Source: Desulfobacula sp. (lineage in GTDB: Bacteria > Desulfobacterota > Desulfobacteria > Desulfobacterales > Desulfobacteraceae). Taken from it: DNA of 64,000 nucleotides. Every line of letters starts with the position of its first letter. Within the stretch, counting starts at the first letter, position 1. Location: assembly GCA_018645325.1 (NCBI GenBank), contig JABGOU010000007.1, positions 1 to 64,000 of the forward strand, read 5' to 3'. The notes below the pieces were generated by a model. That model did no database searches, had not been told where the DNA came from, and saw only the letters and a program-made list of their open reading frames with translations. The position numbers and the translations under genes were made by a program. Positions 1 through 64,000 of this stretch are shown here, piece after piece.

Positions 1-132
1 CTGAAAAGGATTGGTATTAACAACAGATTTGTTGAACATGGCCCCCAGGATGTTTTAAAAAAAGATTATGAAATAGACTATGCTGCAATTGTAAAGGCGG
101 CTATACAATTATATGGCAAAAAAATTGAATAA
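1..132 (+). CDS. dxs: 1-deoxy-D-xylulose-5-phosphate synthase, C-terminal end (partial)
   Basis: Only the last 43 codons lie in the window; the frame is open from base 1 to TAA at 130-132. The peptide resembles the C-terminal transketolase domain of DXS (residues such as RFVEHG and DVLKKDYEID, ending in IVKAAIQLYG). DXS condenses pyruvate and glyceraldehyde 3-phosphate, the first step of the methylerythritol phosphate isoprenoid pathway. Its end overlaps the start of tlyA by 20 bp, and dxs-tlyA is a common neighbour pair in this lineage, which supports the assignment. The call rests on a short fragment plus this context. Confidence 0.8.
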   Translation: MKRIGINNRFVEHGPQDVLKKDYEIDYAAIVKAAIQLYGKKIE

Positions 133-886
133 AGGCCTTAAGAATAAAACCCGGCTTGATACTTTTATTGTTGACAAGGGTTTGGTTAAATCCCGACACC
201 GTGCAAAAGCGCTAATCATGGCCGGCAAAGTATTGGTAAATAATATTCCTGTGGACAAATCCGGAACCTTGATTGCCGATGATGCAGCCATCATTGTAAA
301 GCAGGATGATAATCCATTTGTAAGCAGGGGGGGACTTAAACTTGAAGCTGCTTTAAAAGCCATTCCAGTGTCGGTAAAAGGTATGACATGCCTTGATATT
401 GGTGCTTCCACCGGTGGGTTTACCGATTGCCTGCTGCAATATGGTGCTGCTAAAGTATACTCAGTTGATGTAGGATATGGGCAGTTTGACTGGACTTTAA
501 GGCAGGATATTCGGGTAAAGGTTATTGAAAGGACCAATATCCGACAATTGGCCTATGAAGTGATTAATGAAAAAATGGATATAATTGTTGCTGATACTTC
601 TTTTATTTCGCTAAAAATCGTTATACCGTCTGCTGAAAAATTTATGAGGGACAATACATTGGTTCTGGCGCTGATTAAACCTCAATTTGAAGCAGGAAAG
701 CAAAATGTTGGCAAGGGTGGGGTTGTAAAGGACCCTGAAATTCGAAAATTAGTTATCAATGAGTTGAAATTTTTTTTTAAAGAGCGTGGATATCTGATAA
801 ATCAGATCATCCCCTCCCCTATTTTGGGTCCTAAAGGAAATAAAGAATACATTATATCTTTAAATTTTAAAAAAAATTCAAATTAA
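113..886 (+). CDS. tlyA: TlyA-family rRNA (cytidine-2'-O)-methyltransferase
   Basis: 257 aa, close to the usual TlyA length. Residues about 13-60 form an S4 RNA-binding domain (LDTFIVDKGLVKSRHRAKAL, then the GKVLVNN strand). The rest is an FtsJ/RrmJ-like SAM methyltransferase: CLDIGASTGGFTDCLL is the SAM motif and the VDVGYGQ segment follows. TlyA proteins 2'-O-methylate 16S and/or 23S rRNA; the older haemolysin name is historical. The ATG at 113 lies inside the end of dxs, so translation is probably coupled. Which rRNA positions are modified cannot be told from the sequence. Confidence 0.93.
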   Translation: MAKKLNKGLKNKTRLDTFIVDKGLVKSRHRAKALIMAGKVLVNNIPVDKSGTLIADDAAIIVKQDDNPFVSRGGLKLEAALKAIPVSVKGMTCLDIGASTGGFTDCLLQYGAAKVYSVDVGYGQFDWTLRQDIRVKVIERTNIRQLAYEVINEKMDIIVADTSFISLKIVIPSAEKFMRDNTLVLALIKPQFEAGKQNVGKGGVVKDPEIRKLVINELKFFFKERGYLINQIIPSPILGPKGNKEYIISLNFKKNSN

Positions 887-956
887 TACTATTAATTTTT
901 TTTAAATTCTATTATTTAAATATAACTTTTGATTAATTGTTTATGAAGGAGCAGTA

Positions 957-3032
957 ATGAGTGAAGAAATTAAAACCATGAGAAATGTTGCCCTTGCTGG
1001 ACATGGAGGTGCAGGCAAAACAACTCTAGCTGAGGCTATGCTATTTAAAGCCGGGGTTACTAAACGACTCGGTAAGGTTGAAGAAGGAAATACCGTAATG
1101 GATTTTCAACCTGAAGAAATCAGGAAACAGCAGAGTATTAATACATCTTTTATTAAGTATACACACAGTAAACATACAATTACCTTGATGGATACTCCTG
1201 GTGATCAGAATTTTTTCTCAGCTGCTAAAACATGCTTTCCCGTTGCAGACTGCATGGCATTTGTTATTGATGGGGTCGGCGGTCCTTCAGCCATGACTGA
1301 AGAAGCTGCAGCAAGTGCACTGGAATATAATTTACCCGGCTTTGTAATCATCAATAAACTGGATCGTGAAAGAGCAAATTTTTTAACCTGCGTTAAGGCC
1401 TGCAATTCTGCACTTAAGAAAAATGTAGTTCCTATTTGTTTTCCAATTGGCTCTGAAAATGACTTCAAAGGATTTGTAGATATTATTTCGGGCGTAGCGT
1501 TTGAATTTGATGCCAACGGAAAATCAACCAAAATAGATATCCCTTCTGATCTATTGGATGACATTGAAATGGCAAAAGAAGAATTTATTGAAAATGTGGC
1601 AGAACTCGACGATGAGCTTCTTGAAAAATATTTAGAAGGAGAAGAAATTACTGAAAATGAACTCAAGGCAACGTTTAGACAAGGTATTCTGGACGCCCGG
1701 TTTTACCCTGCCATTTGTTGTTCCGCCACAAAAATGATAGGTATTGATACTATTTCTGATATTATCAATGATTATATGCCGTCTCCTCTTGACCGGGGTG
1801 ACTGGATTGCAAAAGATGATAAAGGTGAGGATGTTATTATTTCTCCTGATCCTGATGCAGAATTTTCCGGATTTGTTTTCAATACAATTGTTGATCCATA
1901 TGCTGGAAGGCTTTCCTTATTTCGGGTAATTTCAGGGACTCTTGGAAAAGAGGGCAATGTTGTTAACACAACAAAAGATACAAAAGAAAGATTTTCACAG
2001 CTTCTAGAGATTGCGGGAAAGGAGCAAAGAACTATTACCTATGCCCTTCCCGGATCTATTGTTGCTGTAGCAAAACTTAAAAATACATTAACCGGTGATA
2101 CTCTGACAGGTGGAAAAGAAATCCAGCTTCCAGCACCTAAACCTATGCCACCTGTTATTTCCTTTGCCATTTCACCCAAATCTAAAAACGATGAAGATAA
2201 AATCCATGAGGCTGTCAGAAAAATTCTTGAAGAAGATACAGGGCTTCAACTGAACAGGAATGAAGAAACCAGACAGACGGTTCTTTCCGGCAGAGGTCTG
2301 GTTCATATTGAGGTAACCGCTGAAAAAATTCAAAGAAAATTTAATGTGGGAATGGATATTGAGACACCCAAGGTAGCTTATCGAGAAACCTTTAAGAAAA
2401 AGATACGTGTTCAGGGTAAACACAAAAAACAATCAGGAGGCCATGGTCAGTATGGTGACTGCTGGATTGTTCTTGAACCCCTTCACAAAGGTTCAGGATT
2501 TGAATTTGTTGATAAAATTGTAGGCGGAGTTATTCCAAAAAATTATATTCCGGCAGTTGAAGCAGGAGTCAGGGATGCATCAAAAGCTGGCATTCTGGCA
2601 GGATTTCCCTGTGTTGATTTCAGGGTCACTGTTGATTTCGGTTCTTACCATTCTGTTGACTCATCTGAAATGGCATTTAAAATGGCTGGAACTCTTGCCT
2701 TTAAAAAGGCTGCTGTTGATGCAAAAGCAGTCTTACTTGAACCTGTCATGAAAATTGCGGTAAAAGTTCCAGAGGATAGTACAGGTGATATTATGGGTGA
2801 TTTGAATTCACGTCGTGGCAGGGTTCTTGGAATGGATTCCGAAGACGATAAACAGATTATCAATGCCCTGGTTCCCATGGCTGAAATACTGCGGTACGCT
2901 CCGGATTTAAGCTCTATGACAGGTGGCAGAGGAACCTTTACAATGGAATTTGAACAATATGATGAAGTTCCAGGAGATATGGCAAAAAAGGTGATTGAGC
3001 GGGTAAACTCTGAGAAAGAAGAAAATAAATAA
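957..3032 (+). CDS. EF-G-like translational GTPase (EF-G2/FusA2 type)
   Basis: 691 aa with the full EF-G domain order: GTPase domain, domain II, and domains III-V. The P-loop reads GHGGAGKTTL (residues 15-24) rather than the AHIDAGKTTT of housekeeping EF-G, and the G4 motif NKLD is present. Switch II reads DTPGD (79-83) where canonical factors have DTPGH, so the catalytic histidine position holds Asp. This marks a paralogue group rather than the main elongation factor. There is no str operon (rpsL, rpsG, tuf) beside it. A clear AAGGAG lies upstream of the ATG. The role could be alternative translocation, recycling or stress; the sequence does not decide. Confidence 0.85.
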   Translation: MSEEIKTMRNVALAGHGGAGKTTLAEAMLFKAGVTKRLGKVEEGNTVMDFQPEEIRKQQSINTSFIKYTHSKHTITLMDTPGDQNFFSAAKTCFPVADCMAFVIDGVGGPSAMTEEAAASALEYNLPGFVIINKLDRERANFLTCVKACNSALKKNVVPICFPIGSENDFKGFVDIISGVAFEFDANGKSTKIDIPSDLLDDIEMAKEEFIENVAELDDELLEKYLEGEEITENELKATFRQGILDARFYPAICCSATKMIGIDTISDIINDYMPSPLDRGDWIAKDDKGEDVIISPDPDAEFSGFVFNTIVDPYAGRLSLFRVISGTLGKEGNVVNTTKDTKERFSQLLEIAGKEQRTITYALPGSIVAVAKLKNTLTGDTLTGGKEIQLPAPKPMPPVISFAISPKSKNDEDKIHEAVRKILEEDTGLQLNRNEETRQTVLSGRGLVHIEVTAEKIQRKFNVGMDIETPKVAYRETFKKKIRVQGKHKKQSGGHGQYGDCWIVLEPLHKGSGFEFVDKIVGGVIPKNYIPAVEAGVRDASKAGILAGFPCVDFRVTVDFGSYHSVDSSEMAFKMAGTLAFKKAAVDAKAVLLEPVMKIAVKVPEDSTGDIMGDLNSRRGRVLGMDSEDDKQIINALVPMAEILRYAPDLSSMTGGRGTFTMEFEQYDEVPGDMAKKVIERVNSEKEENK

Positions 3033-3059
3033 ACTGTCTAAACTATAATTGACAATTAA

Positions 3060-3099
3060 AAACCGGGCAATTAAAAAATATTTTTTAATTGCCCGGTTT
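3060..3099. terminator. Bidirectional intrinsic terminator between fusA-like and plsC
   Basis: A perfect 19-bp inverted repeat (AAACCGGGCAATTAAAAAA and its complement) encloses a 2-nt loop. The GC-rich base is flanked by A/T tracts. It lies between the convergent stop codons at 3032 and 3102, so it can serve both strands. Confidence 0.85.
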
Positions 3100-3101
3100 A
3101 A

Positions 3102-3803
3102 TTATTGGCTTAGGTTAGAGATCCTATCAAACACATTTTCCCTTAATTCCTCCACAGATAAATTTTTAAATGTCTTATAGGGAATAGGTTTTCCAATATT
3201 TACTTTTACCACACCGGGATTTATAATCAGATGACCTTTTTGGTTGTAATCAAACAACCCATTTATTCCAAATGGCAGTATATCGGCGCAGGCTTTTTTA
3301 GCTAAATGAAAAGGACCTTTTTTAAATGGAGCCATCTCTCCTGTCAGAGTCCTGTGGCCTTCAGGTAATATAGCAATGCTCCTCCCGGAAATAAGAGTTT
3401 TTTTTGCTATTTCAAGACTTGAAATAGCACTTTTCAGGTTGCTCCTCTGTATGGGAATATTCCCCCATTTACGAATGAGGTATCCCCAGACAGGCAACGA
3501 AAAATGATGGGCTGCTTCCACCCCCACAAAACATAAGGGAATGGCAGTCGGAACAACAAAAATATCAAAAAGGCTCTGGTGATTTCCCATGATCAGGTAT
3601 GAGTGATCAGGATCAATATATTGCCTTCCCGTTACAACGAGCTTTATGCCAACTATCCGGATTAAAATGAGAAATAAAAATCGTACCACGCGAATGGTGG
3701 ATTTTGGAGGAAATAAGAACATGGAGAAAATAAGAATAAAAAATGAAAATAAAAAAAAGATACAACCAATAAACCATAACCATATTGAATATATTTTTTT
3801 CAC
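3102..3803 (-). CDS. plsC: 1-acyl-sn-glycerol-3-phosphate acyltransferase (PlsC family)
   Basis: 233 aa with an N-terminal hydrophobic stretch (about residues 5-35). The acyltransferase block I is GNHQSLFDIF (the HX4D catalytic motif) and block III is PEGHRTL. The family acylates lysophosphatidic acid to phosphatidic acid at the inner membrane. Its start overlaps the end of the upstream diacylglycerol-kinase-like gene by 4 bp. Both genes act on the same phosphatidic acid/diacylglycerol pool, so they are likely a two-gene phospholipid operon. Acyl-chain preference is unknown. Confidence 0.9.
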   Translation of the reverse strand: MKKIYSIWLWFIGCIFFLFSFFILIFSMFLFPPKSTIRVVRFLFLILIRIVGIKLVVTGRQYIDPDHSYLIMGNHQSLFDIFVVPTAIPLCFVGVEAAHHFSLPVWGYLIRKWGNIPIQRSNLKSAISSLEIAKKTLISGRSIAILPEGHRTLTGEMAPFKKGPFHLAKKACADILPFGINGLFDYNQKGHLIINPGVVKVNIGKPIPYKTFKNLSVEELRENVFDRISNLSQ

Positions 3804-4687
3804 GTAAGATACCTTATCATTTTAGGGTGTACAATTATCGTGGCAGGTGAGCTGCCAAATAGTTCACCATCAGGCAATAAGGTTTTAATCGGCCAAGTTT
3901 TTATTTTTGCCTTTTTAGCTTTAAAAGATCTTACTGAAGGGTGGTTTATATGAGTACCTTTAAATATTTTTGGCAGGGTAGCCAAAAGACTTGTCCTGGA
4001 CATTTTTCCTGCAATAATAATATCCATAAAACCATCATCAATTTTTGCTTCAGGAGCCATCATCATATTCCCGCCAGTAAAACGTGAATTGCAAAACTCA
4101 ACAAAACAATTTTCTCCTGATAAGGTTTTTCCATCAATTTCAAGTTCCAAATAATGAAATTTCAGTTTGAAAGTTCTGTGAAAAACACCGATAATATAAG
4201 AAAAATCTTTGAAAAATTTAAACTTTTGTGCTGTTTTTGCCACATCTGTGACAAACCCCAGTCCGGTCAGATTAACAAAATAATATTTTTTTTGGGCCTG
4301 TGTAAAAGAACAGGTGTCCACCCATTTTGGCGAATTTTTAACAATCGACTTGATGCCATCCTCAAGGTTATGCAAATTCAAATCCTTTGCAAAAGAATTT
4401 CCCGAACCAACGGGAATGATACCAATAGGTGGAATATTTTTAGGTTTAAAGGTAGAGAGAAGACCGTTTAAAACCTGGAAATTGGTTCCATCCCCACCAA
4501 TGGCAATAATGGCATCATATTGATCTATTTTGAGCTTGGTTGTTAGATTTAGGAGATGTTTATGATAAAGGGATATATAACTATGATACTCAATATGGTG
4601 GAATAATAGTTTTTTTTCAATCAAAGGAAGCAGTTTTTCAGTGTTTTTACCGCCAGCATATGGATTTACAATTAAGGCAACTTTCAT
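3800..4687 (-). CDS. Diacylglycerol/lipid kinase (DagK/YegS family)
   Basis: 295 aa. The N-terminal DAGK catalytic domain begins VALIVNPYAGGKN and has the nucleotide-binding signature IAIGGDGTNFQVLNGL. A LPDGE-type segment appears near the C-terminus. These soluble kinases phosphorylate diacylglycerol or related lipids with ATP. It overlaps plsC by 4 bp and is probably co-transcribed with it. Lipid substrate and metal dependence cannot be read from the sequence; sphingosine- or ceramide-like substrates are an alternative in this superfamily. Confidence 0.88.
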   Translation of the reverse strand: MKVALIVNPYAGGKNTEKLLPLIEKKLLFHHIEYHSYISLYHKHLLNLTTKLKIDQYDAIIAIGGDGTNFQVLNGLLSTFKPKNIPPIGIIPVGSGNSFAKDLNLHNLEDGIKSIVKNSPKWVDTCSFTQAQKKYYFVNLTGLGFVTDVAKTAQKFKFFKDFSYIIGVFHRTFKLKFHYLELEIDGKTLSGENCFVEFCNSRFTGGNMMMAPEAKIDDGFMDIIIAGKMSRTSLLATLPKIFKGTHINHPSVRSFKAKKAKIKTWPIKTLLPDGELFGSSPATIIVHPKMIRYLT

Positions 4688-4700
4688 AAAATTTTCTTGT

Positions 4701-5807
4701 TTACAACAAATTAGAATTTAAACTGCAATGTGTTACCGCACTTTTATCCAATAGATGCCCTAATTCACCTTTTTTTCCAGGGAAAAATCCTAAACATTTT
4801 TCCCATACTTCTTCATCTTCCATGCAAAAATAGAGCAGCAGGTCTGGGGCATATTCTTTTATACATGAAATAATTTTTTGGTACATCTTTATTCTCAATG
4901 GTTTGAAATATCGCATTTTATTGTCAAGTCCAAGAATAAACTCTCCATAGGGGATGGTGGAATGATTGAATCGTTTTTCAATTACCTGTTTTAAACCAGG
5001 CATGAATCGAAAAGTTCCAATGCTGATCCATACAATACTTTCCGGGCTGACATATTCAAAAATAAGTTCAACCACTTTTTTATATTGAGTCTCGCATCCA
5101 GGATAGATCACCAGAGGGTCAAAATGGAACGCAAGTCTGTATCCCTTTGACTCCACCCTCTTTGCAGCCTTAAGACGTGCTTTAAGTGAGGCAGTACCCT
5201 TTTCTTCGGAACTAATAATATCCTCAGTGTTCAAAGACCATGCAATAACAGTTTTACCATTATGATCAAGGGGAAGTAAGGAATCTATATTATTGGTTTT
5301 GGTTTTAAGCTCCAAAAGACAATTTTTTTGTTTTGCAAATGTTTCAATGAGAAATTTTGGTTGAAGACTCACCTGTTCCCAGATAAGAGAATCTGTATAT
5401 TCGCCTGTACCGATTCTAAATATTTTTTTTTGTCCAAATCTTTTTTCAAGGGCGTTGGAAAATGTTTTAAGACCTGCAAAATATTGCAGAACAGGGGGAT
5501 GAAAATAAGCCTGAAGAATGCAATAGGAGCAATCCATGGTACAAAATGTGCCGGTATGAAGGATTGTATAGTCACAGCAGGTATAAAAACTTGTTCCTGG
5601 GCATTCCTTAATGATTGCCCCTTTGTTACTGGTAATATAAAGTGTTTTTTTGGCCTTTGATATTGGATCATCAGCATCATTAATATAGTCATAGACTGTT
5701 TTTGTATTTTCTATCCATTGCGGATCTGCAGTCACCTTTGAAATCAGATACTCGATTTCTAAATCCTCTGGGATAGTTTTATCAATAAAAAGAGTATTGA
5801 TTTTCAT
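4701..5807 (-). CDS. Spore-photoproduct-lyase-like radical SAM protein
   Basis: 368 aa. The radical SAM cluster motif is CTMDCSYC (CX3CX2C), embedded in a stretch like spore photoproduct lyase (GTFC, then YCILQAYF). The rest is compatible with a partial TIM barrel: WSLNTEDII, then a block with FHFDPLVIYPGCE. SPL enzymes reverse the spore thymine dimer, but non-sporulating Desulfobacterota carry SPL homologues whose substrate is unknown to me. Its start overlaps the ParB-like gene by 4 bp (ATGA), implying coupled translation. DNA repair is an inference from family membership. Confidence 0.8.
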   Translation of the reverse strand: MKINTLFIDKTIPEDLEIEYLISKVTADPQWIENTKTVYDYINDADDPISKAKKTLYITSNKGAIIKECPGTSFYTCCDYTILHTGTFCTMDCSYCILQAYFHPPVLQYFAGLKTFSNALEKRFGQKKIFRIGTGEYTDSLIWEQVSLQPKFLIETFAKQKNCLLELKTKTNNIDSLLPLDHNGKTVIAWSLNTEDIISSEEKGTASLKARLKAAKRVESKGYRLAFHFDPLVIYPGCETQYKKVVELIFEYVSPESIVWISIGTFRFMPGLKQVIEKRFNHSTIPYGEFILGLDNKMRYFKPLRIKMYQKIISCIKEYAPDLLLYFCMEDEEVWEKCLGFFPGKKGELGHLLDKSAVTHCSLNSNLL

Positions 5808-6778
5808 GGGTTGAAGATTTCTTTTAAAGATTTGCTTTTCATGGCCGAGTAAAGGGTCTGAACATTTTTTTGAAACTCGTCAAAATTTTGGGCAGTAAAA
5901 CAAATGGAATAGATTTGGCTGTCTAAGTTTTCAGGAGGCAAAAATTTTATATTAGTTCCAAATTTAATAGATGCAATTTTTTCTCTGGTTTTTTGACGCA
6001 CCCTAAAAACAGTTGGAAACCTTTGTTCAAACAGACAGGTTCTCAAAAGAGCTGTTTTTAAAACTAATTCAATTTTTTTATCAAAGAGAATAGCCTGTAT
6101 CTCAGGATTTTTAAAAACTGCTTTTGGTTTAACAGCATCTCTGGCAGCGATTTCCATTATATGCATTATGATTTCAAGCTGTTTGTTATTTGAGGCACGA
6201 ATGTTTGAAAAAATACTTAAAAAGCTCTCTATGGTATCTTTTTCAAAACAGGAAATTTTTTTGGCAGACTTAAAAGATAGATGACCCGTGCTAATCAACT
6301 CCAAAGACGGATCAGGCAGTCTGCCAACGCTTAATAAATCCTTTACAAAGCGGGCAGAAAGTTCTGTGTTAAAAATGGCAGATGATTTTTGTGAAATCTG
6401 TTTTTCATCTATAAATTGATACAGGCGGTTCGTGCATATAATGAGTTCTGCTTGGGTCAACTGTCGTTTAAAAGCAAGAGCTGTTATGGATTTTAAAAGG
6501 CATTGATACTCACTTGTATCCGGATCTGTTTTATATACAAGTATTTTTTTATTGTGAACCTGATGAATATGAATATGGGCTCTGATTCTATTAAATCCTG
6601 AAATGACAATAAATTTATTGTTCACCGGCCTGACAATGGGTGGAAAAAGCAGGCCGACATCTTTCAAAGATTCTGCAAGAGAACCCATATCATTTTCTAA
6701 AAATGAAATCTTGTACCGTTCATCCGCCAGATCAATGTCAGAACTATTGATTTCGCAAAAAATATCAGACATTTTCAC
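5804..6778 (-). CDS. ParB N-terminal-domain protein
   Basis: 324 aa. Residues about 5-100 look like a ParB/sulfiredoxin-fold N-terminal domain (EINSSDIDLADERYKISF, then SLKDVGLLFPPIVRP, then SGFNRIRAH). That last segment stands where classical ParB has GERR. Residues about 120-200 are predicted helical and could hold a KorB-like DNA-binding region. No parA or parS is nearby and the gene lies between purC and a radical SAM gene, so it is unlikely to be the chromosomal partition ParB. It overlaps purC by 14 bp upstream and the SPL-like gene by 4 bp downstream. DNA binding is likely; the target is unknown. Confidence 0.72.
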   Translation of the reverse strand: MKMSDIFCEINSSDIDLADERYKISFLENDMGSLAESLKDVGLLFPPIVRPVNNKFIVISGFNRIRAHIHIHQVHNKKILVYKTDPDTSEYQCLLKSITALAFKRQLTQAELIICTNRLYQFIDEKQISQKSSAIFNTELSARFVKDLLSVGRLPDPSLELISTGHLSFKSAKKISCFEKDTIESFLSIFSNIRASNNKQLEIIMHIMEIAARDAVKPKAVFKNPEIQAILFDKKIELVLKTALLRTCLFEQRFPTVFRVRQKTREKIASIKFGTNIKFLPPENLDSQIYSICFTAQNFDEFQKNVQTLYSAMKSKSLKEIFNP

Positions 6779-7652
6779 CGGTTAATTTTGTATAAATCTC
6801 TTTATAGGTATTTGATGTCCTGTCAATTACATCCTGGGGAAGTTTGGGTCCCGGGCTTTTTTTGTTCCACCCGGATTCAGTGAGCCAGTCCCTGACAAAT
6901 TGCTTATCAAAGCTGTTTTGGCCTCTTCCCGGTTCATATTCGTTTAAGGGCCAGAATCTGGATGAATCCGGGGTAAGGATTTCATCTATAAGGATAATTT
7001 CTCCATCTAAAAGCCCAAATTCAAATTTTGTATCTGCAATGATAATCCCTTTTGATAGAGCATATTCAGCACCTTTTTTATATATTTCAAGGCTTAAATT
7101 TTTTAACTTTTCAGCTTTTTTTGTTCCAATCAATTTTACAGCCTCATCAAAACTGATATTAATATCATGATCACCGACTTCAGCTTTGGTGGAAGGTGTA
7201 AAAAGCGGTTGTTCAAGTTTGTCAGACTCTTTCAATCCTTTGGGTAATTTAATCCCGCAGACATGACCTTCTTTTTGATAAGAACTCCAGCCCGAACCGG
7301 TTATATAACCTCTTACAATGCATTCAATGGGAAGCGGCTCTGCTTTTTTTACCAGCATACTGCGTTTATTCAACGCACCTGAATGGGGTTTAAATTCTTC
7401 AGGATACTCATCTGTATTGGTGGTTATTATATGATTATTTACAATGCCTTCCATTTGTTTGAACCAGAATACAGAAATTTGATTTAAAACTTTTCCCTTA
7501 TCCGGGATAATATCCGGCAGGACAACATCAAATGCAGAGAGTCTGTCAGTTGTAACCATTAGAAGAGACTCTCCCGTGTCAAATATATCCCTGACTTTAC
7601 CCTGCCTGACCAGGGACAGATCATCAAACTGTGTCTTTGGTATAGATACCAT
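6765..7652 (-). CDS. purC: Phosphoribosylaminoimidazole-succinocarboxamide synthase
   Basis: 295 aa. It joins CAIR and aspartate with ATP to form SAICAR in purine synthesis. Family motifs are VRQGKVRDIFDTG near the start, TDRLSAFDVVLP, the IVRGYITGSGW signature, and the TKFEFGL and DEILTPDSSRFW blocks. I place the start at ATG 7652 because AAGGAG sits 8 nt upstream and the peptide then begins as in other PurC proteins. A longer reading to 7709 would add 19 unrelated residues. First gene of a three-gene overlapping operon with the ParB-like and SPL-like genes. Confidence 0.95.
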   Translation of the reverse strand: MVSIPKTQFDDLSLVRQGKVRDIFDTGESLLMVTTDRLSAFDVVLPDIIPDKGKVLNQISVFWFKQMEGIVNNHIITTNTDEYPEEFKPHSGALNKRSMLVKKAEPLPIECIVRGYITGSGWSSYQKEGHVCGIKLPKGLKESDKLEQPLFTPSTKAEVGDHDINISFDEAVKLIGTKKAEKLKNLSLEIYKKGAEYALSKGIIIADTKFEFGLLDGEIILIDEILTPDSSRFWPLNEYEPGRGQNSFDKQFVRDWLTESGWNKKSPGPKLPQDVIDRTSNTYKEIYTKLTGENV

Positions 7653-7753
7653 CTTAAATCTCCTTATTTTATTATAATTGGCTGAATATTTTTTGATTTT
7701 AAATATCATAAAATAATATATTTATCCATGATGAAAATGTAATGGTATGCTGA

Positions 7754-8002
7754 TTAAGCAGCCTTGGCCGGTCCCAAGAAAAAATTGCAAAAATAATTGG
7801 GATGACCCAGAGAAGAGTTGCTCAAATTATTAATAATGCAAATCTTTGCGAAATTAATAATTTGCTCACCCAGGGCCATGACATGGAATACATAACAAGC
7901 AAGGAGGATTTTCTACTTCAATCTTTATCTTTTTTAAATTTTTTTTATTCTGATCATCATATGGACGATTTAAAAAACAAAGTATATTTTCATATCAGTT
8001 GA
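7754..8002 (+). pseudogene. Decayed helix-turn-helix remnant (ParB/DNA-methylase-associated type)
   Basis: The frame is open after TGA at 7751 and encodes a clear helix-turn-helix stretch (QEKIAKIIGMTQRRVAQIIN), then LLTQGHDMEYI. This resembles the HTH segment of ParB-like or methylase-associated proteins of mobile elements. The sequence degenerates after that and stops at 8002. An ATG at 7802 would give a 66-residue product cutting the HTH in half, and no Shine-Dalgarno sequence supports it. The N-terminal partner domain is missing. I read it as a relic of a larger gene; a small expressed protein is the alternative. The flanks 7653-7753 and 8003-8124 show nothing else clear. Confidence 0.5.
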
Positions 8003-8124
8003 ATAGCGGAGACCCTTCTTTCAGAACAACAAAATTTGATTTTAATATTTTGTAAACTTGACGTTGATTGCAAAATGATAATATTGTGGATTAAATTTAT
8101 ATTTTCAACAAATGAGGTTATAAA

Positions 8125-9426
8125 ATGAATAAAAAGCCAATTCAATTATTTATCATTATTTGCACTATTATTCTCATCCATATTCCAGCTTATTCTCAAA
8201 CAACTTATTCCCTTTTTGAATTAGCACAACTTGCCAATATCCATAGTGAGACAATTAAGATTGCACAGGATGATGTAATTATTGCGCAAGAGGATAAAGT
8301 CCGTGCATTATCAGTCTTAATACCCAGAGCCACTAGTTTCGGCAACATTACAGAGTATAAAGATGATCGTAGCACGGCTCCGGATTCAATAACATTAGGC
8401 ATCAAGCTGACACAGTCATTTACACTCAATGGAAAAGAGCTGATTGCTTTGGATGTTACTAAAAAAGTCATTGAGGGCAAAGAATTTTCCTTAGAAAGTA
8501 TCCGATCCCAGTATTTATTGCAGGTTGCACGAGCCTATTATAATATTTTAAGTGCACAAAGATTTCTTGAAATTGCCCAGTCAGACGTGAAACGTCTTGA
8601 AACTCACAGGGATGGTGTAAAAGAAAAATTAAGTGTTGGCAATGTCACTAAAACTGATCTATTCAGAGCTGAAGCAGAATTGTCGAAATCTCTGACAGAA
8701 GAGGTAAGAGCAGAAAACAGAGTATCGACAAGCAAGGCAGCCATGCACAATCTTGTCGAGATTGAGGATGATTTTAATGTCGAGAAACAAGATATACCAG
8801 GGCTTGAAAATTACTATGGTGTCCTGGAAGACATTCAAACCTATGCCTTAAAAAATAGGACGGAAATAAAAGAGGCAAAAAAAAATCTTGAGATCGCCGA
8901 GAAAACAATAAAGTTCGAAAAAAGTAATTTTTGGCCGGAAATTTCCCTGGAGGCAGGGTACAAAGAGACAGATCTAAGCTTTGATAATAGTCCAGGTAAT
9001 ATGAATTATGATACTGAAGACCTTTATTTTACAGGTGAACTTATTTTTACCTTATATGATGGTGGTTTGAGAAAAGCTGAAATCCGACAGGCGCAATCAG
9101 GTCTGCGCCAAGCTAAAAATGCTTTAAAACTGCAGGAAAAATCGATAATTCTGGATTCAAAAATTTCCTTTCTGGATAATAAGGCTGCACAAAGTGCATT
9201 ATTAAATTTACAGGATGAGTTGAAATCTGCACAGGAAAACTTTAAGGCAGTTCAAATGCAGTTCAAATACGGGATGGCTGACAGCATTGATATGATGGAT
9301 GCAAATACATTATTGGTATCTGCGCAGAGAAGAATTTTAGATGCCAAATATACTTATTATTTATCTGTGCTTAATATTATTTATACTAAAGGTGATTTGC
9401 TTTCATTCCTTTTAAAACAAACCTGA
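8125..9426 (+). CDS. TolC-family outer-membrane efflux protein
   Basis: 433 aa. An N-terminal signal peptide (KKPIQLFIIICTIILIHIPAYS) is followed by two outer-membrane-efflux repeats of long amphipathic helices with heptad character (ALSVLIPRATSFGNI, RTEIKEAKKNLEIAEK, AQSGLRQAKNALKLQEKS). The C-terminal repeat carries the typical YGMADSIDMMDANTLLVSAQ pattern. These proteins trimerise as export channels for RND, ABC or MFS systems. No inner-membrane pump or adaptor gene is adjacent, so the partner is unknown. Confidence 0.88.
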   Translation: MNKKPIQLFIIICTIILIHIPAYSQTTYSLFELAQLANIHSETIKIAQDDVIIAQEDKVRALSVLIPRATSFGNITEYKDDRSTAPDSITLGIKLTQSFTLNGKELIALDVTKKVIEGKEFSLESIRSQYLLQVARAYYNILSAQRFLEIAQSDVKRLETHRDGVKEKLSVGNVTKTDLFRAEAELSKSLTEEVRAENRVSTSKAAMHNLVEIEDDFNVEKQDIPGLENYYGVLEDIQTYALKNRTEIKEAKKNLEIAEKTIKFEKSNFWPEISLEAGYKETDLSFDNSPGNMNYDTEDLYFTGELIFTLYDGGLRKAEIRQAQSGLRQAKNALKLQEKSIILDSKISFLDNKAAQSALLNLQDELKSAQENFKAVQMQFKYGMADSIDMMDANTLLVSAQRRILDAKYTYYLSVLNIIYTKGDLLSFLLKQT

Positions 9427-9654
9427 TAGTGAACTATCATTCAATTGGAATATAAAATATTTTTATTTTTCATTAGCAGTTAAACCCCCTTGGAGAAATT
9501 AAAATTTAATCTTTTTTAATCTCTAAAATCCCTTATTACTACGATGAATCCATAATGTTTTAAGTATGCGAAACTTGACTTAACTCCATTGATAAAATAT
9601 CCTTAACCTATTAGGTTTAATCTTTGTGCGAATGTATTTTTAAAGGAGAATCAC

Positions 9655-9969
9655 ATGTATGAAATAATTGCAAACCCTGAACAGTATCAAATTGATCATC
9701 TCATAAACGGAACCGGTAATGCAAATATCGAAATTACAAAGGAAGAAAGGAATAAATGGGCAGCTGAAATTGTAGCTTTCAGTGAAAAACTGACTGAATT
9801 TGCAAAAAAATCCAAGACGCTTGCAAAGCTTCTTTCAAGCCCCGAAAAAATCTCTACTACCCCTGCATCTTTAAAAACTTTAAAAATTCAATTATTTATG
9901 ATCAATGATTCATTAAATACAGCAATTGAAATTGCTGATAAACTTGAATCTGATATTGTAAAAAAATAA
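9655..9969 (+). CDS. Small protein of unknown function
   Basis: 104 aa, not recognised. An AAGGAG Shine-Dalgarno sequence 8 nt before the ATG supports translation. The protein has no signal peptide or membrane segment and no cysteines. Its middle and C-terminal parts are lysine/glutamate-rich and probably helical (ITKEERNKWAAEIVAFSEKL, then LNTAIEIADKLESDIVKK). It stands alone between tolC (+) and aroC (-); a long hairpin follows 30 bp after the stop. Confidence 0.6.
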   Translation: MYEIIANPEQYQIDHLINGTGNANIEITKEERNKWAAEIVAFSEKLTEFAKKSKTLAKLLSSPEKISTTPASLKTLKIQLFMINDSLNTAIEIADKLESDIVKK

Positions 9970-9998
9970 GTAATTATTCAGCTCTTACGCTTGAAACC

Positions 9999-10067
9999 GC
10001 CCTGTCTGATGGATATTTGTTTCGAGGCTATTCGCTTAACCTCCTGCAAATATCCATCAAACAGGGC
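9999..10067. repeat. Large intergenic hairpin, 21-bp arms
   Basis: Left arm 9999-10019 (GCCCTGTCTGATGGATATTTG) pairs with right arm 10047-10067, with a single mismatch across 21 bp. The 27-nt centre is itself partly palindromic (GAGG near 10024, CCTC near 10040). It lies between the convergent small gene and aroC. It could work as a bidirectional terminator, though there is no strong T tract directly after the stem. Its length and imperfect double palindrome also fit a REP/MITE-type dispersed element. Confidence 0.7.
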
Positions 10068-10118
10068 TTTGGGGATAATTTTTTTTAACGAGTTGAACAA
10101 TTACAAAAAATAAAGATA

Positions 10119-11174
10119 TTAATCTAAAATTTTTTGACGTAATAAATGGTCTGTGAGAACAATAGCAAGCATTGCCTCACAGACCTTGTTAATTCTTGGG
10201 ATTGCACAGATATCATGGCGGCCTTTTGTTGAAATTTCAGTTAAACTACCTTTGTCATCGATGGTCGTCTGGGGTTTCAGGATCGAAGGTATCGGTTTTA
10301 TATGAACCCTTACTACAATGTCATCCCCATTTGAAATACCCGCCAAAATACCGCCGGAATGATTTGTTTGAAATCCATCCAATAAAATCTGGTCATTATT
10401 CTCAAAACCTGTCATTTTTGCTGCAAGAATCCCTGCCCCTATTTCAACAGCCTTGACAGCACCAATACTCATCAGGGCTTTGGCAATATCAGCATCCAGT
10501 TTGTCAAAAACAGGATCTCCTAAACCAGGGGGGACGTCTAATGCGACAATCTCAACAATACCACCTAAAGAGTCTCCTTTTTTTTTTACGGCTTTGATTC
10601 TCTTTTCCATTTTAATGGCTGCATCTAAATCAGGACATTGCAAATGGGTTTTTTCCTTTTCAGAGATTTCATCAATTTTGTGGGCTCTGATACCGCCAAG
10701 TTCAAGTGTATAGCTATCAATTTTGATATTTTGCCGATCAAGGATAAGTTGTGCAACAGCACCTGCTGCCACCCTTGCTGCAGTCTCCCTTGCAGAGGCT
10801 CTTCCTCCTCCCCTGTGATCTCTGATTCCATATTTGGCCTGATAGGTAAAATCACCATGGCCGGGTCTAAAAATTTTGGCAATCGAGTCATAGGATTCTG
10901 GTTTTGCATCTTTGTTTTCTATCAAAATCACAATAGGAGTTCCTGTGGTTTTCCCTTTAAAGGTACCTGACAGGATAACGGGTTTATCTGGTTCCATGCG
11001 TTTTGTACTGGATATGGAAGCCCCGGGTTTCCTTTTATCAAGGTCTTTTTGAATGATATTTGTATCAATCTCAAGACCTGGAGGACACCCTTGAATAACA
11101 ACGCCTATTGCTTTACCATGTGATTCTCCAAAGGTCGTGATATTGAATGCTTTACCAAAACTACTGCCTGACAT
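10119..11174 (-). CDS. aroC: Chorismate synthase
   Basis: 351 aa. It eliminates phosphate from EPSP to give chorismate, using reduced FMN. Family signatures visible: GESHGKAIGVVIQGCPPGLE near the N-terminus, RPGHGDFTYQAKYG in the middle, and the RGGGRASARETAARVAAGAV block. It overlaps the end of aroK by 14 bp and is the last gene of the aroE-aroA-aroK-aroC run. Length is normal and no key residue appears lost. Confidence 0.97.
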   Translation of the reverse strand: MSGSSFGKAFNITTFGESHGKAIGVVIQGCPPGLEIDTNIIQKDLDKRKPGASISSTKRMEPDKPVILSGTFKGKTTGTPIVILIENKDAKPESYDSIAKIFRPGHGDFTYQAKYGIRDHRGGGRASARETAARVAAGAVAQLILDRQNIKIDSYTLELGGIRAHKIDEISEKEKTHLQCPDLDAAIKMEKRIKAVKKKGDSLGGIVEIVALDVPPGLGDPVFDKLDADIAKALMSIGAVKAVEIGAGILAAKMTGFENNDQILLDGFQTNHSGGILAGISNGDDIVVRVHIKPIPSILKPQTTIDDKGSLTEISTKGRHDICAIPRINKVCEAMLAIVLTDHLLRQKILD

Positions 11175-11685
11175 TTTTTAATCTCCTGTCAATGATATTA
11201 ACAATTTCTTCAGGTGTGTTAAAACTGGTATCAATCTTTATATGGGAGGTAGTTTTATATAAAGGGATTCTTTTTTTTACAATTTCATTTGTTTCTTCAA
11301 CTAAATCTTTATTTGTAAGCGCCGGCCGCAAGCTTAGTGTTTTATTATCATAATTTAATCTTGCTATAATTGTTTGTATATCTGCATAAAGCCATATGCA
11401 GACTCCATTTTTTTTTATAAACTGCTGATTATCACGATCGATAATAATACCGCCTCCTGTGGAGATTATAGTATTAATATTATTTTTTGTATCCAAAAGT
11501 ATCTGTTTTTCTATTTGTCGAAATTTTCCCCATCCCTGTTTCTCAATAATTTCTAGAATAGTTAAGCCAAGGTGTTTTTCAATGAGATGATCTGTATCAA
11601 TAAAATTAAAATTGAGGCGGCGAGCAATCATTTTACCTATGGTCGTTTTTCCGGTACATCTATAACCAATAAGAAATATTTTCAT
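11161..11685 (-). CDS. aroK: Shikimate kinase
   Basis: 174 aa. P-loop kinase with GYRCTGKTTIGKMIA at residues 7-21. A DTDHLIE segment follows in the shikimate-binding region, then the STGGGIII loop. The RPAL lid region (LSLRPAL) is also present. It phosphorylates shikimate at O3. It overlaps aroC by 14 bp and follows aroA by 18 bp, as part of a single shikimate operon. aroK and aroL types cannot be separated here. Confidence 0.95.
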   Translation of the reverse strand: MKIFLIGYRCTGKTTIGKMIARRLNFNFIDTDHLIEKHLGLTILEIIEKQGWGKFRQIEKQILLDTKNNINTIISTGGGIIIDRDNQQFIKKNGVCIWLYADIQTIIARLNYDNKTLSLRPALTNKDLVEETNEIVKKRIPLYKTTSHIKIDTSFNTPEEIVNIIDRRLKNVRQ

Positions 11686-11703
11686 ATTTAATTCAATAAA
11701 AAA

Positions 11704-12966
11704 TTATTTTTGCAATGCATCAAATATATCCCAGTAATTTGGGAAAGATTTTTCAACACATGATTCATTTTCAATTGCCATGCCCTGGATCAAAAGACCT
11801 GGAATGGAAAATGCCATGGCGATTCTGTGATCATTAAATGTCTCTATTATAGCTCCTTTTGGATTTCCACCTGTAATTTCTAAATAATCTTCTCCTTGTT
11901 CAACTTTTATACCCATTTTTATAAGTTGTGAATAAACAGCATCAATCCTGTCACACTCTTTTTCCCGCAAATGTTTAATATTGGTTATTCTGGTTTTTCC
12001 TTTTGCAAAGCTTGCAACAACAGCAATGACAGGGACAGCATCCGGAGTGTCAGACATATCCACATCTATTCCTTTGAGAGCTGATCCACAGACACCTATC
12101 TGATTATCTTCAATTTTTAATATACATCCCATCTGTTCTAAAATTTTAATCTGTTTTAAATCTCCTTGAAGGGAATTGCTATTAATATTTTTAACAATAA
12201 TCATTTTGCCTGTTATAGCACCAATGGCCCAGAAATAACCGGCATTGGAAAGATCGGGTTCAACAAAAAAATCTCCATGAACATATGACTGCCGCCCTAG
12301 AACCTGATAGTGCATACTATCTATCTTATGGGCTTCAATTGAAAATTTTTTCATAATATCAATAGTCAGATCAACATAGGGTGAGGATACAGGAGGGCTG
12401 GCAAGGAAGATATCAAGACCGTTTTTCATCAATGCCCCTATCATTAAAAGAGATGATAAATATTGACTACTTTTAGAGCAGTCAATTTTCACGAACCCCC
12501 CTGCCCTATTACCACCTTTTATATAAACCGGAGGTGTGCCATTTTTGTTTATTGACTCTGCATGAATTTTTAACATGGTCAATGCATCAAGCAACTCCAC
12601 CATGGGGCGTTCACACATTCTCAGGTCACCTGTGAGAGTATAAAAGGTTTTCCCCAGGGCTGCAATTCCTGTAAGAAGGCGCATGGAGGTTCCTGAATTG
12701 CCAAGATAGATTTTTTTATTACAGGGCTGAGGATTCCCTCCAAATCCTTTCACCCTGTAATAATTTTCTAATACCTGATCAATATCAGCCCCCATTTGTT
12801 CAAGAGCATTAACAGTCAATCCAATATCATCGCTTTGAAGAAGATTCTTAATATTTGAAGTTCCAATAGATAAGGAAGCACAAATCATCATACGATGGGA
12901 AATACTTTTTGAACCTGGAATTACAACAGCCTGATTTTTAATATTTTTTTGGACAATTTTTTTCAA
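11704..12966 (-). CDS. aroA: 3-phosphoshikimate 1-carboxyvinyltransferase (EPSP synthase)
   Basis: 420 aa. It transfers the enolpyruvyl group of PEP to shikimate 3-phosphate. Motifs: PGSKSISHRMMICASL (residues about 17-32), the LGNSGTSMRLLTGI signature, RMCERPM, DLSNAGYFW, and the C-terminal EKECDRI and FNDHRIAMAF blocks. It overlaps aroE by 4 bp. The sequence at the glyphosate-binding NSGTSMRL loop has Ser where class I enzymes have NAGTAMRP, which points to a class II-type enzyme (inference). Confidence 0.96.
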   Translation of the reverse strand: MKKIVQKNIKNQAVVIPGSKSISHRMMICASLSIGTSNIKNLLQSDDIGLTVNALEQMGADIDQVLENYYRVKGFGGNPQPCNKKIYLGNSGTSMRLLTGIAALGKTFYTLTGDLRMCERPMVELLDALTMLKIHAESINKNGTPPVYIKGGNRAGGFVKIDCSKSSQYLSSLLMIGALMKNGLDIFLASPPVSSPYVDLTIDIMKKFSIEAHKIDSMHYQVLGRQSYVHGDFFVEPDLSNAGYFWAIGAITGKMIIVKNINSNSLQGDLKQIKILEQMGCILKIEDNQIGVCGSALKGIDVDMSDTPDAVPVIAVVASFAKGKTRITNIKHLREKECDRIDAVYSQLIKMGIKVEQGEDYLEITGGNPKGAIIETFNDHRIAMAFSIPGLLIQGMAIENESCVEKSFPNYWDIFDALQK

Positions 12967-13781
12967 TTAAAGGTCTCATTTATTATTTCTTGATGCAAAA
13001 GTTTGATATCCGGTGTTATTCCTGTCCATAATTTAAATTGAGCCACGCCCTGATGCATGAACATGGACAGGCCGTCAATGGTTTTACATCCTTTTTCTTG
13101 GGCTTTGGATAATAATTTTGTTTTAATGGGAGTATAAACAATATCCATAACAACCATTTTAGAATCCAAAAAATTTGAAGGGAATGCCAAACCTTCTATA
13201 TCAGGAGCCATACCAATGGGTGTGGTATTTATGATAATATCAGGGTTGATGGATTTAATTTTATCTGAGTCATCCTGTAAAATAATATCTGCATGATACT
13301 TTAGTGCAAGCTTTTCTCCTCTCTGTTTGTTTCTGTTAATAATTACGAGATCGCCTTTTTCCTTGTGTATACCATATGCTATGGCATGGGCAGCTCCACC
13401 TGCGCCGATAATACAGACTTTTTTATCCATTATGCCTAAGGGTTTTAAGGGAATAATTGCGGCCTTATGGTCAGTGTTATATCCAAAGAGTTTTCCATTT
13501 TTATTTTTAACAGTGTTTACAGCACCAATGTTCAATGCGTCATCATCAATCCAGTCAAGGTAATCCATTATGGACTCTTTAAATGGAATTGTAATAGAAG
13601 CGCCCTGTATGTTTAAAGTTTTCAATGCTTTTACACCTTTTGAAATTTCATCAATTTCAAAGGCAAGGTAAACCGCGTTAATCTTATGTCTTTGAAAACA
13701 GAAATTGTGAATTGTCGGGCTTTTGGAATGCCTGACCGGGTTTCCCAAAATACAATAAAGCTGTGTATTTGAATCAATCAT
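12963..13781 (-). CDS. aroE: Shikimate dehydrogenase
   Basis: 272 aa. It reduces 3-dehydroshikimate to shikimate with NADPH. The substrate-binding block is LGNPVRHSKSPTIHN; the catalytic Lys and Asp lie in TIPFKESI and NTDHKAA. The Rossmann motif is IGAGGAAHAIAYG and the following INRNKQRGEKL fits NADPH preference. A C-terminal GLSMFMHQGVAQFKLWTG block is typical. First of the four clustered aro genes; the preceding dehydroquinate steps are not encoded in this window. Confidence 0.95.
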   Translation of the reverse strand: MIDSNTQLYCILGNPVRHSKSPTIHNFCFQRHKINAVYLAFEIDEISKGVKALKTLNIQGASITIPFKESIMDYLDWIDDDALNIGAVNTVKNKNGKLFGYNTDHKAAIIPLKPLGIMDKKVCIIGAGGAAHAIAYGIHKEKGDLVIINRNKQRGEKLALKYHADIILQDDSDKIKSINPDIIINTTPIGMAPDIEGLAFPSNFLDSKMVVMDIVYTPIKTKLLSKAQEKGCKTIDGLSMFMHQGVAQFKLWTGITPDIKLLHQEIINETFN

Positions 13782-13833
13782 GGTCCATGGTTTCTTATTT
13801 GACCTTTAGCTCCAGGCCATTTAGATGTCAAGT

Positions 13834-15069
13834 TTAATCTTTTTTTATGATAAAGCTTTGTATCCTGTTTCCATCCATGTCTTTAACAGTGAGAGTCCAC
13901 ATATTTATGATAATGGATTCTCCGGACTTTGGAATTCTCCCAATCTGTTCAAGGAAAAAACCTGAAAAAGTGTCATATGTATTTGATTCAGGGATTTCAA
14001 TTTCCAGTTCTTTATTTAAATCATCAATATCAATCTTTCCGGCAACTAACCATTTATTTCCCTTAAGTCTAACAATATCAGGTGTCATTCTATCAGTCTC
14101 ATCAATAATTTCGCCTATAATTTCTTCAACAACATCTTCAAGGGTTGTAATGCCAGAGATACCGCCATGCTCATCCACAACAATGGCAATATGATTTTTT
14201 TTCTGTTTAAAATCCTGTAACAGAGAATCCAGTTTTTTAGACTCAGGTATAAAATATGGTTTTCTCATTATCTGTTTAACATCCAGGGGTATATCAGATT
14301 CAGAGGCACAGGCTTTTTGAAAACTTGCAAATAAATCTTTTACATGCAAAATTCCAATAATATTATCAATACTGTCCTCGATTACCGGAATCCTGGAAAA
14401 TCCTGTTTTAAGAATTTTTTTAATGTCCATATCCTCTGATACATCTATCACAAACATATCTGCTCTTGGTGTCATGATTTCAGAACAACAAGTATCATCA
14501 AATTCAAAGATATTAGTAATATACTCTTTTTCTTCTTCTTTAATTTCCCCTTCTTCTTCCACCACCTCAACCATGGTCATCAATTCATCTTCAGTCACTG
14601 TTTCACGGGTTGTATCTATTGTTCCATGAAGCTTGGGTATAAAATTTAACATGTAGATCAAAGGAAAAAATAATCTTGAGAGCCAGAAAAGAGGATAAAT
14701 TACAATCCTGGCAACAAAAATATTATTATGATTAGCAAATGATTTGGGGAAAATTTCACCAAAAACAAGAATGAGCATCGTCATAATTCCGGTGGCTATA
14801 CCTACTGCATTGGATTTAAAGTATGAAATGGCAATGGATGTGGCAATGGCTGAAGCACCAATGTTTACAAGATTATTTCCGATCAATATGGTGGTTAAAA
14901 GCGTATGGGAATCTTCTTTCATCTTTAAAATAAGTATTCCGCTTTTAGACCCGTCTTTTGCAATATGCAGAGCCTTGACTTTGCTGATTGAAAAAAGAGC
15001 GGTTTCAGAAGAAGAAAAAAAACCGGATAATAAAAGGCCTATAACAAGTATCGTCAATTCAAAAGTCAT
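13834..15069 (-). CDS. CNNM/CorC-HlyC family membrane protein with CBS domains
   Basis: 411 aa from the ATG at 15069. An N-terminal DUF21/CNNM membrane domain begins LTILVIGLLLSGFFSSSETA and continues with hydrophobic segments to about residue 135. A pair of CBS domains follows (about 190-320, including MTPRADMFVID and GISGITTLEDVVEEIIGEI). The C-terminal CorC/HlyC domain comes last. Members are linked to magnesium/cobalt efflux; the haemolysin label is historical. It lies 52 bp upstream of aroE in the same direction and 79 bp after lpxB. Confidence 0.88.
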   Translation of the reverse strand: MTFELTILVIGLLLSGFFSSSETALFSISKVKALHIAKDGSKSGILILKMKEDSHTLLTTILIGNNLVNIGASAIATSIAISYFKSNAVGIATGIMTMLILVFGEIFPKSFANHNNIFVARIVIYPLFWLSRLFFPLIYMLNFIPKLHGTIDTTRETVTEDELMTMVEVVEEEGEIKEEEKEYITNIFEFDDTCCSEIMTPRADMFVIDVSEDMDIKKILKTGFSRIPVIEDSIDNIIGILHVKDLFASFQKACASESDIPLDVKQIMRKPYFIPESKKLDSLLQDFKQKKNHIAIVVDEHGGISGITTLEDVVEEIIGEIIDETDRMTPDIVRLKGNKWLVAGKIDIDDLNKELEIEIPESNTYDTFSGFFLEQIGRIPKSGESIIINMWTLTVKDMDGNRIQSFIIKKD

Positions 15070-15148
15070 CAAAACAGAATATAATCCTTATCTATAATTG
15101 CTATCTTTTTGGAATCACTCTAATAATATTTAAGTTAATATGTCAAAT

Positions 15149-16357
15149 TTAATATGGAAGTTTTGATGTAGCCAGCATATTAACTGCAATATTGGCCGCC
15201 CTTTTTGACGCACCTTTTTTACCAAGTAATTTTCTGACTATTTGCAATTGGTTTTGAAAATAAAATAGATTATCCAGCATATATAAGGCTTTTTTACTTA
15301 TTTTTTCCGGTGTTACATCATTTTGCAATAATTCAGGCATTACTTCGGCATTAACAATTAAATTTGCAAGTCCTACATACTTCACTTTTACAAACAATTT
15401 TGCCATCTGATAACTGACAGGAGATATTTTGTATACAATAATGGTTGGAACGCAACACAGGGCAGCCTCTAAAGTGACAGTACCGGAAGCTGCAATAACA
15501 AGTTCTGATTTAAAGAAAATATCTTTAACCGGGCCTTCTTTAATTTGAAACATCGAGTCGTTCCTGATCTTTTTCAAACCGGCTTCTATGATTTTTCTAT
15601 TTATAGAGCTTGCTTTAGAAATAATAAAAACAACTTTTTTGTTATTTCTATGAATAAGAGTTGCAGCTTCAATCATAATGTCGAGTAAACTTTTCAGCTC
15701 ATTATTTCTAGATCCCGGCAGCAGGCCTATCATCGTGGTATTTTTTTGTTTTGATGATAAAGGTTTGGAATCCAAAAGAACTTCTGGTATATTTTCAGAG
15801 TATTCATCCATCAAAGGGTTTCCTACATAAGTGTATTGAATCTTGGCTTTTTTATATATTTTCTCTTCAAAAGGCAGAATCAATGCCGCATGGTCAATAT
15901 ATTTTTTTATATTTTTTAATCTTGATTTTTTCCATGCCCACACTTTTGGGGTAATATAATATAAAATTTTTATATCATAATGATCTTTGGCAAATTGTGC
16001 TGCTTTTAAATTAAATCCCGGGTAATCCACGAGAATAATTAGATTTGGCGTGTTTACCCTAAGTTTTTTTTTAAATAGATCAAAGGCTTTTTTTATCTGG
16101 GGAAATTGCATAAAGACTTCTGTAAGCCCCATTGCAGAAAGCTTTGAGATATTATAAAAAAGGTCTACTTTCTGGTCTTCAAGATGTGTCCCGCCTATGC
16201 CTGAAAAATAAATATGATTGTTTATTTGCTTGATTTCCCTGACAAGATGTCCAGCATGCAAATCTCCTGATGGTTCACCGGTAAGAACCATTATGTGGTT
16301 TAGTTTTACAGGAAGATTCATTTTAGTTGTGACCGTCTTGATAGGTGTAAATTTCAT
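15149..16357 (-). CDS. lpxB: Lipid-A-disaccharide synthase
   Basis: 402 aa. It condenses UDP-2,3-diacylglucosamine with lipid X to form the tetraacyl disaccharide of lipid A at the inner-membrane surface. Motifs: MVLTGEPSGDLHAGHLVREI at about residues 24-43, LVDYPGFNLKAAQFAK, YITPKVWAWKKSR, LLPGSRNNE and AASGTVTLEAAL. The ATG at 16357 lies 12 nt after the lpxI stop with AAGG upstream, supporting the slightly long N-terminus. Last of the lpxD-lpxA-lpxI-lpxB block. Confidence 0.95.
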   Translation of the reverse strand: MKFTPIKTVTTKMNLPVKLNHIMVLTGEPSGDLHAGHLVREIKQINNHIYFSGIGGTHLEDQKVDLFYNISKLSAMGLTEVFMQFPQIKKAFDLFKKKLRVNTPNLIILVDYPGFNLKAAQFAKDHYDIKILYYITPKVWAWKKSRLKNIKKYIDHAALILPFEEKIYKKAKIQYTYVGNPLMDEYSENIPEVLLDSKPLSSKQKNTTMIGLLPGSRNNELKSLLDIMIEAATLIHRNNKKVVFIISKASSINRKIIEAGLKKIRNDSMFQIKEGPVKDIFFKSELVIAASGTVTLEAALCCVPTIIVYKISPVSYQMAKLFVKVKYVGLANLIVNAEVMPELLQNDVTPEKISKKALYMLDNLFYFQNQLQIVRKLLGKKGASKRAANIAVNMLATSKLPY

Positions 16358-16369
16358 TAGCTGTGACCT

Positions 16370-17188
16370 TCAGGTAATATCATCTTCTGTATAAGCGAGA
16401 ATGGATATATTATATTTATTTGCAAGCCTGATCATCTCTTCCCGGTCAAAAGCAAGAGATTTTTCTGCTTCAAGCACAAGAACACAGGCCCCGGATTCAT
16501 GCATAGTCTCAATGGTGTCACAACCTGTGGAAGGCAGATCAAATCTTAAATCCTGGATCGGTTTGGAAAGCTTTATAACCACGGCACCATTTTTATCAGA
16601 CAATAACCCGCCTCTTTTTATTGCAGCGTCTGTTCCTTCAATTGCTTCAACAGCTATAATAGTTCCGTTACTAATAATAACACATTGGCCGATATCAAGG
16701 TCTCCTATGGTTTTTGCTATCTTCCATCCTTGTAAAATATCTTTTTTTTCAGCTTTATCCGGTTTTCTTTTTGTCCAACATCCTTTCGGACTGATCAGTT
16801 CCGGGAGAAGAAATGTGGAGGGCAAAATTTTTATTCCCTCATTTGCAAGCAGGTCGGCAAAAGATGTTAATACTGAATTATCATGGGTTCTGGATGTCTT
16901 GGCAATAAATGAAAGCGCTTTAAAATCGGGGCGGATATCCTTAAAAATATTTGTTTTTTTAATACTGCCCAGCATAACAACATGGGTAATATTGTGCTGT
17001 CTGAAGTACTTGATCAGTTTTGAGATCTGCCCAAGATAAAGCAATTTTAATGTTTCAACGTAGTTAGCAAGGATTTTATCTGTTTCAGAATGAAAGCCTA
17101 CTGCAAAAACTTTATACCCTTTTTTTAATGCTTTCTTTGAAAAAAGAAGGGGGAATTGTCCGCCGCCGGCGATAAGTCCTATCCTCAT
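16370..17188 (-). CDS. lpxI: UDP-2,3-diacylglucosamine pyrophosphatase LpxI
   Basis: 272 aa, of the DUF1009 family. It hydrolyses UDP-2,3-diacylglucosamine to lipid X, replacing the unrelated LpxH of enterics. Recognisable features are the start IGLIAGGGQFPLLF, the FVAKTSRTHDNS-like region (here FIAKTSRTHDNSVLTSFAD), and the C-terminal DLPSTGCDTIETMHESGACVL block that includes an EGTDAAI motif before it. Its place between lpxA and lpxB fits the pathway order. Confidence 0.93.
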   Translation of the reverse strand: MRIGLIAGGGQFPLLFSKKALKKGYKVFAVGFHSETDKILANYVETLKLLYLGQISKLIKYFRQHNITHVVMLGSIKKTNIFKDIRPDFKALSFIAKTSRTHDNSVLTSFADLLANEGIKILPSTFLLPELISPKGCWTKRKPDKAEKKDILQGWKIAKTIGDLDIGQCVIISNGTIIAVEAIEGTDAAIKRGGLLSDKNGAVVIKLSKPIQDLRFDLPSTGCDTIETMHESGACVLVLEAEKSLAFDREEMIRLANKYNISILAYTEDDIT

Positions 17189-17229
17189 TGTTTTTACTCA
17201 TGACCTCCAGATTACGTGTAACCTTTTGG

Positions 17230-18000
17230 TTATCTGGTAACTCCCCTATTGGAATTAATAATAAATTTTATAAAATTTTTTACTTCAGGGATCTGTTCAG
17301 TTTCAGCTTTAACACGTTCAGAAGCCTGTTTAACAGTCAATCCAATGCGAAAAAAAATTCTATATGCTTTTTTAAGTTCTTGAAGGGTTGATTTAGGGAA
17401 TTTATGTCTTTTTAGTCCCACATTATTCAACCCGTGAAGAGTTGCACGGTCTCCGGCTGCGATCACATATGGCGGTATATCTTTTACCACTGCAGACTTA
17501 CCTCCGATATAAGCGAAATCTCCAATTTGAACAAATTGATGAATGGCAACCAGGCCACCCACTGTCACATTATCTCCAATTATGATATGACCGGCAAGTG
17601 TTGAATTGTTTGCAAGAATAACCTGTCTCCCTGTTTTACAATCGTGGGCAATGTGTGTGTATGCCATTAAATAATTTTCCTCCCCCACTTCTGTAACACC
17701 GCCGCCGGCTTCAGTCCCCCTGTTAATGGTCACAAATTCCCGGATAATTGATCCCTTGCCTATTTTTAAATATGTTTTTTCACCATGAAATTTAAGATCC
17801 TGAGGAGCACAGCCAATAGCTGCATATTGAAAAATCTGGCAATTCTCTCCAATAGTGACATACTGCTCAATAGTGGTATAGGGCCCTATTGTTGTACCGG
17901 ACCCAATATGGACATCTGATTTGATTATAGCATAAGGGCCTATGGTGACATTGGCATCAATTTGGGCACATGGATCAATAATTGCCGTTGGGTGAATCAT
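17230..18000 (-). CDS. lpxA: UDP-N-acetylglucosamine O-acyltransferase
   Basis: 256 aa with left-handed beta-helix hexapeptide repeats starting at residue 1 (IHPTAIIDPCAQIDANVTIG, then IGPYAIIKSDVHIG). It carries the catalytic-histidine segment MAYTHIAHDC, and HKFPKSTLQELKKAYRIFFR in the helical C-terminal domain. It adds the first 3-hydroxyacyl chain to UDP-GlcNAc from acyl-ACP. lpxD ends 12 bp upstream; the fabZ gene that often sits between them is absent. Confidence 0.95.
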   Translation of the reverse strand: MIHPTAIIDPCAQIDANVTIGPYAIIKSDVHIGSGTTIGPYTTIEQYVTIGENCQIFQYAAIGCAPQDLKFHGEKTYLKIGKGSIIREFVTINRGTEAGGGVTEVGEENYLMAYTHIAHDCKTGRQVILANNSTLAGHIIIGDNVTVGGLVAIHQFVQIGDFAYIGGKSAVVKDIPPYVIAAGDRATLHGLNNVGLKRHKFPKSTLQELKKAYRIFFRIGLTVKQASERVKAETEQIPEVKNFIKFIINSNRGVTR

Positions 18001-18011
18001 TTTTACTCCAT

Positions 18012-19049
18012 TTATTTATTTTCTAAATTCTTCAATCTTTTTTCAAATGAAAAAAGAGTCTTTCTCATTTCCGGTAATCGAGAAATGATGCGGACAACCT
18101 TACGCCATCGATCATGCTGCATATGAGGTATTCCCGAAACAATTTGATTTTCAGGTACATCAGAGGAAACACCTGCATAAGGTCCGACAATAGTATTGTC
18201 ACCAATTGTCACATGTCCTGTAATTCCTGCTTTGCCGGCGATAATAACATTCTTACCAAGCCTTGTGCTTCCTGCAATTCCGACCTGGGCAACGATCAAG
18301 GCATTATCACCAATTTTGACATTGTGGGCAATATGGACTAGATTATCTGTTTTAACACCGTTTCCTATAATAGTCATTCCAAGGGTTCCCCTGTCAATGG
18401 TATTACAGGCACCAATTTCAACATAATTTCCAATATCAACATACCCGGTATGTATTATCTTTTCATGGGTGTTATCATCCTGGGTAAAACCAAATCCATC
18501 TGAGCCAATGATAGTTCCTGGATGAATTATAACATTCATACCGATCCTTGTTTTTTCCATTAGCGTGACATTGGGTTTGATTAATGTATTATCACCAATA
18601 AAAACATCCTCTCCAATATATACGCCCGGCATAATATGAACATTGTTTCCGATTTTTACATTATCACCTATAAATACATTGGATTCAATAATGAGATTTT
18701 TTCCAAATTTCACATTATATCCAATATCTGCATTGCTATGGATGCAAGGCGGTTTGATTTTTTCAGGATGAAATAAGGATACCAGTTTGAAAAATGATGT
18801 TTTTGGATTGTCGGTTTTCAACACTATTATATTCTGGTAATGATCCTGGTTAAACTTAAAAGTATCCGGAACAATTACCACTCCTGCCTTAGTTTGTTGA
18901 AGATCAGACAAGTATTTTGACTCACATGCAAAGGTAATATCGTGGGAACCTGCATCCTCAAAAGAGGAAACACCCTTTACCTTAAAACAAGGATTGCCTA
19001 AAATTTCGGCATGAATAATTTGAGCAATTTCTTTAACTAGTATTTCCAT
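18012..19049 (-). CDS. lpxD: UDP-3-O-acylglucosamine N-acyltransferase
   Basis: 345 aa. An N-terminal uridine-binding domain (about 1-100) precedes a long hexapeptide-repeat beta-helix (about 105-300, many V/I-G-D/N repeats), with a helical tail. The catalytic-type LVHIAHNVKIG block and the GSDGFGF motif are present. It N-acylates UDP-3-O-acyl-GlcN in lipid A synthesis. It follows ompH by 8 bp and precedes lpxA by 12 bp. Confidence 0.95.
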   Translation of the reverse strand: MEILVKEIAQIIHAEILGNPCFKVKGVSSFEDAGSHDITFACESKYLSDLQQTKAGVVIVPDTFKFNQDHYQNIIVLKTDNPKTSFFKLVSLFHPEKIKPPCIHSNADIGYNVKFGKNLIIESNVFIGDNVKIGNNVHIMPGVYIGEDVFIGDNTLIKPNVTLMEKTRIGMNVIIHPGTIIGSDGFGFTQDDNTHEKIIHTGYVDIGNYVEIGACNTIDRGTLGMTIIGNGVKTDNLVHIAHNVKIGDNALIVAQVGIAGSTRLGKNVIIAGKAGITGHVTIGDNTIVGPYAGVSSDVPENQIVSGIPHMQHDRWRKVVRIISRLPEMRKTLFSFEKRLKNLENK

Positions 19050-19057
19050 ATAAATAT

Positions 19058-19588
19058 TTATTTTGTTTTTGAAACCTTTAAATTATATTTTTTAATTATT
19101 TGATCCGTAATATCTAATTGAGAAGGATGATATACCACTCCGGCCGTTTTTCTTTCAAGGATAAGTAAATATCCTTCTTCTTTTCCAATGGCATCTGTAA
19201 TTTCAAAGACTTCCTTTTGTATTTGATTAATAAACTTAACTTCCAATCGTTTAAATTCTTGAGCAAAATCTTCCTGCATCTTTTTTAAATCATTAACCCT
19301 GATTCTAAAGTCACGTTGTTTATCCTTTAGTTTTTCAGGAGTTAAGACCAATGCTTCCCTTTCAATGGCTTTATTCAGTTCATCCAGTCGGTCTTTTTCA
19401 GTCTTTAATTTTTTTTGTAATTCATTGCCTTTTTCATTGATTTTTTTCTGGATCATTTTTCCTGCGCTTGAATCAGTCAGGATTTTTTGGAAATTAAAAA
19501 CGCCAATTTTTGCAACGTCTGCGCAAAAAGCTTGAGGGATTATTCCCAAAAAAATAAATACAGATAAAATTACGATTGTTTTTTTCAT
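19058..19588 (-). CDS. OmpH/Skp-family periplasmic chaperone
   Basis: 176 aa. The signal peptide KKTIVILSVFIFLGIIPQAFCA is followed by the family start VAKIGVFNFQKILTDSSAGK. A long charged coiled coil (about 55-130) forms the tentacle-like helices. Skp holds unfolded outer-membrane proteins on the way to the Bam complex. Its position between bamA and lpxD matches the conserved outer-membrane biogenesis cluster. Confidence 0.9.
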   Translation of the reverse strand: MKKTIVILSVFIFLGIIPQAFCADVAKIGVFNFQKILTDSSAGKMIQKKINEKGNELQKKLKTEKDRLDELNKAIEREALVLTPEKLKDKQRDFRIRVNDLKKMQEDFAQEFKRLEVKFINQIQKEVFEITDAIGKEEGYLLILERKTAGVVYHPSQLDITDQIIKKYNLKVSKTK

Positions 19589-19612
19589 TTAACTCTCCAA
19601 AAAATTTTAAAT

Positions 19613-22267
19613 TTAAAAAGATGCACCGATTGAAAATTCAAATTGGCCATCCCAAGCCTTTTTAACATCCTTGCCTTCTATAACCCATCCATATTCAAGT
19701 CTTAAAGGACCTACTGGTGAATTCCATCTGACACCGGTACCAATGCTTGAGTATTGATTGCCAAAATCAATATCTTCACTTTTATTATATACATCGCCGC
19801 GGTCATAAAAAAACACTCCGGCTAATTTATATTTATCTGTTAACGGAAAAGTCAATTCTGCATTAAATTGGACATATTTTTGACCACCGACTTCTTTGGT
19901 ATCTCCAGGCCGTTTTCCACTTATATCAAACTTATCAAATCCTCTGATTGAGCTCATTCCGCCCAAATAAAACTTCACATAATCAATATCAATATCATTG
20001 CTGCTTCGATCATCTAAGTAACCAGCTTCGCCATGTAAAATGCCTGTAAATTTCCAAAAAACCGGAAAATATATTCCAGTCTCAATAATATATTTTGTAT
20101 AATCAATCTCACCACCTAAAAATTCTCCTGCATATTCTATTAAAAATTTATGTTTAGAACCTTCAGTGGGTAAAAAAAAGTCGTCCCTTGAGTCATATTG
20201 AATATAAGGTTTTATACTGCTTGTCAGGAAAGAACCAGGAGTCATATTGGTAATATTGGTTTGAACATTTGATATATCGAACTGCTCTATATTATATAGG
20301 ATTCCAAGTGTAGTATAATCCATAAGCTTGTAACCCAGCTTCAAATTTAAGCCAAGAGCCTTTTTATCATAATAATCATAGTCATCATCATAAAATTCTT
20401 CATCTTCTTTATAAAGGTCAAAACCTCCTGAAATACTTGTATCAAAAATATAGGGTTCAAAAAAACTAATATTATAGAGATTAGAATCTCCAGATAATGT
20501 AGCGGAAAATTTTAAGTTATGCCCCCTTCCAAAAAGGTTTCTTTCTTCAATAGAACCCATAAAAAAAGCTCCGTCTTCGCTGCTGTACCCACCTCCAATC
20601 GACAAATTCCCTGTTTGTTTTTCAACTACCTTAACGTTTAAATCCATTTTATTTTTATCTGAAGTTTTTTGAGGTTCAATTTCGATGCCGGCAAAATAAT
20701 TCAATCGATTTAAGTTTTTAAAACTTTTGGAAATATCCTCTTTGCTGTATAAGCCCTGCTCATTTATTTTAATTTCTCGTCTAATTATTTTGTCACGTGT
20801 TTTCAAATTGCCGCTTATATTAATCCGATTGAAATAAACAGGCTCTCCTTTATCAATTGAATAAATAATTGTCATCATATGGTCTTCATCATTTTTATCT
20901 ACCAGGGGTATAACTTTGACATTGGCAAACCCTTTATTAGAATAGATATCGGAAATAGACAGCATATCATTTCTAATAGAGTCTCTATTGTATAGTTTTG
21001 TCTCTTTAGATTTAATTGAGTCCAAAATTTCTTCTTTAGATAAAATCAGGTCCCCTTTAACATCAATTGTTTTAATTTTATATTGTGCACCCTCTTCAAT
21101 TTTAAAATGAATGGAAATTAATTTTTCACCAATATCAATAATCGGATCTGAAACTTTTGCATCAATAAATCCATTGTTTTTATATAAAGATTCAATTCTT
21201 ATGGTATCGTTTTTAACTTCAGTATCATTGAGATCTCCTGATGAAGTGATAAAAGAAAAAAATCCTTTTTCAGAAGTTTCAATCGCTCTTTTAATTTTTT
21301 TGTTGGAAAAATATTTATTGCCTTCAAAGGTAATTTTTTCAACCCTTATTTTTTCACCTTCTTTAATTGTAAAAACGATATCTGCCTGGGAATGTTCAAG
21401 GGGACTTATTTCATAGGTAACCAAACAATTGTGATAATTTTTTTCAGTATACATTAACCGCATTCGATTAATGTCAGAATTAAGTTTGTGAATATTGAGA
21501 ATTGCCCCGGTTCTCGTATCAATTACATCAGAAAGCTCTTCGTCTTTATAAATACTGTTTTTTTCAAATTTGATCTTCCGGACAGTTGATTTTTCTATTA
21601 TTTCAAAAATGACCTTAACACCTTTGTCGTGGGATTCTTTTTTAACGATAATATTGTCAAAATATCCCATTTTATAAATTTTTTCTAGGTCTTTAGAAAT
21701 ACTCTCCGGCTTTAAAATATCTCCTGATTGAGTGTTAATAACTCTTAAAATTGCATCAGATTCCACCCTATTGTTTCCAGTAATTGCAATATCTGTTATT
21801 ACTTTTTTGTGAAAGAGTTCACCTACCATTTGCTTTCCAAGCTGGGAAATGGCTGAATAAAGGTTTTCAAGATCATCTGCTTCAGAAAAAAATGTTGTAA
21901 AGGTATCTTGCTCATATGTATTTATCAGTTTGGTGTCGATACTGATACCATCCCCTTCAATAAAGATAGATCCGATTATTAAATAGTCTACTCCCAGTTT
22001 AATCCCCTGTTCTCTAAATTGGGAATATTCCCAGGATTGTTTGTCAATATTATCCTTTATGAAAATTATTTTTACATTCTCGCCTTCGAGCTTTTCTGAT
22101 ATCATTAAGGGAATTTTATTTTTTATCTGGTCATGTGGTTGACTTGCGTAAACTGAAAAGGGAAAAACAGCTATCTTAATATTTGAATCTGCAAACACAT
22201 CTTTGATTAAAAACAAAAATATTAAAAGTATAAGAATGAAAATATTTTTCGAAACAAATTTAGTCAT
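19613..22267 (-). CDS. bamA: Outer-membrane protein assembly factor BamA, with N-terminal extension
   Basis: 884 aa from the ATG at 22267, which has GGGA 8 nt upstream; an ATG at 22273 is the alternative. A signal peptide is followed by an extra domain (about 27-155: IKIAVFPFSVYASQPHDQIK to LINTYEQDTF) that resembles the N-terminal TolB/FlgO-type fold. Five POTRA repeats follow (first at ITDIAITGNNRVESD), then a 16-strand-type barrel with the SIRGFDKFDISGKRPGD segment (the VRGF-type L6 motif). It inserts beta-barrel proteins in the outer membrane. The extra domain makes it longer than the roughly 800-residue E. coli protein. Confidence 0.93.
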   Translation of the reverse strand: MTKFVSKNIFILILLIFLFLIKDVFADSNIKIAVFPFSVYASQPHDQIKNKIPLMISEKLEGENVKIIFIKDNIDKQSWEYSQFREQGIKLGVDYLIIGSIFIEGDGISIDTKLINTYEQDTFTTFFSEADDLENLYSAISQLGKQMVGELFHKKVITDIAITGNNRVESDAILRVINTQSGDILKPESISKDLEKIYKMGYFDNIIVKKESHDKGVKVIFEIIEKSTVRKIKFEKNSIYKDEELSDVIDTRTGAILNIHKLNSDINRMRLMYTEKNYHNCLVTYEISPLEHSQADIVFTIKEGEKIRVEKITFEGNKYFSNKKIKRAIETSEKGFFSFITSSGDLNDTEVKNDTIRIESLYKNNGFIDAKVSDPIIDIGEKLISIHFKIEEGAQYKIKTIDVKGDLILSKEEILDSIKSKETKLYNRDSIRNDMLSISDIYSNKGFANVKVIPLVDKNDEDHMMTIIYSIDKGEPVYFNRINISGNLKTRDKIIRREIKINEQGLYSKEDISKSFKNLNRLNYFAGIEIEPQKTSDKNKMDLNVKVVEKQTGNLSIGGGYSSEDGAFFMGSIEERNLFGRGHNLKFSATLSGDSNLYNISFFEPYIFDTSISGGFDLYKEDEEFYDDDYDYYDKKALGLNLKLGYKLMDYTTLGILYNIEQFDISNVQTNITNMTPGSFLTSSIKPYIQYDSRDDFFLPTEGSKHKFLIEYAGEFLGGEIDYTKYIIETGIYFPVFWKFTGILHGEAGYLDDRSSNDIDIDYVKFYLGGMSSIRGFDKFDISGKRPGDTKEVGGQKYVQFNAELTFPLTDKYKLAGVFFYDRGDVYNKSEDIDFGNQYSSIGTGVRWNSPVGPLRLEYGWVIEGKDVKKAWDGQFEFSIGASF

Positions 22268-22294
22268 AATCATGTCCCTAATTTTTCAAATAAA

Positions 22295-22984
22295 TTAAAC
22301 AGGAATAATTTCCCCATCCAAAATTGTAACATTTCTTTCCATCATCCTGGCAAGGTCATCATTATGAGTAACCAAAACAATCGTCATGCCAAGCTCTTTA
22401 TTCAATTCATTAATTAATGCATGTACACTTTTACTGTTTTCCTGGTCAAGGTTCCCAGTTGGTTCGTCTGCCAAGAGGATATCCGGTTCCAGGACCAAAG
22501 CTCTTGCAAGAGCAGTTCTCTGCTGTTCCCCTCCGGAAAGATCTTCTATCCGATGAAAAACCCTTGATGACAGTCCTACTCTTTCAAGCATATTTATGGC
22601 GCATTTTTCAATATTTTTTTTATTTTTATGAGCAATTAAACCCGGCATCATAACATTTTCCAGAGCAGAAAATCCTTGCAGCAGATAATGAAATTGAAAT
22701 ACAAAACCAATTTTTGAATTTCTAAAATTTGCAATTTTTTCATCTCCATATAGAAACAGATTTTTTTTTTTAAAAAAAATCTTACCGGAATCAGGGTTAT
22801 CAAGTGTGCCAACAATATTTAATAAGGTTGACTTGCCAATGCCGGAAGGCCCGACGATAGCTATTGTTTCACCCTGATAGATATTAAAAGATGCGTTATT
22901 TAAAATTACAATTTTTGATGTTCTTGAAAAAAAACATTTTGAAACTGACTGAAGCGATATCAGTGGTATTAATGAATTATCCAT
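22295..22984 (-). CDS. lolD: LolD-type lipoprotein-releasing ABC transporter ATPase
   Basis: 229 aa from ATG 22984, which overlaps the lolC stop by 8 bp; longer readings run back into lolC and are unlikely. Walker A is GPSGIGKSTLLNIVG, the signature is LSGGEQQRTALARAL, and Walker B is DILLADEPTGNLD, a pattern typical of the LolD/MacB ATPases. It powers release of lipoproteins from the inner membrane to the periplasmic carrier. The partner permease is the overlapping upstream gene. Confidence 0.92.
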   Translation of the reverse strand: MDNSLIPLISLQSVSKCFFSRTSKIVILNNASFNIYQGETIAIVGPSGIGKSTLLNIVGTLDNPDSGKIFFKKKNLFLYGDEKIANFRNSKIGFVFQFHYLLQGFSALENVMMPGLIAHKNKKNIEKCAINMLERVGLSSRVFHRIEDLSGGEQQRTALARALVLEPDILLADEPTGNLDQENSKSVHALINELNKELGMTIVLVTHNDDLARMMERNVTILDGEIIPV

Positions 22985-24200
22985 ATCTAATTGCCTCAAC
23001 CGGATCCATTTTTGATGCTTTATAGGAAGGATACAGTGTTGAAAAAAAACAGATGATAATTGCACTAATGGAAATCATCAGCACATCTAAATATTCTAGT
23101 TGGACAGGCAATGTTGAAAAAGGATAGGCATCAGGTAATTGAATAAAATCATATTTTTTTAGAATAAAGCAAATAACTATACCTGAAAGCGTACCTAAAA
23201 ATGTACCTAAAAAACCAATAATCATCCCTTGAATAATAAAAATTTTTCTTATAGTCCTGTTGGTAGCTCCCATTGCTTTTAATACTGCAATATCCTTGGT
23301 CTTTTCCATAACCATCATGATTAGAGCACTTGCGATATTAAATGCAGCTACAAGAATAATAAGTGTCAAAATAATAAACATGGCAGTTTTTTCAAGTTTC
23401 AAAGCTGAAAAAAGACTTTTATTGATGTCCATCCAGTCTCTTAAATAGAATGGAGATTTTAATAGGTCTGTAAGACTTTCTTTAATCGATTTAGCTTTAA
23501 ACACATCGTCAATCCAGATACCAATGGCAGAAATTTGGTTTTTGCTGTTAGAAAGCTGTTGAGCTTCTTTTAAATGAACATAGGCCATGGAGCTGTCATA
23601 TTCGTACATGCCGGAATCAAATGTCGCTGCTACAATAAACCGTTTCATTGAAGGGAGATGGCCCATGGGAGAAATAAACCCATTGGGAGACATGAGAATT
23701 ACCTTGTCGCCCTTGATTACCCCTATGGAGCTTGCCAGAGTCTGGCCTAAAATAATACCTGGAAGGTTTGTATTCTGCTTTTTTTCGTTAAAACTTTTTT
23801 TTAATTGTTCTGAACTAAATCCTTTAACTAGGCTAAAACCGGTTTCAGGATCAATCCCTCGAATCATAACACCTGAAAAAGAATGAGTTGACCTGATCAT
23901 TGCCTGGGCAAATAAAATCGGTGAAGCACCTTTAACTTGTTCATTTTGATTAAGATCATTTAAGATCTTAGAATAAGTATCAAATTTCCCGGTATAATTC
24001 ATCACGAGAATATGGGGCTCAAGCCCTAAAATTCGTTTTCTAAAATCTGTTTCAGCACCACTCATAACAGCAATCACTACTACAAGGGCCATAACACCCA
24101 GGGAAACACCTGCAATGGAAAGAAAAGTAATCAAAGAAATAAAGCCTTCTTTTCTTTTTGCCTTAAGGTATCTGCCTGCTATAAATAATTCAAAGGCCAT
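22977..24200 (-). CDS. lolC: LolC/LolE-type lipoprotein-releasing ABC permease
   Basis: 407 aa. One transmembrane helix near the N-terminus (GVSLGVMALVVVIAVMSGAE), a large periplasmic domain (about 50-270) and three C-terminal helices make the FtsX-like MacB/LolCE topology. The N-terminus FIAGRYLKAKRKEGFISLI is typical of the family. Only one permease gene is present, so it probably works as a homodimer (LolF-like) with LolD. Confidence 0.9.
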   Translation of the reverse strand: MAFELFIAGRYLKAKRKEGFISLITFLSIAGVSLGVMALVVVIAVMSGAETDFRKRILGLEPHILVMNYTGKFDTYSKILNDLNQNEQVKGASPILFAQAMIRSTHSFSGVMIRGIDPETGFSLVKGFSSEQLKKSFNEKKQNTNLPGIILGQTLASSIGVIKGDKVILMSPNGFISPMGHLPSMKRFIVAATFDSGMYEYDSSMAYVHLKEAQQLSNSKNQISAIGIWIDDVFKAKSIKESLTDLLKSPFYLRDWMDINKSLFSALKLEKTAMFIILTLIILVAAFNIASALIMMVMEKTKDIAVLKAMGATNRTIRKIFIIQGMIIGFLGTFLGTLSGIVICFILKKYDFIQLPDAYPFSTLPVQLEYLDVLMISISAIIICFFSTLYPSYKASKMDPVEAIRYG

Positions 24201-24204
24201 TTAA

Positions 24205-25683
24205 TCAAATATTCTTTTTCATATGGGGGAAAAGGATAACCTCACGAATAGAAGCAGCATTGGTAAGCAACATAACCAGCCTGTCAATTCCGATACCTTC
24301 ACCAGCTGTGGGAGGCATGCCATACTCAAGGGCCTCTACATATTCAGAATCCATGATATGAGCTTCCGAATTTCCTTCGTCTCTTTGTCTGACCTGCATT
24401 AAAAACCTATTATATTGATCTTCCGGATCATTAATTTCAGAAAAGCCATTAGCAATTTCCCTGCCGGCAATAAATAATTCAAACCGATCAGTCAATTCGG
24501 GATTATCATCGTTTTTTCTGGACAAGGGAGACACTTCAACCGGATATCCCGTTATAAATGTGGGCTGAATTAACCTTGGTTCAACCAAACTATCGAAAAG
24601 TTTCGTTAATATTTTTCCATGACGATCTTTTTTAGTGATATGTATATTTTTTTCCTGTGCAAAATTAAGGAGTAAGCTGGTATCATTTAATATTGCAGGG
24701 TCAATTCCACCAATTTTAGTAAGAGATTCTATCATTGGAATACGCTGCCATCCTTTTTTAAAATCAATGAGCTGTCCCTGATATTCGATAATGGTTGAAT
24801 CTGAAATCTGGGTTACAATGGATTCAAACATTTCTTCAGTTAAATCCATCAAGCCTTTATAGTCAGCATATGCCTGATAAAATTCAACCATTGTAAATTC
24901 AGGATTGTGTCGAGCTGAAACCCCTTCATTTCTAAAATTGCGATTAATTTCAAATACTTTTTCAAACCCACCTACAACAAGTCGCTTTAAGTATAATTCA
25001 GGGGCAATTCTTAAAAACAATTCCATCCCCAAGGCATTGTGCCAGGTTTTAAAAGGAGTAGCCTCGGCTCCTCCTGCTAAAGGCTGCATCATGGGGGTTT
25101 CAACTTCCATAAATCCTTTTTCTTCAAAAAAACGCCTCATGGAAGCTACAATCTTACTTCTTTTTATAAAAATTTGTCTGGTTTCTTCGTTTGTTATAAG
25201 ATCAAGGTACCTCTGACGATATCTTTTTTCAGGATCTTTTATTCCGTGAAATTTTTCAGGTAATGGTCTTACTGCCTTTGAAATCAACCTGAATTCTTTT
25301 GCAAGGAGTGTCCACTCTCCGGTTCTGGTTTGAAACAGGGGACCTTTAACACCAATAAAATCACCTATATCAAGCTTTTTAAACAAAGAATAGGTCTCAT
25401 CACCCAGACTGTTTTTCTGTAAATATATCTGTAATTGATCAGAACCGTCCTTAAACCGAACAAAAGATGATTTACCCATTTTATTAATGGCCATCATTCT
25501 TCCAGCCATATAGAACTGATCACCTTTTTCCCCAAGAGCATCAGGAGTTTTTTTAATAATTTGTCTAAGAGTTTTTATAGAACATGATGGTCTGAAATCA
25601 TTAGGATACAGATTAACTCCGCTTTCTTTCAATTCATTGATTTTTTCTTTTCTAACTTGTATCAGTTTGCTTTCTTTATCCAT
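24205..25683 (-). CDS. lysS: Lysyl-tRNA synthetase, class II
   Basis: 492 aa. An OB-fold anticodon-binding domain (about 55-150) precedes a class II catalytic core: motif 1 around FMEVETPMMQPLAGGA, motif 2 FRNEGVSARHNPEFTMVEFY, and motif 3 GEGIGIDRLVMLLTN. I take ATG 25683 as the start because AAGGTAA lies 9 nt upstream; a GTG at 25689 is closer than usual to that site. It is translated just ahead of lolC with a 4-bp gap. Confidence 0.96.
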   Translation of the reverse strand: MDKESKLIQVRKEKINELKESGVNLYPNDFRPSCSIKTLRQIIKKTPDALGEKGDQFYMAGRMMAINKMGKSSFVRFKDGSDQLQIYLQKNSLGDETYSLFKKLDIGDFIGVKGPLFQTRTGEWTLLAKEFRLISKAVRPLPEKFHGIKDPEKRYRQRYLDLITNEETRQIFIKRSKIVASMRRFFEEKGFMEVETPMMQPLAGGAEATPFKTWHNALGMELFLRIAPELYLKRLVVGGFEKVFEINRNFRNEGVSARHNPEFTMVEFYQAYADYKGLMDLTEEMFESIVTQISDSTIIEYQGQLIDFKKGWQRIPMIESLTKIGGIDPAILNDTSLLLNFAQEKNIHITKKDRHGKILTKLFDSLVEPRLIQPTFITGYPVEVSPLSRKNDDNPELTDRFELFIAGREIANGFSEINDPEDQYNRFLMQVRQRDEGNSEAHIMDSEYVEALEYGMPPTAGEGIGIDRLVMLLTNAASIREVILFPHMKKNI

Positions 25684-25788
25684 AAACACTTACCTTCATA
25701 CCCTTATTTTATATAGCAGATCATTTAAGTTTAATTTTAATAAAACATGCATAAATATCCTAGTTCACCTGAAATTGTCAAGATTTTG

Positions 25789-27090
25789 TTATTTAGTTTT
25801 TAAAGGAACTCCTTTAAAAAGAACTGTAAAAACCGTACCTTTTCCAGGAGTTGATTCAAAATGAATCACGCCGTTATAGGTATCTATTAATCTATGTATG
25901 ATAGAAAGCCCAAGCCCTGTGCCATCAGGTTTGCTTGTGTAGAACGGGTCAAAAATATGAGTGTAGTCTTTTGGATGAATTCCAGTGCCTGAATCTTTAA
26001 TAGACAAATGAACCCGGTTGTTTAGAGATGGTTTAAGTAAAATTTTAATCTCTCCATGACCTTTTATGGACTGGGCGGCATTCTTTAATAAATTCCATAG
26101 AATTTGAGCAAAATGGGATGGATCGATAAAAACACTGAGCTTCTTATTCATTTTTGCAGTAACACGAATTTTTTGATTCCATTCAGGGTCATTTGAAAAA
26201 AGTTCGACAGTTTCTTCAATTGCATCTGCAAGTTTAATATCAATAGCGTTATCTGTATGAGGTTTTGCAAAAAGCCTTATGTCATTAACAATATTCTCAA
26301 GTCGATGGGTTTCCCGTAAAATTATCTGCATAAGTTTATCTTCATAGGATCCTGGTTTTGTATCTTCCTGAAGCAGCTGGATGGAACCGGATAAAGAGGC
26401 TAAGGGATTTTTAATTTCATGGGCTATACCAGAAATCATTTCATCCATGGCTGCCATTTTTTCAACCCGTTTCAAATGTTCCTGAACTATTTTTAAGTCT
26501 TGTTTGGCGCCCTTTAACTGAAGTGCCAGTATGCCGCTTAAAATTGCAACTGCATAGCAGGCCACAATAACAATTATAATCCTGTAAATGATATGACTGT
26601 CATTTACTGTATTAGATAGAAAATACGAACCTGAAAAAGGAGGGATAATTTGATAGTATTCAAGCTCTATAAGGATACTATATTGAAAACATGAAATCGT
26701 GGCAATGATCAAACTGCCCTTTTGAAACAGCAACATGGATGTATAAATAATGACAACCAGATAAAAAAAAGTAAAGATACTGTCATAACTGCCTGTAACA
26801 AAGATAATTGCTGTTACAATAATTGTATCTGTAATGGTTTGGAAATAGGCGAGCGCCAGATTTTTTTTAAATTTATTAAGCCAGACTAAATAAACAATTG
26901 AAAGTGCCAGAATACAGGCTGCAATATTATATAAGGAAAAAAAAGGCTGTGAAAAAAAAGATAAATTTTCCCCTAGAGAAACAACAAGACAGGATATAAT
27001 CATAATTACGGTAAAAATAACCCTTGACAGGATAATCCGTTTGATTTGATTTGAAAAATCAGATGAGTTTTGAAAATCGTTGATTTTCAT
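25789..27090 (-). CDS. PilS/NtrB-like membrane sensor histidine kinase
   Basis: 433 aa. Five to six N-terminal hydrophobic segments (about 20-185) form the PilS-type membrane sensor. They are followed by HisKA with the phospho-acceptor H-box (EMISGIAHEIKNPLASLSGS) and a HATPase domain with N-box LWNLLKNAAQSIKG and G-boxes DSGTGI and DGTGLGLSIIHRLI. It directly follows pilC with 3 bp between them, which supports a role in type IV pilus regulation. The PilR response regulator expected beside pilS is not in the window. Confidence 0.85.
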   Translation of the reverse strand: MKINDFQNSSDFSNQIKRIILSRVIFTVIMIISCLVVSLGENLSFFSQPFFSLYNIAACILALSIVYLVWLNKFKKNLALAYFQTITDTIIVTAIIFVTGSYDSIFTFFYLVVIIYTSMLLFQKGSLIIATISCFQYSILIELEYYQIIPPFSGSYFLSNTVNDSHIIYRIIIVIVACYAVAILSGILALQLKGAKQDLKIVQEHLKRVEKMAAMDEMISGIAHEIKNPLASLSGSIQLLQEDTKPGSYEDKLMQIILRETHRLENIVNDIRLFAKPHTDNAIDIKLADAIEETVELFSNDPEWNQKIRVTAKMNKKLSVFIDPSHFAQILWNLLKNAAQSIKGHGEIKILLKPSLNNRVHLSIKDSGTGIHPKDYTHIFDPFYTSKPDGTGLGLSIIHRLIDTYNGVIHFESTPGKGTVFTVLFKGVPLKTK

Positions 27091-27093
27091 GAT

Positions 27094-28305
27094 CTATTCA
27101 ATGGCACCTGCCATGGTGAAAATAGGCAAATACATTGAAACAACCAGCCCTCCCACCACAATTCCAAGAAAAACAAGCATAAAAGGCTCTATCATATCTG
27201 TTAAATTTTTAACGGCCTGGTCTACCTCATCATCATAAAAATCGGCTATTTTTTCCATCATTATATCAAGTGCTCCGGTTGATTCTCCCACCGCAATCAT
27301 GGAACAGACCATGGAAGGGAAAACACCGCTTTCAAGCAAAGGATCAGACATAGACCTTCCTTCTGAAATTCCGATTTTGACATCTTGTATGGCAAATTCT
27401 ATCATTTTATTTCCAGATGTTTTTGCGACAATATCCAGGGTTTCAAGAAGTGAAACACCGCTTGAAATCATTGTACTGGTTGTTCTTGTAAATTTAGCCA
27501 CTGCCACCTTTCTTATCAAAATGCCCATAACAGGTAGTTTTAAAACCAGATTATCCATGAAAATACGACCTTTAGTCGTTGCATAGAAACGTTTAAACAA
27601 AAAAACGGCCGCAAAAATTGTGCCGATGATATAAATTATATTAGCAACGGCAAAATCACTTAGAGCCATGACAAATAAAGTAGGTGCCGGCAAACTTGCG
27701 CCAAAGTCGGCGAACATCTCTGCAAAAACCGGGATTACAAATACCAGAATGATAGCAACAACAACAATAGCAATAACAATGGTAATTATTGGGTATGTCA
27801 TGGCACCCTTGACCTGGCTTTTTAGTTTGGCCATTTTTTCCATATAAGCTGAAAGCCTTTTTAATATTACGTCAATAATACCACCAGCCTCACCTGCCGC
27901 AACCATGTTGATAAATAGTTCATTAAACGTCTCTGGAAATCTTTTCAAAGCATCTGCAAAGGATTCACCGGATTCAACCGATTCTTTGATTTTTTTAAGA
28001 TTTTTTTTAAAAGTGGGATTTTCCTGTTGTGAGTGAAGGATATCAAGGCATTGAAGAAGTGGTAATCCGGCATCAATCATTGTGGAAAACTGTCTTGAAA
28101 ATATAATAACATCTCTTTCTTTTACTTTAGGTTGAAGAAATTTTATATTCTCAAAAAGGTCTTTGGGTTTCTTCTTAATTTTGCTTTGTGTTATTTTTCG
28201 TCTTTGAAGATTTTGTGTTACCTGTTCTAAAGACTCTGCTTCCATTTCTCCCTTTACCTTTTTTCCTCGGGGATTTTTCCCCTTCCATTGATAAATCGTT
28301 GGCAT
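27094..28305 (-). CDS. pilC: Type IV pilus inner-membrane platform protein PilC (type II secretion F family)
   Basis: 403 aa from ATG 28305, with AAAGGA 6 nt upstream. Two homologous T2SSF domains are visible: FSRQFSTMIDAGLPLLQCLD and FTRTTSTMISSGVSLLETLD. Each is followed by an AGEAGG- or GESTGALD-type motif and hydrophobic helices (for example ITIVIAIVVVAIILVFVIPVF). The C-terminal helix is LVFLGIVVGGLVVSMYLPIF. It anchors the pilus assembly motor. No pilB, pilT or pilin gene is in the window. Confidence 0.92.
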   Translation of the reverse strand: MPTIYQWKGKNPRGKKVKGEMEAESLEQVTQNLQRRKITQSKIKKKPKDLFENIKFLQPKVKERDVIIFSRQFSTMIDAGLPLLQCLDILHSQQENPTFKKNLKKIKESVESGESFADALKRFPETFNELFINMVAAGEAGGIIDVILKRLSAYMEKMAKLKSQVKGAMTYPIITIVIAIVVVAIILVFVIPVFAEMFADFGASLPAPTLFVMALSDFAVANIIYIIGTIFAAVFLFKRFYATTKGRIFMDNLVLKLPVMGILIRKVAVAKFTRTTSTMISSGVSLLETLDIVAKTSGNKMIEFAIQDVKIGISEGRSMSDPLLESGVFPSMVCSMIAVGESTGALDIMMEKIADFYDDEVDQAVKNLTDMIEPFMLVFLGIVVGGLVVSMYLPIFTMAGAIE

Positions 28306-28376
28306 TATCAATCCTTTTCGTAATTTTTCAACTTAAGAACCGCAAAGTTTATAACTTGAACGAAATTGGTTATCTT

Positions 28377-28454
28377 TTGGCCCATCTACTTTGTTGCATC
28401 AAAGGCCGAATACGTATAGTATGCAATCTTTAATGCGCCTTGTATATGGGCCAA
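28377..28454. repeat. Imperfect 78-bp palindrome in the pilC / nucleotidyltransferase intergenic region
   Basis: Outer arms TTGGCCCAT (28377-28385) and ATGGGCCAA (28446-28454) match perfectly. The inner arms are similar with gaps (GCATCAAAG against CTTTAATGC). The centre near 28415 is ATACGTAT. This looks like a MITE/REP-type folded element. The whole gap 28306-28618 has no gene: short frames inside it lack ribosome sites. It should also hold the divergent promoters of pilC and the downstream gene, but I cannot place these. Confidence 0.6.
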
Positions 28455-28618
28455 CCAGGTTTTAAAGATTGGCCTTCGCTATTTGCGGCTCAACTTATTT
28501 CATTTGCGGTCCTAAGCTGCCTTTTAGAAAATTTAAAGCACCAAAGGCAGATCATTTGTAAAATCCAGACAGATATACTATATAAATTTTATCAATTGAT
28601 TACAACAGGAGTTATTCT

Positions 28619-31297
28619 TTGAGTAAAAAAAAGAAACTGATAAAACCCAGGACCATTATTACGAGTCATGTGAATGCAGATTTTGATGCCATTGCTTCCA
28701 TGTTAGCTGCTCAAAAATTATATCATGACTCGGTTATTATTTTTCCCGGATCACAGGAAAAAAATTTACGCGATTTTTTTATCAGTTCTACTAGTTATCT
28801 TTTTAATATGGCAGATCCAGGTTCAATTGATTTTTCAAGTGTATCCAGACTTGTGCTTGTTGACACAAGACAAAAAAGCAGACTGACACAGGTATATGAG
28901 TTACTTGAGAAAAACAATCTTAAAATAGATATTTATGACCATCATCCGTCTATGAAGGGCGATGTAACGGGGTCTTTTGAAATGATCAGGCAAACGGGTG
29001 CGACAACAACCATATTAACTACATTACTGCAAAAAAAAAAGATTACTCCCAGCCCTGAAGAAGCGACGATCATGGCATTGGGAATATATGAAGACACAGG
29101 ATCCTTCACTTATTCATCCACCACTAAAGAAGATTTAGAGCAGGCGGCTTTTCTCTTGTCCTGTGGTGCCAATCTGAACACTATAGTCAATTTTGTGGTT
29201 AAAGAAATAAAATCCGAACAGGTTACATGGTTGAATGAATTGTTGAACGAAATGACCCTTCATAAAATCAATGGTGTTGACATTCATATATCTGTGATTT
29301 CTTCGCCTACATATATTATGGATCTGGCGACAATCGTTCAAAAAATTGTCAGAATGGAAAACCTTGATATCTTTTTTGCTGTTGTGTTAATGGATAATAA
29401 AATCAATATCATTGCAAGAAACAGGATACCAGAGGTTGACGTTGGCAAAATTCTTTCAGGATTTGGGGGGGGCGGGCATTCTTATGCAGCTTCCGCAAAG
29501 GTTGATAACCAAACCCTGGCACAAGTTGAGATGAAGCTTATTGAACGGCTTCAAAAAGAAGTGAAAAGTATTCAAATTGCAAATCTTTTGATGGCTTCTC
29601 CTGCCATAACCATTGAACCTCACATTACCTGTAAAATAGCCGGAAACCTGATGACACGGTATAATATAAACTCATTATTGGTAGTGGATAAAAATAAAAA
29701 TTCCTATGAAGGATACATTACGCGACAAATAATAGAAAAAACAGTGCATCACAATCTGTCCCACCTTCCTGTTACAGAATACATGAATTCAGAAGCCCGC
29801 TATATTTCATCTCATGCTGATGTCTCCCAGATTGAAAATATAATTATTGAAGAAAAACACAGAATTCTGCCCGTTATAGACAATGGGTGGATTAAAGGTG
29901 TTATAACAAGGACAGACCTGCTCAACTATCTGGTGCAACATAACAAAACAATTAAACGCAATGATACTGAGCTGGGTGTTAAAAAAAATGCTAAAAAAAG
30001 ACGAATAGAAAATATTCTGTATCAAAGACTCGATAATCGGATAAAAAAATTGCTTCAAAGAATTGGTCAAATTGGCAATGAACTAGGTTTTAGTCTTTTT
30101 GTAGTTGGAGGATTTGTAAGGGATCTGCTGCTGAATAGACAAATCGAGGATATCGATATTGTTGTCGAAGGTGATGGGATTGAATTTGCCAAAGTATATG
30201 CGCAAAAAGAAGGTTGCAGAATTAATACCCATAGAAAATTTGGTACTGCCGTTATTATTTTCCCGGATAATTTTAAAATTGACGTTGCTTCTGCCCGGTT
30301 AGAATACTATACCATGCCGGCAGCACTGCCCATAGTTGAAAAAAGTTCCATAAAACTTGACCTTGCCCGGCGTGATTTTACCATCAATACTTTGGCAATC
30401 AATCTGAATCCAGATAATTTTGGAACAATGATAGATTATTTTGGTGCCACCAGGGATCTAAAAGATAAAACCATTCGAATCATCCATAATTTAAGTTTTG
30501 TTGAAGACCCCACCCGTATTTTCAGAGCTATTAAATTTTCAAATCGATTTGGATTTAAAATTGGAAAAGTAACTTCAAATTTAATTAAAAATGCCATTAG
30601 AATAGATTGTTTTAAAAACTTAAGCGGCCTTCGGGTTTTATCGGAATTAAAACAAATATTTGAAGAGGACAACCCTATTCCCGCTATTAGAACTATGGAG
30701 GCGTACGGTCTTGAAAAAGTTCTTCATAAAAATCTGACCATTATCCCCAATACATATCAATTGTTTGAGTCTGTGAATAAAATTTTGTCTTGGCACGATC
30801 TTTTGTATGTTAATGAGCAATATCCAAGGTGGTCGGTTTATTTTATGGCTTTATTAAACCGATGCTCTTTTAAAGTCTGTGAACAAATCTGCAATAGACT
30901 TAAAGTACCGATAAAAGAACGCAGTATCCTTTTTGATATGAGATATAAGGCTGAAAAACAGCTATACATACTGGAAAACTCATCTTCACCTTTTTCCAAC
31001 CAGAATCTGTATTGGGCACTCATTAATTTTAAAACAGAATATATTTTATACATGATGGCCCTTGCCAAAGATGAAGAGATTAAAAAAGCCATCTCTAATT
31101 TTTATACCCACCAAAGAAATATAAAACCTTATATTAAAGGAAGGGATTTATTAAAGATTGGAATACCACCTTCCCCTATTTTTAGTACAATCCTCAACCA
31201 GGTACTAAATGCCAAGCTGGACGGGCAATTGAAAACAAAAAAAGAAGAAATAAACTTTGCCAAAGAATATGCAAAGAAAAACAATTTTATTGATTAA
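28619..31297 (+). CDS. DHH-CBS-tRNA nucleotidyltransferase fusion (CCA- or A-adding type)
   Basis: 892 aa. The start is a TTG at 28619 with AGGAG 7 nt upstream. Domain order: DHH phosphoesterase (HVNADFDAIASMLAA, then DTRQ and YDHHPS), DHHA1 with FGGGGHSYAA, two CBS domains (about 330-440), then a class II nucleotidyltransferase head. The head has LFVVGGFVRDLLL and the DID metal-binding pair (IEDIDIVVEGDG), followed by RRDFTINTLAIN. The fused architecture is known from bacterial A-adding enzymes. Whether it adds CCA, CC or A only cannot be read here. trpS follows 61 bp later. Confidence 0.85.
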   Translation: MSKKKKLIKPRTIITSHVNADFDAIASMLAAQKLYHDSVIIFPGSQEKNLRDFFISSTSYLFNMADPGSIDFSSVSRLVLVDTRQKSRLTQVYELLEKNNLKIDIYDHHPSMKGDVTGSFEMIRQTGATTTILTTLLQKKKITPSPEEATIMALGIYEDTGSFTYSSTTKEDLEQAAFLLSCGANLNTIVNFVVKEIKSEQVTWLNELLNEMTLHKINGVDIHISVISSPTYIMDLATIVQKIVRMENLDIFFAVVLMDNKINIIARNRIPEVDVGKILSGFGGGGHSYAASAKVDNQTLAQVEMKLIERLQKEVKSIQIANLLMASPAITIEPHITCKIAGNLMTRYNINSLLVVDKNKNSYEGYITRQIIEKTVHHNLSHLPVTEYMNSEARYISSHADVSQIENIIIEEKHRILPVIDNGWIKGVITRTDLLNYLVQHNKTIKRNDTELGVKKNAKKRRIENILYQRLDNRIKKLLQRIGQIGNELGFSLFVVGGFVRDLLLNRQIEDIDIVVEGDGIEFAKVYAQKEGCRINTHRKFGTAVIIFPDNFKIDVASARLEYYTMPAALPIVEKSSIKLDLARRDFTINTLAINLNPDNFGTMIDYFGATRDLKDKTIRIIHNLSFVEDPTRIFRAIKFSNRFGFKIGKVTSNLIKNAIRIDCFKNLSGLRVLSELKQIFEEDNPIPAIRTMEAYGLEKVLHKNLTIIPNTYQLFESVNKILSWHDLLYVNEQYPRWSVYFMALLNRCSFKVCEQICNRLKVPIKERSILFDMRYKAEKQLYILENSSSPFSNQNLYWALINFKTEYILYMMALAKDEEIKKAISNFYTHQRNIKPYIKGRDLLKIGIPPSPIFSTILNQVLNAKLDGQLKTKKEEINFAKEYAKKNNFID

Positions 31298-31358
31298 ACC
31301 CTGAGTTTCTGCTAACTCCCTTTGATCAAAAAAATATTTAATTCAGGAATTAGTTAAC

Positions 31359-32369
31359 ATGAAAAATGCAGATTATTTAACAGGTATCACAACCAGCGGA
31401 ACCCCGCATCTTGGCAATTATGTCGGCGCCATTCGTCCGGCAGTTGAAACCAGTAAAAATAAAGAGCTTGAATCGTATTATTTTCTTGCAGATTACCATT
31501 CTTTAATTAAGAATCATGACCCAAACCTAAGAAAACAATCCGCACTTGAAATTGCAGCTGCATGGATCGCTTTAGGGTTGGATTATGAGAACTGTGTTTT
31601 TTATCGCCAGTCCGATATCCCTGAAATACCTGAATTGACATGGATACTCACAAGCCTTACTTCCAAAGGGTTAATGAATAGGGCCCATGCTTACAAAGCA
31701 TTAACAGCTGAGAATGAAGGGCAAGAATATAAAGACCCGGATAAAGGAATAACCATGGGACTTTTTTCATATCCAATACTTATGGCTGCAGATATTCTTA
31801 TGTTTAATGCCAGAAAAGTACCTGTTGGAAAAGACCAGGTTCAGCACCTTGAAATGACAAGGGATATAGCAGCAAAATTTAATCATGTTTATAAAAAACT
31901 GTTTATTCTGCCGGAAGTTGTCGTGGATGATACTTCTGCTGTTCTCTCAGGCCTTGATGGACGTAAAATGAGTAAAAGCTATCATAATTTTATTCCTTTG
32001 TTTGACACACAAAAGCGTCTTAGAAAATTGATCATGAAGATAAAAACAAATTCCCTTGGACCGGATGAGCCTAAAGATCCTGATACCTGCACTCTTTTTT
32101 CAATATATAAAGCCTTTGCAAGCAAATCAGAAACTTTTGCACTCACAGAACGTTACAAAAAAGGTATTGCATGGGGAACCATGAAACAGGAACTCTTTGA
32201 ATATATAGATGAAATATTGAAAAATCCTAGAAAAGAATATGAAGAGCTTGTGAAAAATCCATCTGATATAGATGCTATACTTAAAAAAGGAGCAATAAAA
32301 GCAAGAGAATTTTCTGTCCCCTTTCTTGAAAAAATAAGGGAAACTATTGGAATTCAATCAATTGCTTAA
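31359..32369 (+). CDS. trpS: Tryptophanyl-tRNA synthetase
   Basis: 336 aa class I synthetase. The HIGH-type motif is TPHLGNYVGAIRP at residues 15-27 and the KMSKS motif is exact in GRKMSKSYHN. The tryptophan-binding helix region DQVQHLEMTRDIA is typical. Its 3' end overlaps the convergent pseudouridine synthase gene by 26 bp, and no terminator is visible there. Confidence 0.96.
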   Translation: MKNADYLTGITTSGTPHLGNYVGAIRPAVETSKNKELESYYFLADYHSLIKNHDPNLRKQSALEIAAAWIALGLDYENCVFYRQSDIPEIPELTWILTSLTSKGLMNRAHAYKALTAENEGQEYKDPDKGITMGLFSYPILMAADILMFNARKVPVGKDQVQHLEMTRDIAAKFNHVYKKLFILPEVVVDDTSAVLSGLDGRKMSKSYHNFIPLFDTQKRLRKLIMKIKTNSLGPDEPKDPDTCTLFSIYKAFASKSETFALTERYKKGIAWGTMKQELFEYIDEILKNPRKEYEELVKNPSDIDAILKKGAIKAREFSVPFLEKIRETIGIQSIA

Positions 32370-33063
32370 TTTCCTCTGGAGTAAGATAACGCCATTTTCC
32401 TTCTTTTAAATTTTCAAGGTTGATATTCGCTATCCTGACCCTTTTTAATGTATAAACCTTGTTCCCTATTTTACTCACCATTTTGCGAATTTGGCGATTT
32501 TTCCCCTGTTTTAGAATAATATTGAATTTATTTTTTAAAAGACGTTTTATTTTTGCTTTTCTGGTTACTGCTTTGTCAATGATCATGCCCTTAGCCATAC
32601 GCTTTAAACCTGTTTCCGATATAGGATAAATTGTAGTCACAATATACTCTTTTTCATGATTAAAAGAAGGATGGGATAATTTATTGTGGAGATCTCCATC
32701 ATTGGTGACCAGCAAAAGCCCTTTGGAATCTTTATCAAGTCGGCCCACAGGATACACCCGTTCATCAATATCAATAAGGTCAAGAATAATTTTAGATTGC
32801 TGGTGTGAACAAGATGAGACATAACCCACTGGCTTGTTTAGGGCAATATATATTTTTGATGGGTTTTGTTTTAAAAGAATTGCTTCATTATCAAATAAAA
32901 TTTTGTCTTTTTCAGGATCAATTTTTGTTCCAAGTTCAGTGACTATTTTATTGTTGACCTTTACCCTTTTGTTTAAAATGTGCTCTTCTGCTTTTCTCCT
33001 GGAACAAAGTCCTGCATGTGCAAGATATTTTTGAAGCCTCATATTATGATCTGTATTCTGCAT
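32344..33063 (-). CDS. RsuA/RluB-family rRNA pseudouridine synthase
   Basis: 239 aa from 33063, or 232 aa from an internal ATG at 33042 that starts right after the argJ stop and fits the family start (RLQKYLAHAGLCSRRKAEEH) better. An S4 domain spans the N-terminus. The catalytic Asp lies in VGRLDKDSKGLLLVTNDGDL, and a GKNRQIRKM block follows. RluB, RluF and RsuA cannot be told apart safely. It is the last gene of the selD-argJ run. Confidence 0.9.
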   Translation of the reverse strand: MQNTDHNMRLQKYLAHAGLCSRRKAEEHILNKRVKVNNKIVTELGTKIDPEKDKILFDNEAILLKQNPSKIYIALNKPVGYVSSCSHQQSKIILDLIDIDERVYPVGRLDKDSKGLLLVTNDGDLHNKLSHPSFNHEKEYIVTTIYPISETGLKRMAKGMIIDKAVTRKAKIKRLLKNKFNIILKQGKNRQIRKMVSKIGNKVYTLKRVRIANINLENLKEGKWRYLTPEEIKQLIEFQ

Positions 33064-34213
33064 TAATTTTCACATAATTTTCACTAAAATCACAAAACAA
33101 GAAATTGTCTTGCTCCTTTCCAAGATTCAGATCCAGCGTAATGATTATTTCTTTGTTTTTCATGATTTGTGCTGTCTTTTTTTCAGCTTCGGGTCCCATC
33201 CAATTGCCTTTTATTACCAAAGGCTGGTCATCAAACAAAAGATCCATTTGATCAGGAACAACATGTGCTCCTGATCGCCCGGCAGCAGCGATTATCCTTC
33301 CCCAGTTCGGATCTTCTCCATAAATAGCTGTTTTAACCAGATTGGAATGCGCAATGGCTTCTGATGCCTTGAATGCATCCTCTTTTGTGAGAGCGCCTTT
33401 AACGATAATCTGTACAAGCTTGGTAGCGCCCTCCCCATCTTGGACAACCATTTTAGCAAGTTGGAAGCAGATATTATCAAGAACTTTTTGAAATATTTCT
33501 TCTGACTCAAAATTATTGATTTTTACCCCTGATGTATTGTTTGCAAGGGCTAAAAGAGTATCATTGGTGCTGGTATCCCCATCAATTGTAATTCGGTTAA
33601 AAGACTTCGCACTTGCTCTGGTTAAAGATAATTTTAAATCCTTAGCTGAAATCTGTACATCAGAACAAATAAAAGCCAGCATTGTTGCCATATCAGGTCG
33701 AATCATACCAGAGCCTTTTGCAATACCCATAATTGAAAATTTCTTGCCTTCAATAATTCCATTTTTTTTTATCACTTTCCTATGGGTATCTGTAGTCAAA
33801 ATAGCATCAGAAAAATCCTCTAAATGATCAAAGGAAAGTTGCGTGACAATATTTGGAATCTCTTTCTCAAATTTATCCATGGGAAGGTTTACACCAATCA
33901 CACCTGTTGAAGATACAAAAACAAGATCATCTTCTATGCCAAGAGATTTAGCTAGTATTTTAGAACAGGACAAGGCATCTTCAATTCCCTTTTTCCCTGT
34001 AAAACAATTCGCATTACCACTGTTCACAAGAACAGCCTGGCAAAAACCATTTTTTATTTTTTCTTTACCCAAAAGTACTGGTGCTGCAACTACTTTGTTT
34101 CTTGTAAATAGAGCAGCCACCACAGCTGGTTGCTCACAATATATAAGTCCCAGATCTTTTCCGCCATTTTTTTTAATTCCAGCAGGTATGCCGGCAAATT
34201 TAAAACCTTTCAT
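33044..34213 (-). CDS. argJ: Bifunctional ornithine acetyltransferase / N-acetylglutamate synthase
   Basis: 389 aa. The self-cleavage site is in KGSGMIRPDMATMLAFI, where the Thr becomes the beta-chain nucleophile. An oxyanion segment VSSTGVIGV and the DGDTSTNDT block are also typical. The C-terminus is inside LGKEQDNFLFCDFSENYVKINAEY. It transfers the acetyl group from N-acetylornithine to glutamate in cyclic arginine synthesis. A strong AAGGAG precedes the ATG. Mono- or bifunctionality cannot be decided from sequence alone. Confidence 0.95.
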   Translation of the reverse strand: MKGFKFAGIPAGIKKNGGKDLGLIYCEQPAVVAALFTRNKVVAAPVLLGKEKIKNGFCQAVLVNSGNANCFTGKKGIEDALSCSKILAKSLGIEDDLVFVSSTGVIGVNLPMDKFEKEIPNIVTQLSFDHLEDFSDAILTTDTHRKVIKKNGIIEGKKFSIMGIAKGSGMIRPDMATMLAFICSDVQISAKDLKLSLTRASAKSFNRITIDGDTSTNDTLLALANNTSGVKINNFESEEIFQKVLDNICFQLAKMVVQDGEGATKLVQIIVKGALTKEDAFKASEAIAHSNLVKTAIYGEDPNWGRIIAAAGRSGAHVVPDQMDLLFDDQPLVIKGNWMGPEAEKKTAQIMKNKEIIITLDLNLGKEQDNFLFCDFSENYVKINAEYRS

Positions 34214-34231
34214 TAAATCAACTCCTTTTTT

Positions 34232-35284
34232 CTATACAATGGTAATCCCCACAGACTCAGCAACCACATACCCAATTTTTTTTGCCACAGCAACACCTGC
34301 AGTTTCCAATGCCAAAATAAAATCCGTACATTGAGAATCAGGTACAGAAAGCAACAAACCACCTGATGTCTGGGGATCAAACAGCAGTTCCTCTTCAGGT
34401 TTTGACAAAGAGGTTTGTATATCAAAATTTTCAGAGTTCACCATTTGGCGATTACCCTTGTTGCTGCCGGTTGTCTCGCCTTTATTATACATCTCCCGGG
34501 CGTAAGGATAGATTGGTATCGCATTAAAATCAACTACTACTCTTGCGCCACACCCCAGGGATATCTCAAGGAGATGACCAAGAATGCCAAAACCCGTAAC
34601 ATCGGTGCAGGCATTCAAATCAAACTTAAGCGCTGTTGCTATGGCAATATCATTTAAGGATGCAAGCACAGGAAGGATATCCTTTTCAAGGTCTTTAAAT
34701 GGTAATTTGCCTGAACGAACTGCATTAAATAAGACGCCGGAACCAATGGGTTTTGTTAAGACCAGGGCATCGCCCGGTTTTGATCCCGCATTGGTTATTA
34801 CCCGCTTTGGATCAACAATACCATTAACGCATAGCCCATATTTTGGCTCTTCATCATCAATAGTGTGCCCTCCGACAAGGCAGGCACCGGCTTCAAAAAC
34901 CTTGTCATGCCCACCTCGCAAAATATCATGCAAAATCCCCATATCGAGACTCTTGGAAGGAAACATTACCAGGTTCAAGGCGGTAAGAGGTTTTCCTCCC
35001 ATTGAGTATATATCTGAAATCGAATTGGCCGCAGCGATCTGGCCGAACCAATAAGGATCATCAACTGGCGGCGTGATAAAATCTACAGTATTAATCATTG
35101 CCATATCAGAGGACAGTTTATAAACGGCTGCGTCATCAGCAGTTTCTATACCCACCAAAAGGTTTGGATCAGATGGGGGCGTAAGGCCCTTTAGCACATC
35201 CGACAGATCCGCCGGACTAATTTTTGCCGCTCAACCACAGGTCCTGGCCAAACCCGTTAATGTCTTCTTTTTAAATAATTGCAT
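34232..35284 (-). CDS. selD: Selenide, water dikinase (selenophosphate synthetase), selenocysteine-containing
   Basis: 350 aa including Sec18. The conventional frame starts only at 35197, but it is open upstream through one TGA (35231-35233) to ATG 35284, with GAGGA ahead of it. The upstream codons read TLTGLARTCG, Sec, AAKISP. This is exactly the SelD active-site region, where Cys or Sec precedes the conserved Lys. Downstream blocks typical of SelD are ETADDAAVY, DFITPPVDDPYWFGQIAAAN, the YSMGGKP loop and CTDVTGFGILGHLLE. It makes selenophosphate for Sec-tRNA. It lies 18 bp upstream of argJ. Confidence 0.94.
35198..35217 (-). promoter_or_regulatory. Putative bacterial SECIS hairpin in selD
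   Basis: On the minus strand, 13 nt after the UGA, a 7-bp stem (GUCCGGC pairing with GUCGGAU, two G-U pairs) closes a 6-nt loop GGAUCU. The loop starts 21 nt after the UGA. Bacterial SECIS elements lie within the coding frame directly after the UGA, with G-rich apical loops for SelB. Confidence 0.72.
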
Positions 35285-35358
35285 TTATTCATCCTCGTAA
35301 AATAAAAAATGTAATTTCTACTCCATGGAAATGTTCTTCAAATTATAGATTCTGATCC

Positions 35359-36921
35359 TTATTCTGGGAACTCCTTAACTGTTGGAAATAATATGGTAAA
35401 AGTTGTCCCTTTCTCGATTTCACTGTCTACAAATAAGTGACCCTTATGATTTATAACAATACCATGAACCACAGAAAGTCCCATTCCTGTACCTTGATCT
35501 TTTTTCTTTGTTGTAAAAAAAGGTTCAAAAATATGTTTTAAAATATGGGGTGGCATTCCTTCACCCGTATCAGCCACACAAAGCTTCAGGTATTTTCCAG
35601 GCGCCAAATCCTGATTATATTTAATAGACGAATGATCAACTTTCTCATCACTTAATGACACAATAACTTCTCCATCAGATTTCTTTATGGCATGGCTTGC
35701 ATTGATGCACAGATTCATAACTACCTGGTGGATCTGGGTCGGGTCTCCCATTATAGTTGAAAGAGCATTAACCTTTTCTATTATATTAATGGTTTTTGGC
35801 AAAGATGCACGAAGTAGTTTCACTGCCTCCTGTACTATAATATTAATCTGAACACAGCTGAATTTATTTTCAGACTGGCAACTATAGGTCAAGATCTGCT
35901 TAATCAAATCTTTGGCTCTGTCAGATGCATCCAAAATCATATTTAAATAGGTATGCTGTTCTGAATCTTTAGGAGCATCCATTTGGGCTAGTTCTACAAA
36001 GCCGACAATTCCTCCCAGAATATTATTAAAATCATGAGCAATACCTCCAGCAAGAGTTCCAATGGATCGAATTCGTTCTAATTCTGCTATTTTTTTTTGA
36101 ATAAGCTTTTCTTTTTCAATACTGTTCTGAATAGTTTTGAGTAACATGGCATTTTCAATTGCAATGGCTGCATGATGAGAAAAAATACCCAATAACAAGG
36201 CATCATCTACATTAAAATTACCACCATTTTTTTTGTTGATCACCTCCAGCACCCCTATTTGCCTTTGATGAGATCGCATGGGAACACAGAGTATAGATTG
36301 GCTTTTAATACCGCTCATATCATCTATCTGTGAATAAAAACGAGGATCTTTTTTAGTATCTGATACCAGAGCATACTGCTGGTTTTCCATGACCCACCCA
36401 GCTACTCCAACTCCGGGCGGTATTCTGATGTCCTTTAGCTCTTCTGAGTTTGGACCAGTGGGAACACTGAACACTAATTCTCCGGTTTTTTCATCAAGAA
36501 GCATTAAAGTACTTCCTTCAGCATCAGTTACGATATTTGCATATTTCATAATCAGGGCCAAAACTTCTACGATGTCAATACTAGAATTAATAATAAATCC
36601 AACTTTAAGTGCAGTGGCAAGCTTTTCTCTGCTCAATTGGCATAAATTAACTTCCTGTTGGTTTTGAACTTTAAGTGCCGGTGCCAGCTGCCCCTCTTCT
36701 ATAAACCCTTTTTTCATCAAGATCTGTCCAAGCATAGGGATATTTTCATTTTGCTTGATCTTATTTTTTGAAATCAGTTCTGACCGGTCAAAATCAGATT
36801 CAACAATAAAATCAGTAATAAAACTCTTTTGAAACTGTAATGCTTCATCAAGCTGCGTGCTTGAAATAATACCCATATTCGTAAGAATATCACCCAAAAG
36901 GTGAGAACTTATATTATTCAT
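35359..36921 (-). CDS. GAF-domain sensor histidine kinase with MshEN-like N-terminus
   Basis: 520 aa, no membrane segment. Two short N-terminal repeats (LLGDILTNMGIISSTQLDEA at about 8-27, MLGQILMKKGFIEEGQLAPA at about 63-82) resemble the MshEN/GSPII_E-N nucleotide-binding motif. A GAF domain follows (about 115-260), then HisKA with the H-box GGIAHDFNNILGG and a HATPase domain (MNLCINASHAIKK, DTGEGMP, GTGMGLSVVHGI). MshEN motifs in other proteins bind cyclic di-GMP, so ligand sensing is possible. No response regulator is adjacent. It stands upstream of selD with 74 bp between. Confidence 0.82.
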   Translation of the reverse strand: MNNISSHLLGDILTNMGIISSTQLDEALQFQKSFITDFIVESDFDRSELISKNKIKQNENIPMLGQILMKKGFIEEGQLAPALKVQNQQEVNLCQLSREKLATALKVGFIINSSIDIVEVLALIMKYANIVTDAEGSTLMLLDEKTGELVFSVPTGPNSEELKDIRIPPGVGVAGWVMENQQYALVSDTKKDPRFYSQIDDMSGIKSQSILCVPMRSHQRQIGVLEVINKKNGGNFNVDDALLLGIFSHHAAIAIENAMLLKTIQNSIEKEKLIQKKIAELERIRSIGTLAGGIAHDFNNILGGIVGFVELAQMDAPKDSEQHTYLNMILDASDRAKDLIKQILTYSCQSENKFSCVQINIIVQEAVKLLRASLPKTINIIEKVNALSTIMGDPTQIHQVVMNLCINASHAIKKSDGEVIVSLSDEKVDHSSIKYNQDLAPGKYLKLCVADTGEGMPPHILKHIFEPFFTTKKKDQGTGMGLSVVHGIVINHKGHLFVDSEIEKGTTFTILFPTVKEFPE

Positions 36922-37144
36922 TCCCGTGCCCCATATTTTACAATTACTTGCTGAGTTTCGGTTTATTTTTCATTTCAACTTTTATATAGTCCCTTTATGA
37001 GTCTTTTACAAATGATCTCCTAAATCAACCTTATTATAAATAAAACTATTTTAATTTAATGGCACTATATCAAGAAAAAAACCGTCCTTCAATGTGAAAA
37101 ACAGCACTCATTCACAACTGTAATCATAGGAAGGCATTCTTGAG

Positions 37145-37171
37145 TTGACATAGGAAGTTAAATGTTATAAT
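37145..37171 (+). promoter_or_regulatory. Sigma-70-type promoter of the marR gene
   Basis: A perfect TTGACA (37145-37150) and a perfect TATAAT (37166-37171) are 15 bp apart, a short spacer. A direct repeat CATAGGAAG (37125-37133 and 37149-37157) overlaps the -35 edge and could be a regulator site. Transcription would start near 37178. Confidence 0.6.
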
Positions 37172-37206
37172 TGTATATGCAAGTGTATGATTACTTTAAG
37201 GTGAAT

Positions 37207-37653
37207 ATGGAAAATAATGAAAACTTTCTAGAAAGCTGCCTGTTTTTTAACACCAATACATTGTCCAGGTATTTGTTAAAAATAGCAGAAAAAGAATTTA
37301 AACATTTAAATCTCTCTCCTGCCCATGCATCCATGCTGCTGCTGGTTTACGATACACCCGGGATTAGTCCAAAAGAATTAAGTTGTCGTCTAAACCTTAC
37401 TCCATCAACTATTACTCGATTTGTAGATGCCCTGGAAAAAAAAGGACTTGTCAGCCGTAAAGCCAAAGGCAAAGCGGCATTTATTTCAGCCAGTAAAAAG
37501 GGGCTTGAATTAAAAAGCCCGGTTGCCGTTGCCTATAAAAACCTATATTTAAAATATACAAAAATTCTTGGCTCAGATTCAGCAAATAAATTATCGTTCA
37601 CCATTTATTCCGTCAATAAAAAATTATCCCAGTTTATTGCTAATGGTGAATAA
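37207..37653 (+). CDS. MarR-family transcriptional regulator
   Basis: 148 aa from ATG 37207, preceded by AAGGTGA; upstream in-frame starts would lie before or at the predicted transcription start. Winged helix-turn-helix: TPGISPKELSCRLNLTPSTI, then TRFVDALEKKGLVSRKAKGK forms the recognition helix and wing. MarR dimers usually repress neighbouring or own genes and respond to small ligands. Its only close downstream partner is truA, which overlaps its stop by 11 bp. The ligand is unknown. Confidence 0.88.
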   Translation: MENNENFLESCLFFNTNTLSRYLLKIAEKEFKHLNLSPAHASMLLLVYDTPGISPKELSCRLNLTPSTITRFVDALEKKGLVSRKAKGKAAFISASKKGLELKSPVAVAYKNLYLKYTKILGSDSANKLSFTIYSVNKKLSQFIANGE

Positions 37654-38389
37654 AAATTTTAAAATTGTTATTGAGTATGATGGTATAAATTTTTTCGGAT
37701 GGCAAAAACAAACGGATAAAAAAACTATTCAAGGTGAGATAGAAAAAGTATTAACCCTGATTCTGAGTCAGGAAATCAAGATTATAGGATCCGGCCGAAC
37801 AGATGCCGGAGTCCATGCCTTTGGCCAGGTGGCAAACTTTTATGCAGATACAAATATCGGGCCTCAAAAGATTAAAATTGCTCTTAACAGCATGATCAAA
37901 GATCCTATTGTTATCAGAGAATGCTGTATTATGGATGAAAATTTCCATGCAAGGTATAATGCCGTTTCCAAAGAATATCACTATTTTATTTTAAATAGAC
38001 AAGACCCTTGCGCCATAGAAAGGTTGTATCAATGGCATATCAGATCCCCGCTGGATATTGAAGCGATGACCCAATGCTGTCGGGCAATTACTGGAATTCT
38101 TGATTTCAAGTCTTTTGAAAACACAGGTAGTATGAGGTCTTCAACCATTCGAGAAGTTCTTTTCGCCAGTATCACCCGATTAGATAATCAACGGGTTGTA
38201 TTTAAAATTTGCGCTAATGGATTTTTAAAATACATGGTACGAAATCTTATAGGAACCATTGTCCTTGTAGGATTGAATAAAATATCAATTGATAAGTTTA
38301 TACAAATAGTAGAAGCAAAAGACAGAACCTTAGCCGGTGCTACAGGACCTGCACATGGGCTTTTTTTAAAAAAAGTGAATTATTCCTGA
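37643..38389 (+). CDS. truA: tRNA pseudouridine(38-40) synthase TruA
   Basis: 248 aa from ATG 37643, where the family start NFKIVIEYDGINFFGWQKQ begins directly. The catalytic Asp lies in GSGRTDAGVHAFGQVA. Further family blocks are FHARYNAVSKEYHYFI and FLKYMVRNLIGTIVLVG. It modifies the tRNA anticodon stem-loop at positions 38-40. The start lies within the end of marR, so translation is probably coupled. Its 3' end overlaps the convergent ClC gene by 10 bp. Confidence 0.95.
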   Translation: MVNKNFKIVIEYDGINFFGWQKQTDKKTIQGEIEKVLTLILSQEIKIIGSGRTDAGVHAFGQVANFYADTNIGPQKIKIALNSMIKDPIVIRECCIMDENFHARYNAVSKEYHYFILNRQDPCAIERLYQWHIRSPLDIEAMTQCCRAITGILDFKSFENTGSMRSSTIREVLFASITRLDNQRVVFKICANGFLKYMVRNLIGTIVLVGLNKISIDKFIQIVEAKDRTLAGATGPAHGLFLKKVNYS

Positions 38390-40164
38390 TCTTTTATTTT
38401 TTTGATATGATCATTATAATACGATATGATATCCCTTCTGTAAATTAAACCGATCAATTGACCTGAATTTTCCTCTTCCATAACTGGTAAAGCATCAATG
38501 TTTTTTTGTGTCAACTTTAAAAGGACTGTGTTCAGATCTTCAGAAGGTGTGGTGTAAATCAAATCAGACACCATTATATCTTTCATGACAACCAAGTTTT
38601 CGATATGGGTTGTGAAAATAACTTCTCGAATATCATTTGATGAAAAAATACCTGAAAAATCCCCTTTTCTATTAATAACCGGGAAATAATGTTGTTTTGT
38701 GCTTGAAAATATTTTTTTAAATTCGCTGAAAGCCATATCTTCATTGACACATTTGACCTTTTTGATTCGCTTTCGTAAATTTTCTACTTTTATAGTTTGA
38801 AGAATATCCATCATGAATTCACCGGCATGGACTGGAGAATCAATCCTTGATTTGACCTGATTTTCGAAAATAGTCCATCGCTTGCATAATAAATAACAAA
38901 TTGAACATACCATAAGGCTTGGTAACAATAGGTGGTAGGAATTGGTCATCTCACTGATAAAAATAATAGTTGAAATAGGCGTGTTGGATGCTGCTGCAAA
39001 AAAACCTGCCATACCAACTATAACGAATGATCCAGGGCTCGTAACAACAGAAGGGATAAGCAGGTTAAAGATTTTTCCGACAGCCCCTCCCATGGCTCCT
39101 CCTATGACAATGGATGGACCAAATACACCGCCGCTGCCTCCTGATCCAATAGAAAATGATGTAGTAAATATTTTTCCCAGAGCCAATGCAATCAGAGTTG
39201 GAATGGCCACCTGGTTGAAAATTGCCTGTTGGGCTATTCCATAACCAAATGCAAGGGTATAGGGAAGGAAAAAGCCGATTACTCCTGTAATTAAACCACC
39301 AATGGCTGGTTTAAAATGGTTGGGGATTGATAATTTTTTAAAAATATCAATAACTCCATAAAATACTTTAATATAAAGAATAGCAGTAAGCACTAGAACG
39401 CCGGCAAGTACGAGATAAGGCCCCAACTCCAATGGGTTTTGAAATTTAAAATTTGGAGAATCAAATAAAGAGCCCCATCCGAAAACAAGACAGAAAGTGC
39501 AATAGGCTACAACAGAGGAAATACCTGCTGGAATAATGACTTCTGATTCAAAGTCAGGGTCACGATAGAGTACTTCGGCTGCAAAAAGCGCTCCTGCCAG
39601 AGGGGCACGAAATATGGATCCTACCCCGGCACCTATACCAGCCGCCATCATAATTCTTCTTTCTCTTTCGGAAAGCTTGAACTTGGTTGCCAGAAAAGAT
39701 CCAAAACCAGCCCCGATTTGTGCAATGGGCCCTTCTCTTCCACCTGATCCACCAGTTGTTAATGTAATAGCAGATGCAATTGTTTTGATGAAAGGAATTC
39801 TGCCCCGGATCAGACCCCCCTTATGATGATAGGCATCAATGGCAGCATCTGTTCCATGCCCTTCGGCTTCAGGGGCAAATGTGTAAACGATCCACCCGCT
39901 TACAAGGCCGCCTAAGGCAGGAAGAATTAAAAGCATCCATTTATTAAAAGGTGTCTGGGTATGGGGTAAGAGAAGGTGTTCTCCTGCTGGAGATGCCGGT
40001 CGGTATCCTGCCAGAAGATCCATGAAATAATGCATGCCCAGTCCGCATAAATAATGGAAAACAATGGCGCCACAACCGGCAATAAGTCCGATTAAGACAA
40101 AATAAAACAGCCATCTCCCTGCAATTGCAATATCCTGTGAACCAACACTTTCTCTGAAACCCAT
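38380..40164 (-). CDS. ClC-family chloride channel/transporter with CBS domains
   Basis: 594 aa. The membrane domain (about 1-430) has the ClC selectivity-filter sequences GSGGREGPIAQIGAGFGS, with the gating Glu present, and GSGGSGGVFGPS. It ends with the hydrophobic MVCSICYLLC segment. Two CBS domains make the C-terminus (about 455-590: EFKKIFSSTKQHYFPVI and LLKLTQKNIDALPVM). Whether it is a channel or a Cl-/H+ antiporter is not settled here. The aminotransferase gene lies immediately upstream (4-bp gap). Confidence 0.9.
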   Translation of the reverse strand: MGFRESVGSQDIAIAGRWLFYFVLIGLIAGCGAIVFHYLCGLGMHYFMDLLAGYRPASPAGEHLLLPHTQTPFNKWMLLILPALGGLVSGWIVYTFAPEAEGHGTDAAIDAYHHKGGLIRGRIPFIKTIASAITLTTGGSGGREGPIAQIGAGFGSFLATKFKLSERERRIMMAAGIGAGVGSIFRAPLAGALFAAEVLYRDPDFESEVIIPAGISSVVAYCTFCLVFGWGSLFDSPNFKFQNPLELGPYLVLAGVLVLTAILYIKVFYGVIDIFKKLSIPNHFKPAIGGLITGVIGFFLPYTLAFGYGIAQQAIFNQVAIPTLIALALGKIFTTSFSIGSGGSGGVFGPSIVIGGAMGGAVGKIFNLLIPSVVTSPGSFVIVGMAGFFAAASNTPISTIIFISEMTNSYHLLLPSLMVCSICYLLCKRWTIFENQVKSRIDSPVHAGEFMMDILQTIKVENLRKRIKKVKCVNEDMAFSEFKKIFSSTKQHYFPVINRKGDFSGIFSSNDIREVIFTTHIENLVVMKDIMVSDLIYTTPSEDLNTVLLKLTQKNIDALPVMEEENSGQLIGLIYRRDIISYYNDHIKKIKDQE

Positions 40165-40168
40165 GAAA

Positions 40169-41479
40169 TCAACCTTTTTTTAGATCAGATATTCCGCTCA
40201 ATATGATATCAAATAATGTTTCAACATCACTCTCTTCAAGACAGGAAAAGGCAACCCGGATATTTTTTTTACCAATAGAGATCAAACCGGTCCCATAGTT
40301 ATCCAAGAGATGAACCCTTAGCTCTTCCGCATCCACATCCTTGAGTCGGATACACATGAAATAACCGGAGTTAAATGGATAAACATCAAAGGCATTATTA
40401 TATTTCGGATTTATTAAGACCTTTTTTATTTTTAAGGCGCGTCTTTTAAGAAGCTCAAATTTTTCTTGCTTATAAATTTCATAATTTTCATCTGACATGG
40501 ATTTTAAAATGATGGTCTGGCTTAAATGAGAGGCATTGGAAATATTACCCCTGATACATCCGGCAGTCTTTTTTTCCAGCGCTTCAAGAATAGTATTATT
40601 ATCACCGCAAATACCATAGGTAATAAAACCGATTCTCAAGCCCCAGGCATAATCTTCTTTTGTCGCTCCGTCTAGTTTTATTGCTATAAGGCGTTTATCG
40701 GCTCCAGCCAATTTAGAGAATATTGATTCCTTGCAGGTATCCTCTTCAAAATACAATCCAAAGTAAGCGTCATCACAGGCTGCAACCACATTGGTTCCCT
40801 TTTGAGCAATATCTATGAGAATACTTGCAACCTTTTGTGCTTCGGTTACATTTAAAGAATAACCACTGGGATTATGGGGAAAGTTTAAAACAGTAATAAT
40901 TTTATCATTTTTTTTGGCCTGTTCGTAAATTACTTTTTCAAAAGAATCGATATTAAATCGAGTCAATTTATCATCATATGCTTTGTAATGAACTATGCGT
41001 GCATTGTTCCTGATACAAAAAGTCATATTATAATTGCCCCACATCATATCAGGCATAACAATCACATCGTTAGGATCAATCCACATATCAGAGAATATGC
41101 TGACCCCGTGTGTGATACCAGAAGTCACAACAGGAAGACTGATTGCTTTATTTTTAAGAGATGTATTTTTTTTATAAAGTTCGTTTTTCCATTTGCTGCG
41201 TAGAGCCGGGAGACCAAATGAAGGGGCATAAGTCAAATAATCATCAGGTTCAATATTATTAATATATTTTGTGAGTGAAGAAAGGCTTAAAACCTTACCC
41301 CCTTCTTTGGCTATTCCAATGGTTGCATTTATTTTATCTGCTTTTTGTTTGGCTTCAGCACTCTGACTAAGAATGCCTTTTGGGAAAAAAAGCTCTTTTC
41401 CCATATTGGAAAGCATTTCAAAAACGTGGGGATTTGATCCATTAATAGTTTTGTTTAGTTTTTTTGCAATTGGATTCAT
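40169..41479 (-). CDS. PLP-dependent aminotransferase class I/II
   Basis: 436 aa, fold type I. The PLP-binding Asn and Asp appear in LNFPHNPSGYSL and CDDAYFGLYFEE. The Schiff-base Lys is probably in KLDGATKEDYAWGLRIGF, and the substrate-carboxylate Arg is in the same segment and near FMCIRLKD. The substrate cannot be named from sequence. It precedes the ClC gene with a 4-bp gap, so the two may be co-transcribed although functionally unrelated. Confidence 0.82.
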   Translation of the reverse strand: MNPIAKKLNKTINGSNPHVFEMLSNMGKELFFPKGILSQSAEAKQKADKINATIGIAKEGGKVLSLSSLTKYINNIEPDDYLTYAPSFGLPALRSKWKNELYKKNTSLKNKAISLPVVTSGITHGVSIFSDMWIDPNDVIVMPDMMWGNYNMTFCIRNNARIVHYKAYDDKLTRFNIDSFEKVIYEQAKKNDKIITVLNFPHNPSGYSLNVTEAQKVASILIDIAQKGTNVVAACDDAYFGLYFEEDTCKESIFSKLAGADKRLIAIKLDGATKEDYAWGLRIGFITYGICGDNNTILEALEKKTAGCIRGNISNASHLSQTIILKSMSDENYEIYKQEKFELLKRRALKIKKVLINPKYNNAFDVYPFNSGYFMCIRLKDVDAEELRVHLLDNYGTGLISIGKKNIRVAFSCLEESDVETLFDIILSGISDLKKG

Positions 41480-41527
41480 ACATCACTCTTTTAAAATAGT
41501 TAATAGATAAAATTAGAACCGAAAAAA

Positions 41528-41566
41528 AAACTCTGCAGTTTTATTAAGGCAAAAACCACAGAGTTT
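41528..41566 (-). terminator. Intrinsic terminator of the PxxKW gene
   Basis: Read on the minus strand, arms AAACTCTG and CAGAGTTT (8 bp) plus an inner GTTTT/AAAAC pair form a stem. It is followed by a run of nine T residues (complement of 41522-41530). It lies 22 bp after the stop of the cysteine-rich gene and isolates it from the aminotransferase gene. Confidence 0.8.
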
Positions 41567-41588
41567 AAAGAAAACGGGTATAAAAAGA

Positions 41589-41861
41589 TTATCTTCTTTT
41601 AGATGCCTTGATTGGATTAATCTTTTGTTTTTTAGAAATTGCAGCGGTTTTGACATGGGTTGCAATATTACAGTTTCCATTTTTCCATTTTAATGAAGGA
41701 TCAGGGGCAGCTACGCAATAAGTACCTGTTTCAAATTCTGAAGTTCTCGCGCATCCCTTACACTCATCAATTATGGCCAGACATGCTCCTTCGTTGTAAC
41801 TGCAGCCTTTTTTTGTCATAAATACGCAATCGTCGCCTTCCCTAATAGTTGTACAAATCAT
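41589..41861 (-). CDS. PxxKW-family cysteine-rich protein
   Basis: 90 aa with eight cysteines (residues 3, 12, 20, 27, 34, 37, 49, 64) and the PSLKW motif at 55-59 that names the family. The last 20 residues are lysine-rich. There is no signal peptide. The cysteine pattern suggests metal or iron-sulfur binding, but this is inference; I know no assigned function. It is a single-gene unit with its own terminator and an AGGA ribosome site. Confidence 0.82.
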   Translation of the reverse strand: MICTTIREGDDCVFMTKKGCSYNEGACLAIIDECKGCARTSEFETGTYCVAAPDPSLKWKNGNCNIATHVKTAAISKKQKINPIKASKRR

Positions 41862-42092
41862 AATATAATCCTGTAGTTTGAAGTTATAAATAAGAGAAAC
41901 ACATTGTTTTCTTTATTAATTCATTTTTCTTGTATTGTCTGAACCTGACGCAAATATCACAATTTTAAAAAACTGTCAATATTTGAGTTCTTTTCAATCA
42001 TAATTTTTTTATATAAAAAACAAGTTGAGTATTGTATATAACAAATACATAAAGCAAATTTTCAACCCATAAAAATGAGATATTATTTTATC

Positions 42093-43085
42093 ATGATAAT
42101 CGAAAAAGCAAAAGAAGCATTAAAAATTGAAGCAGATAGTATTTTGCAATTAACCAAGAAAATTAGCGGCTCTTTTGAAAGGCTTGTTAATGCAATATGC
42201 AATTCCAGGGGCCGGGTTATAATTTCCGGCATAGGAAAATCAGGTCTGATTGGTAAAAAAATTGTCGCCACTCTCGTCAGTACTGGAACCAATTCAATTT
42301 TCTTACATCCGGTTGAAGCACTTCATGGGGATCTGGGGATGGTCAGTGGTGAAGATATTTTTATCGCAATTTCCAACAGTGGTGAGACCAATGAGATTAA
42401 CCAACTGCTCCCGGTGATTAAAAATATCGGATGCCTGGTTGCGGGGTTTACAGGTAACTTTGACTCCACCATGGCCAAATCTTGCGAGATACTTATTGAT
42501 ACAGGGGTTAAAAAAGAAGCCTGCCCTTTTAATATGGCTCCAACTTCAAGCACAACTGCACAACTTGCCATGGGGGATGCCCTTGCAGTTGTTTTGATTA
42601 CAATGAAAAAATTTAAAAAGAGTGATTTCATGAAATCACATCCTGGGGGAGTATTAGGCCAACGCCTTTCATGCAGAGTGGGTGAAATCATGTTTGAAGC
42701 TTCAACTGCACCATGGGTTTTGACAGGATCTTTAATGGGCCTTGCCCTAGAACAAATGGATAGGTTTAAACTAGGAGCGGTGATTGTTCTGGACTTTGAG
42801 AAGAAACTGAAAGGCATCATCACTGACGGCGATATAAGACATTGCATGGCCAATAAAGAAACAGATTTAAGAACTCAAACCGTAGATAAAGTCATGAGTT
42901 CAAATCCACATTCATTAAATGCCAAGTCTTTTTTATATGAAGCATTAAATATTATGGAAAAATATCAAATTACAGTGCTTCCAATTGTTGAGGAAGATAA
43001 CCGCCTTGACGGAATATTACATTTACATGATATTCTTGGAAAAGGATCTTTTCAATTTAATGGGGCTGGCAATGAAAAACTTTAA
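42093..43085 (+). CDS. kdsD: Arabinose-5-phosphate isomerase (KdsD/KpsF family)
   Basis: 330 aa from ATG 42093, where the family start IIEKAKEALKIEADSI begins; an in-frame ATG at 42075 adds six residues. SIS domain (about 30-180) with GIGKSGLIGKKIVATLVSTG and ISNSGETNEINQLLP. Two CBS domains follow (about 205-325). It interconverts ribulose 5-phosphate and arabinose 5-phosphate for KDO of lipopolysaccharide, consistent with the lipid A genes elsewhere in the window. The end overlaps pfk by 14 bp. Confidence 0.92.
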   Translation: MIIEKAKEALKIEADSILQLTKKISGSFERLVNAICNSRGRVIISGIGKSGLIGKKIVATLVSTGTNSIFLHPVEALHGDLGMVSGEDIFIAISNSGETNEINQLLPVIKNIGCLVAGFTGNFDSTMAKSCEILIDTGVKKEACPFNMAPTSSTTAQLAMGDALAVVLITMKKFKKSDFMKSHPGGVLGQRLSCRVGEIMFEASTAPWVLTGSLMGLALEQMDRFKLGAVIVLDFEKKLKGIITDGDIRHCMANKETDLRTQTVDKVMSSNPHSLNAKSFLYEALNIMEKYQITVLPIVEEDNRLDGILHLHDILGKGSFQFNGAGNEKL

Positions 43086-44391
43086 TTTCAACACAGATAT
43101 CCCAACCCTTGGTAAACCAAAAATCATCTCTCCTTTAAAACGTCACACAAAAGCTAAGGAACTTGTTAAAAAATTTGTTTCAGATGAGGCAAGGATAATT
43201 GTTGATGTTCAAATAAATCATCAAAGAATAAATCCGGATAATATAAACAGCTTTGATCAGGCAGGACCAAGAGAGAAAATATATTTTGATCCAAGTAAAC
43301 TGAAATGTGTTATTGCAACCTGTGGAGGTTTGTGTCCAGGATTAAATGATATTATCCGGTCCATTGTATTGGAACTCCATCACATATATAATGTTAAGGC
43401 TATTTATGGAATCAAACACGGACTTCAAGGATTTATACCTGAGTTTGAACATGAGGTAATGGATTTAAATCCTGATTCTGTTTATGGAATCCAAAATACA
43501 GGCGGTTCAATATTAGGCTCTTCCAGGGGAACCCAGGATATTGGTATGATAGTTGATTGTTTGGAACGGATGAGCGCCGGCATTCTTTTTTTGGTTGGTG
43601 GAGACGGAACATTAATGGCATCAAAAAAAATAGCAGAAGAGATTGAAAATAGAAATTTAAAAATATCGGTCATAGGCATTCCAAAAACCATTGATAATGA
43701 TATTTATTTAGTATCCCGCTCATTTGGATTTGATACTGCAGTTGATGTTGCAACTCTTGCAATTAAGGGGGCTCACAACGAAGCTGTTGCATACCCCAAT
43801 GGAATTGGTTTGATAAAACTTATGGGCAGACATTCCGGATTCCTGGCGGCTACTGCCGCGCTGGCACAACAGGATGCAAATTTTGTTCTCATTCCAGAGG
43901 TTGATTTTTGCCTGAATGGAAAAACTGGATTTTTACAGGCCCTTGAAAATAGAATTATTCATCGAAAACACGCTGTTATCATTGTAGCTGAAGGTGCCGG
44001 ACAAAATTTATTTAATGATAAGCTAAAAGAATTTGATCCTTCTGGAAATGTTGTTCTCCAGGATATTGGTCTTTTCCTCAAAGATAAAATTTCTCAATGG
44101 TTTAATGCAAAAAATATTCCCATTTCATTGAAATATATTGACCCAAGCTATATTATCAGGAGCCTTCCTGCCAATGCAAATGACAGTGTTTTTTGCGGCT
44201 TCCTTGGCCGTGATGCAGTACACGCAGGAATGGCTGGAAAAACAAAATTATTGATCAGTTATTGGAATAATCATTACGTTCATGTTCCTATGGATGCGTC
44301 AGCAGGCAAGAGGAAAAATATGGACCCCCAGGGGAGACTTTGGCAGTCAGTATTGGAAGCAACTGGTCAAGATGATTTTTTCATCGATTGA
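43072..44391 (+). CDS. ATP-type 6-phosphofructokinase (long, plant/TP0108-like group)
   Basis: 439 aa from ATG 43072; longer readings run inside kdsD. A family loop is CGGLCPGLNDIIRSIV. The nucleotide site reads LVGGDGTLMASKKIA, with Gly where PPi-dependent enzymes have Asp, and the catalytic block is IPKTIDNDIY, with Lys where E. coli PfkA has Gly. This Gly/Lys pair is typical of plant-like ATP-dependent enzymes. The LMGRHSGFLA sugar-phosphate site is present. Cofactor use is inferred. Confidence 0.88.
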   Translation: MKNFNFNTDIPTLGKPKIISPLKRHTKAKELVKKFVSDEARIIVDVQINHQRINPDNINSFDQAGPREKIYFDPSKLKCVIATCGGLCPGLNDIIRSIVLELHHIYNVKAIYGIKHGLQGFIPEFEHEVMDLNPDSVYGIQNTGGSILGSSRGTQDIGMIVDCLERMSAGILFLVGGDGTLMASKKIAEEIENRNLKISVIGIPKTIDNDIYLVSRSFGFDTAVDVATLAIKGAHNEAVAYPNGIGLIKLMGRHSGFLAATAALAQQDANFVLIPEVDFCLNGKTGFLQALENRIIHRKHAVIIVAEGAGQNLFNDKLKEFDPSGNVVLQDIGLFLKDKISQWFNAKNIPISLKYIDPSYIIRSLPANANDSVFCGFLGRDAVHAGMAGKTKLLISYWNNHYVHVPMDASAGKRKNMDPQGRLWQSVLEATGQDDFFID

Positions 44392-46078
44392 TTTCAACAA
44401 ATTTCCCTTTTTTAATTGTCATAAGAAAGAGATCTCTGTGAGCCGTGCCATCCTTATCAAAAAAAGTATTACCGGTAGCACCTTTAAAAATGCGCCGAAC
44501 CTTGAGTGCATTCTTTAAACTTTGCCTTGAATCAATGGTTTCATCCATGGCAGATAAAAAAAGAATGGATGTGGTATCATAGGATATGGCTTCTAAAAAC
44601 TTGGGTTTAGTATTAAACACTGCCTTGAATTTTTTTGTAAATTCTAAAGTTGCCGGATTTTGACTCCCATCAAAAAATCCGTCAGCAATAACAGCTTGTT
44701 TATTATAGCCTTTTACATCTTTTAAAAGTTTTTTATTATGCCATAAATTTGTTCCGACAAGATACATGCCTTTGGCATCGTAATAAGCCAGTTGTGGAAG
44801 AATCATGTTCAATTTTGAAGGCGAATCAGGAATAAACAATGCTTCAAAATCAATTTGAATTTTTTCTTCACCTTTTTTAATCGGTTTGTCTGATAGGGCA
44901 TCTGTTTGTGCCGAATCCATATCAGCCTGATCATTGTTCAATTTGACATCATTTTCAGGTATAACTGACTCTGGTTTTAAAAAATCAGGAATCGGAAAAA
45001 ACTGTCCGGTAAGCTTTTTTATAGGGTCTGAAAAATCTGTTTTTTTACCATCATAAGCTTCAACACCTACTACTTCTCCTTCATATTCATCAACTATGTC
45101 CCAGAAAAGTTTCATATATTTTTTACCATACTTTTCATTTGGATAAAGAATGGCAACCTTTTTTATGCCCAGATTGAGAAATAAATATTCACCAAGTGTT
45201 CGAACCTGCATTTCAGGTGTAATAAAATTTGAAAACAAATATTCTCCTTTTAAAGAAAAATCACTTTTTTGAGTCAAGGCAATGATGGGGATTTGAAGTT
45301 TTTCTGCTTCCTGCCCGGCTTCATGAACCATTAATAATGGTCCTATTATTCCAGCAACATTTTTTTTATATAATTGCTGGATACAGTCAATGGTTATATC
45401 CGGGTTTGCCTGGGTATCTTTTATGATGAGCTTGAATTGCTTATCATATTTTTTTGACAATTCCTGTATGGCCAATTGGACACCTGTTAATGCTCGTTTC
45501 CCAAAAATGGCATATTTTCCGGTTAAAGGCAAAAGACATCCAATTGTATGCCTGTTGAAAAGTGATTTTTTCATATCTTCCACAAGATCAGCTGCATCAG
45601 AGTAATATGGATGGTCAGGATATTCTAATAAAAAGACTTCAAGTATTTCCCTGGATTTAACAGCATTATTTTCCGAAGCATAATTCAAACCAAGCCAATA
45701 TAGTAACAATGATCTTGGAATATGAATATTTTTTATATTAATAAATTCCTGTATGGTTTTTGCAGGAGTTTTCACAAGAACAGATTCAATGGCTGATATT
45801 AATTGAGGCTTTTGGTCTGCATCAGCCTGAGAAAGAGCTTGATTATAAATAAATAAAGCATCCTGAAAATCTCCCTGTATAGCAAATTTTTTGGCTTCAT
45901 GAGACAGACTTTTTATAATGGAAATTTTTGGACTGTCTTCTTCAATTTTTTCTTTTTGGACCTTTTCTTTTTCAACAGGTACTTTTGCAGGCATTTTTGC
46001 ACAGGCAGACAAACAAAAGATTACAAATAAAATAATCAGGTATTTATAATGATAATTATTTAAATAGTCAGACATCAT
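44381..46078 (-). CDS. LpoA-like / branched-chain amino-acid-binding-fold lipoprotein
   Basis: 565 aa. A lipoprotein signal peptide ends in the lipobox LSAC. Residues about 50-170 are TPR-like helices (FAIQGDFQDALFIYNQALSQ; SREILEVFLLEYPDHPYY). Residues about 175-560 form a type I periplasmic-binding fold (IGCLLPLTGKYAIFGKRALT; IIGPLLMVHEAGQEAEKLQI; AILYPNEKYGKKY). This is the architecture of LpoA, the lipoprotein activator of penicillin-binding proteins. Leu/Ile/Val-type binding is the alternative. The 3' end overlaps convergent pfk by 11 bp. Confidence 0.8.
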   Translation of the reverse strand: MMSDYLNNYHYKYLIILFVIFCLSACAKMPAKVPVEKEKVQKEKIEEDSPKISIIKSLSHEAKKFAIQGDFQDALFIYNQALSQADADQKPQLISAIESVLVKTPAKTIQEFINIKNIHIPRSLLLYWLGLNYASENNAVKSREILEVFLLEYPDHPYYSDAADLVEDMKKSLFNRHTIGCLLPLTGKYAIFGKRALTGVQLAIQELSKKYDKQFKLIIKDTQANPDITIDCIQQLYKKNVAGIIGPLLMVHEAGQEAEKLQIPIIALTQKSDFSLKGEYLFSNFITPEMQVRTLGEYLFLNLGIKKVAILYPNEKYGKKYMKLFWDIVDEYEGEVVGVEAYDGKKTDFSDPIKKLTGQFFPIPDFLKPESVIPENDVKLNNDQADMDSAQTDALSDKPIKKGEEKIQIDFEALFIPDSPSKLNMILPQLAYYDAKGMYLVGTNLWHNKKLLKDVKGYNKQAVIADGFFDGSQNPATLEFTKKFKAVFNTKPKFLEAISYDTTSILFLSAMDETIDSRQSLKNALKVRRIFKGATGNTFFDKDGTAHRDLFLMTIKKGKFVEINR

Positions 46079-46175
46079 GTTTGGTATTGCTTATTTTATT
46101 GGTTATTTTGATTACACTTTCATTTTAGTTTCAAACCCATAATCTAGAAACAAGAACTATATGTAAAATAAAAAA

Positions 46176-47087
46176 TTATGTCAAAAACTCTTTTATCAAG
46201 GTTTCAGCCTCATGACCTTGAGAAGGCTTAAGCCAATTAATACTATTATCTTTATTAAACCATGTAAATTGCCTTTTGGCATATCGTCTTGTATCCCTTT
46301 TTAACAGCCTTACTGCTTCTTCCCAATCGACTTCATTGGTTATGAACATTGCCATATGCTTATACCCAATGGATTGCATGGATTTTAAGTTAAATGAATA
46401 ACCCTTTTGAGCCAGGGTTGTCACTTCTTTGAGCAGCCCTTGATGAAGCATCTTGTCAACCCTTTTATTTATTCGGTCATAAAGCTTTTCCCTGTCCATA
46501 TATAATCCAATTTTAAAATACTTATATCTTATGTCCTCAAAGTTATGGTTTTTTTGACGATCAGAAATTTTCCGGCCGCTAGTCAGAAAAACCTCTAATG
46601 CTCTAATCACTCTGAAAGAATCATTGGGATGTATTTTTTTTGCAGCATCAGGGTCATATTTTTTAAGTTTTTGATAAAGGCTTGTGCTCCCATTTTCTTC
46701 AAGTTCTATGGTTAATTGATTTAATATTTTCGAACTTATAGGCTTTGACCGGAACAATCCATTTAAAAGTGCCCTGATGTAAAGTCCTGTGCCACCAGTT
46801 ATAATGGGAACTTTTCCACGAGTGGTAATATCTTCGATAGCATTATCGGCAGTTTTAGCGTATCGACCCGCATCAAAATCCTCTTTTGGATCAACAAAAT
46901 CTACAAGATGATGCCGTGCCAGTTTTAATTCTTCAGAACTTGGTTTAGCAGTACCGATATCCATGTGTTTGTAAATTTGCATTGAATCTGCACCTATAAT
47001 TTCTCCATTAAAACGCCTGGCAATCGAGATGGCAAAAGAGGTTTTTCCTATTCCAGTGGGGCCGCAAATTACAATAATTTTTTTCAT
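46176..47087 (-). CDS. miaA: tRNA dimethylallyltransferase
   Basis: 303 aa. P-loop VICGPTGIGKTSFAISIARR at the N-terminus. The DSMQIYKHMDIGTAKPS block and the HHLVDFVDPKEDFDAG block are typical, followed by PIITGGTGLYIRALLNG. The C-terminal RRYAKRQFTWFNKD segment contacts tRNA. It isopentenylates A37 of UNN-reading tRNAs. It is divergent from hdrA, with about 150 bp between starts. Confidence 0.95.
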   Translation of the reverse strand: MKKIIVICGPTGIGKTSFAISIARRFNGEIIGADSMQIYKHMDIGTAKPSSEELKLARHHLVDFVDPKEDFDAGRYAKTADNAIEDITTRGKVPIITGGTGLYIRALLNGLFRSKPISSKILNQLTIELEENGSTSLYQKLKKYDPDAAKKIHPNDSFRVIRALEVFLTSGRKISDRQKNHNFEDIRYKYFKIGLYMDREKLYDRINKRVDKMLHQGLLKEVTTLAQKGYSFNLKSMQSIGYKHMAMFITNEVDWEEAVRLLKRDTRRYAKRQFTWFNKDNSINWLKPSQGHEAETLIKEFLT

Positions 47088-47116
47088 AAACTATGTTTTC
47101 TTCACCTCAATAATTG

Positions 47117-47146
47117 TTGACAATTCTTACTTGATAGCTCTATAAC
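47117..47146 (+). promoter_or_regulatory. Putative sigma-70 promoter of the hdrA-flx operon
   Basis: TTGACA at 47117-47122 and TATAAC at 47141-47146, 18 bp apart, lie in the divergent miaA/hdrA gap. Transcription from about 47153 would leave an 84-nt leader before the hdrA ATG. Confidence 0.5.
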
Positions 47147-47159
47147 ATAGCACTTTGGT

Positions 47160-47191
47160 ATGAAAAATATAAGATTTTATATATTTTTCAT
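47160..47191 (+). promoter_or_regulatory. 12-bp perfect palindrome in the hdrA leader
   Basis: ATGAAAAATATA (47160-47171) and its exact complement (47180-47191) flank an 8-nt spacer. It begins 13 bp after the predicted -10 box and ends 45 bp before the ATG. It could be a repressor operator or a leader hairpin; the AT-rich arms leave both open. Confidence 0.55.
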
Positions 47192-47236
47192 AATGAAGAA
47201 ACATTATGATATAAATTGCAACAGGAGAAAACTAAT

Positions 47237-50200
47237 ATGAGTAATAAACTAACCGGATCTGTGGTTGTTATTGGTGGCGGTATTTCCGGCATGCTTTCAG
47301 CTCTTGATCTTGCAAATTCCGGGTACTATGTTTATTTGGTGGAAAAAGGTCCTTCAATTGGCGGAGTTATGGCCCAGCTTGACAAGACCTTTCCAACAAA
47401 TGACTGTGCAATGTGAATTATCTCACCCACACTGGTCGAGGTCGGCCGGCATTTAAATATAGAACTTCTAACGCTTTCAGAAGTAATTGATGTAAAAGGT
47501 GAGAAAGGAAATTTTCAGGTCGAAATTCTGAAAAAGCCCAGGTATGTAGATGTAAATCTGTGTGTCGGATGTGGGGCCTGTGCAGAAAAATGTCCAGGCA
47601 AATTTGATGATACCTATAATGCGGATTTAATTAAACGGACTGCCATTTATGTAGAATATCCCCAGGCGGTTCCACTGAAATACGCTATTAATCCAGATAT
47701 CTGCTTAAAATTAACTAAGGATAAATGCGGGACCTGTGAGGATGTATGTCCTGCCAACGCAATTGATTATACACAAACCAAGGAAAAAATAAACATTGAA
47801 GCCGGATCAATTATTTTCTCTCCGGGATTCACCCCTTTTGATCCTGAAAAATTTGATAATTATCAATATGCTAATTTTCCAAACGTTGTGACATCCATGG
47901 AATTTGAACGAATTCTGTCGGCTACTGGACCTACCATGGGACATGTTACAACTTTTCCACAATTGCCGATAAATCCTAAAAAGAAAAAAGACAAACTGCT
48001 TGCTGAAAAAAGGAAGGATCCCAAAAAAATAGCATGGTTCCAATGTGTGGGATCAAGAGATATAAACAAGTGTGACAACCCTTATTGTTCTTCTGTCTGC
48101 TGCATGTATGCAGTTAAAGAGGCAATTATCGCCAAAGAACATGCCGGAGGCGATCTGGACTGTTCTATTTTTTATATGGATATGAGAACACCAGGTAAAG
48201 AATTCGAAAAATTTTATCAGAACGCTAAAGATAAACATGGAGTTAATTTTATTCGATCAAGAGTTCACTCTGTAACTGAAAATCCTCAGACCCATGATCT
48301 GAATATCCGATATGTGGACGAATTGGGTCAAATAGTCCATGACACCTATGACATGATTGTTTTGTCTGTGGGTCTGGAAATTTCAAATGAGACCAAAGAA
48401 CTATCCCATAAACTTGGAATTGATCTAACACCTAACGGGTTTTGCAAGACCGATTCATTTGAACCTGTCTCAAGTTCCAGAGATGGTATTTATGTGTCAG
48501 GTGTATTTAATAATCCCAAGGACATTCCTGAATCGGTTCTAGATGCCAGTGCAGCAGCATCTGCTGCAGGAGATGCTTTAAGTGCAGCCAGAAATACGCT
48601 TACTAAAGCTATTGAAAAAATACCGGAAATCAATGTTATAGGTGAGCGACCCAGAATCGGAGCCTTTATTTGTGACTGTGGATCTAATATAAATGGTGTT
48701 GTAGATTGTCCGGATGTCACTGAATATGCAAAAACATTACCCTATGTCGAATTTGCCGATGAGGCCATGTATGCATGCAGCCAGGATGCCCAGGCTAAGA
48801 TGGTTGAATACATCAAAGAGAAGAACCTGAACCGGATTGTTATTGCAGCCTGCACACCCAAAACCCATGAACCACTTTTTCAGGAAACACTGGCCAACGC
48901 AGGGTTAAATAAATACCTGTTTGAAATGACCAATATTCGAAACCATAATTCCTGGGTCCATAAAAACAATCCTGAAATTGCTACCCAAAAAGCCAAAGAT
49001 CTTGTCAGAATGGCTGTGGCCAAGGCTGCTTTAGCGGAGCCGTTAAAAGAAGAAAAAATTACTGTAAATGATTCGATTTTAATTATTGGTGGCGGATTAG
49101 CGGGTATGACTTCTGCAAAAAGCCTTGCGACTCAAGGATATAAAACCCATATTGTTGAGAAAAAAGACAAATTGGGCGGTGAGGCTCATAAGCTTTACAG
49201 AACTGCTCAGGGTGAAGATGTTCAGTCCAAACTCAATGAGTTGATCAAAGAAATTGAAAGTAACGACAATATAATTGTTCATAATAATACCACTCTTGAA
49301 AGCGTTGACGGGTTTGTGGGAAACTTTAAATCAACCCTGAAAAACAATGATAAAGAGTTTGAACTTGAATATGGAGTAGCTGTTCTGGCAACGGGAGCCA
49401 AAGCCTTTGTACCAGATGAATATAAATATGGGAAAGATAGCAGGATTATCACTTCTCTTGATCTGGATAAAATGTTTAAAACCAATGATGTGGATCTTGA
49501 TAGGGTGAACAGTGCAGTTTTTATTCAGTGTGTGGGATCAAGACAGCCTGACCGCCCCTATTGTTCCAGAGTCTGCTGCACGCATTCCATCGACAATGCC
49601 ATTGAACTCAAAGAGCGTAAGCCTGATATGGATATTTTTATTCTTTATCGGGATATTAGAACCTATGGTGAAAGAGAGCTTTTATATAAGAAAGCAAGAG
49701 AGCTTGGAGTTATCTTTATCCGATATGATGTAGACAAAAAGCCGCAAGTCAGGATTGATAACAGCCAACTTTTTATCAGGGTTAATGATCATGTGTTGAA
49801 TAAACCTATTGAAATAGAAGCTGATCTGCTTACCCTTGCAGTTGCATTGGTTCCAAGAAAAGATGAGACACTTGCCAATTTCTTTAAAGTACCGTTAAAC
49901 GATGAAGGTTTTTTTGTTGAAAAGCATGCAAAATTAGGCCCTGCTGAATTTGCAACAGATGGTGTTTTTGTTTGTGGTTCAGGCCACTATCCAAAACCTG
50001 TTAACGAAGCAATTACCCAGGGAAGAGCATCTGCTTCAAGAGCACTTACACTTCTTGCCAAAAAGGACAGCCTTTTCACAAGCGGAACCGTCGCAAGTGT
50101 TGATCCGTTAAAATGCAGTCAATGTGGCGTTTGTGTATCCATTTGTCCCTACTCAGCACCACTATTTTTAACAGAAGGCAGATTTGAAGGAAAAGCAGAT

Positions 50201-50329
50201 GTAAATGCAGTGCTTTGTAAAGGCTGCGGACTCTGTGTTGCATCTTGCAGATCCGGTGCCCTGCATCTTCGAGGCTTTGATACAAATCAGATTTTTTCAC
50301 AAATATATGCAATGAGTGAAGTGGTTTAA
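47237..50329 (+). CDS. hdrA: HdrA-like flavin/iron-sulfur protein, selenocysteine-containing
   Basis: 1030 aa with Sec60 encoded by TGA 47414-47416; AGGAG lies 9 nt before ATG 47237. Order: FAD domain 1 ([21 protein letters not shown] then Sec then IISP, a Cys in most HdrA), ferredoxin-type clusters (C109-C119 and C156-C171), then the domain that opens classical HdrA ([19 protein letters not shown]). FAD domain 2 follows from about 613 ([15 protein letters not shown]) and two [4Fe-4S] motifs ([23 protein letters not shown]). HdrA is the electron-bifurcating core of heterodisulfide reductase. It is first in an operon with flxD, flxC, flxB and flxA. hdrB and hdrC are absent. Confidence 0.94.
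47432..47449 (+). promoter_or_regulatory. Putative SECIS hairpin in hdrA
   Basis: 15 nt after the UGA a 6-bp stem (CUGGUC pairing with GGCCGG, two G-U pairs) closes the loop GAGGUC. The loop starts 22 nt after the UGA and carries the GGU core also seen in characterised bacterial SECIS loops. It matches the selD and flxD hairpins in position. Confidence 0.75.
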
Positions 50330-50344
50330 AGGAGATATTAGATA

Positions 50345-50767
50345 ATGGCTGATCAAGATATTAAAATTGTAAGTTTTCTTTGCAACTGGTGCAGCTATGG
50401 CGCAGCAGATCTTGCAGGTGTCAGCAGGATGGAATATCCGGCAGATATAAGAGTTATAAGGATACCCTGTTCCGGAAGGATGAGTCCAAAATTCATACTT
50501 TCTGCATTCAGGGAAGGAGCTGATGCAGTATGGGTGTCCGGCTGACATCCGGGTGAATGTCATTACCTGGATGGTAATTATTATGCGCGCAGAAAATTTG
50601 CTTTAATGGGAAATCTTTTCGAACATATGGGAATTGAACGGGACAGAATTCATTTTTCCTGGATCTCATCTGCAGAGGCAACAAAATTTGTGGATGTGGT
50701 TAAAGAGATTTCAGATAAAGTAAGGGCACTTGGGCCAAATAAGAAACTTGTAAAGGACTATAATTAA
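50345..50767 (+). CDS. flxD: MvhD/FlxD-like [2Fe-2S] electron-transfer subunit, selenocysteine-containing
   Basis: 140 aa with Sec67 at TGA 50543-50545; read without Sec the gene would stop at 66 residues. The N-terminal half is typical MvhD ([48 protein letters not shown]). After Sec the frame continues [20 protein letters not shown], also typical, to TAA at 50765-50767. Sec replaces the Cys of the usual CHPGDCHY motif, a [2Fe-2S] ligand in MvhD. The protein would relay electrons between the Flx NADH-oxidising module and HdrA. AAGGAG precedes the ATG, 15 bp after hdrA. Confidence 0.94.
50562..50578 (+). promoter_or_regulatory. Putative SECIS hairpin in flxD
   Basis: 16 nt after the UGA a perfect 6-bp stem (AUUACC with GGUAAU) closes a 5-nt loop UGGAU. 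The loop starts 23 nt after the UGA. All pairs are Watson-Crick. Confidence 0.75.
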
Positions 50768-50779
50768 AAAGGTAAGTTT

Positions 50780-51727
50780 ATGAATACCTGTATAAATAAA
50801 ATCAGGGAGCTGGCTTTGGAACTTCTGGATAAAAAAGAGGTTGAAAAAGTTATTGGTTTTGCAAACGGAACCATTCCCCTGGCAACAAGTCCTATTGCCA
50901 TAACATCAAAACAAGATATTGAAAAACTTGTTTTTAATTCAACATGCGGACTTAATCTTGCCAATTACTTAAGAGATCAAAAAGGTAAAATAGCTGTTAT
51001 TGCCAAAGGATGTGATACAAGAAATATTGTCACTCATATTGTAGAAAACCAGATCAAACGAGATCAACTTTTTATTATAGGAGTTCCCTGCAATGGAATG
51101 ATTGATCAATTCAAGATTGCAGCATTGTTTAATGATGAGATCATTGAATTTTCTGAAGATGGTGATACACTTAATATTAAATCTTCCTTAAAAGAAGAAA
51201 AATTATACAAGAAAGATTATTTAAGAGAAAACTGCAAGGTTTGCATGCATAAAAACCCTGTGATTTATGATGTACTGGCAATGGATCTTGTTGAGGAACA
51301 AACTCTTGACAATCCCTATCCGGATGTTGACAAAATTGAAGCTATGGATTCGGATAAAAAATGGCAGCACTTTCAAGATTTAACTAAAAATTGTATACGT
51401 TGTTATGCCTGCAAAAATGCATGCCCCTTATGTTATTGCCCCACCTGCTTTGTAGATGAATCAAGCCCCCAGTGGGTTGGCAAAGGTCAGAATAAAACTG
51501 ATGTAAACACATTTCATTATTTAAGGGCATTTCATTGTGCAGGTCGTTGTACTGACTGTGGTGCATGTGTCCAAGCCTGCCCCATGGATATTAATGTCAG
51601 AGATTTTACAAGAAAATTAAATAAAGATTCATTTGAAATGTTTGGCTGGGAAGCAGGATTAGATATCACCAAACGTCCACCCCTGGACGCATACAGTCCG
51701 GATGATCCCGACGATTTTATCAAGTAA
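50780..51727 (+). CDS. flxC: FlxC-like iron-sulfur protein (4Fe-4S dicluster)
   Basis: 315 aa. The N-terminal two thirds resemble an FrhB/FdhB-type domain (VIGFANGTIPLATSPIAI; IAVIAKGCDTRNIVTHIVE; VPCNGMID) with an extra CKVCMHKNP. The C-terminus holds two cysteine groups: CIRCYACKNACPLCYCPTC, and RCTDCGACVQACPMDINV. It fits the FlxC subunit position in FlxABCD-type NADH dehydrogenases. Electron relay between FlxB and FlxD/HdrA is inferred. It is separated from flxD by 12 bp. The name rests on gene order and motifs. Confidence 0.75.
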   Translation: MNTCINKIRELALELLDKKEVEKVIGFANGTIPLATSPIAITSKQDIEKLVFNSTCGLNLANYLRDQKGKIAVIAKGCDTRNIVTHIVENQIKRDQLFIIGVPCNGMIDQFKIAALFNDEIIEFSEDGDTLNIKSSLKEEKLYKKDYLRENCKVCMHKNPVIYDVLAMDLVEEQTLDNPYPDVDKIEAMDSDKKWQHFQDLTKNCIRCYACKNACPLCYCPTCFVDESSPQWVGKGQNKTDVNTFHYLRAFHCAGRCTDCGACVQACPMDINVRDFTRKLNKDSFEMFGWEAGLDITKRPPLDAYSPDDPDDFIK

Positions 51728-51743
51728 ACAAAAAGGGTATACA

Positions 51744-52796
51744 ATGAAATTTATAACAATTGATAAAAAAGACTGGGCCAATGGCATTGGAAAATCAAGG
51801 AAGACCTATAAGCTTTTTGGTCCTGTTAAAGATAAAAACGGCTTTCTTATCAAAAGCCTTGAAAAGGATATCATGCCTGAAATGGATTATCCTGATTCAG
51901 TTATGTCAGCAAAATCTATTATTTTTCCCCAGACTGAAAAGATGCTTTGCACAACTCTGGATGAGTCACAAGAAGAACACCACATCATGAAAAGAGTGGA
52001 AATGGACAACTCACCAAGAGCAATTTTGGGTATCAGGCCTTATGATGCTAAAGCAATTCAGATTGTTAATCTTAATTTTGATACAGATGACTTTCGTGAT
52101 CCATACTGGTGTGATGCATTGAACGCAACAACATTGATAGGTTTGGGCATCAACAAACCAGGCCCATTTGATTTTTCCACTTCTACCGGGACAGGACCCT
52201 TTTGTGAAGAAGGTCTTGATATTCTCATGGCTGATCTTGATGATAAATATCTGGCAAAGATCCTGACAGATAAAGGCAAGGCCTTTATGGATGTATGTGA
52301 GTTTGAAATCAAAGCTGATGAAAAGGAAAGCCAGGCACTTTTTGATATTTTAAGGAAAGAAGCAGAAAAAAACATTAAATCCCATATTGATACGGATAAA
52401 TTAAGTGAGAAGACCATACTTGAGCTTCATGATGCTCCTTTCTGGGATGATGTTGCATTCTCCTGTATCAATTGCGGAACCTGCACCTTTGTCTGTCCAA
52501 CCTGCTGGTGTTTTGACATTCAGGATGAAACCAAGCAAAAATCATCCATCAGATTTCGAAACTGGGACACCTGTATGTCGTCATTATTTACCCGGCATGC
52601 CACAGGACATAATCCAAGGGCTACAAAGACCCAGCGGGTCCGCCAAAGATTTATGCATAAATTGAAATACTTTTTTGACAAATACGATCAGGGAATCATG
52701 TGTGTTGGATGCGGCAGATGCGTTAAAAGCTGCCCGGTCAATATCGACATTCGTGAAGTGTGCAATATTATGAACACATATAAAAAACAAGATTAG
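51744..52796 (+). CDS. flxB: FlxB-like iron-sulfur protein (AsrA/hydrogenase beta-like)
   Basis: 350 aa from ATG 51744, with AAAAGGG upstream. An N-terminal domain of unknown fold (RAILGIRPYDAKAIQIVNLNF is characteristic of this family) precedes a C-terminal ferredoxin pair: FSCINCGTCTFVCPTCWCFD and MCVGCGRCVKSCPVNIDI. It resembles sulfite reductase subunit A (AsrA) and sulfhydrogenase beta subunits. It passes electrons from the flavoprotein subunit encoded next. Gene order hdrA-flxD-flxC-flxB-flxA matches that described for FlxABCD-HdrABC in Desulfovibrio, apart from missing hdrBC. Confidence 0.8.
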   Translation: MKFITIDKKDWANGIGKSRKTYKLFGPVKDKNGFLIKSLEKDIMPEMDYPDSVMSAKSIIFPQTEKMLCTTLDESQEEHHIMKRVEMDNSPRAILGIRPYDAKAIQIVNLNFDTDDFRDPYWCDALNATTLIGLGINKPGPFDFSTSTGTGPFCEEGLDILMADLDDKYLAKILTDKGKAFMDVCEFEIKADEKESQALFDILRKEAEKNIKSHIDTDKLSEKTILELHDAPFWDDVAFSCINCGTCTFVCPTCWCFDIQDETKQKSSIRFRNWDTCMSSLFTRHATGHNPRATKTQRVRQRFMHKLKYFFDKYDQGIMCVGCGRCVKSCPVNIDIREVCNIMNTYKKQD

Positions 52797-52813
52797 CGAA
52801 CAAAGGAGGAACC

Positions 52814-53659
52814 ATGGAAAACCCATATATACCGTATCCGGTTCGCATTGATGATATTGAAATTGCAACTGAAGACAAATCTTTAAAAACATTTAAATTT
52901 GTGTTTTTAAACAAGGAAGATGAAGAAAAATTTTCATATCAGGCCGGGCAGTTTGCGGAATTATCCATACCAGGTATTGGAGAAATTCCCATAGGTATTG
53001 CATCTTCCCCGGTTGAAAAAGGATTTGTAAAATTTACTGTATTTAGAACCGGTGTTGTAACTTCCCACCTTCATAATATGAAGATTGGTGATATAATGGG
53101 TATCAGGGGCCCGTTGGGCAATTGGTATCCCTGGGACAAACTGGAAAATAAAAATGTTGTAATCATTGGTGGTGGATTTGCATTTACAACTTTAAGATCA
53201 TCCATCATATATATGCTCGATCCCGCCAATAGGAATAAATTCAAGAATATTGATGTGGTCTATGGTGCAAGATCTCCCGGTATGTTGCTCTATAGAGAAG
53301 AACTCTATGAATGGGAAAAACGAAGTGATATCAATATGCATATAACAGTCGATTCAACAGATGATCCAAACTGGAAATACCATACAGGATTTGTTCCCCA
53401 GATTGTTGAACAAAACGCTCCAAAAGCAGATAAGGACACATATGCCATTATCTGTGGGCCACCGATCATGATTAAATTCACCCAGCCTTCCTTAACCCAA
53501 CTCGGGTACAAGGAAGATCAAATTATCATGTCACTTGAAAACAAGATGAAATGTGGAATCGGCATGTGCGGCAGATGCAATATTGGAAAAGAACTTGTTT
53601 GTAAAGATGGTCCAGTCTTTACTCTTGAACAGATTAACCAAACACCGAAAGAATATTAA
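52814..53659 (+). CDS. flxA: FlxA-like FAD/NAD(P)-binding oxidoreductase subunit
   Basis: 281 aa of the ferredoxin-reductase/PyrK-AsrB type. The FAD domain covers about 1-110 (FAELSIPGIGEIPIGIASSP, with MGIRGPLGNWYP). The NAD domain follows (VVIIGGGFAFTTLRSS; YGARSPGMLLYREEL; ICGPPIMIKF). A C-terminal [2Fe-2S] motif is CGIGMCGRCNIGKELVC. It should oxidise NADH and hand electrons to FlxB. AGGAGG precedes the ATG. No terminator is visible after it; dsrC has its own promoter 18 bp downstream. Confidence 0.88.
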   Translation: MENPYIPYPVRIDDIEIATEDKSLKTFKFVFLNKEDEEKFSYQAGQFAELSIPGIGEIPIGIASSPVEKGFVKFTVFRTGVVTSHLHNMKIGDIMGIRGPLGNWYPWDKLENKNVVIIGGGFAFTTLRSSIIYMLDPANRNKFKNIDVVYGARSPGMLLYREELYEWEKRSDINMHITVDSTDDPNWKYHTGFVPQIVEQNAPKADKDTYAIICGPPIMIKFTQPSLTQLGYKEDQIIMSLENKMKCGIGMCGRCNIGKELVCKDGPVFTLEQINQTPKEY

Positions 53660-53676
53660 CCGGGTTTTATTTTATA

Positions 53677-53706
53677 TTGACAAATAAGTATTGCTTAAGA
53701 TATATT
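53677..53706 (+). promoter_or_regulatory. Putative sigma-70 promoter of dsrC
   Basis: TTGACA (53677-53682) and TATATT (53701-53706), spaced 18 bp, lie in the 123-bp gap after flxA. A strong AGGAGG sits at about 53769-53774 before the dsrC ATG. It allows dsrC expression above the operon level. Confidence 0.55.
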
Positions 53707-53782
53707 CATGCTTTAATTATTGAAACTAAGGCGGTATGCCTTAAAAGAACAATAAAAAACTTTTTATAGGAGGTAATTTTAG

Positions 53783-54100
53783 ATGGCGACAATTGAATTC
53801 AATGGGAAACCTTTCGAAATAGACGAAGATGGATTCCTTCTTGATTATAATACGTATTGTGAGGAGTGGGTTGACTATGTAAAAGGTCAGGAAGGTATTG
53901 AAGAGCTTACTGATGAACATTGGACACTTATAAAAGTTCTCCAAGACTATTATGAAAAAAATGGTATTGCTCCAATGGTTCGTGTTCTTTCCAAGCTGAC
54001 CAAGTTTAAATTAAAACATATCTATGAACTTTTTCCTTCAGGACCAGGAAAAGGTGCATGTAAAATGGCTGGTCTTCCAAAACCAACCGGATGTGTATAG
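53783..54100 (+). CDS. dsrC: DsrC sulfur carrier of dissimilatory sulfite reduction
   Basis: 105 aa. The C-terminal arm CKMAGLPKPTGCV has both conserved cysteines (93 and 104, ten residues between), which separates true DsrC from single-Cys TusE. The start IEFNGKPFEIDEDGFLLDY is typical. DsrC is the co-substrate of DsrAB, forming a trisulfide that is reduced at the membrane, and a proposed disulfide partner of Hdr-like complexes. It follows the hdrA-flx operon and ends at an intrinsic terminator. No dsrAB, dsrMKJOP or tus genes are nearby. Confidence 0.95.
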   Translation: MATIEFNGKPFEIDEDGFLLDYNTYCEEWVDYVKGQEGIEELTDEHWTLIKVLQDYYEKNGIAPMVRVLSKLTKFKLKHIYELFPSGPGKGACKMAGLPKPTGCV

Positions 54101-54133
54101 TAATACCTTTATTCGATATTTGTATTAGTTATT

Positions 54134-54166
54134 AAAGGCTCTGCATGATAAGTGCAGGGCCTTTTT
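54134..54166 (+). terminator. Intrinsic terminator after dsrC
   Basis: A 12-bp stem (AAAGGCTCTGCA with its complement, one G-U pair) and a 7-nt loop are followed by TTTTT. It lies 33 bp after the dsrC stop and separates dsrC from the siroheme-decarboxylase-like gene. Confidence 0.85.
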
Positions 54167-54192
54167 ATATTTTTTGTTCAAGGAGTTGAGAT

Positions 54193-54648
54193 ATGCCTGT
54201 AATTAATGATAAAAACCGAGAGATACTTAATAACATCCAGGTTGATTTCCCTATTGATTCCAGACCCTATAAAATTCTTGCCCAAAAACTTGGTCTTACT
54301 GAAGAAGAGTTGATCAAAAGGATCAACCAAATGAAGAAAGAGATGCTCATAAGGCGTATTGGTGGCAATTTCAGTCCTGACAGACTTGGATACCATTCAA
54401 CCCTTTGTGCGGCCAAAGTCCCTGAGGAGAAAATAACATTATTTACAAAAACAGTTAACGCTTATTCAGGAGTTACCCACAATTATAAACGGGATCATGA
54501 ATTCAATATCTGGTTCACATTTATTGCCCCTTCTGTTGAAATTATCAAGGACAGTCTTAAACAAATACAAAAAATGACCGATGTTGAGACAATACTGAAT
54601 CTACCTGCAACAAGAGTTTTTAAAATCAGTGCCAATTTTAAATTATGA
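54193..54648 (+). CDS. Siroheme decarboxylase subunit (AhbA/AhbB, Lrp/AsnC fold)
   Basis: 151 aa. An N-terminal AsnC-type helix-turn-helix (IDSRPYKILAQKLGLTEEEL, then INQMKKEMLIRRIGGNF) precedes an RAM-like domain with the GVTHNYKRDHEFNIWFT segment. That segment is a signature of AhbA/AhbB and NirD/L/G/H proteins rather than of Lrp regulators. They convert siroheme to didecarboxysiroheme in heme synthesis of sulfate reducers. Usually both subunits are adjacent; only one is seen here. A dedicated regulator is the less likely alternative. AAGGAG precedes the ATG. Confidence 0.78.
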   Translation: MPVINDKNREILNNIQVDFPIDSRPYKILAQKLGLTEEELIKRINQMKKEMLIRRIGGNFSPDRLGYHSTLCAAKVPEEKITLFTKTVNAYSGVTHNYKRDHEFNIWFTFIAPSVEIIKDSLKQIQKMTDVETILNLPATRVFKISANFKL

Positions 54649-55454
54649 AGATATTTAAGGCTGCACTTATCGTTCAAAACTGCATTGCCGGTAATTTTGA
54701 AAAAAATTTAAAATCCACCCTGGACTTAATATCAGCAGCCACCCAAAAAGGTGCAAAATTTATTGTTTTCCCTGAAATGAACCTCACCGGTTATGTTGCC
54801 GGCTCTGATATTAAAAAAATTTCCAGACCCATTACCCGGGATATGGTGAGCCTGTTTTCATCCCTGGCCAATAAATTGGAGTCAACGATACTGGTTGGGC
54901 TTGCAGAAAAAACGCTCAAGGAAAATATATACGCGTCACACCTGGTTTTCAACCCTGACAAATCATTTGAAATATATAGAAAAATTCATACTGCACCCTT
55001 TGAAAAAAAATACTTTACTCCGGGAAATAAAATTAAAATTTTTAAATCTCAAGGACTTAAATTTGGTATCCAACTTTGCTATGATGCCCATTTCCCTGAA
55101 TTATCGCTGGCAATGGCATTAAAGAAAGTAGATGTGATTTTCATTCCCCATGCTTCACCAAGAGGCAGTTCACAAGAAAAATACGAATCCTGGATTCGAC
55201 ACCTGAGAGCAAGGGCTTTTGACAACACAGTTTATATTGCCGCCTGCAATCAAAACGGCAATAACACCAAAAAACTTTTTTTTCCAGGGGTAAGCGTATT
55301 TATAGGACCCGATGGAAATGTTCTCTACAAATCAGTCACTGAAACAGAAGGAATTCATATTATCAATATAAAAAAGAGCGTATTGAATGCTATCAGATCT
55401 CATAAAATGAAATATTTTCTACCCCACCGTCGCAGTGATTTATTTAAATTTTAA
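54645..55454 (+). CDS. Carbon-nitrogen hydrolase (nitrilase superfamily)
   Basis: 269 aa. The catalytic triad is visible: Glu in VFPEMNLTGY, Lys in HTAPFEKKYF (or the preceding RKIHT), Cys in QLCYDAHFPEL. The start overlaps the upstream gene by the ATGA sequence, so it is translationally coupled to it. Substrate is not determined; omega-amidase, carbamoylputrescine amidase-like or amidase activities are all possible. The stop lies 1 bp from the convergent mlaA stop. Confidence 0.85.
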   Translation: MKIFKAALIVQNCIAGNFEKNLKSTLDLISAATQKGAKFIVFPEMNLTGYVAGSDIKKISRPITRDMVSLFSSLANKLESTILVGLAEKTLKENIYASHLVFNPDKSFEIYRKIHTAPFEKKYFTPGNKIKIFKSQGLKFGIQLCYDAHFPELSLAMALKKVDVIFIPHASPRGSSQEKYESWIRHLRARAFDNTVYIAACNQNGNNTKKLFFPGVSVFIGPDGNVLYKSVTETEGIHIINIKKSVLNAIRSHKMKYFLPHRRSDLFKF

Positions 55455-55455
55455 T

Positions 55456-56298
55456 CTATTCTTTTATTTTTTCTTTACGGTTTTGGATATAGGCATTTCG
55501 CATGGCGGCATAAGGATCCAGTGCCGCTCTTTTTAAAGCTTCATAATCACCTATGTGAAATGAAGTCGTATTTATCCTATCAAAGATTTTAATTCCTGAT
55601 GATAATGTCCATGGTTCAAGATAATTGACCGGGGTTAAAAAGCTATCACCAACTATACCTATTAGATCTCTGAGTGTTGATGGTCCAAGTATTGGTAATA
55701 CAATATAAAATCCATTCCCAATGGCATAGCTACCAAGGGTTTGCCCAAGATCCTCATTGGCTGTGTGAAGATCAAATTTGTTTTGGGCAACCTGCACAAA
55801 TCCTATACCGCCAAAAGTTGAATTAATTAAAAAAATCCCAATTTCATTTCCTGCATCTTTGATTTTACCCTGTAAAATGCTGTTAGTGAATCTGACAGGA
55901 AAAATAAGGTTATGAAAGAAACTTTTTATCCCCTTTCGTGCAGGAACGGGCATAATGGCTTTATAACCTTCAGCAATGGGTTTTATTGCTTGAAAAAATA
56001 AAAAATCGTTAAAAGTATACATGAGATAATTAAAATAAAATAATGGATCAGAAAAGGTCTCAGATTCAAAGGTCTCATCAAAATCTTCAAAAATTTCTTT
56101 TTCCAGCTCATCATCTTTATTTATGGGCCTTGCGTTTTGAGCCAAGAACATGGTATCTGGATTATCCAGCGGATAAAAAGACCTGGAAACCGTATCGTTT
56201 GATAAAACAGGTATGATAAAGGTATTATCCTGGGCAAAACAAGTTGATACCTGGATAAAAATAATTGCTAAAATAAAAAATATAGATTTTTTCCCCAT
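55456..56298 (-). CDS. mlaA: MlaA/VacJ-family outer-membrane lipoprotein-like protein
   Basis: 280 aa. A signal peptide (IFFILAIIFIQVSTCFA) is followed by the MlaA domain from about residue 80: FNDFLFFQAIKPIAEGYKAI, NSTFGGIGFVQVAQNKFDLH, and the LPILGPSTLRDLIG block. MlaA removes mislocalised phospholipids from the outer leaflet of the outer membrane and passes them to MlaC. It is the last gene of the mlaE-mlaF-mlaD-mlaA run. A lipobox cysteine (TCFA) is possible but not certain. Confidence 0.88.
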   Translation of the reverse strand: MGKKSIFFILAIIFIQVSTCFAQDNTFIIPVLSNDTVSRSFYPLDNPDTMFLAQNARPINKDDELEKEIFEDFDETFESETFSDPLFYFNYLMYTFNDFLFFQAIKPIAEGYKAIMPVPARKGIKSFFHNLIFPVRFTNSILQGKIKDAGNEIGIFLINSTFGGIGFVQVAQNKFDLHTANEDLGQTLGSYAIGNGFYIVLPILGPSTLRDLIGIVGDSFLTPVNYLEPWTLSSGIKIFDRINTTSFHIGDYEALKRAALDPYAAMRNAYIQNRKEKIKE

Positions 56299-56365
56299 AA
56301 CTGACTATTTCCTTTTATTTCATCCATAATCATCATTTAAAACAAAACTGCAATCAAATGAAAAC

Positions 56366-56818
56366 CTACTTATTATTTTTAATAAAAATTAATTTTCTTA
56401 CAAGAGATTCAATATCAAGGGAGGACTCAGTATTGAATATTTCCTCTCCAGGCCCCAGTATAATATCAGATCCTCCGGGTTGAATATCAATGTATTTTTG
56501 GCCTATTATTCCAGACGTCTTAACCGATGCAATGACATCTTCTGAAAGTTCAATATTTTTATCAATACTAAGCTCTACTTTTGCAAGCAATCGTTCTTTA
56601 TCAATGTTCACCTTAGAAACCATTCCGATCTGTACACCAACCATTTCAATCTTCGCACCTGTTTTAAGCCCGGAGACAGAAGAAAAAAAAGCATAAACCG
56701 GGTATTGTTTATCTTTTACAAAACTGATTTCACCAAGAACAATAAAAAGATATCCTGTGCACAACACACCTATGATGACAAAAAGGCCTACATAAAATTC
56801 AATTTTCCGTTTATCCAT
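56366..56818 (-). CDS. mlaD: MlaD-like MCE-domain protein
   Basis: 150 aa. An N-terminal membrane anchor (FYVGLFVIIGVLCTGYLFIVL) precedes one MCE domain (YPVYAFFSSVSGLKTGAKIEMVGVQIG to ASVKTSGIIGQKYIDI). MlaD forms a hexameric periplasmic ring that binds the MlaEF transporter. AAGGAA lies just before the ATG. Confidence 0.9.
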   Translation of the reverse strand: MDKRKIEFYVGLFVIIGVLCTGYLFIVLGEISFVKDKQYPVYAFFSSVSGLKTGAKIEMVGVQIGMVSKVNIDKERLLAKVELSIDKNIELSEDVIASVKTSGIIGQKYIDIQPGGSDIILGPGEEIFNTESSLDIESLVRKLIFIKNNK

Positions 56819-56851
56819 GGTTTTCCTTAAAATAGATCCGAATAGCTAATA

Positions 56852-57592
56852 TTAAATATCTTTACCAGCGATAAAGTCATTTAAAATTTTGCTTTGCGAA
56901 TCCAGAATATCTTTTTTTGTACCTTCAAATTTTATAATGCCGTCATCCAGCAGAGCAATTCGCTGGACTACATTAAAAATTTCAGGGATATCATGGCTCA
57001 CAATTACAGCTGTAAATTCAAATTTTTTCTGATATTCCTGAATCATTGAATGCACCTTTTTCTTTCTTATGGGATCAAGTCCTGTTGTTGGTTCATCAAA
57101 AAGAACAATTTCAGGATCCATCACAAGTGCCCTTGCAAGTGCCACTCTTTTTCGCATACCGCCGGAAAGTTGTGAGGGAAATTTTTTTTCTATATCAATC
57201 AAACCCAATTGATCCATTCGCTTTAAAACTTTCTTGTTTACCTGGTCTTTTGGAAATCTTGAATTTTCGACCAAGGGTAAGGCAATATTATCATATATGT
57301 TCATAAAATCAAACAAAGCATTGTCCTGAAACATATAGCTCAATTTTTGATAAAATAATTTTATTTTTTTCGGTGATAGCTGACTTAAAGGCTGTCCCTC
57401 AATAAGTATCTGGCCTGAATCCTGCTGAACAAGTCCGATAATATGTTTTAACAAAACAGACTTGCCTGTCCCGCTTTTTCCGATTACAGCAGTAATCTCA
57501 CCTTTGTAAATCGATAAATTGAGTCCCTTTAAAACATGAGACTCTCCAAAGTTTTTACTCACATTAATAAATTGGATTAAAGGGATGGCCAT
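56852..57592 (-). CDS. mlaF: MlaF-like phospholipid ABC transporter ATPase
   Basis: 246 aa from ATG 57592, two bases past the mlaE stop; a TTG at 57604 would extend into mlaE. Walker A AVIGKSGTGKSVLLKHIIG, signature QLSGGMRKRVALARALVMDP, Walker B EIVLFDEPTTGLDP. The tail EGTKKDILDS is typical of MlaF/Ttg2A. It powers lipid transport with MlaE. Confidence 0.92.
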   Translation of the reverse strand: MAIPLIQFINVSKNFGESHVLKGLNLSIYKGEITAVIGKSGTGKSVLLKHIIGLVQQDSGQILIEGQPLSQLSPKKIKLFYQKLSYMFQDNALFDFMNIYDNIALPLVENSRFPKDQVNKKVLKRMDQLGLIDIEKKFPSQLSGGMRKRVALARALVMDPEIVLFDEPTTGLDPIRKKKVHSMIQEYQKKFEFTAVIVSHDIPEIFNVVQRIALLDDGIIKFEGTKKDILDSQSKILNDFIAGKDI

Positions 57593-57594
57593 AT

Positions 57595-58380
57595 TTACAC
57601 CCAAAAAAAAGTAATGATATAATCAAAAATAAATATAGCAATGCAGGAGTGAACAACTGCATTAGTTGTTGACAAGCTTACTCCCCGCGCCCCAAAACCA
57701 CTGTACAGATGAGTATAATAACCTCGGTAACAGCAAATTGTCGTGGTCACTAAAGCAAAGGCAAATGCCTTATAAAATCCTACATTAATATCATGAATTT
57801 TAACACTTTGGATAACAGTGTCCATGTATACATGCTTATTGATGCCCAGCATCATGGAGCCTGAAATAAAACCGCCAAAGATGCCGACAACATCAAAAAG
57901 AGCCGTAAGCAGTGGAAAACTTATAGCAGCAGCAATAATCCGTGGTGAAAACAAAAATCTGACAGGATTTATATGCATGGTTTTAAGCGCATCAATCTGT
58001 TCTGAAATTCTCATGACACCAATTTCCGCCGCCATGGATGATCCTGCCCTTGCAGTTACCATAATCGCTGTAAAAACAGGTCCTAATTCAGAAATCAAGG
58101 TCAAAGATACGGCAGCCCCAAGGGCTGCCTCCGACCCAACTTTGACAAGGGAATAATAACCTTGGAGCCCTAATACCATTCCGGTAAAAAGTCCTGTTAA
58201 AATTATCACAAAAATAGATTTGGTTCCAATAAACCACATATGTTCAATAATCTTGGCAAATTGAAATGGCAGCGTGAAAATATTTGTCACTCCGGAGAAA
58301 CAAAAAAGAATTATTCTGCCAAAGGATTTCAGCAGGTTTATAGTTTTTTCACCAAATTTCTCAATCAATTTATTTAACAT
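57595..58380 (-). CDS. mlaE: MlaE-like phospholipid ABC permease
   Basis: 261 aa, a DUF140-type permease. Five or so hydrophobic segments are present. Family blocks: GTKSIFVIILTGLFTGMVLG, LISELGPVFTAIMVTARAGS, AEIGVMRISEQIDALKTMHI, and CYRGYYTHLYSGFGARGVSL. It pairs with MlaF and MlaD. First gene of the minus-strand mla run; mlaC and mlaB do not appear in it. Confidence 0.92.
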   Translation of the reverse strand: MLNKLIEKFGEKTINLLKSFGRIILFCFSGVTNIFTLPFQFAKIIEHMWFIGTKSIFVIILTGLFTGMVLGLQGYYSLVKVGSEAALGAAVSLTLISELGPVFTAIMVTARAGSSMAAEIGVMRISEQIDALKTMHINPVRFLFSPRIIAAAISFPLLTALFDVVGIFGGFISGSMMLGINKHVYMDTVIQSVKIHDINVGFYKAFAFALVTTTICCYRGYYTHLYSGFGARGVSLSTTNAVVHSCIAIFIFDYIITFFWV

Positions 58381-58551
58381 GGTCTGTATGTATACATAGT
58401 AAACTTAAAAAATTCAAGATTCTAATATTTACAATTAATGATATTTAATTGAATTAAATATAGGTTTTTAAATTGACACGTACATAAAAAAATAATACGT
58501 ATAGTAAGATGATTACATAATATCTTATAAAAGTTATGACAGGAGATAGAG

Positions 58552-59025
58552 ATGGCTCAAAAAATTACTTTAAGTATTCCAGATCTGCTTCATGAAAAAC
58601 TCAAAGAATGGAGAGCTTCTTTCAATCTCTCAAAAATGTTTCAAGAGGTTGTTACTGATGCTATTTTAAAAAAAGAAGAATTCCAAAAACGTTTTTCAAA
58701 AGATTATAATATGTCTGAAATTATTAAACGATTAAAACAGGAAAAATTGATTTGGGAAAGACAATATTATAAACTGGGAAAAGAAGAAGGGCTTCGCTGG
58801 GCAAAAACAGCCCGGTATGAAGATTTTTTATACGTATTGAAATTTGATGACACGTATAAATTGGTTTTTGATTCCCAACTATTTGATTATTTTGATAAAA
58901 TCTATCAATCTGCCGGGCTTGAAAAACTATTAGTTTCAAATTCCTTCACCCATGAAAAAATGTTTATTGATGGTTGGTTTAAAGGAATTTCGGAATTCTG
59001 GAACCATGTAAAGGAAAAATTATAA
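58552..59025 (+). CDS. Putative ribbon-helix-helix protein of unknown function
   Basis: 157 aa. The N-terminus KITLSIPDLLHEKLKEWRAS reads as a ribbon-helix-helix (CopG/MetJ-like) beginning, followed by a helix FNLSKMFQEVVTDAILKKEE. The remainder is charged and aromatic, with no motif I recognise. AGGAG lies upstream of the ATG. It ends 2 bp before the activase gene, so they form one operon. A DNA-binding regulator of the pair is the simplest guess, but the C-terminal 100 residues are unexplained. Confidence 0.55.
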   Translation: MAQKITLSIPDLLHEKLKEWRASFNLSKMFQEVVTDAILKKEEFQKRFSKDYNMSEIIKRLKQEKLIWERQYYKLGKEEGLRWAKTARYEDFLYVLKFDDTYKLVFDSQLFDYFDKIYQSAGLEKLLVSNSFTHEKMFIDGWFKGISEFWNHVKEKL

Positions 59026-59027
59026 TT

Positions 59028-62000
59028 ATGGCATCCTTTTCTAATATTCTTGGTATTGATGTTGGATCTGTTTCTATTCATATAATAGTGCTAACCCAAA
59101 AAGGAGATATTGTTCATACTGATACTTGTTGCCATCATGGTGAGGTTAAACAATGTCTTTCAAATTTAATCAGGCGTATTGATTTACGTGACATAAACTA
59201 TGCGGCTGCAACCGATGCCACCCCTTCTTTTATCAAAACACAACGTTTTTATGATGAGCACATGACGATTATACGGGCGGCCAGATATTATAATAAAATA
59301 TTTGACGCAATTTTACACATCGGTGGTGAAAAATTTTCATTGAGCAGATTTGATCTCAGACAAAATTATATCGGGACCAAACACAATACATCCTGTGCTG
59401 CCGGTACAGGAAGTTTCCTTGATCAACAGGCAAGAAGGTTAAACCTGTTGGGAGGATCATGTGAACTTAGTATAAAAGCCCTTTCAAATATTAAAAAAAT
59501 TCCTGATATTGCAACCCGGTGTGCAGTTTTTGCCAAAACAGATCTCATACATGCCCAGCAGGAAGGATATAGTATTGAACAAATCTGTGATGGACTATGT
59601 TACGGGCTTGCAAAAAATATTTCAAATACAATTTTCAAATATAAACATTTTGAGGAAAAAATTATTTTTTGCGGTGGGGTTTCTAAAAATATATCTGTTA
59701 AAAAACATCTTGAGAAAATCACTGGTTATAATTTTATCATTGATTCAAACTCAATATTTTATGGTGCAACAGGAGCTGCACTCTGCTTATTGGATGAAAT
59801 TATTTCTAATAAAAAAATTGATAAAACAAACTTTTTGTCGACAAAAGATTTTTTTATTTCAGCAACAAAAGAAAATCTTTTGTCTTATCCAGGACTTGAT
59901 CTTAAACTTTCAGAGTTTCCTGATTTTAGCTGCTTTTCCTCCTATGAGATTGAAGATGTTGAAGCTGATATTTATCAAAATCCAGCCACAGTCTCTATAA
60001 CTAAAGGATATTTAGGTATAGATGTAGGATCAACAAGCACCAAAAGCATCCTCATCAATCAGGACGGGATACCTATTGCAGGATTTTATACAAAAACTGC
60101 TTCAAGACCTGTGAAGGCAATTCAAAAGATTTTTAAAGCCCATGATCAGTTTTTCAATTCTTATGGAATTAAAATAAAAATTAATGGGTGCGGTACAACA
60201 GGCTCCGGACGAAGAATCAGTGGTAAAATTATTGGTGCAGATATTGAACCCGATGAAATAACAGCCCATGCAACAGCCGCAGTTAATTTGAATAATGATG
60301 TGGATACCATTATTGAAATCGGTGGACAGGATGCCAAATTTACCTTGCTCAAAGACGGCATGGTTACCTCTTCTGTCATGAACACAGTATGTGCCGCCGG
60401 CACTGGAAGTTTTATAGAAGAACAGGCCTTAAAATTAGATTGCCCCTTACCTGAATATTCTGAACGTACACAGGGAGTGTCATCACCTGTCGCAAGTGAC
60501 AGATGTACTGTTTTTATGGAAAGGGATATTAATTATTATTTTGCACAGGGCTATGAGAAAAATGAAATTCTTGCTTCGGTTTTACATTCTGTAAGGGATA
60601 ACTATCTGACAAAAGTGGCCAATATAGGTAAAATAGGCAATTGTATTCTTTTTCAAGGTGCAACCGCTAAAAACAAGGCACTTGTTGCTGCATTTGAACA
60701 AAAATTAAAAAAACCCATTCATGTCTCAAAATATTGTCACCTGACAGGCGCCCTTGGTGTGGCATTATTATTAAAAGAAAAACAGACCCAGAGCTCCAAT
60801 TTTCGAGGATTTGATCTATGGAAACAAGAGATTCCTGTCCGCATGGAAACTTGCGATTTATGCACAAACCATTGCAAATTAACGATTGCAGACATTAAAG
60901 GTAAAACAATTGCATATGGTTTCCTGTGTGGGAGAGATTATCAAACAAATAAAGTGATTCCAAAGAAAAATACCTATAATCTGTTAAAAATAAGAAAATT
61001 TGCCCTTCCAAAAACTGAAGAAAGAACAATTAAGCATAATTTTACTATTGGTATTCCAAATGCACTCCACTTATATGAAGACAACTATTTCTGGATTCAT
61101 TTTTTTTCAAGGCTTGGTATAAAAACAAAAACAAGTTCAAATCTTAAAAATCCAGTTAAATTAGGAAAAACGATTGCAAGAGCTGAATTTTGTGCTCCTG
61201 TGGTTTCTCTGCATGGTAATATTAAGTATTTAATGGATAAAGTAGACTATTTATTTTTGCCCTTCTATTTTGAAGAAAGACCAAAAGAGGAAAATAAACG
61301 GCGACAGCATTGCTACTATACACAATTTGCTCCATCAATTATATCCTGTCTGACGGATATCGATGAAAAAAGAATAATATCTCCGATTATAAAATACCTT
61401 TATACTAATTTTCATACCAAACTGGAATTATATAAATCATTGAAAAAAATATCATCTGATTTTCTATTTTCATTTTTTGATATTTCAGCTGCATATGATA
61501 GTGCGTTGGAATTTAAAAAAAACACCCAGATAAACTGGAAAACTTTATATCCCAAATATAAATCCAAAGGCTCAAATATTAATATTCTTCTTTTGGGTAG
61601 GCCTTACACTGTTTTAACTGAAAACATGAATAACAATATCCCCCAACTTTTTGAAAATCTTGGGGTAAAAACTTTTTTTCAAGATATGCTTGATTTTGAT
61701 ACCTGGGATTTTTCCCAAATAAACCCTTTGTTAAAAGAGATTCACTGGAAATATGCAGCACAAATTCTAAAAGCGACATATATTGCTGCATCATCTGATC
61801 ATCTTTACCCGGTATATATCAGCTCATTTAAATGCTCTCCAGATTCTTTTGCCATTGATTATTTTAAGCAGATAATGGAAAATTTCCATAAGCCCTACCT
61901 TGTACTTGATCTGGATGAACATGATTCCAGTGTTGGGTATGAAACAAGGATTGAAGCTGCTGTACAGTCTTTTCAAAATCACAACGCCACAATATCCAAA

Positions 62001-63242
62001 GAAAAAAGTGTTGATCTTTCTTGTCTCCATCCAAAATTTTTATCAAAATTAAAGAACAAAACCATTATTTATCCGAACTGGGATTCATACTCAGGCAGCC
62101 TGATTGTTTCTGTTTTAAGAAATGAAGGATTCAATGCCCTGTTAATGGAAGAAACTCCTGAAACCTTGAAAAAAAGTATATTGACCAATACAGGACAATG
62201 TATTCCTTTAAATGCATTGGCAGCAGGATTTATTCATACAATTGAAAAAAACAACCTTGATCCGTCAAATTGTGTGTTGTGGTTAAATTCCTCGGACATT
62301 GCCTGCAATATAAAAATGTATCCTTATCACATCAAAAAAATTCTTGAAAAAAATGGTAATGGATTTGAAAAATCTGGAATTTATAAAGGCCAATTATCAT
62401 TATTTGATATTTCTTATCGAGCATCCACTAACGCATACTTTGCCTATATGTTTGGTGGATTGCTAAGAAACATTGGTTGCAAAATCAGGCCCTATGAAAT
62501 CCAGAAGGGAAGAACAGATCGTTCACTTCTAAAAGCCTTGAAAATCCTATGTAATGCTTTTGAAAATTCAGAGTCTAAAGAAGAAGCATTAAAAAATGCG
62601 ATTGAGATATTTTCAGACATTGAAACAAAAAAAGAATCAAGGCCCAAAGTTGGAATTTTCGGGGATCTGTATGTCAGAGATAATGACATTATGAATCAGG
62701 GGCTGGTCCATTTTATAGAAAACAATGGTGGTGAAGTAATTACCACATCTTACTACAAATATGCAAAAATTATCGCCAATTCTTATTTTAAAAAATGGTT
62801 CAAGGAAGGAAAATATTTAAGTCTGTTTTCAAATGGGGCCCTTCTTGTTGCAATGCAGGTCATGGAAAAAAAATACTATAAATACTTTGAACCAATTTTA
62901 AATACATCTGCATTTAAAGTAAAGGATTCTTATGAAAATATTCTTTCCGAATATGGTATTCTAAAGGAACATACCGGAGAATCCATGGATAATATTTTAA
63001 AAATTCACCACATAATTAATGAACATCCTGATATTAGACTTCTGGTTCAAACCAATCCTGCATTCTGTTGTCCAGGACTCATTACAGAGGCAATGGCTCA
63101 AAAACTTGAAGAAAAAATTAATGTACCAATTGTGAGTATTACCTATGATGTTTCCGGTGGCAACAAGAACAAGGTGATACTGCCGTTTCTAATGGACTCC
63201 GGTGTAAAACAATATTCTTGCGCGCAAAAAGTACCTATCTGA
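59028..63242 (+). CDS. Double-domain acyl-CoA dehydratase activase-like protein (BadF/BadG/BcrA/BcrD family, DUF2229)
   Basis: 1404 aa. Two ASKHA ATPase modules: the first (about 5-260) starts ILGIDVGSVSIHIIVLTQ with a C-A-A-G-T-G cluster loop (NTSCAAGTGSFLDQQA). The second (about 325-590) starts LGIDVGSTSTKSILINQDG with IEIGGQDAKFTLLKDG and NTVCAAGTGSFIEEQA. The C-terminal 800 residues include the METCDLCTNHCKLT cysteine block of DUF2229 and end CPGLITEAMAQKL. Related activators inject electrons, with ATP, into 2-hydroxyacyl-CoA dehydratases or benzoyl-CoA reductases. No dehydratase subunits are nearby, so the target is unknown. Confidence 0.85.
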   Translation: MASFSNILGIDVGSVSIHIIVLTQKGDIVHTDTCCHHGEVKQCLSNLIRRIDLRDINYAAATDATPSFIKTQRFYDEHMTIIRAARYYNKIFDAILHIGGEKFSLSRFDLRQNYIGTKHNTSCAAGTGSFLDQQARRLNLLGGSCELSIKALSNIKKIPDIATRCAVFAKTDLIHAQQEGYSIEQICDGLCYGLAKNISNTIFKYKHFEEKIIFCGGVSKNISVKKHLEKITGYNFIIDSNSIFYGATGAALCLLDEIISNKKIDKTNFLSTKDFFISATKENLLSYPGLDLKLSEFPDFSCFSSYEIEDVEADIYQNPATVSITKGYLGIDVGSTSTKSILINQDGIPIAGFYTKTASRPVKAIQKIFKAHDQFFNSYGIKIKINGCGTTGSGRRISGKIIGADIEPDEITAHATAAVNLNNDVDTIIEIGGQDAKFTLLKDGMVTSSVMNTVCAAGTGSFIEEQALKLDCPLPEYSERTQGVSSPVASDRCTVFMERDINYYFAQGYEKNEILASVLHSVRDNYLTKVANIGKIGNCILFQGATAKNKALVAAFEQKLKKPIHVSKYCHLTGALGVALLLKEKQTQSSNFRGFDLWKQEIPVRMETCDLCTNHCKLTIADIKGKTIAYGFLCGRDYQTNKVIPKKNTYNLLKIRKFALPKTEERTIKHNFTIGIPNALHLYEDNYFWIHFFSRLGIKTKTSSNLKNPVKLGKTIARAEFCAPVVSLHGNIKYLMDKVDYLFLPFYFEERPKEENKRRQHCYYTQFAPSIISCLTDIDEKRIISPIIKYLYTNFHTKLELYKSLKKISSDFLFSFFDISAAYDSALEFKKNTQINWKTLYPKYKSKGSNINILLLGRPYTVLTENMNNNIPQLFENLGVKTFFQDMLDFDTWDFSQINPLLKEIHWKYAAQILKATYIAASSDHLYPVYISSFKCSPDSFAIDYFKQIMENFHKPYLVLDLDEHDSSVGYETRIEAAVQSFQNHNATISKEKSVDLSCLHPKFLSKLKNKTIIYPNWDSYSGSLIVSVLRNEGFNALLMEETPETLKKSILTNTGQCIPLNALAAGFIHTIEKNNLDPSNCVLWLNSSDIACNIKMYPYHIKKILEKNGNGFEKSGIYKGQLSLFDISYRASTNAYFAYMFGGLLRNIGCKIRPYEIQKGRTDRSLLKALKILCNAFENSESKEEALKNAIEIFSDIETKKESRPKVGIFGDLYVRDNDIMNQGLVHFIENNGGEVITTSYYKYAKIIANSYFKKWFKEGKYLSLFSNGALLVAMQVMEKKYYKYFEPILNTSAFKVKDSYENILSEYGILKEHTGESMDNILKIHHIINEHPDIRLLVQTNPAFCCPGLITEAMAQKLEEKINVPIVSITYDVSGGNKNKVILPFLMDSGVKQYSCAQKVPI

Positions 63243-63277
63243 CAGGCTCATGAGAATAAGGTTTAATTTCGTTGATA

Positions 63278-64000
63278 TTATTTAACCATATGGGTTTTTG
63301 TGGAAAAATGCTTCCCATCACTGGATATAAAAATTGCACCATCTGTATCTGTTCTAAAAATTTGTATTCCAAATTTTTTATATCGTTTTAAAACTTTATC
63401 GTGAGGAAAACCATACCGGTTATGTCGCCCACATGATATTATAACAATCCCGGGCTTAATCTTGTCCAGAAAAACTTTAGTGCTTGAAGTTGTGCTTCCA
63501 TGATGGGGTGATAAAAGTATATTTGAATCAAGGTTAATATCAGTATTATTACTTAAATTTTTTTCACGATTATTTAAAATGTCCCCAGGGAAAAGCATTG
63601 AAAATTTATTATATATTAGCTTAAAAACAAGAGAATTATTATTGTATCCGTATGAAAATTTTTCGTTGGGTGATTCATAGAAGATTAGTTTTATAGGCCC
63701 TAAGTTCAATTGATCTGCCCGGGTTGAAGGAGTCCATATCCTGATATTTACTTTTTTACAGAGCCTCATCAGGTTAACATAGGATTCTGAATTTTTCCGA
63801 TCGTGATTTTTAATCAAAGTCTGGACCGCAAAATTAGCAAGAATGAATATCAGTCCATTTAAATGATCTGACTCAGGATGTGTCAAAATAACATAATCCA
63901 AAGACCATATCCCCTTTTGCCATAAAAAGGGCGCAACAATAAACTTTCCAGTATCAAACGAGGATGCATCAGAAAATCCTCCCCCATCCACAAGTATAGT
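63278..64000 (-). CDS. ComEC/Rec2-type metallo-beta-lactamase domain protein (partial, C-terminal)
   Basis: The frame is open to the window edge: three codons (T-I-L) precede VDGGGFSDASSFD, so the true start lies beyond 64000. The metal-binding motif is LTHPESDHLNGL, and LLSPHHGSTTSS with a later CGRHNRYGFPHDKVL follow, as in the C-terminal domain of ComEC DNA-uptake channel proteins. The membrane competence domain would lie outside the window; a free-standing MBL hydrolase is the alternative. The end is 35 bp from the convergent activase stop. Confidence 0.8.
   Translation of the reverse strand, partial: TILVDGGGFSDASSFDTGKFIVAPFLWQKGIWSLDYVILTHPESDHLNGLIFILANFAVQTLIKNHDRKNSESYVNLMRLCKKVNIRIWTPSTRADQLNLGPIKLIFYESPNEKFSYGYNNNSLVFKLIYNKFSMLFPGDILNNREKNLSNNTDINLDSNILLSPHHGSTTSSTKVFLDKIKPGIVIISCGRHNRYGFPHDKVLKRYKKFGIQIFRTDTDGAIFISSDGKHFSTKTHMVK

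Follow-up and report, generated by a model that had tools for sequence, protein, structure and literature searches.

The locus at 47237-54100 of a 64,000-nucleotide stretch of Desulfobacula sp. DNA (the window) resembles the Desulfovibrio FlxABCD-HdrABC (Hdr/flox) system in that homologs of FlxA, B, C, D and HdrA lie in one cluster, but it lacks hdrB and hdrC and has dsrC next door, and its 1030-amino-acid HdrA has a repeated flavin domain and, like its FlxD, is an apparent selenoprotein. What, then, would serve such an enzyme as its disulfide arm?

The hdrA-flx-dsrC locus

The first base of the window is base 1 of its contig, which runs to 130,907 bases, so the locus lies away from the assembly edge. 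Its genes, hdrA-flxD-flxC-flxB-flxA-dsrC in that order, are all present over this span and are fitted by Pfam/NCBIfam models; with their neighbors they are:

46176..47087, minus strand: miaA, bounding the site on the left in relatives with and without the cassette
47237..50329, plus strand: hdrA, 1030 amino acids, predicted selenoprotein
50345..50767, plus strand: flxD, MvhD/FlpD family, 140 amino acids, predicted selenoprotein
50780..51727, plus strand: flxC, 315 amino acids, FdhB-like iron-sulfur protein, by homology a donor-side bridge
51744..52796, plus strand: flxB, 350 amino acids, sulfhydrogenase-beta/AsrA-like iron-sulfur protein
52814..53659, plus strand: flxA, 281 amino acids, FAD/NAD(P)H/2Fe-2S oxidoreductase, sulfhydrogenase-gamma/AsrB-like
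53783..54100, plus strand: dsrC, 105 amino acids, C-terminal cysteines 93 and 104, sole close dsrC in the genome
54193..54648, plus strand: ahbA-type siroheme decarboxylase gene, conserved neighbor of dsrC

A sequence-only reading had described hdrA-flxDCBA followed by dsrC, without hdrB and hdrC, and its gene order, span and absence are all confirmed; neither gene lies beside the locus. An assembly gap as the reason for their absence is ruled out by the long contig and by the occurrence of this layout in 25 family genomes, counting the present one. The "single" HdrA of that reading is single at the locus only, several HdrA paralogs lying elsewhere in the genome. A perfect 13-bp inverted repeat is present upstream of the window's hdrA; as a candidate hdrA operator it was dropped, since it is absent from all 20 relatives compared (six of these carry different repeats).

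Domain models and structural homologs indicate a bifurcating flavin core and ferredoxin domains in HdrA: residues about 6-450 form the HdrA core, 470-643 an HdrA N-terminal domain and the beginning of the second flavin domain, and 845-1026 the C-terminal HdrA part with ferredoxin (a structural model, pLDDT 80.5, served fold comparison only). Among the solved methanogen HdrABC-MvhAGD/HdrABC-FdhAB complexes (5odc, 7bkb, 8rvu), HdrA is 35-36% identical to chains of 5odc and 8rvu over about 654 columns, FlxD corresponds to MvhD and FlxC is like FdhB; the window's HdrA differs in its extra flavin-domain copy, and the predicted donor is NADH, not H2 or formate. FlxB, FlxC and MvhD-type FlxD adjoin HdrA by Pfam/NCBIfam models and structural homologs, and in FlxA the FAD, NAD and 2Fe-2S domains were all detected by domain models; no other match to FlxA above 32% identity was found in the genome. 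Proteins of the FlxA family use NADH as electron source. FlxA would accept electrons from NADH, and these would pass through FlxB and FlxC to FlxD and on to the selenoprotein HdrA, whose flavin, judging from HdrA/MvhD homology, may split them, one going to ferredoxin and one to a higher-potential acceptor.

Predicted selenocysteine codons in hdrA and flxD

Both hdrA and flxD are open only if one in-frame TGA is read through, a feature overlooked in the earlier description of the locus. The two TGAs and the hairpins behind them are as follows, the hairpin counts being over sequences collected by a pattern that requires TGA:

47414..47416, plus strand: in-frame TGA of hdrA, Sec60 (NDCAMU), aligning with a Cys of methanogen HdrA
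47432..47449, plus strand: SECIS-like hairpin of hdrA with 7 pairs; all 53 distinct TGA-bearing sequences agree, synonymous positions included
50543..50545, plus strand: in-frame TGA of flxD, Sec67 (VSGUHPGEC), where solved MvhD and three distant relatives have Cys
50562..50578, plus strand: SECIS-like hairpin of flxD, 6 pairs, each conserved in 97-100% of the 72 distinct sequences with TGA

A scan of relatives' contigs gave 56 loci, many of them cut at contig ends and several being contigs of the 70 family genomes (one set of 20 relative loci was picked by hand); among readable loci TGA stands at the flxD site in 50 of 53 and at the hdrA site in 28 of 29, with Cys in the remainder. On this evidence the TGAs are selenocysteine codons, because TGA/Cys is conserved at both sites, the hairpin bases are conserved, solved homologs of HdrA and MvhD have Cys at both positions, and tRNA-Sec and SelB were found in the genome. 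A frameshift or pseudogene as their source is ruled out by the TGA/Cys pattern in relatives and the conserved hairpin bases. The invariant or near-invariant bases show sequence constraint behind both TGAs; since these bases hardly vary, covariation is unusable, and the pairing is putative. Fold z-scores of the hairpins range from -0.95 to -3.08, and the minimum-energy fold of the flxD stretch is another hairpin overlapping the SECIS-like one. Rfam matches in the region all fell far below the family cut-offs, and no SECIS family was among those listed.

dsrC and its neighborhood

The ten-residue spacing of two C-terminal cysteines is a DsrC trait, and the window's DsrC, a full-length match to the sulfite reductase gamma subunit, has both; the next-best match in the genome is a 34% paralog. 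Conserved C-terminal cysteines separate DsrC from TusE, according to an excerpt of PMC6129605. Two signals flank the gene:

53677..53706, plus strand: promoter-like site TTGACA-18-TATATT; each of 56 distinct upstream regions, flx-free ones included, has TTGACA
54134..54164, plus strand: terminator-like hairpin behind dsrC, 13 pairs then a T-rich tail

Given the 123-base gap that separates it from flxA, the conserved TTGACA and the hairpin behind it, dsrC probably forms a transcription unit of its own, at least partly. The -10 part of the site is less constant (at least three of six bases in 55 of the 56 regions). Conservation, not scan count, makes the case for the promoter: the promoter scan alone found no excess (2 sites versus 4.0 expected in shuffles), and the terminator scan gave 2 versus 0.7.

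One of three options raised earlier is that DsrC contacts HdrA or FlxC directly, and docking of this sort would allow its reduction there without a CCG subunit. In 47 of the 67 family genomes with dsrC the gene adjoins flxA (a hand count), as such docking would lead one to expect, but dsrC has its own promoter-like site, and 13 flx loci picked by hand beyond the order all lack it as a neighbor. In 14 relatives it stands without the cassette, miaA being followed by dsrC-ahbA-nitrilase with no intervening hdrA-flx and, in two cases, a FlxA tail being left as a scar. Since dsrC persists after cassette loss, it is not bound to the cassette as an operon, and the importance earlier given to its position is weakened by its staying where hdrA-flx is absent or lost. 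FlxC, moreover, resembles FdhB, a donor-side bridge, which makes direct FlxC-DsrC contact unlikely, and on that ground this contact was rejected; docking on either subunit seems very improbable to us.

The free-standing hdrC-hdrB pair and the HdrA modules

A search of the genome for free-standing hdrBC, as the sequence-only reading had advised, found an hdrC-hdrB pair on another contig (C74:46722-48141), behind nifU-nifS. The pair has CCG and Fer4 domains, and its HdrB, with two CCG domains, is a full-length match to solved HdrB. In one relative with lone HdrA (locus L193) HdrC-HdrB is apparently a single fused gene of 470 amino acids. The window's genome has further CCG proteins (32 matches, examined in part).

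The lone HdrA before flxDCBA is one of four HdrA modules among relatives, the others at this site being HdrA with NuoEF, HdrL with a GltD-like domain, and membrane HdrC-HdrB-HdrA, in which HdrC-HdrB directly precedes HdrA-flx in some relatives. The nuoEFG-mvhD-hdrA units of Desulfotignum phosphitoxidans, as far as excerpted from PMC4046663, are a precedent for the NuoEF-HdrA-FlxD type, not for the window's layout. In Desulfobacterium autotrophicum HRM2 a Sec-containing HdrL (HdrL1) and MvhD are followed by dsrC, but HdrL of this type differs from the window's HdrA by a GltD-like insert; PMC2702500 also names dsrA and dsrB in that cluster. One relative locus has HdrL-flxDCBA-dsrC at the same site, with FlxC, FlxB and FlxA between FlxD and dsrC and no hdrB/hdrC marker seen there. 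Outside the order, 6 of 13 flx loci fetched read hdrC-hdrB-hdrA-flxD-flxC-flxB-flxA.

With pair homologs counted at ≥44% identity in 60 of the 70 family genomes, the free pair is present in 23 of 25 lone-HdrA genomes, in 7 of 17 with other modules (NuoEF type 2/8, HdrL type 2/4, membrane type 3/5) and in 3 of 18 without a cassette at the site, G016 and G018-G022 being scored among the last though flx sits elsewhere in them. Lone HdrA differs from the other three types (Fisher P = 0.001), and within-genus permutation gives P = 2e-5 for all 60 genomes and 5.5e-4 when restricted to the 42 cassette-bearing ones; for these tests layout labels were set by hand, two pair classes were pooled, and the data that suggested the association also served to test it. 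Some genomes look like near copies (G049/G050, G020/G021), and dropping G007, G021, G050 and G060 leaves the within-genus P unchanged at 2e-5. Ten genomes were left out because the slot was unreadable or flx was not at dsrC: G003, G004, G027, G031, G042, G063 and G068 have a pair homolog, and G006, G034 and G062 do not. The free pair also occurs in G041, where FlxA is only 40% identical, and in G005, G031 (91% complete) and G060 (81%), which have no FlxA match at the cut-off.

The two pair classes together make up a single clade (100/100) in a tree of 34 HdrB proteins; this clade groups with five of six HdrB proteins from canonical hdrCBA-flx clusters and apart from the membrane type, at a fork that is not strong (90/88, midpoint root). 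The sixth (locus L219) lies on the other side, and pair and canonical Flx HdrB proteins are only 28-29% identical. The class I pairs looked at lie behind nifU-nifS, which allows another role. Class II pairs have a TTGATN4RTCAA box (five of seven exact, six of seven with at most one mismatch), and nothing closer than two mismatches to it was found in 17 regions upstream of hdrA; a promoter motif common to hdrA and hdrCB was rejected, none being seen in the upstream comparison. The earlier option that HdrBC come from elsewhere gains from a free pair that tracks lone HdrA across the family and within genera. Of the findings that were to refute the earlier reading, only some came out: hdrBC do occur elsewhere, but no common control was seen, and the neighborhood of dsrC is conserved yet separable.

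HdrB and HdrC could instead be borrowed from another system of the same genome, where the candidates are a membrane HdrC-HdrB-HdrA (C92:49.9-55.6 kb), the HdrC-HdrB of an HdrL-MvhD cluster (C92:9.7-17.7 kb) and an HdrCB-like gene reading through a TGA (C92:127-129 kb). Membrane HdrC-HdrB standing directly before HdrA-flx in relatives indicates that pairing with Flx exists in nature, but the membrane system and the HdrL-MvhD cluster each have their own HdrA and borrowing would not predict the association of the free pair with lone HdrA, so we consider it improbable. HdrB matches of about 30% identity were likewise dropped as a second trans-arm candidate, 11 of 12 loci fetched having their own HdrA close by; the exception is L233 of G014.

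Alternatively, as was also raised earlier, there may be no disulfide arm, lone HdrA-Flx passing electrons from NADH to ferredoxin and some other acceptor or running in reverse as a confurcating ferredoxin/NADH enzyme. The cluster has no CCG gene; the free pair is missing from two of the 25 genomes with lone HdrA, namely G014 (96% complete, on one contig) and G058 (88%); and the NuoEF and HdrL types also lack hdrBC in cis, 8 of 12 such genomes being without the free pair. Such an enzyme would, however, leave the co-occurrence of lone HdrA and the pair unexplained, and other HdrB-containing complexes in the relatives and in this genome could lend subunits; this alternative we regard as unlikely, though less so than borrowing.

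It appears somewhat probable that the genes at this locus make up the donor arm and bifurcating core of an NADH-oxidizing Flx-HdrA enzyme, whose disulfide arm, HdrC-HdrB, acts in trans. The acceptor arm would here come from C74:46722-48141, and, that pair being encoded in the same genome, the HdrA-Flx and HdrC-HdrB proteins probably come together in the cell, where they would bind to each other. The disulfide reduced, the predicted acceptor, is likely DsrC; for the D. vulgaris complex DsrC is named as a partner (Ferreira 2023, as cited in excerpts of PMC10504309 and PMC10553843). Separation of this kind has a parallel in Methanosarcina: Hdr2A is often apart from Hdr2BC, for example in Methanosarcina acetivorans, in the excerpted account of PMC6085437.

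More tentatively, and with a chance we put a little short of even, the miaA-dsrC site may be a docking place at which a constant Flx donor arm meets exchangeable HdrA modules (lone HdrA borrowing its arm in trans, NuoEF-HdrA, GltD-HdrL, membrane HdrCB-HdrA), swapped in place with FlxD and sometimes FlxC, the free hdrC-hdrB being gained or kept with the lone module as its obligate trans subunit.

The neighborhood of dsrC is accordingly a warning, being no proof of a DsrC-Flx enzyme. The oddity of gene order becomes a testable rule, namely that Desulfobacterales with a lone HdrA should use free-standing HdrCB as the disulfide arm of Flx; candidate genes are named in cultivable species, and the natural swaps of HdrA modules at one site offer a comparison.

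The locus and its two predicted selenoproteins

The window's genome (4.39 Mb in 157 contigs, completeness ~90%) carries the following genes at this locus. The Pfam and NCBIfam assignments of the flx and dsrC genes are concordant, with several matches below NCBIfam's own cut-offs.

hdrA, 47237-50329, + strand: HdrA
flxD, 50345-50767, + strand: MvhD/FlpD family (Pfam, NCBIfam)
flxC, 50780-51727, + strand: FlxC
flxB, 51744-52796, + strand: Fer4_22 with sulfhydrogenase-beta/AsrA (Pfam, NCBIfam)
flxA, 52814-53659, + strand: FAD/NAD/2Fe-2S with sulfhydrogenase-gamma/AsrB (Pfam, NCBIfam)
dsrC, 53783-54100, + strand: DsrC (Pfam, NCBIfam)

This confirms the order given by the sequence-only reading, hdrA-flxDCBA and then dsrC, and no hdrB or hdrC lies beside these genes. 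Of 13 hand-picked flx loci from outside the order, 6 have the canonical hdrC-hdrB-hdrA-flxD-C-B-A arrangement. A perfect 13-bp inverted repeat (window 47159-47192) lies before hdrA and was not seen in 20 relatives.

HdrA comprises a methanogen HdrA core (residues 6-450), an HdrA N-terminal domain (470-643), a second flavin domain and a C-terminal ferredoxin part (845-1026); the best matches of its predicted model are HdrA chains. The FlxC model (pLDDT 86) best matches 8rvu_E and 7bkb_E, both named formate dehydrogenase beta subunit (FdhB) by profile search. In the 8rvu and 7bkb complexes electrons pass from FdhB to the MvhD-type subunit, so the predicted fold most likely places FlxC on the donor side.

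One in-frame TGA is present in each of hdrA and flxD, at positions that are Cys in solved methanogen HdrA and MvhD. Among 56 relatives (the genome_contigs set) the flxD site is readable in 53, with TGA in 50 and Cys in loci L070, L075 and L076, and the hdrA site is readable in 29 loci, with TGA in 28 and Cys in L075. A 7-pair hairpin 3′ of the hdrA TGA is identical, third codon positions included, in 53/53 distinct sequences, and a 6-pair hairpin 3′ of the flxD TGA is kept in 70-72 of 72, both counts covering solely TGA-bearing sequences; for the flxD hairpin we rely on conservation, because the lowest-energy fold of that stretch is a different hairpin. The genome also encodes tRNA-Sec, which scores 75.5 bits against a cut-off of 47, and SelB, at 337.8 bits against 242. 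By sequence, hdrA and flxD are two predicted selenoproteins; a published account of D. autotrophicum (PMC2702500) already describes selenocysteine HdrA and MvhD there.

dsrC and the alternative HdrA modules at its site

Between flxA and dsrC is a promoter-like TTGACA-18-TATATT, and dsrC is followed by a strong terminator-like hairpin. The promoter scan by itself gave no excess over shuffles. TTGACA occurs in 56/56 distinct dsrC upstream regions (drawn from 72 loci, of which 7 lack a nearby flxA), its chance by shuffling being ~5% per region and the loci being related to one another; the second hexamer has at least three of six consensus bases in 55/56, and terminator-like stems follow dsrC in 37/55. 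The dsrC leader (window 53707-53782) has a small inverted repeat (AAGAC..GTCTT type), found in 46/56 distinct upstream regions.

A search of 70 family genomes detected dsrC in 67. flxA adjoins it in 47 of these (hand count), and 14 have miaA followed by dsrC-ahbA-nitrilase with no hdrA-flx cassette at the site. Two apparently closely related members of the 14 (G020, G021) retain the last 23-24 FlxA residues between miaA and dsrC (L248, 3938-4006; L249, 4082-4153), a deletion scar of a lost cassette. Of the six remaining dsrC-bearing genomes, five (G002-G006) have neither miaA nor flxA detectably beside dsrC, and in G031 the contig ends. dsrC is therefore separable, staying while the cassette is gained and lost. 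Of 20 flx loci picked by hand, 7 come from the order and 13 from outside it; dsrC and flxA are neighbours in 6 of the 7 and in none of the 13. A second DsrC-family protein (34% identical) is encoded in the window's own genome (L022, L086; C77:19044-19331).

A comparison of two overlapping sets, 56 relatives and 60 loci of the family, shows one of four alternative modules before flxDCBA at the same site, with domains assigned from one example of each:

type a: lone HdrA
type b: 120-residue HdrA N-part, NuoE, NuoF and a NuoG-type ferredoxin-HdrA fusion
type c: HdrL with a GltD-like insert
type d: membrane HdrC with a nitrate-reductase-gamma-like domain, HdrB and HdrA

The slot is readable in 42 family genomes, of which 25 are type a, 8 b, 4 c and 5 d. 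In near relatives whose FlxA is 88-95% and whose DsrC is 90-98% identical to the window's, HdrA identity is 79-90% for type a and 55-60% over the main part for types b and d; for the short N-terminal part in type b it is 64-75%. HdrA modules appear to have been swapped in place. Other families of the order likewise have types a, b and c next to dsrC (L223, L224, L226, L227). In four family genomes (G014, G048, G043, G050; L179-L182) a second hdrA-flxDCBA cluster is located apart from dsrC; an HdrC-like gene precedes it, and it shows no HdrB marker.

Earlier reports describe a Sec-HdrL/MvhD/dsrC neighbourhood in D. autotrophicum (2009; PMC2702500) and NuoEF-HdrA-MvhD units in Desulfotignum (PMC4046663). 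At locus L163 the genes between FlxD and dsrC are those of FlxC, FlxB and FlxA; in that place the 2009 D. autotrophicum text (PMC2702500) names dsrA and dsrB. The lone-HdrA layout, in-place swapping, empty sites and a link to hdrCB in trans were not found in searches of an incomplete open-access library, which is weak evidence of absence.

A free-standing hdrC-hdrB pair and a candidate split enzyme

The genome has 32 CCG-domain hits, part of which were examined. The free-standing hdrBC that the sequence-only reading proposed to seek is present: an hdrC-hdrB pair at C74:46722-48141, free of any hdrA and behind nifU and nifS, whose HdrB aligns over its full length with solved HdrB. A further HdrCB-like gene, at C92:127-129 kb, can be read across a TGA as a single frame and has one CCG hit. 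A second Hdr system (L079; C92:9000-24000) has HdrC and HdrB sharing a single frame across a TGA, an HdrL-type HdrA (1477 aa), an MvhD with TGA, and genes resembling metV and metF (named by eye).

Homologues of the C74 pair in relatives form two classes, with a few at 55-56% identity. Class I is about 64-89% identical, and nifU-nifS-like genes adjoin it in the five contexts examined (L193, L194, L195, L197, L198). Class II is about 45% identical and has no fixed neighbours in seven contexts; an FNR-type box, TTGATN4RTCAA, precedes its hdrC exactly in 5/7 (L201-L205) and with one mismatch in L199, which points to a mode of control different from that of hdrA-flx. A tree of 34 HdrB places both classes in a single clade, grouped with 5/6 canonical Flx HdrB at moderate support.

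In 60 genomes the pair accompanies 23/25 type a, 2/8 type b, 2/4 type c and 3/5 type d modules, and 3/18 genomes without a cassette (Fisher p 0.001, type a vs b+c+d; within-genus shuffling p 2e-5 for the 60 genomes and 5.5e-4 for the 42 with a cassette). A separate HdrB group near 30% identity has its own HdrA alongside in 11/12 loci fetched. Judged by eye, its distribution departs from this pattern, since it is present in genomes of types b and d without the pair (G040, G057, G059, G065, G015, G026, G033).

The simplest account is a split bifurcating enzyme, with the Flx donor arm and HdrA encoded at the locus and the HdrC-HdrB disulfide arm supplied in trans from elsewhere in the genome. Against it stand exceptions in both directions, namely lone HdrA without the pair (G014, G058) and the pair with a FlxA of only 40% identity (G041) or no FlxA match at the cut-off (G005, G031, G060). 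The class I linkage to nifU-nifS also argues against it, as does the fact that the association was both noticed and tested on one dataset; shared control of hdrA and the pair was looked for in upstream regions and none was seen. The split enzyme would resemble Methanosarcina, where Hdr2A and Hdr2BC are apart (PMC6085437). Published work cited in PMC10504309 and PMC10553843 links DsrC with the Flx-Hdr complex of Desulfovibrio, which makes DsrC a likely acceptor for the predicted enzyme too, although the locus itself is no proof of this. The locus is a variant of the Flx-Hdr kind.
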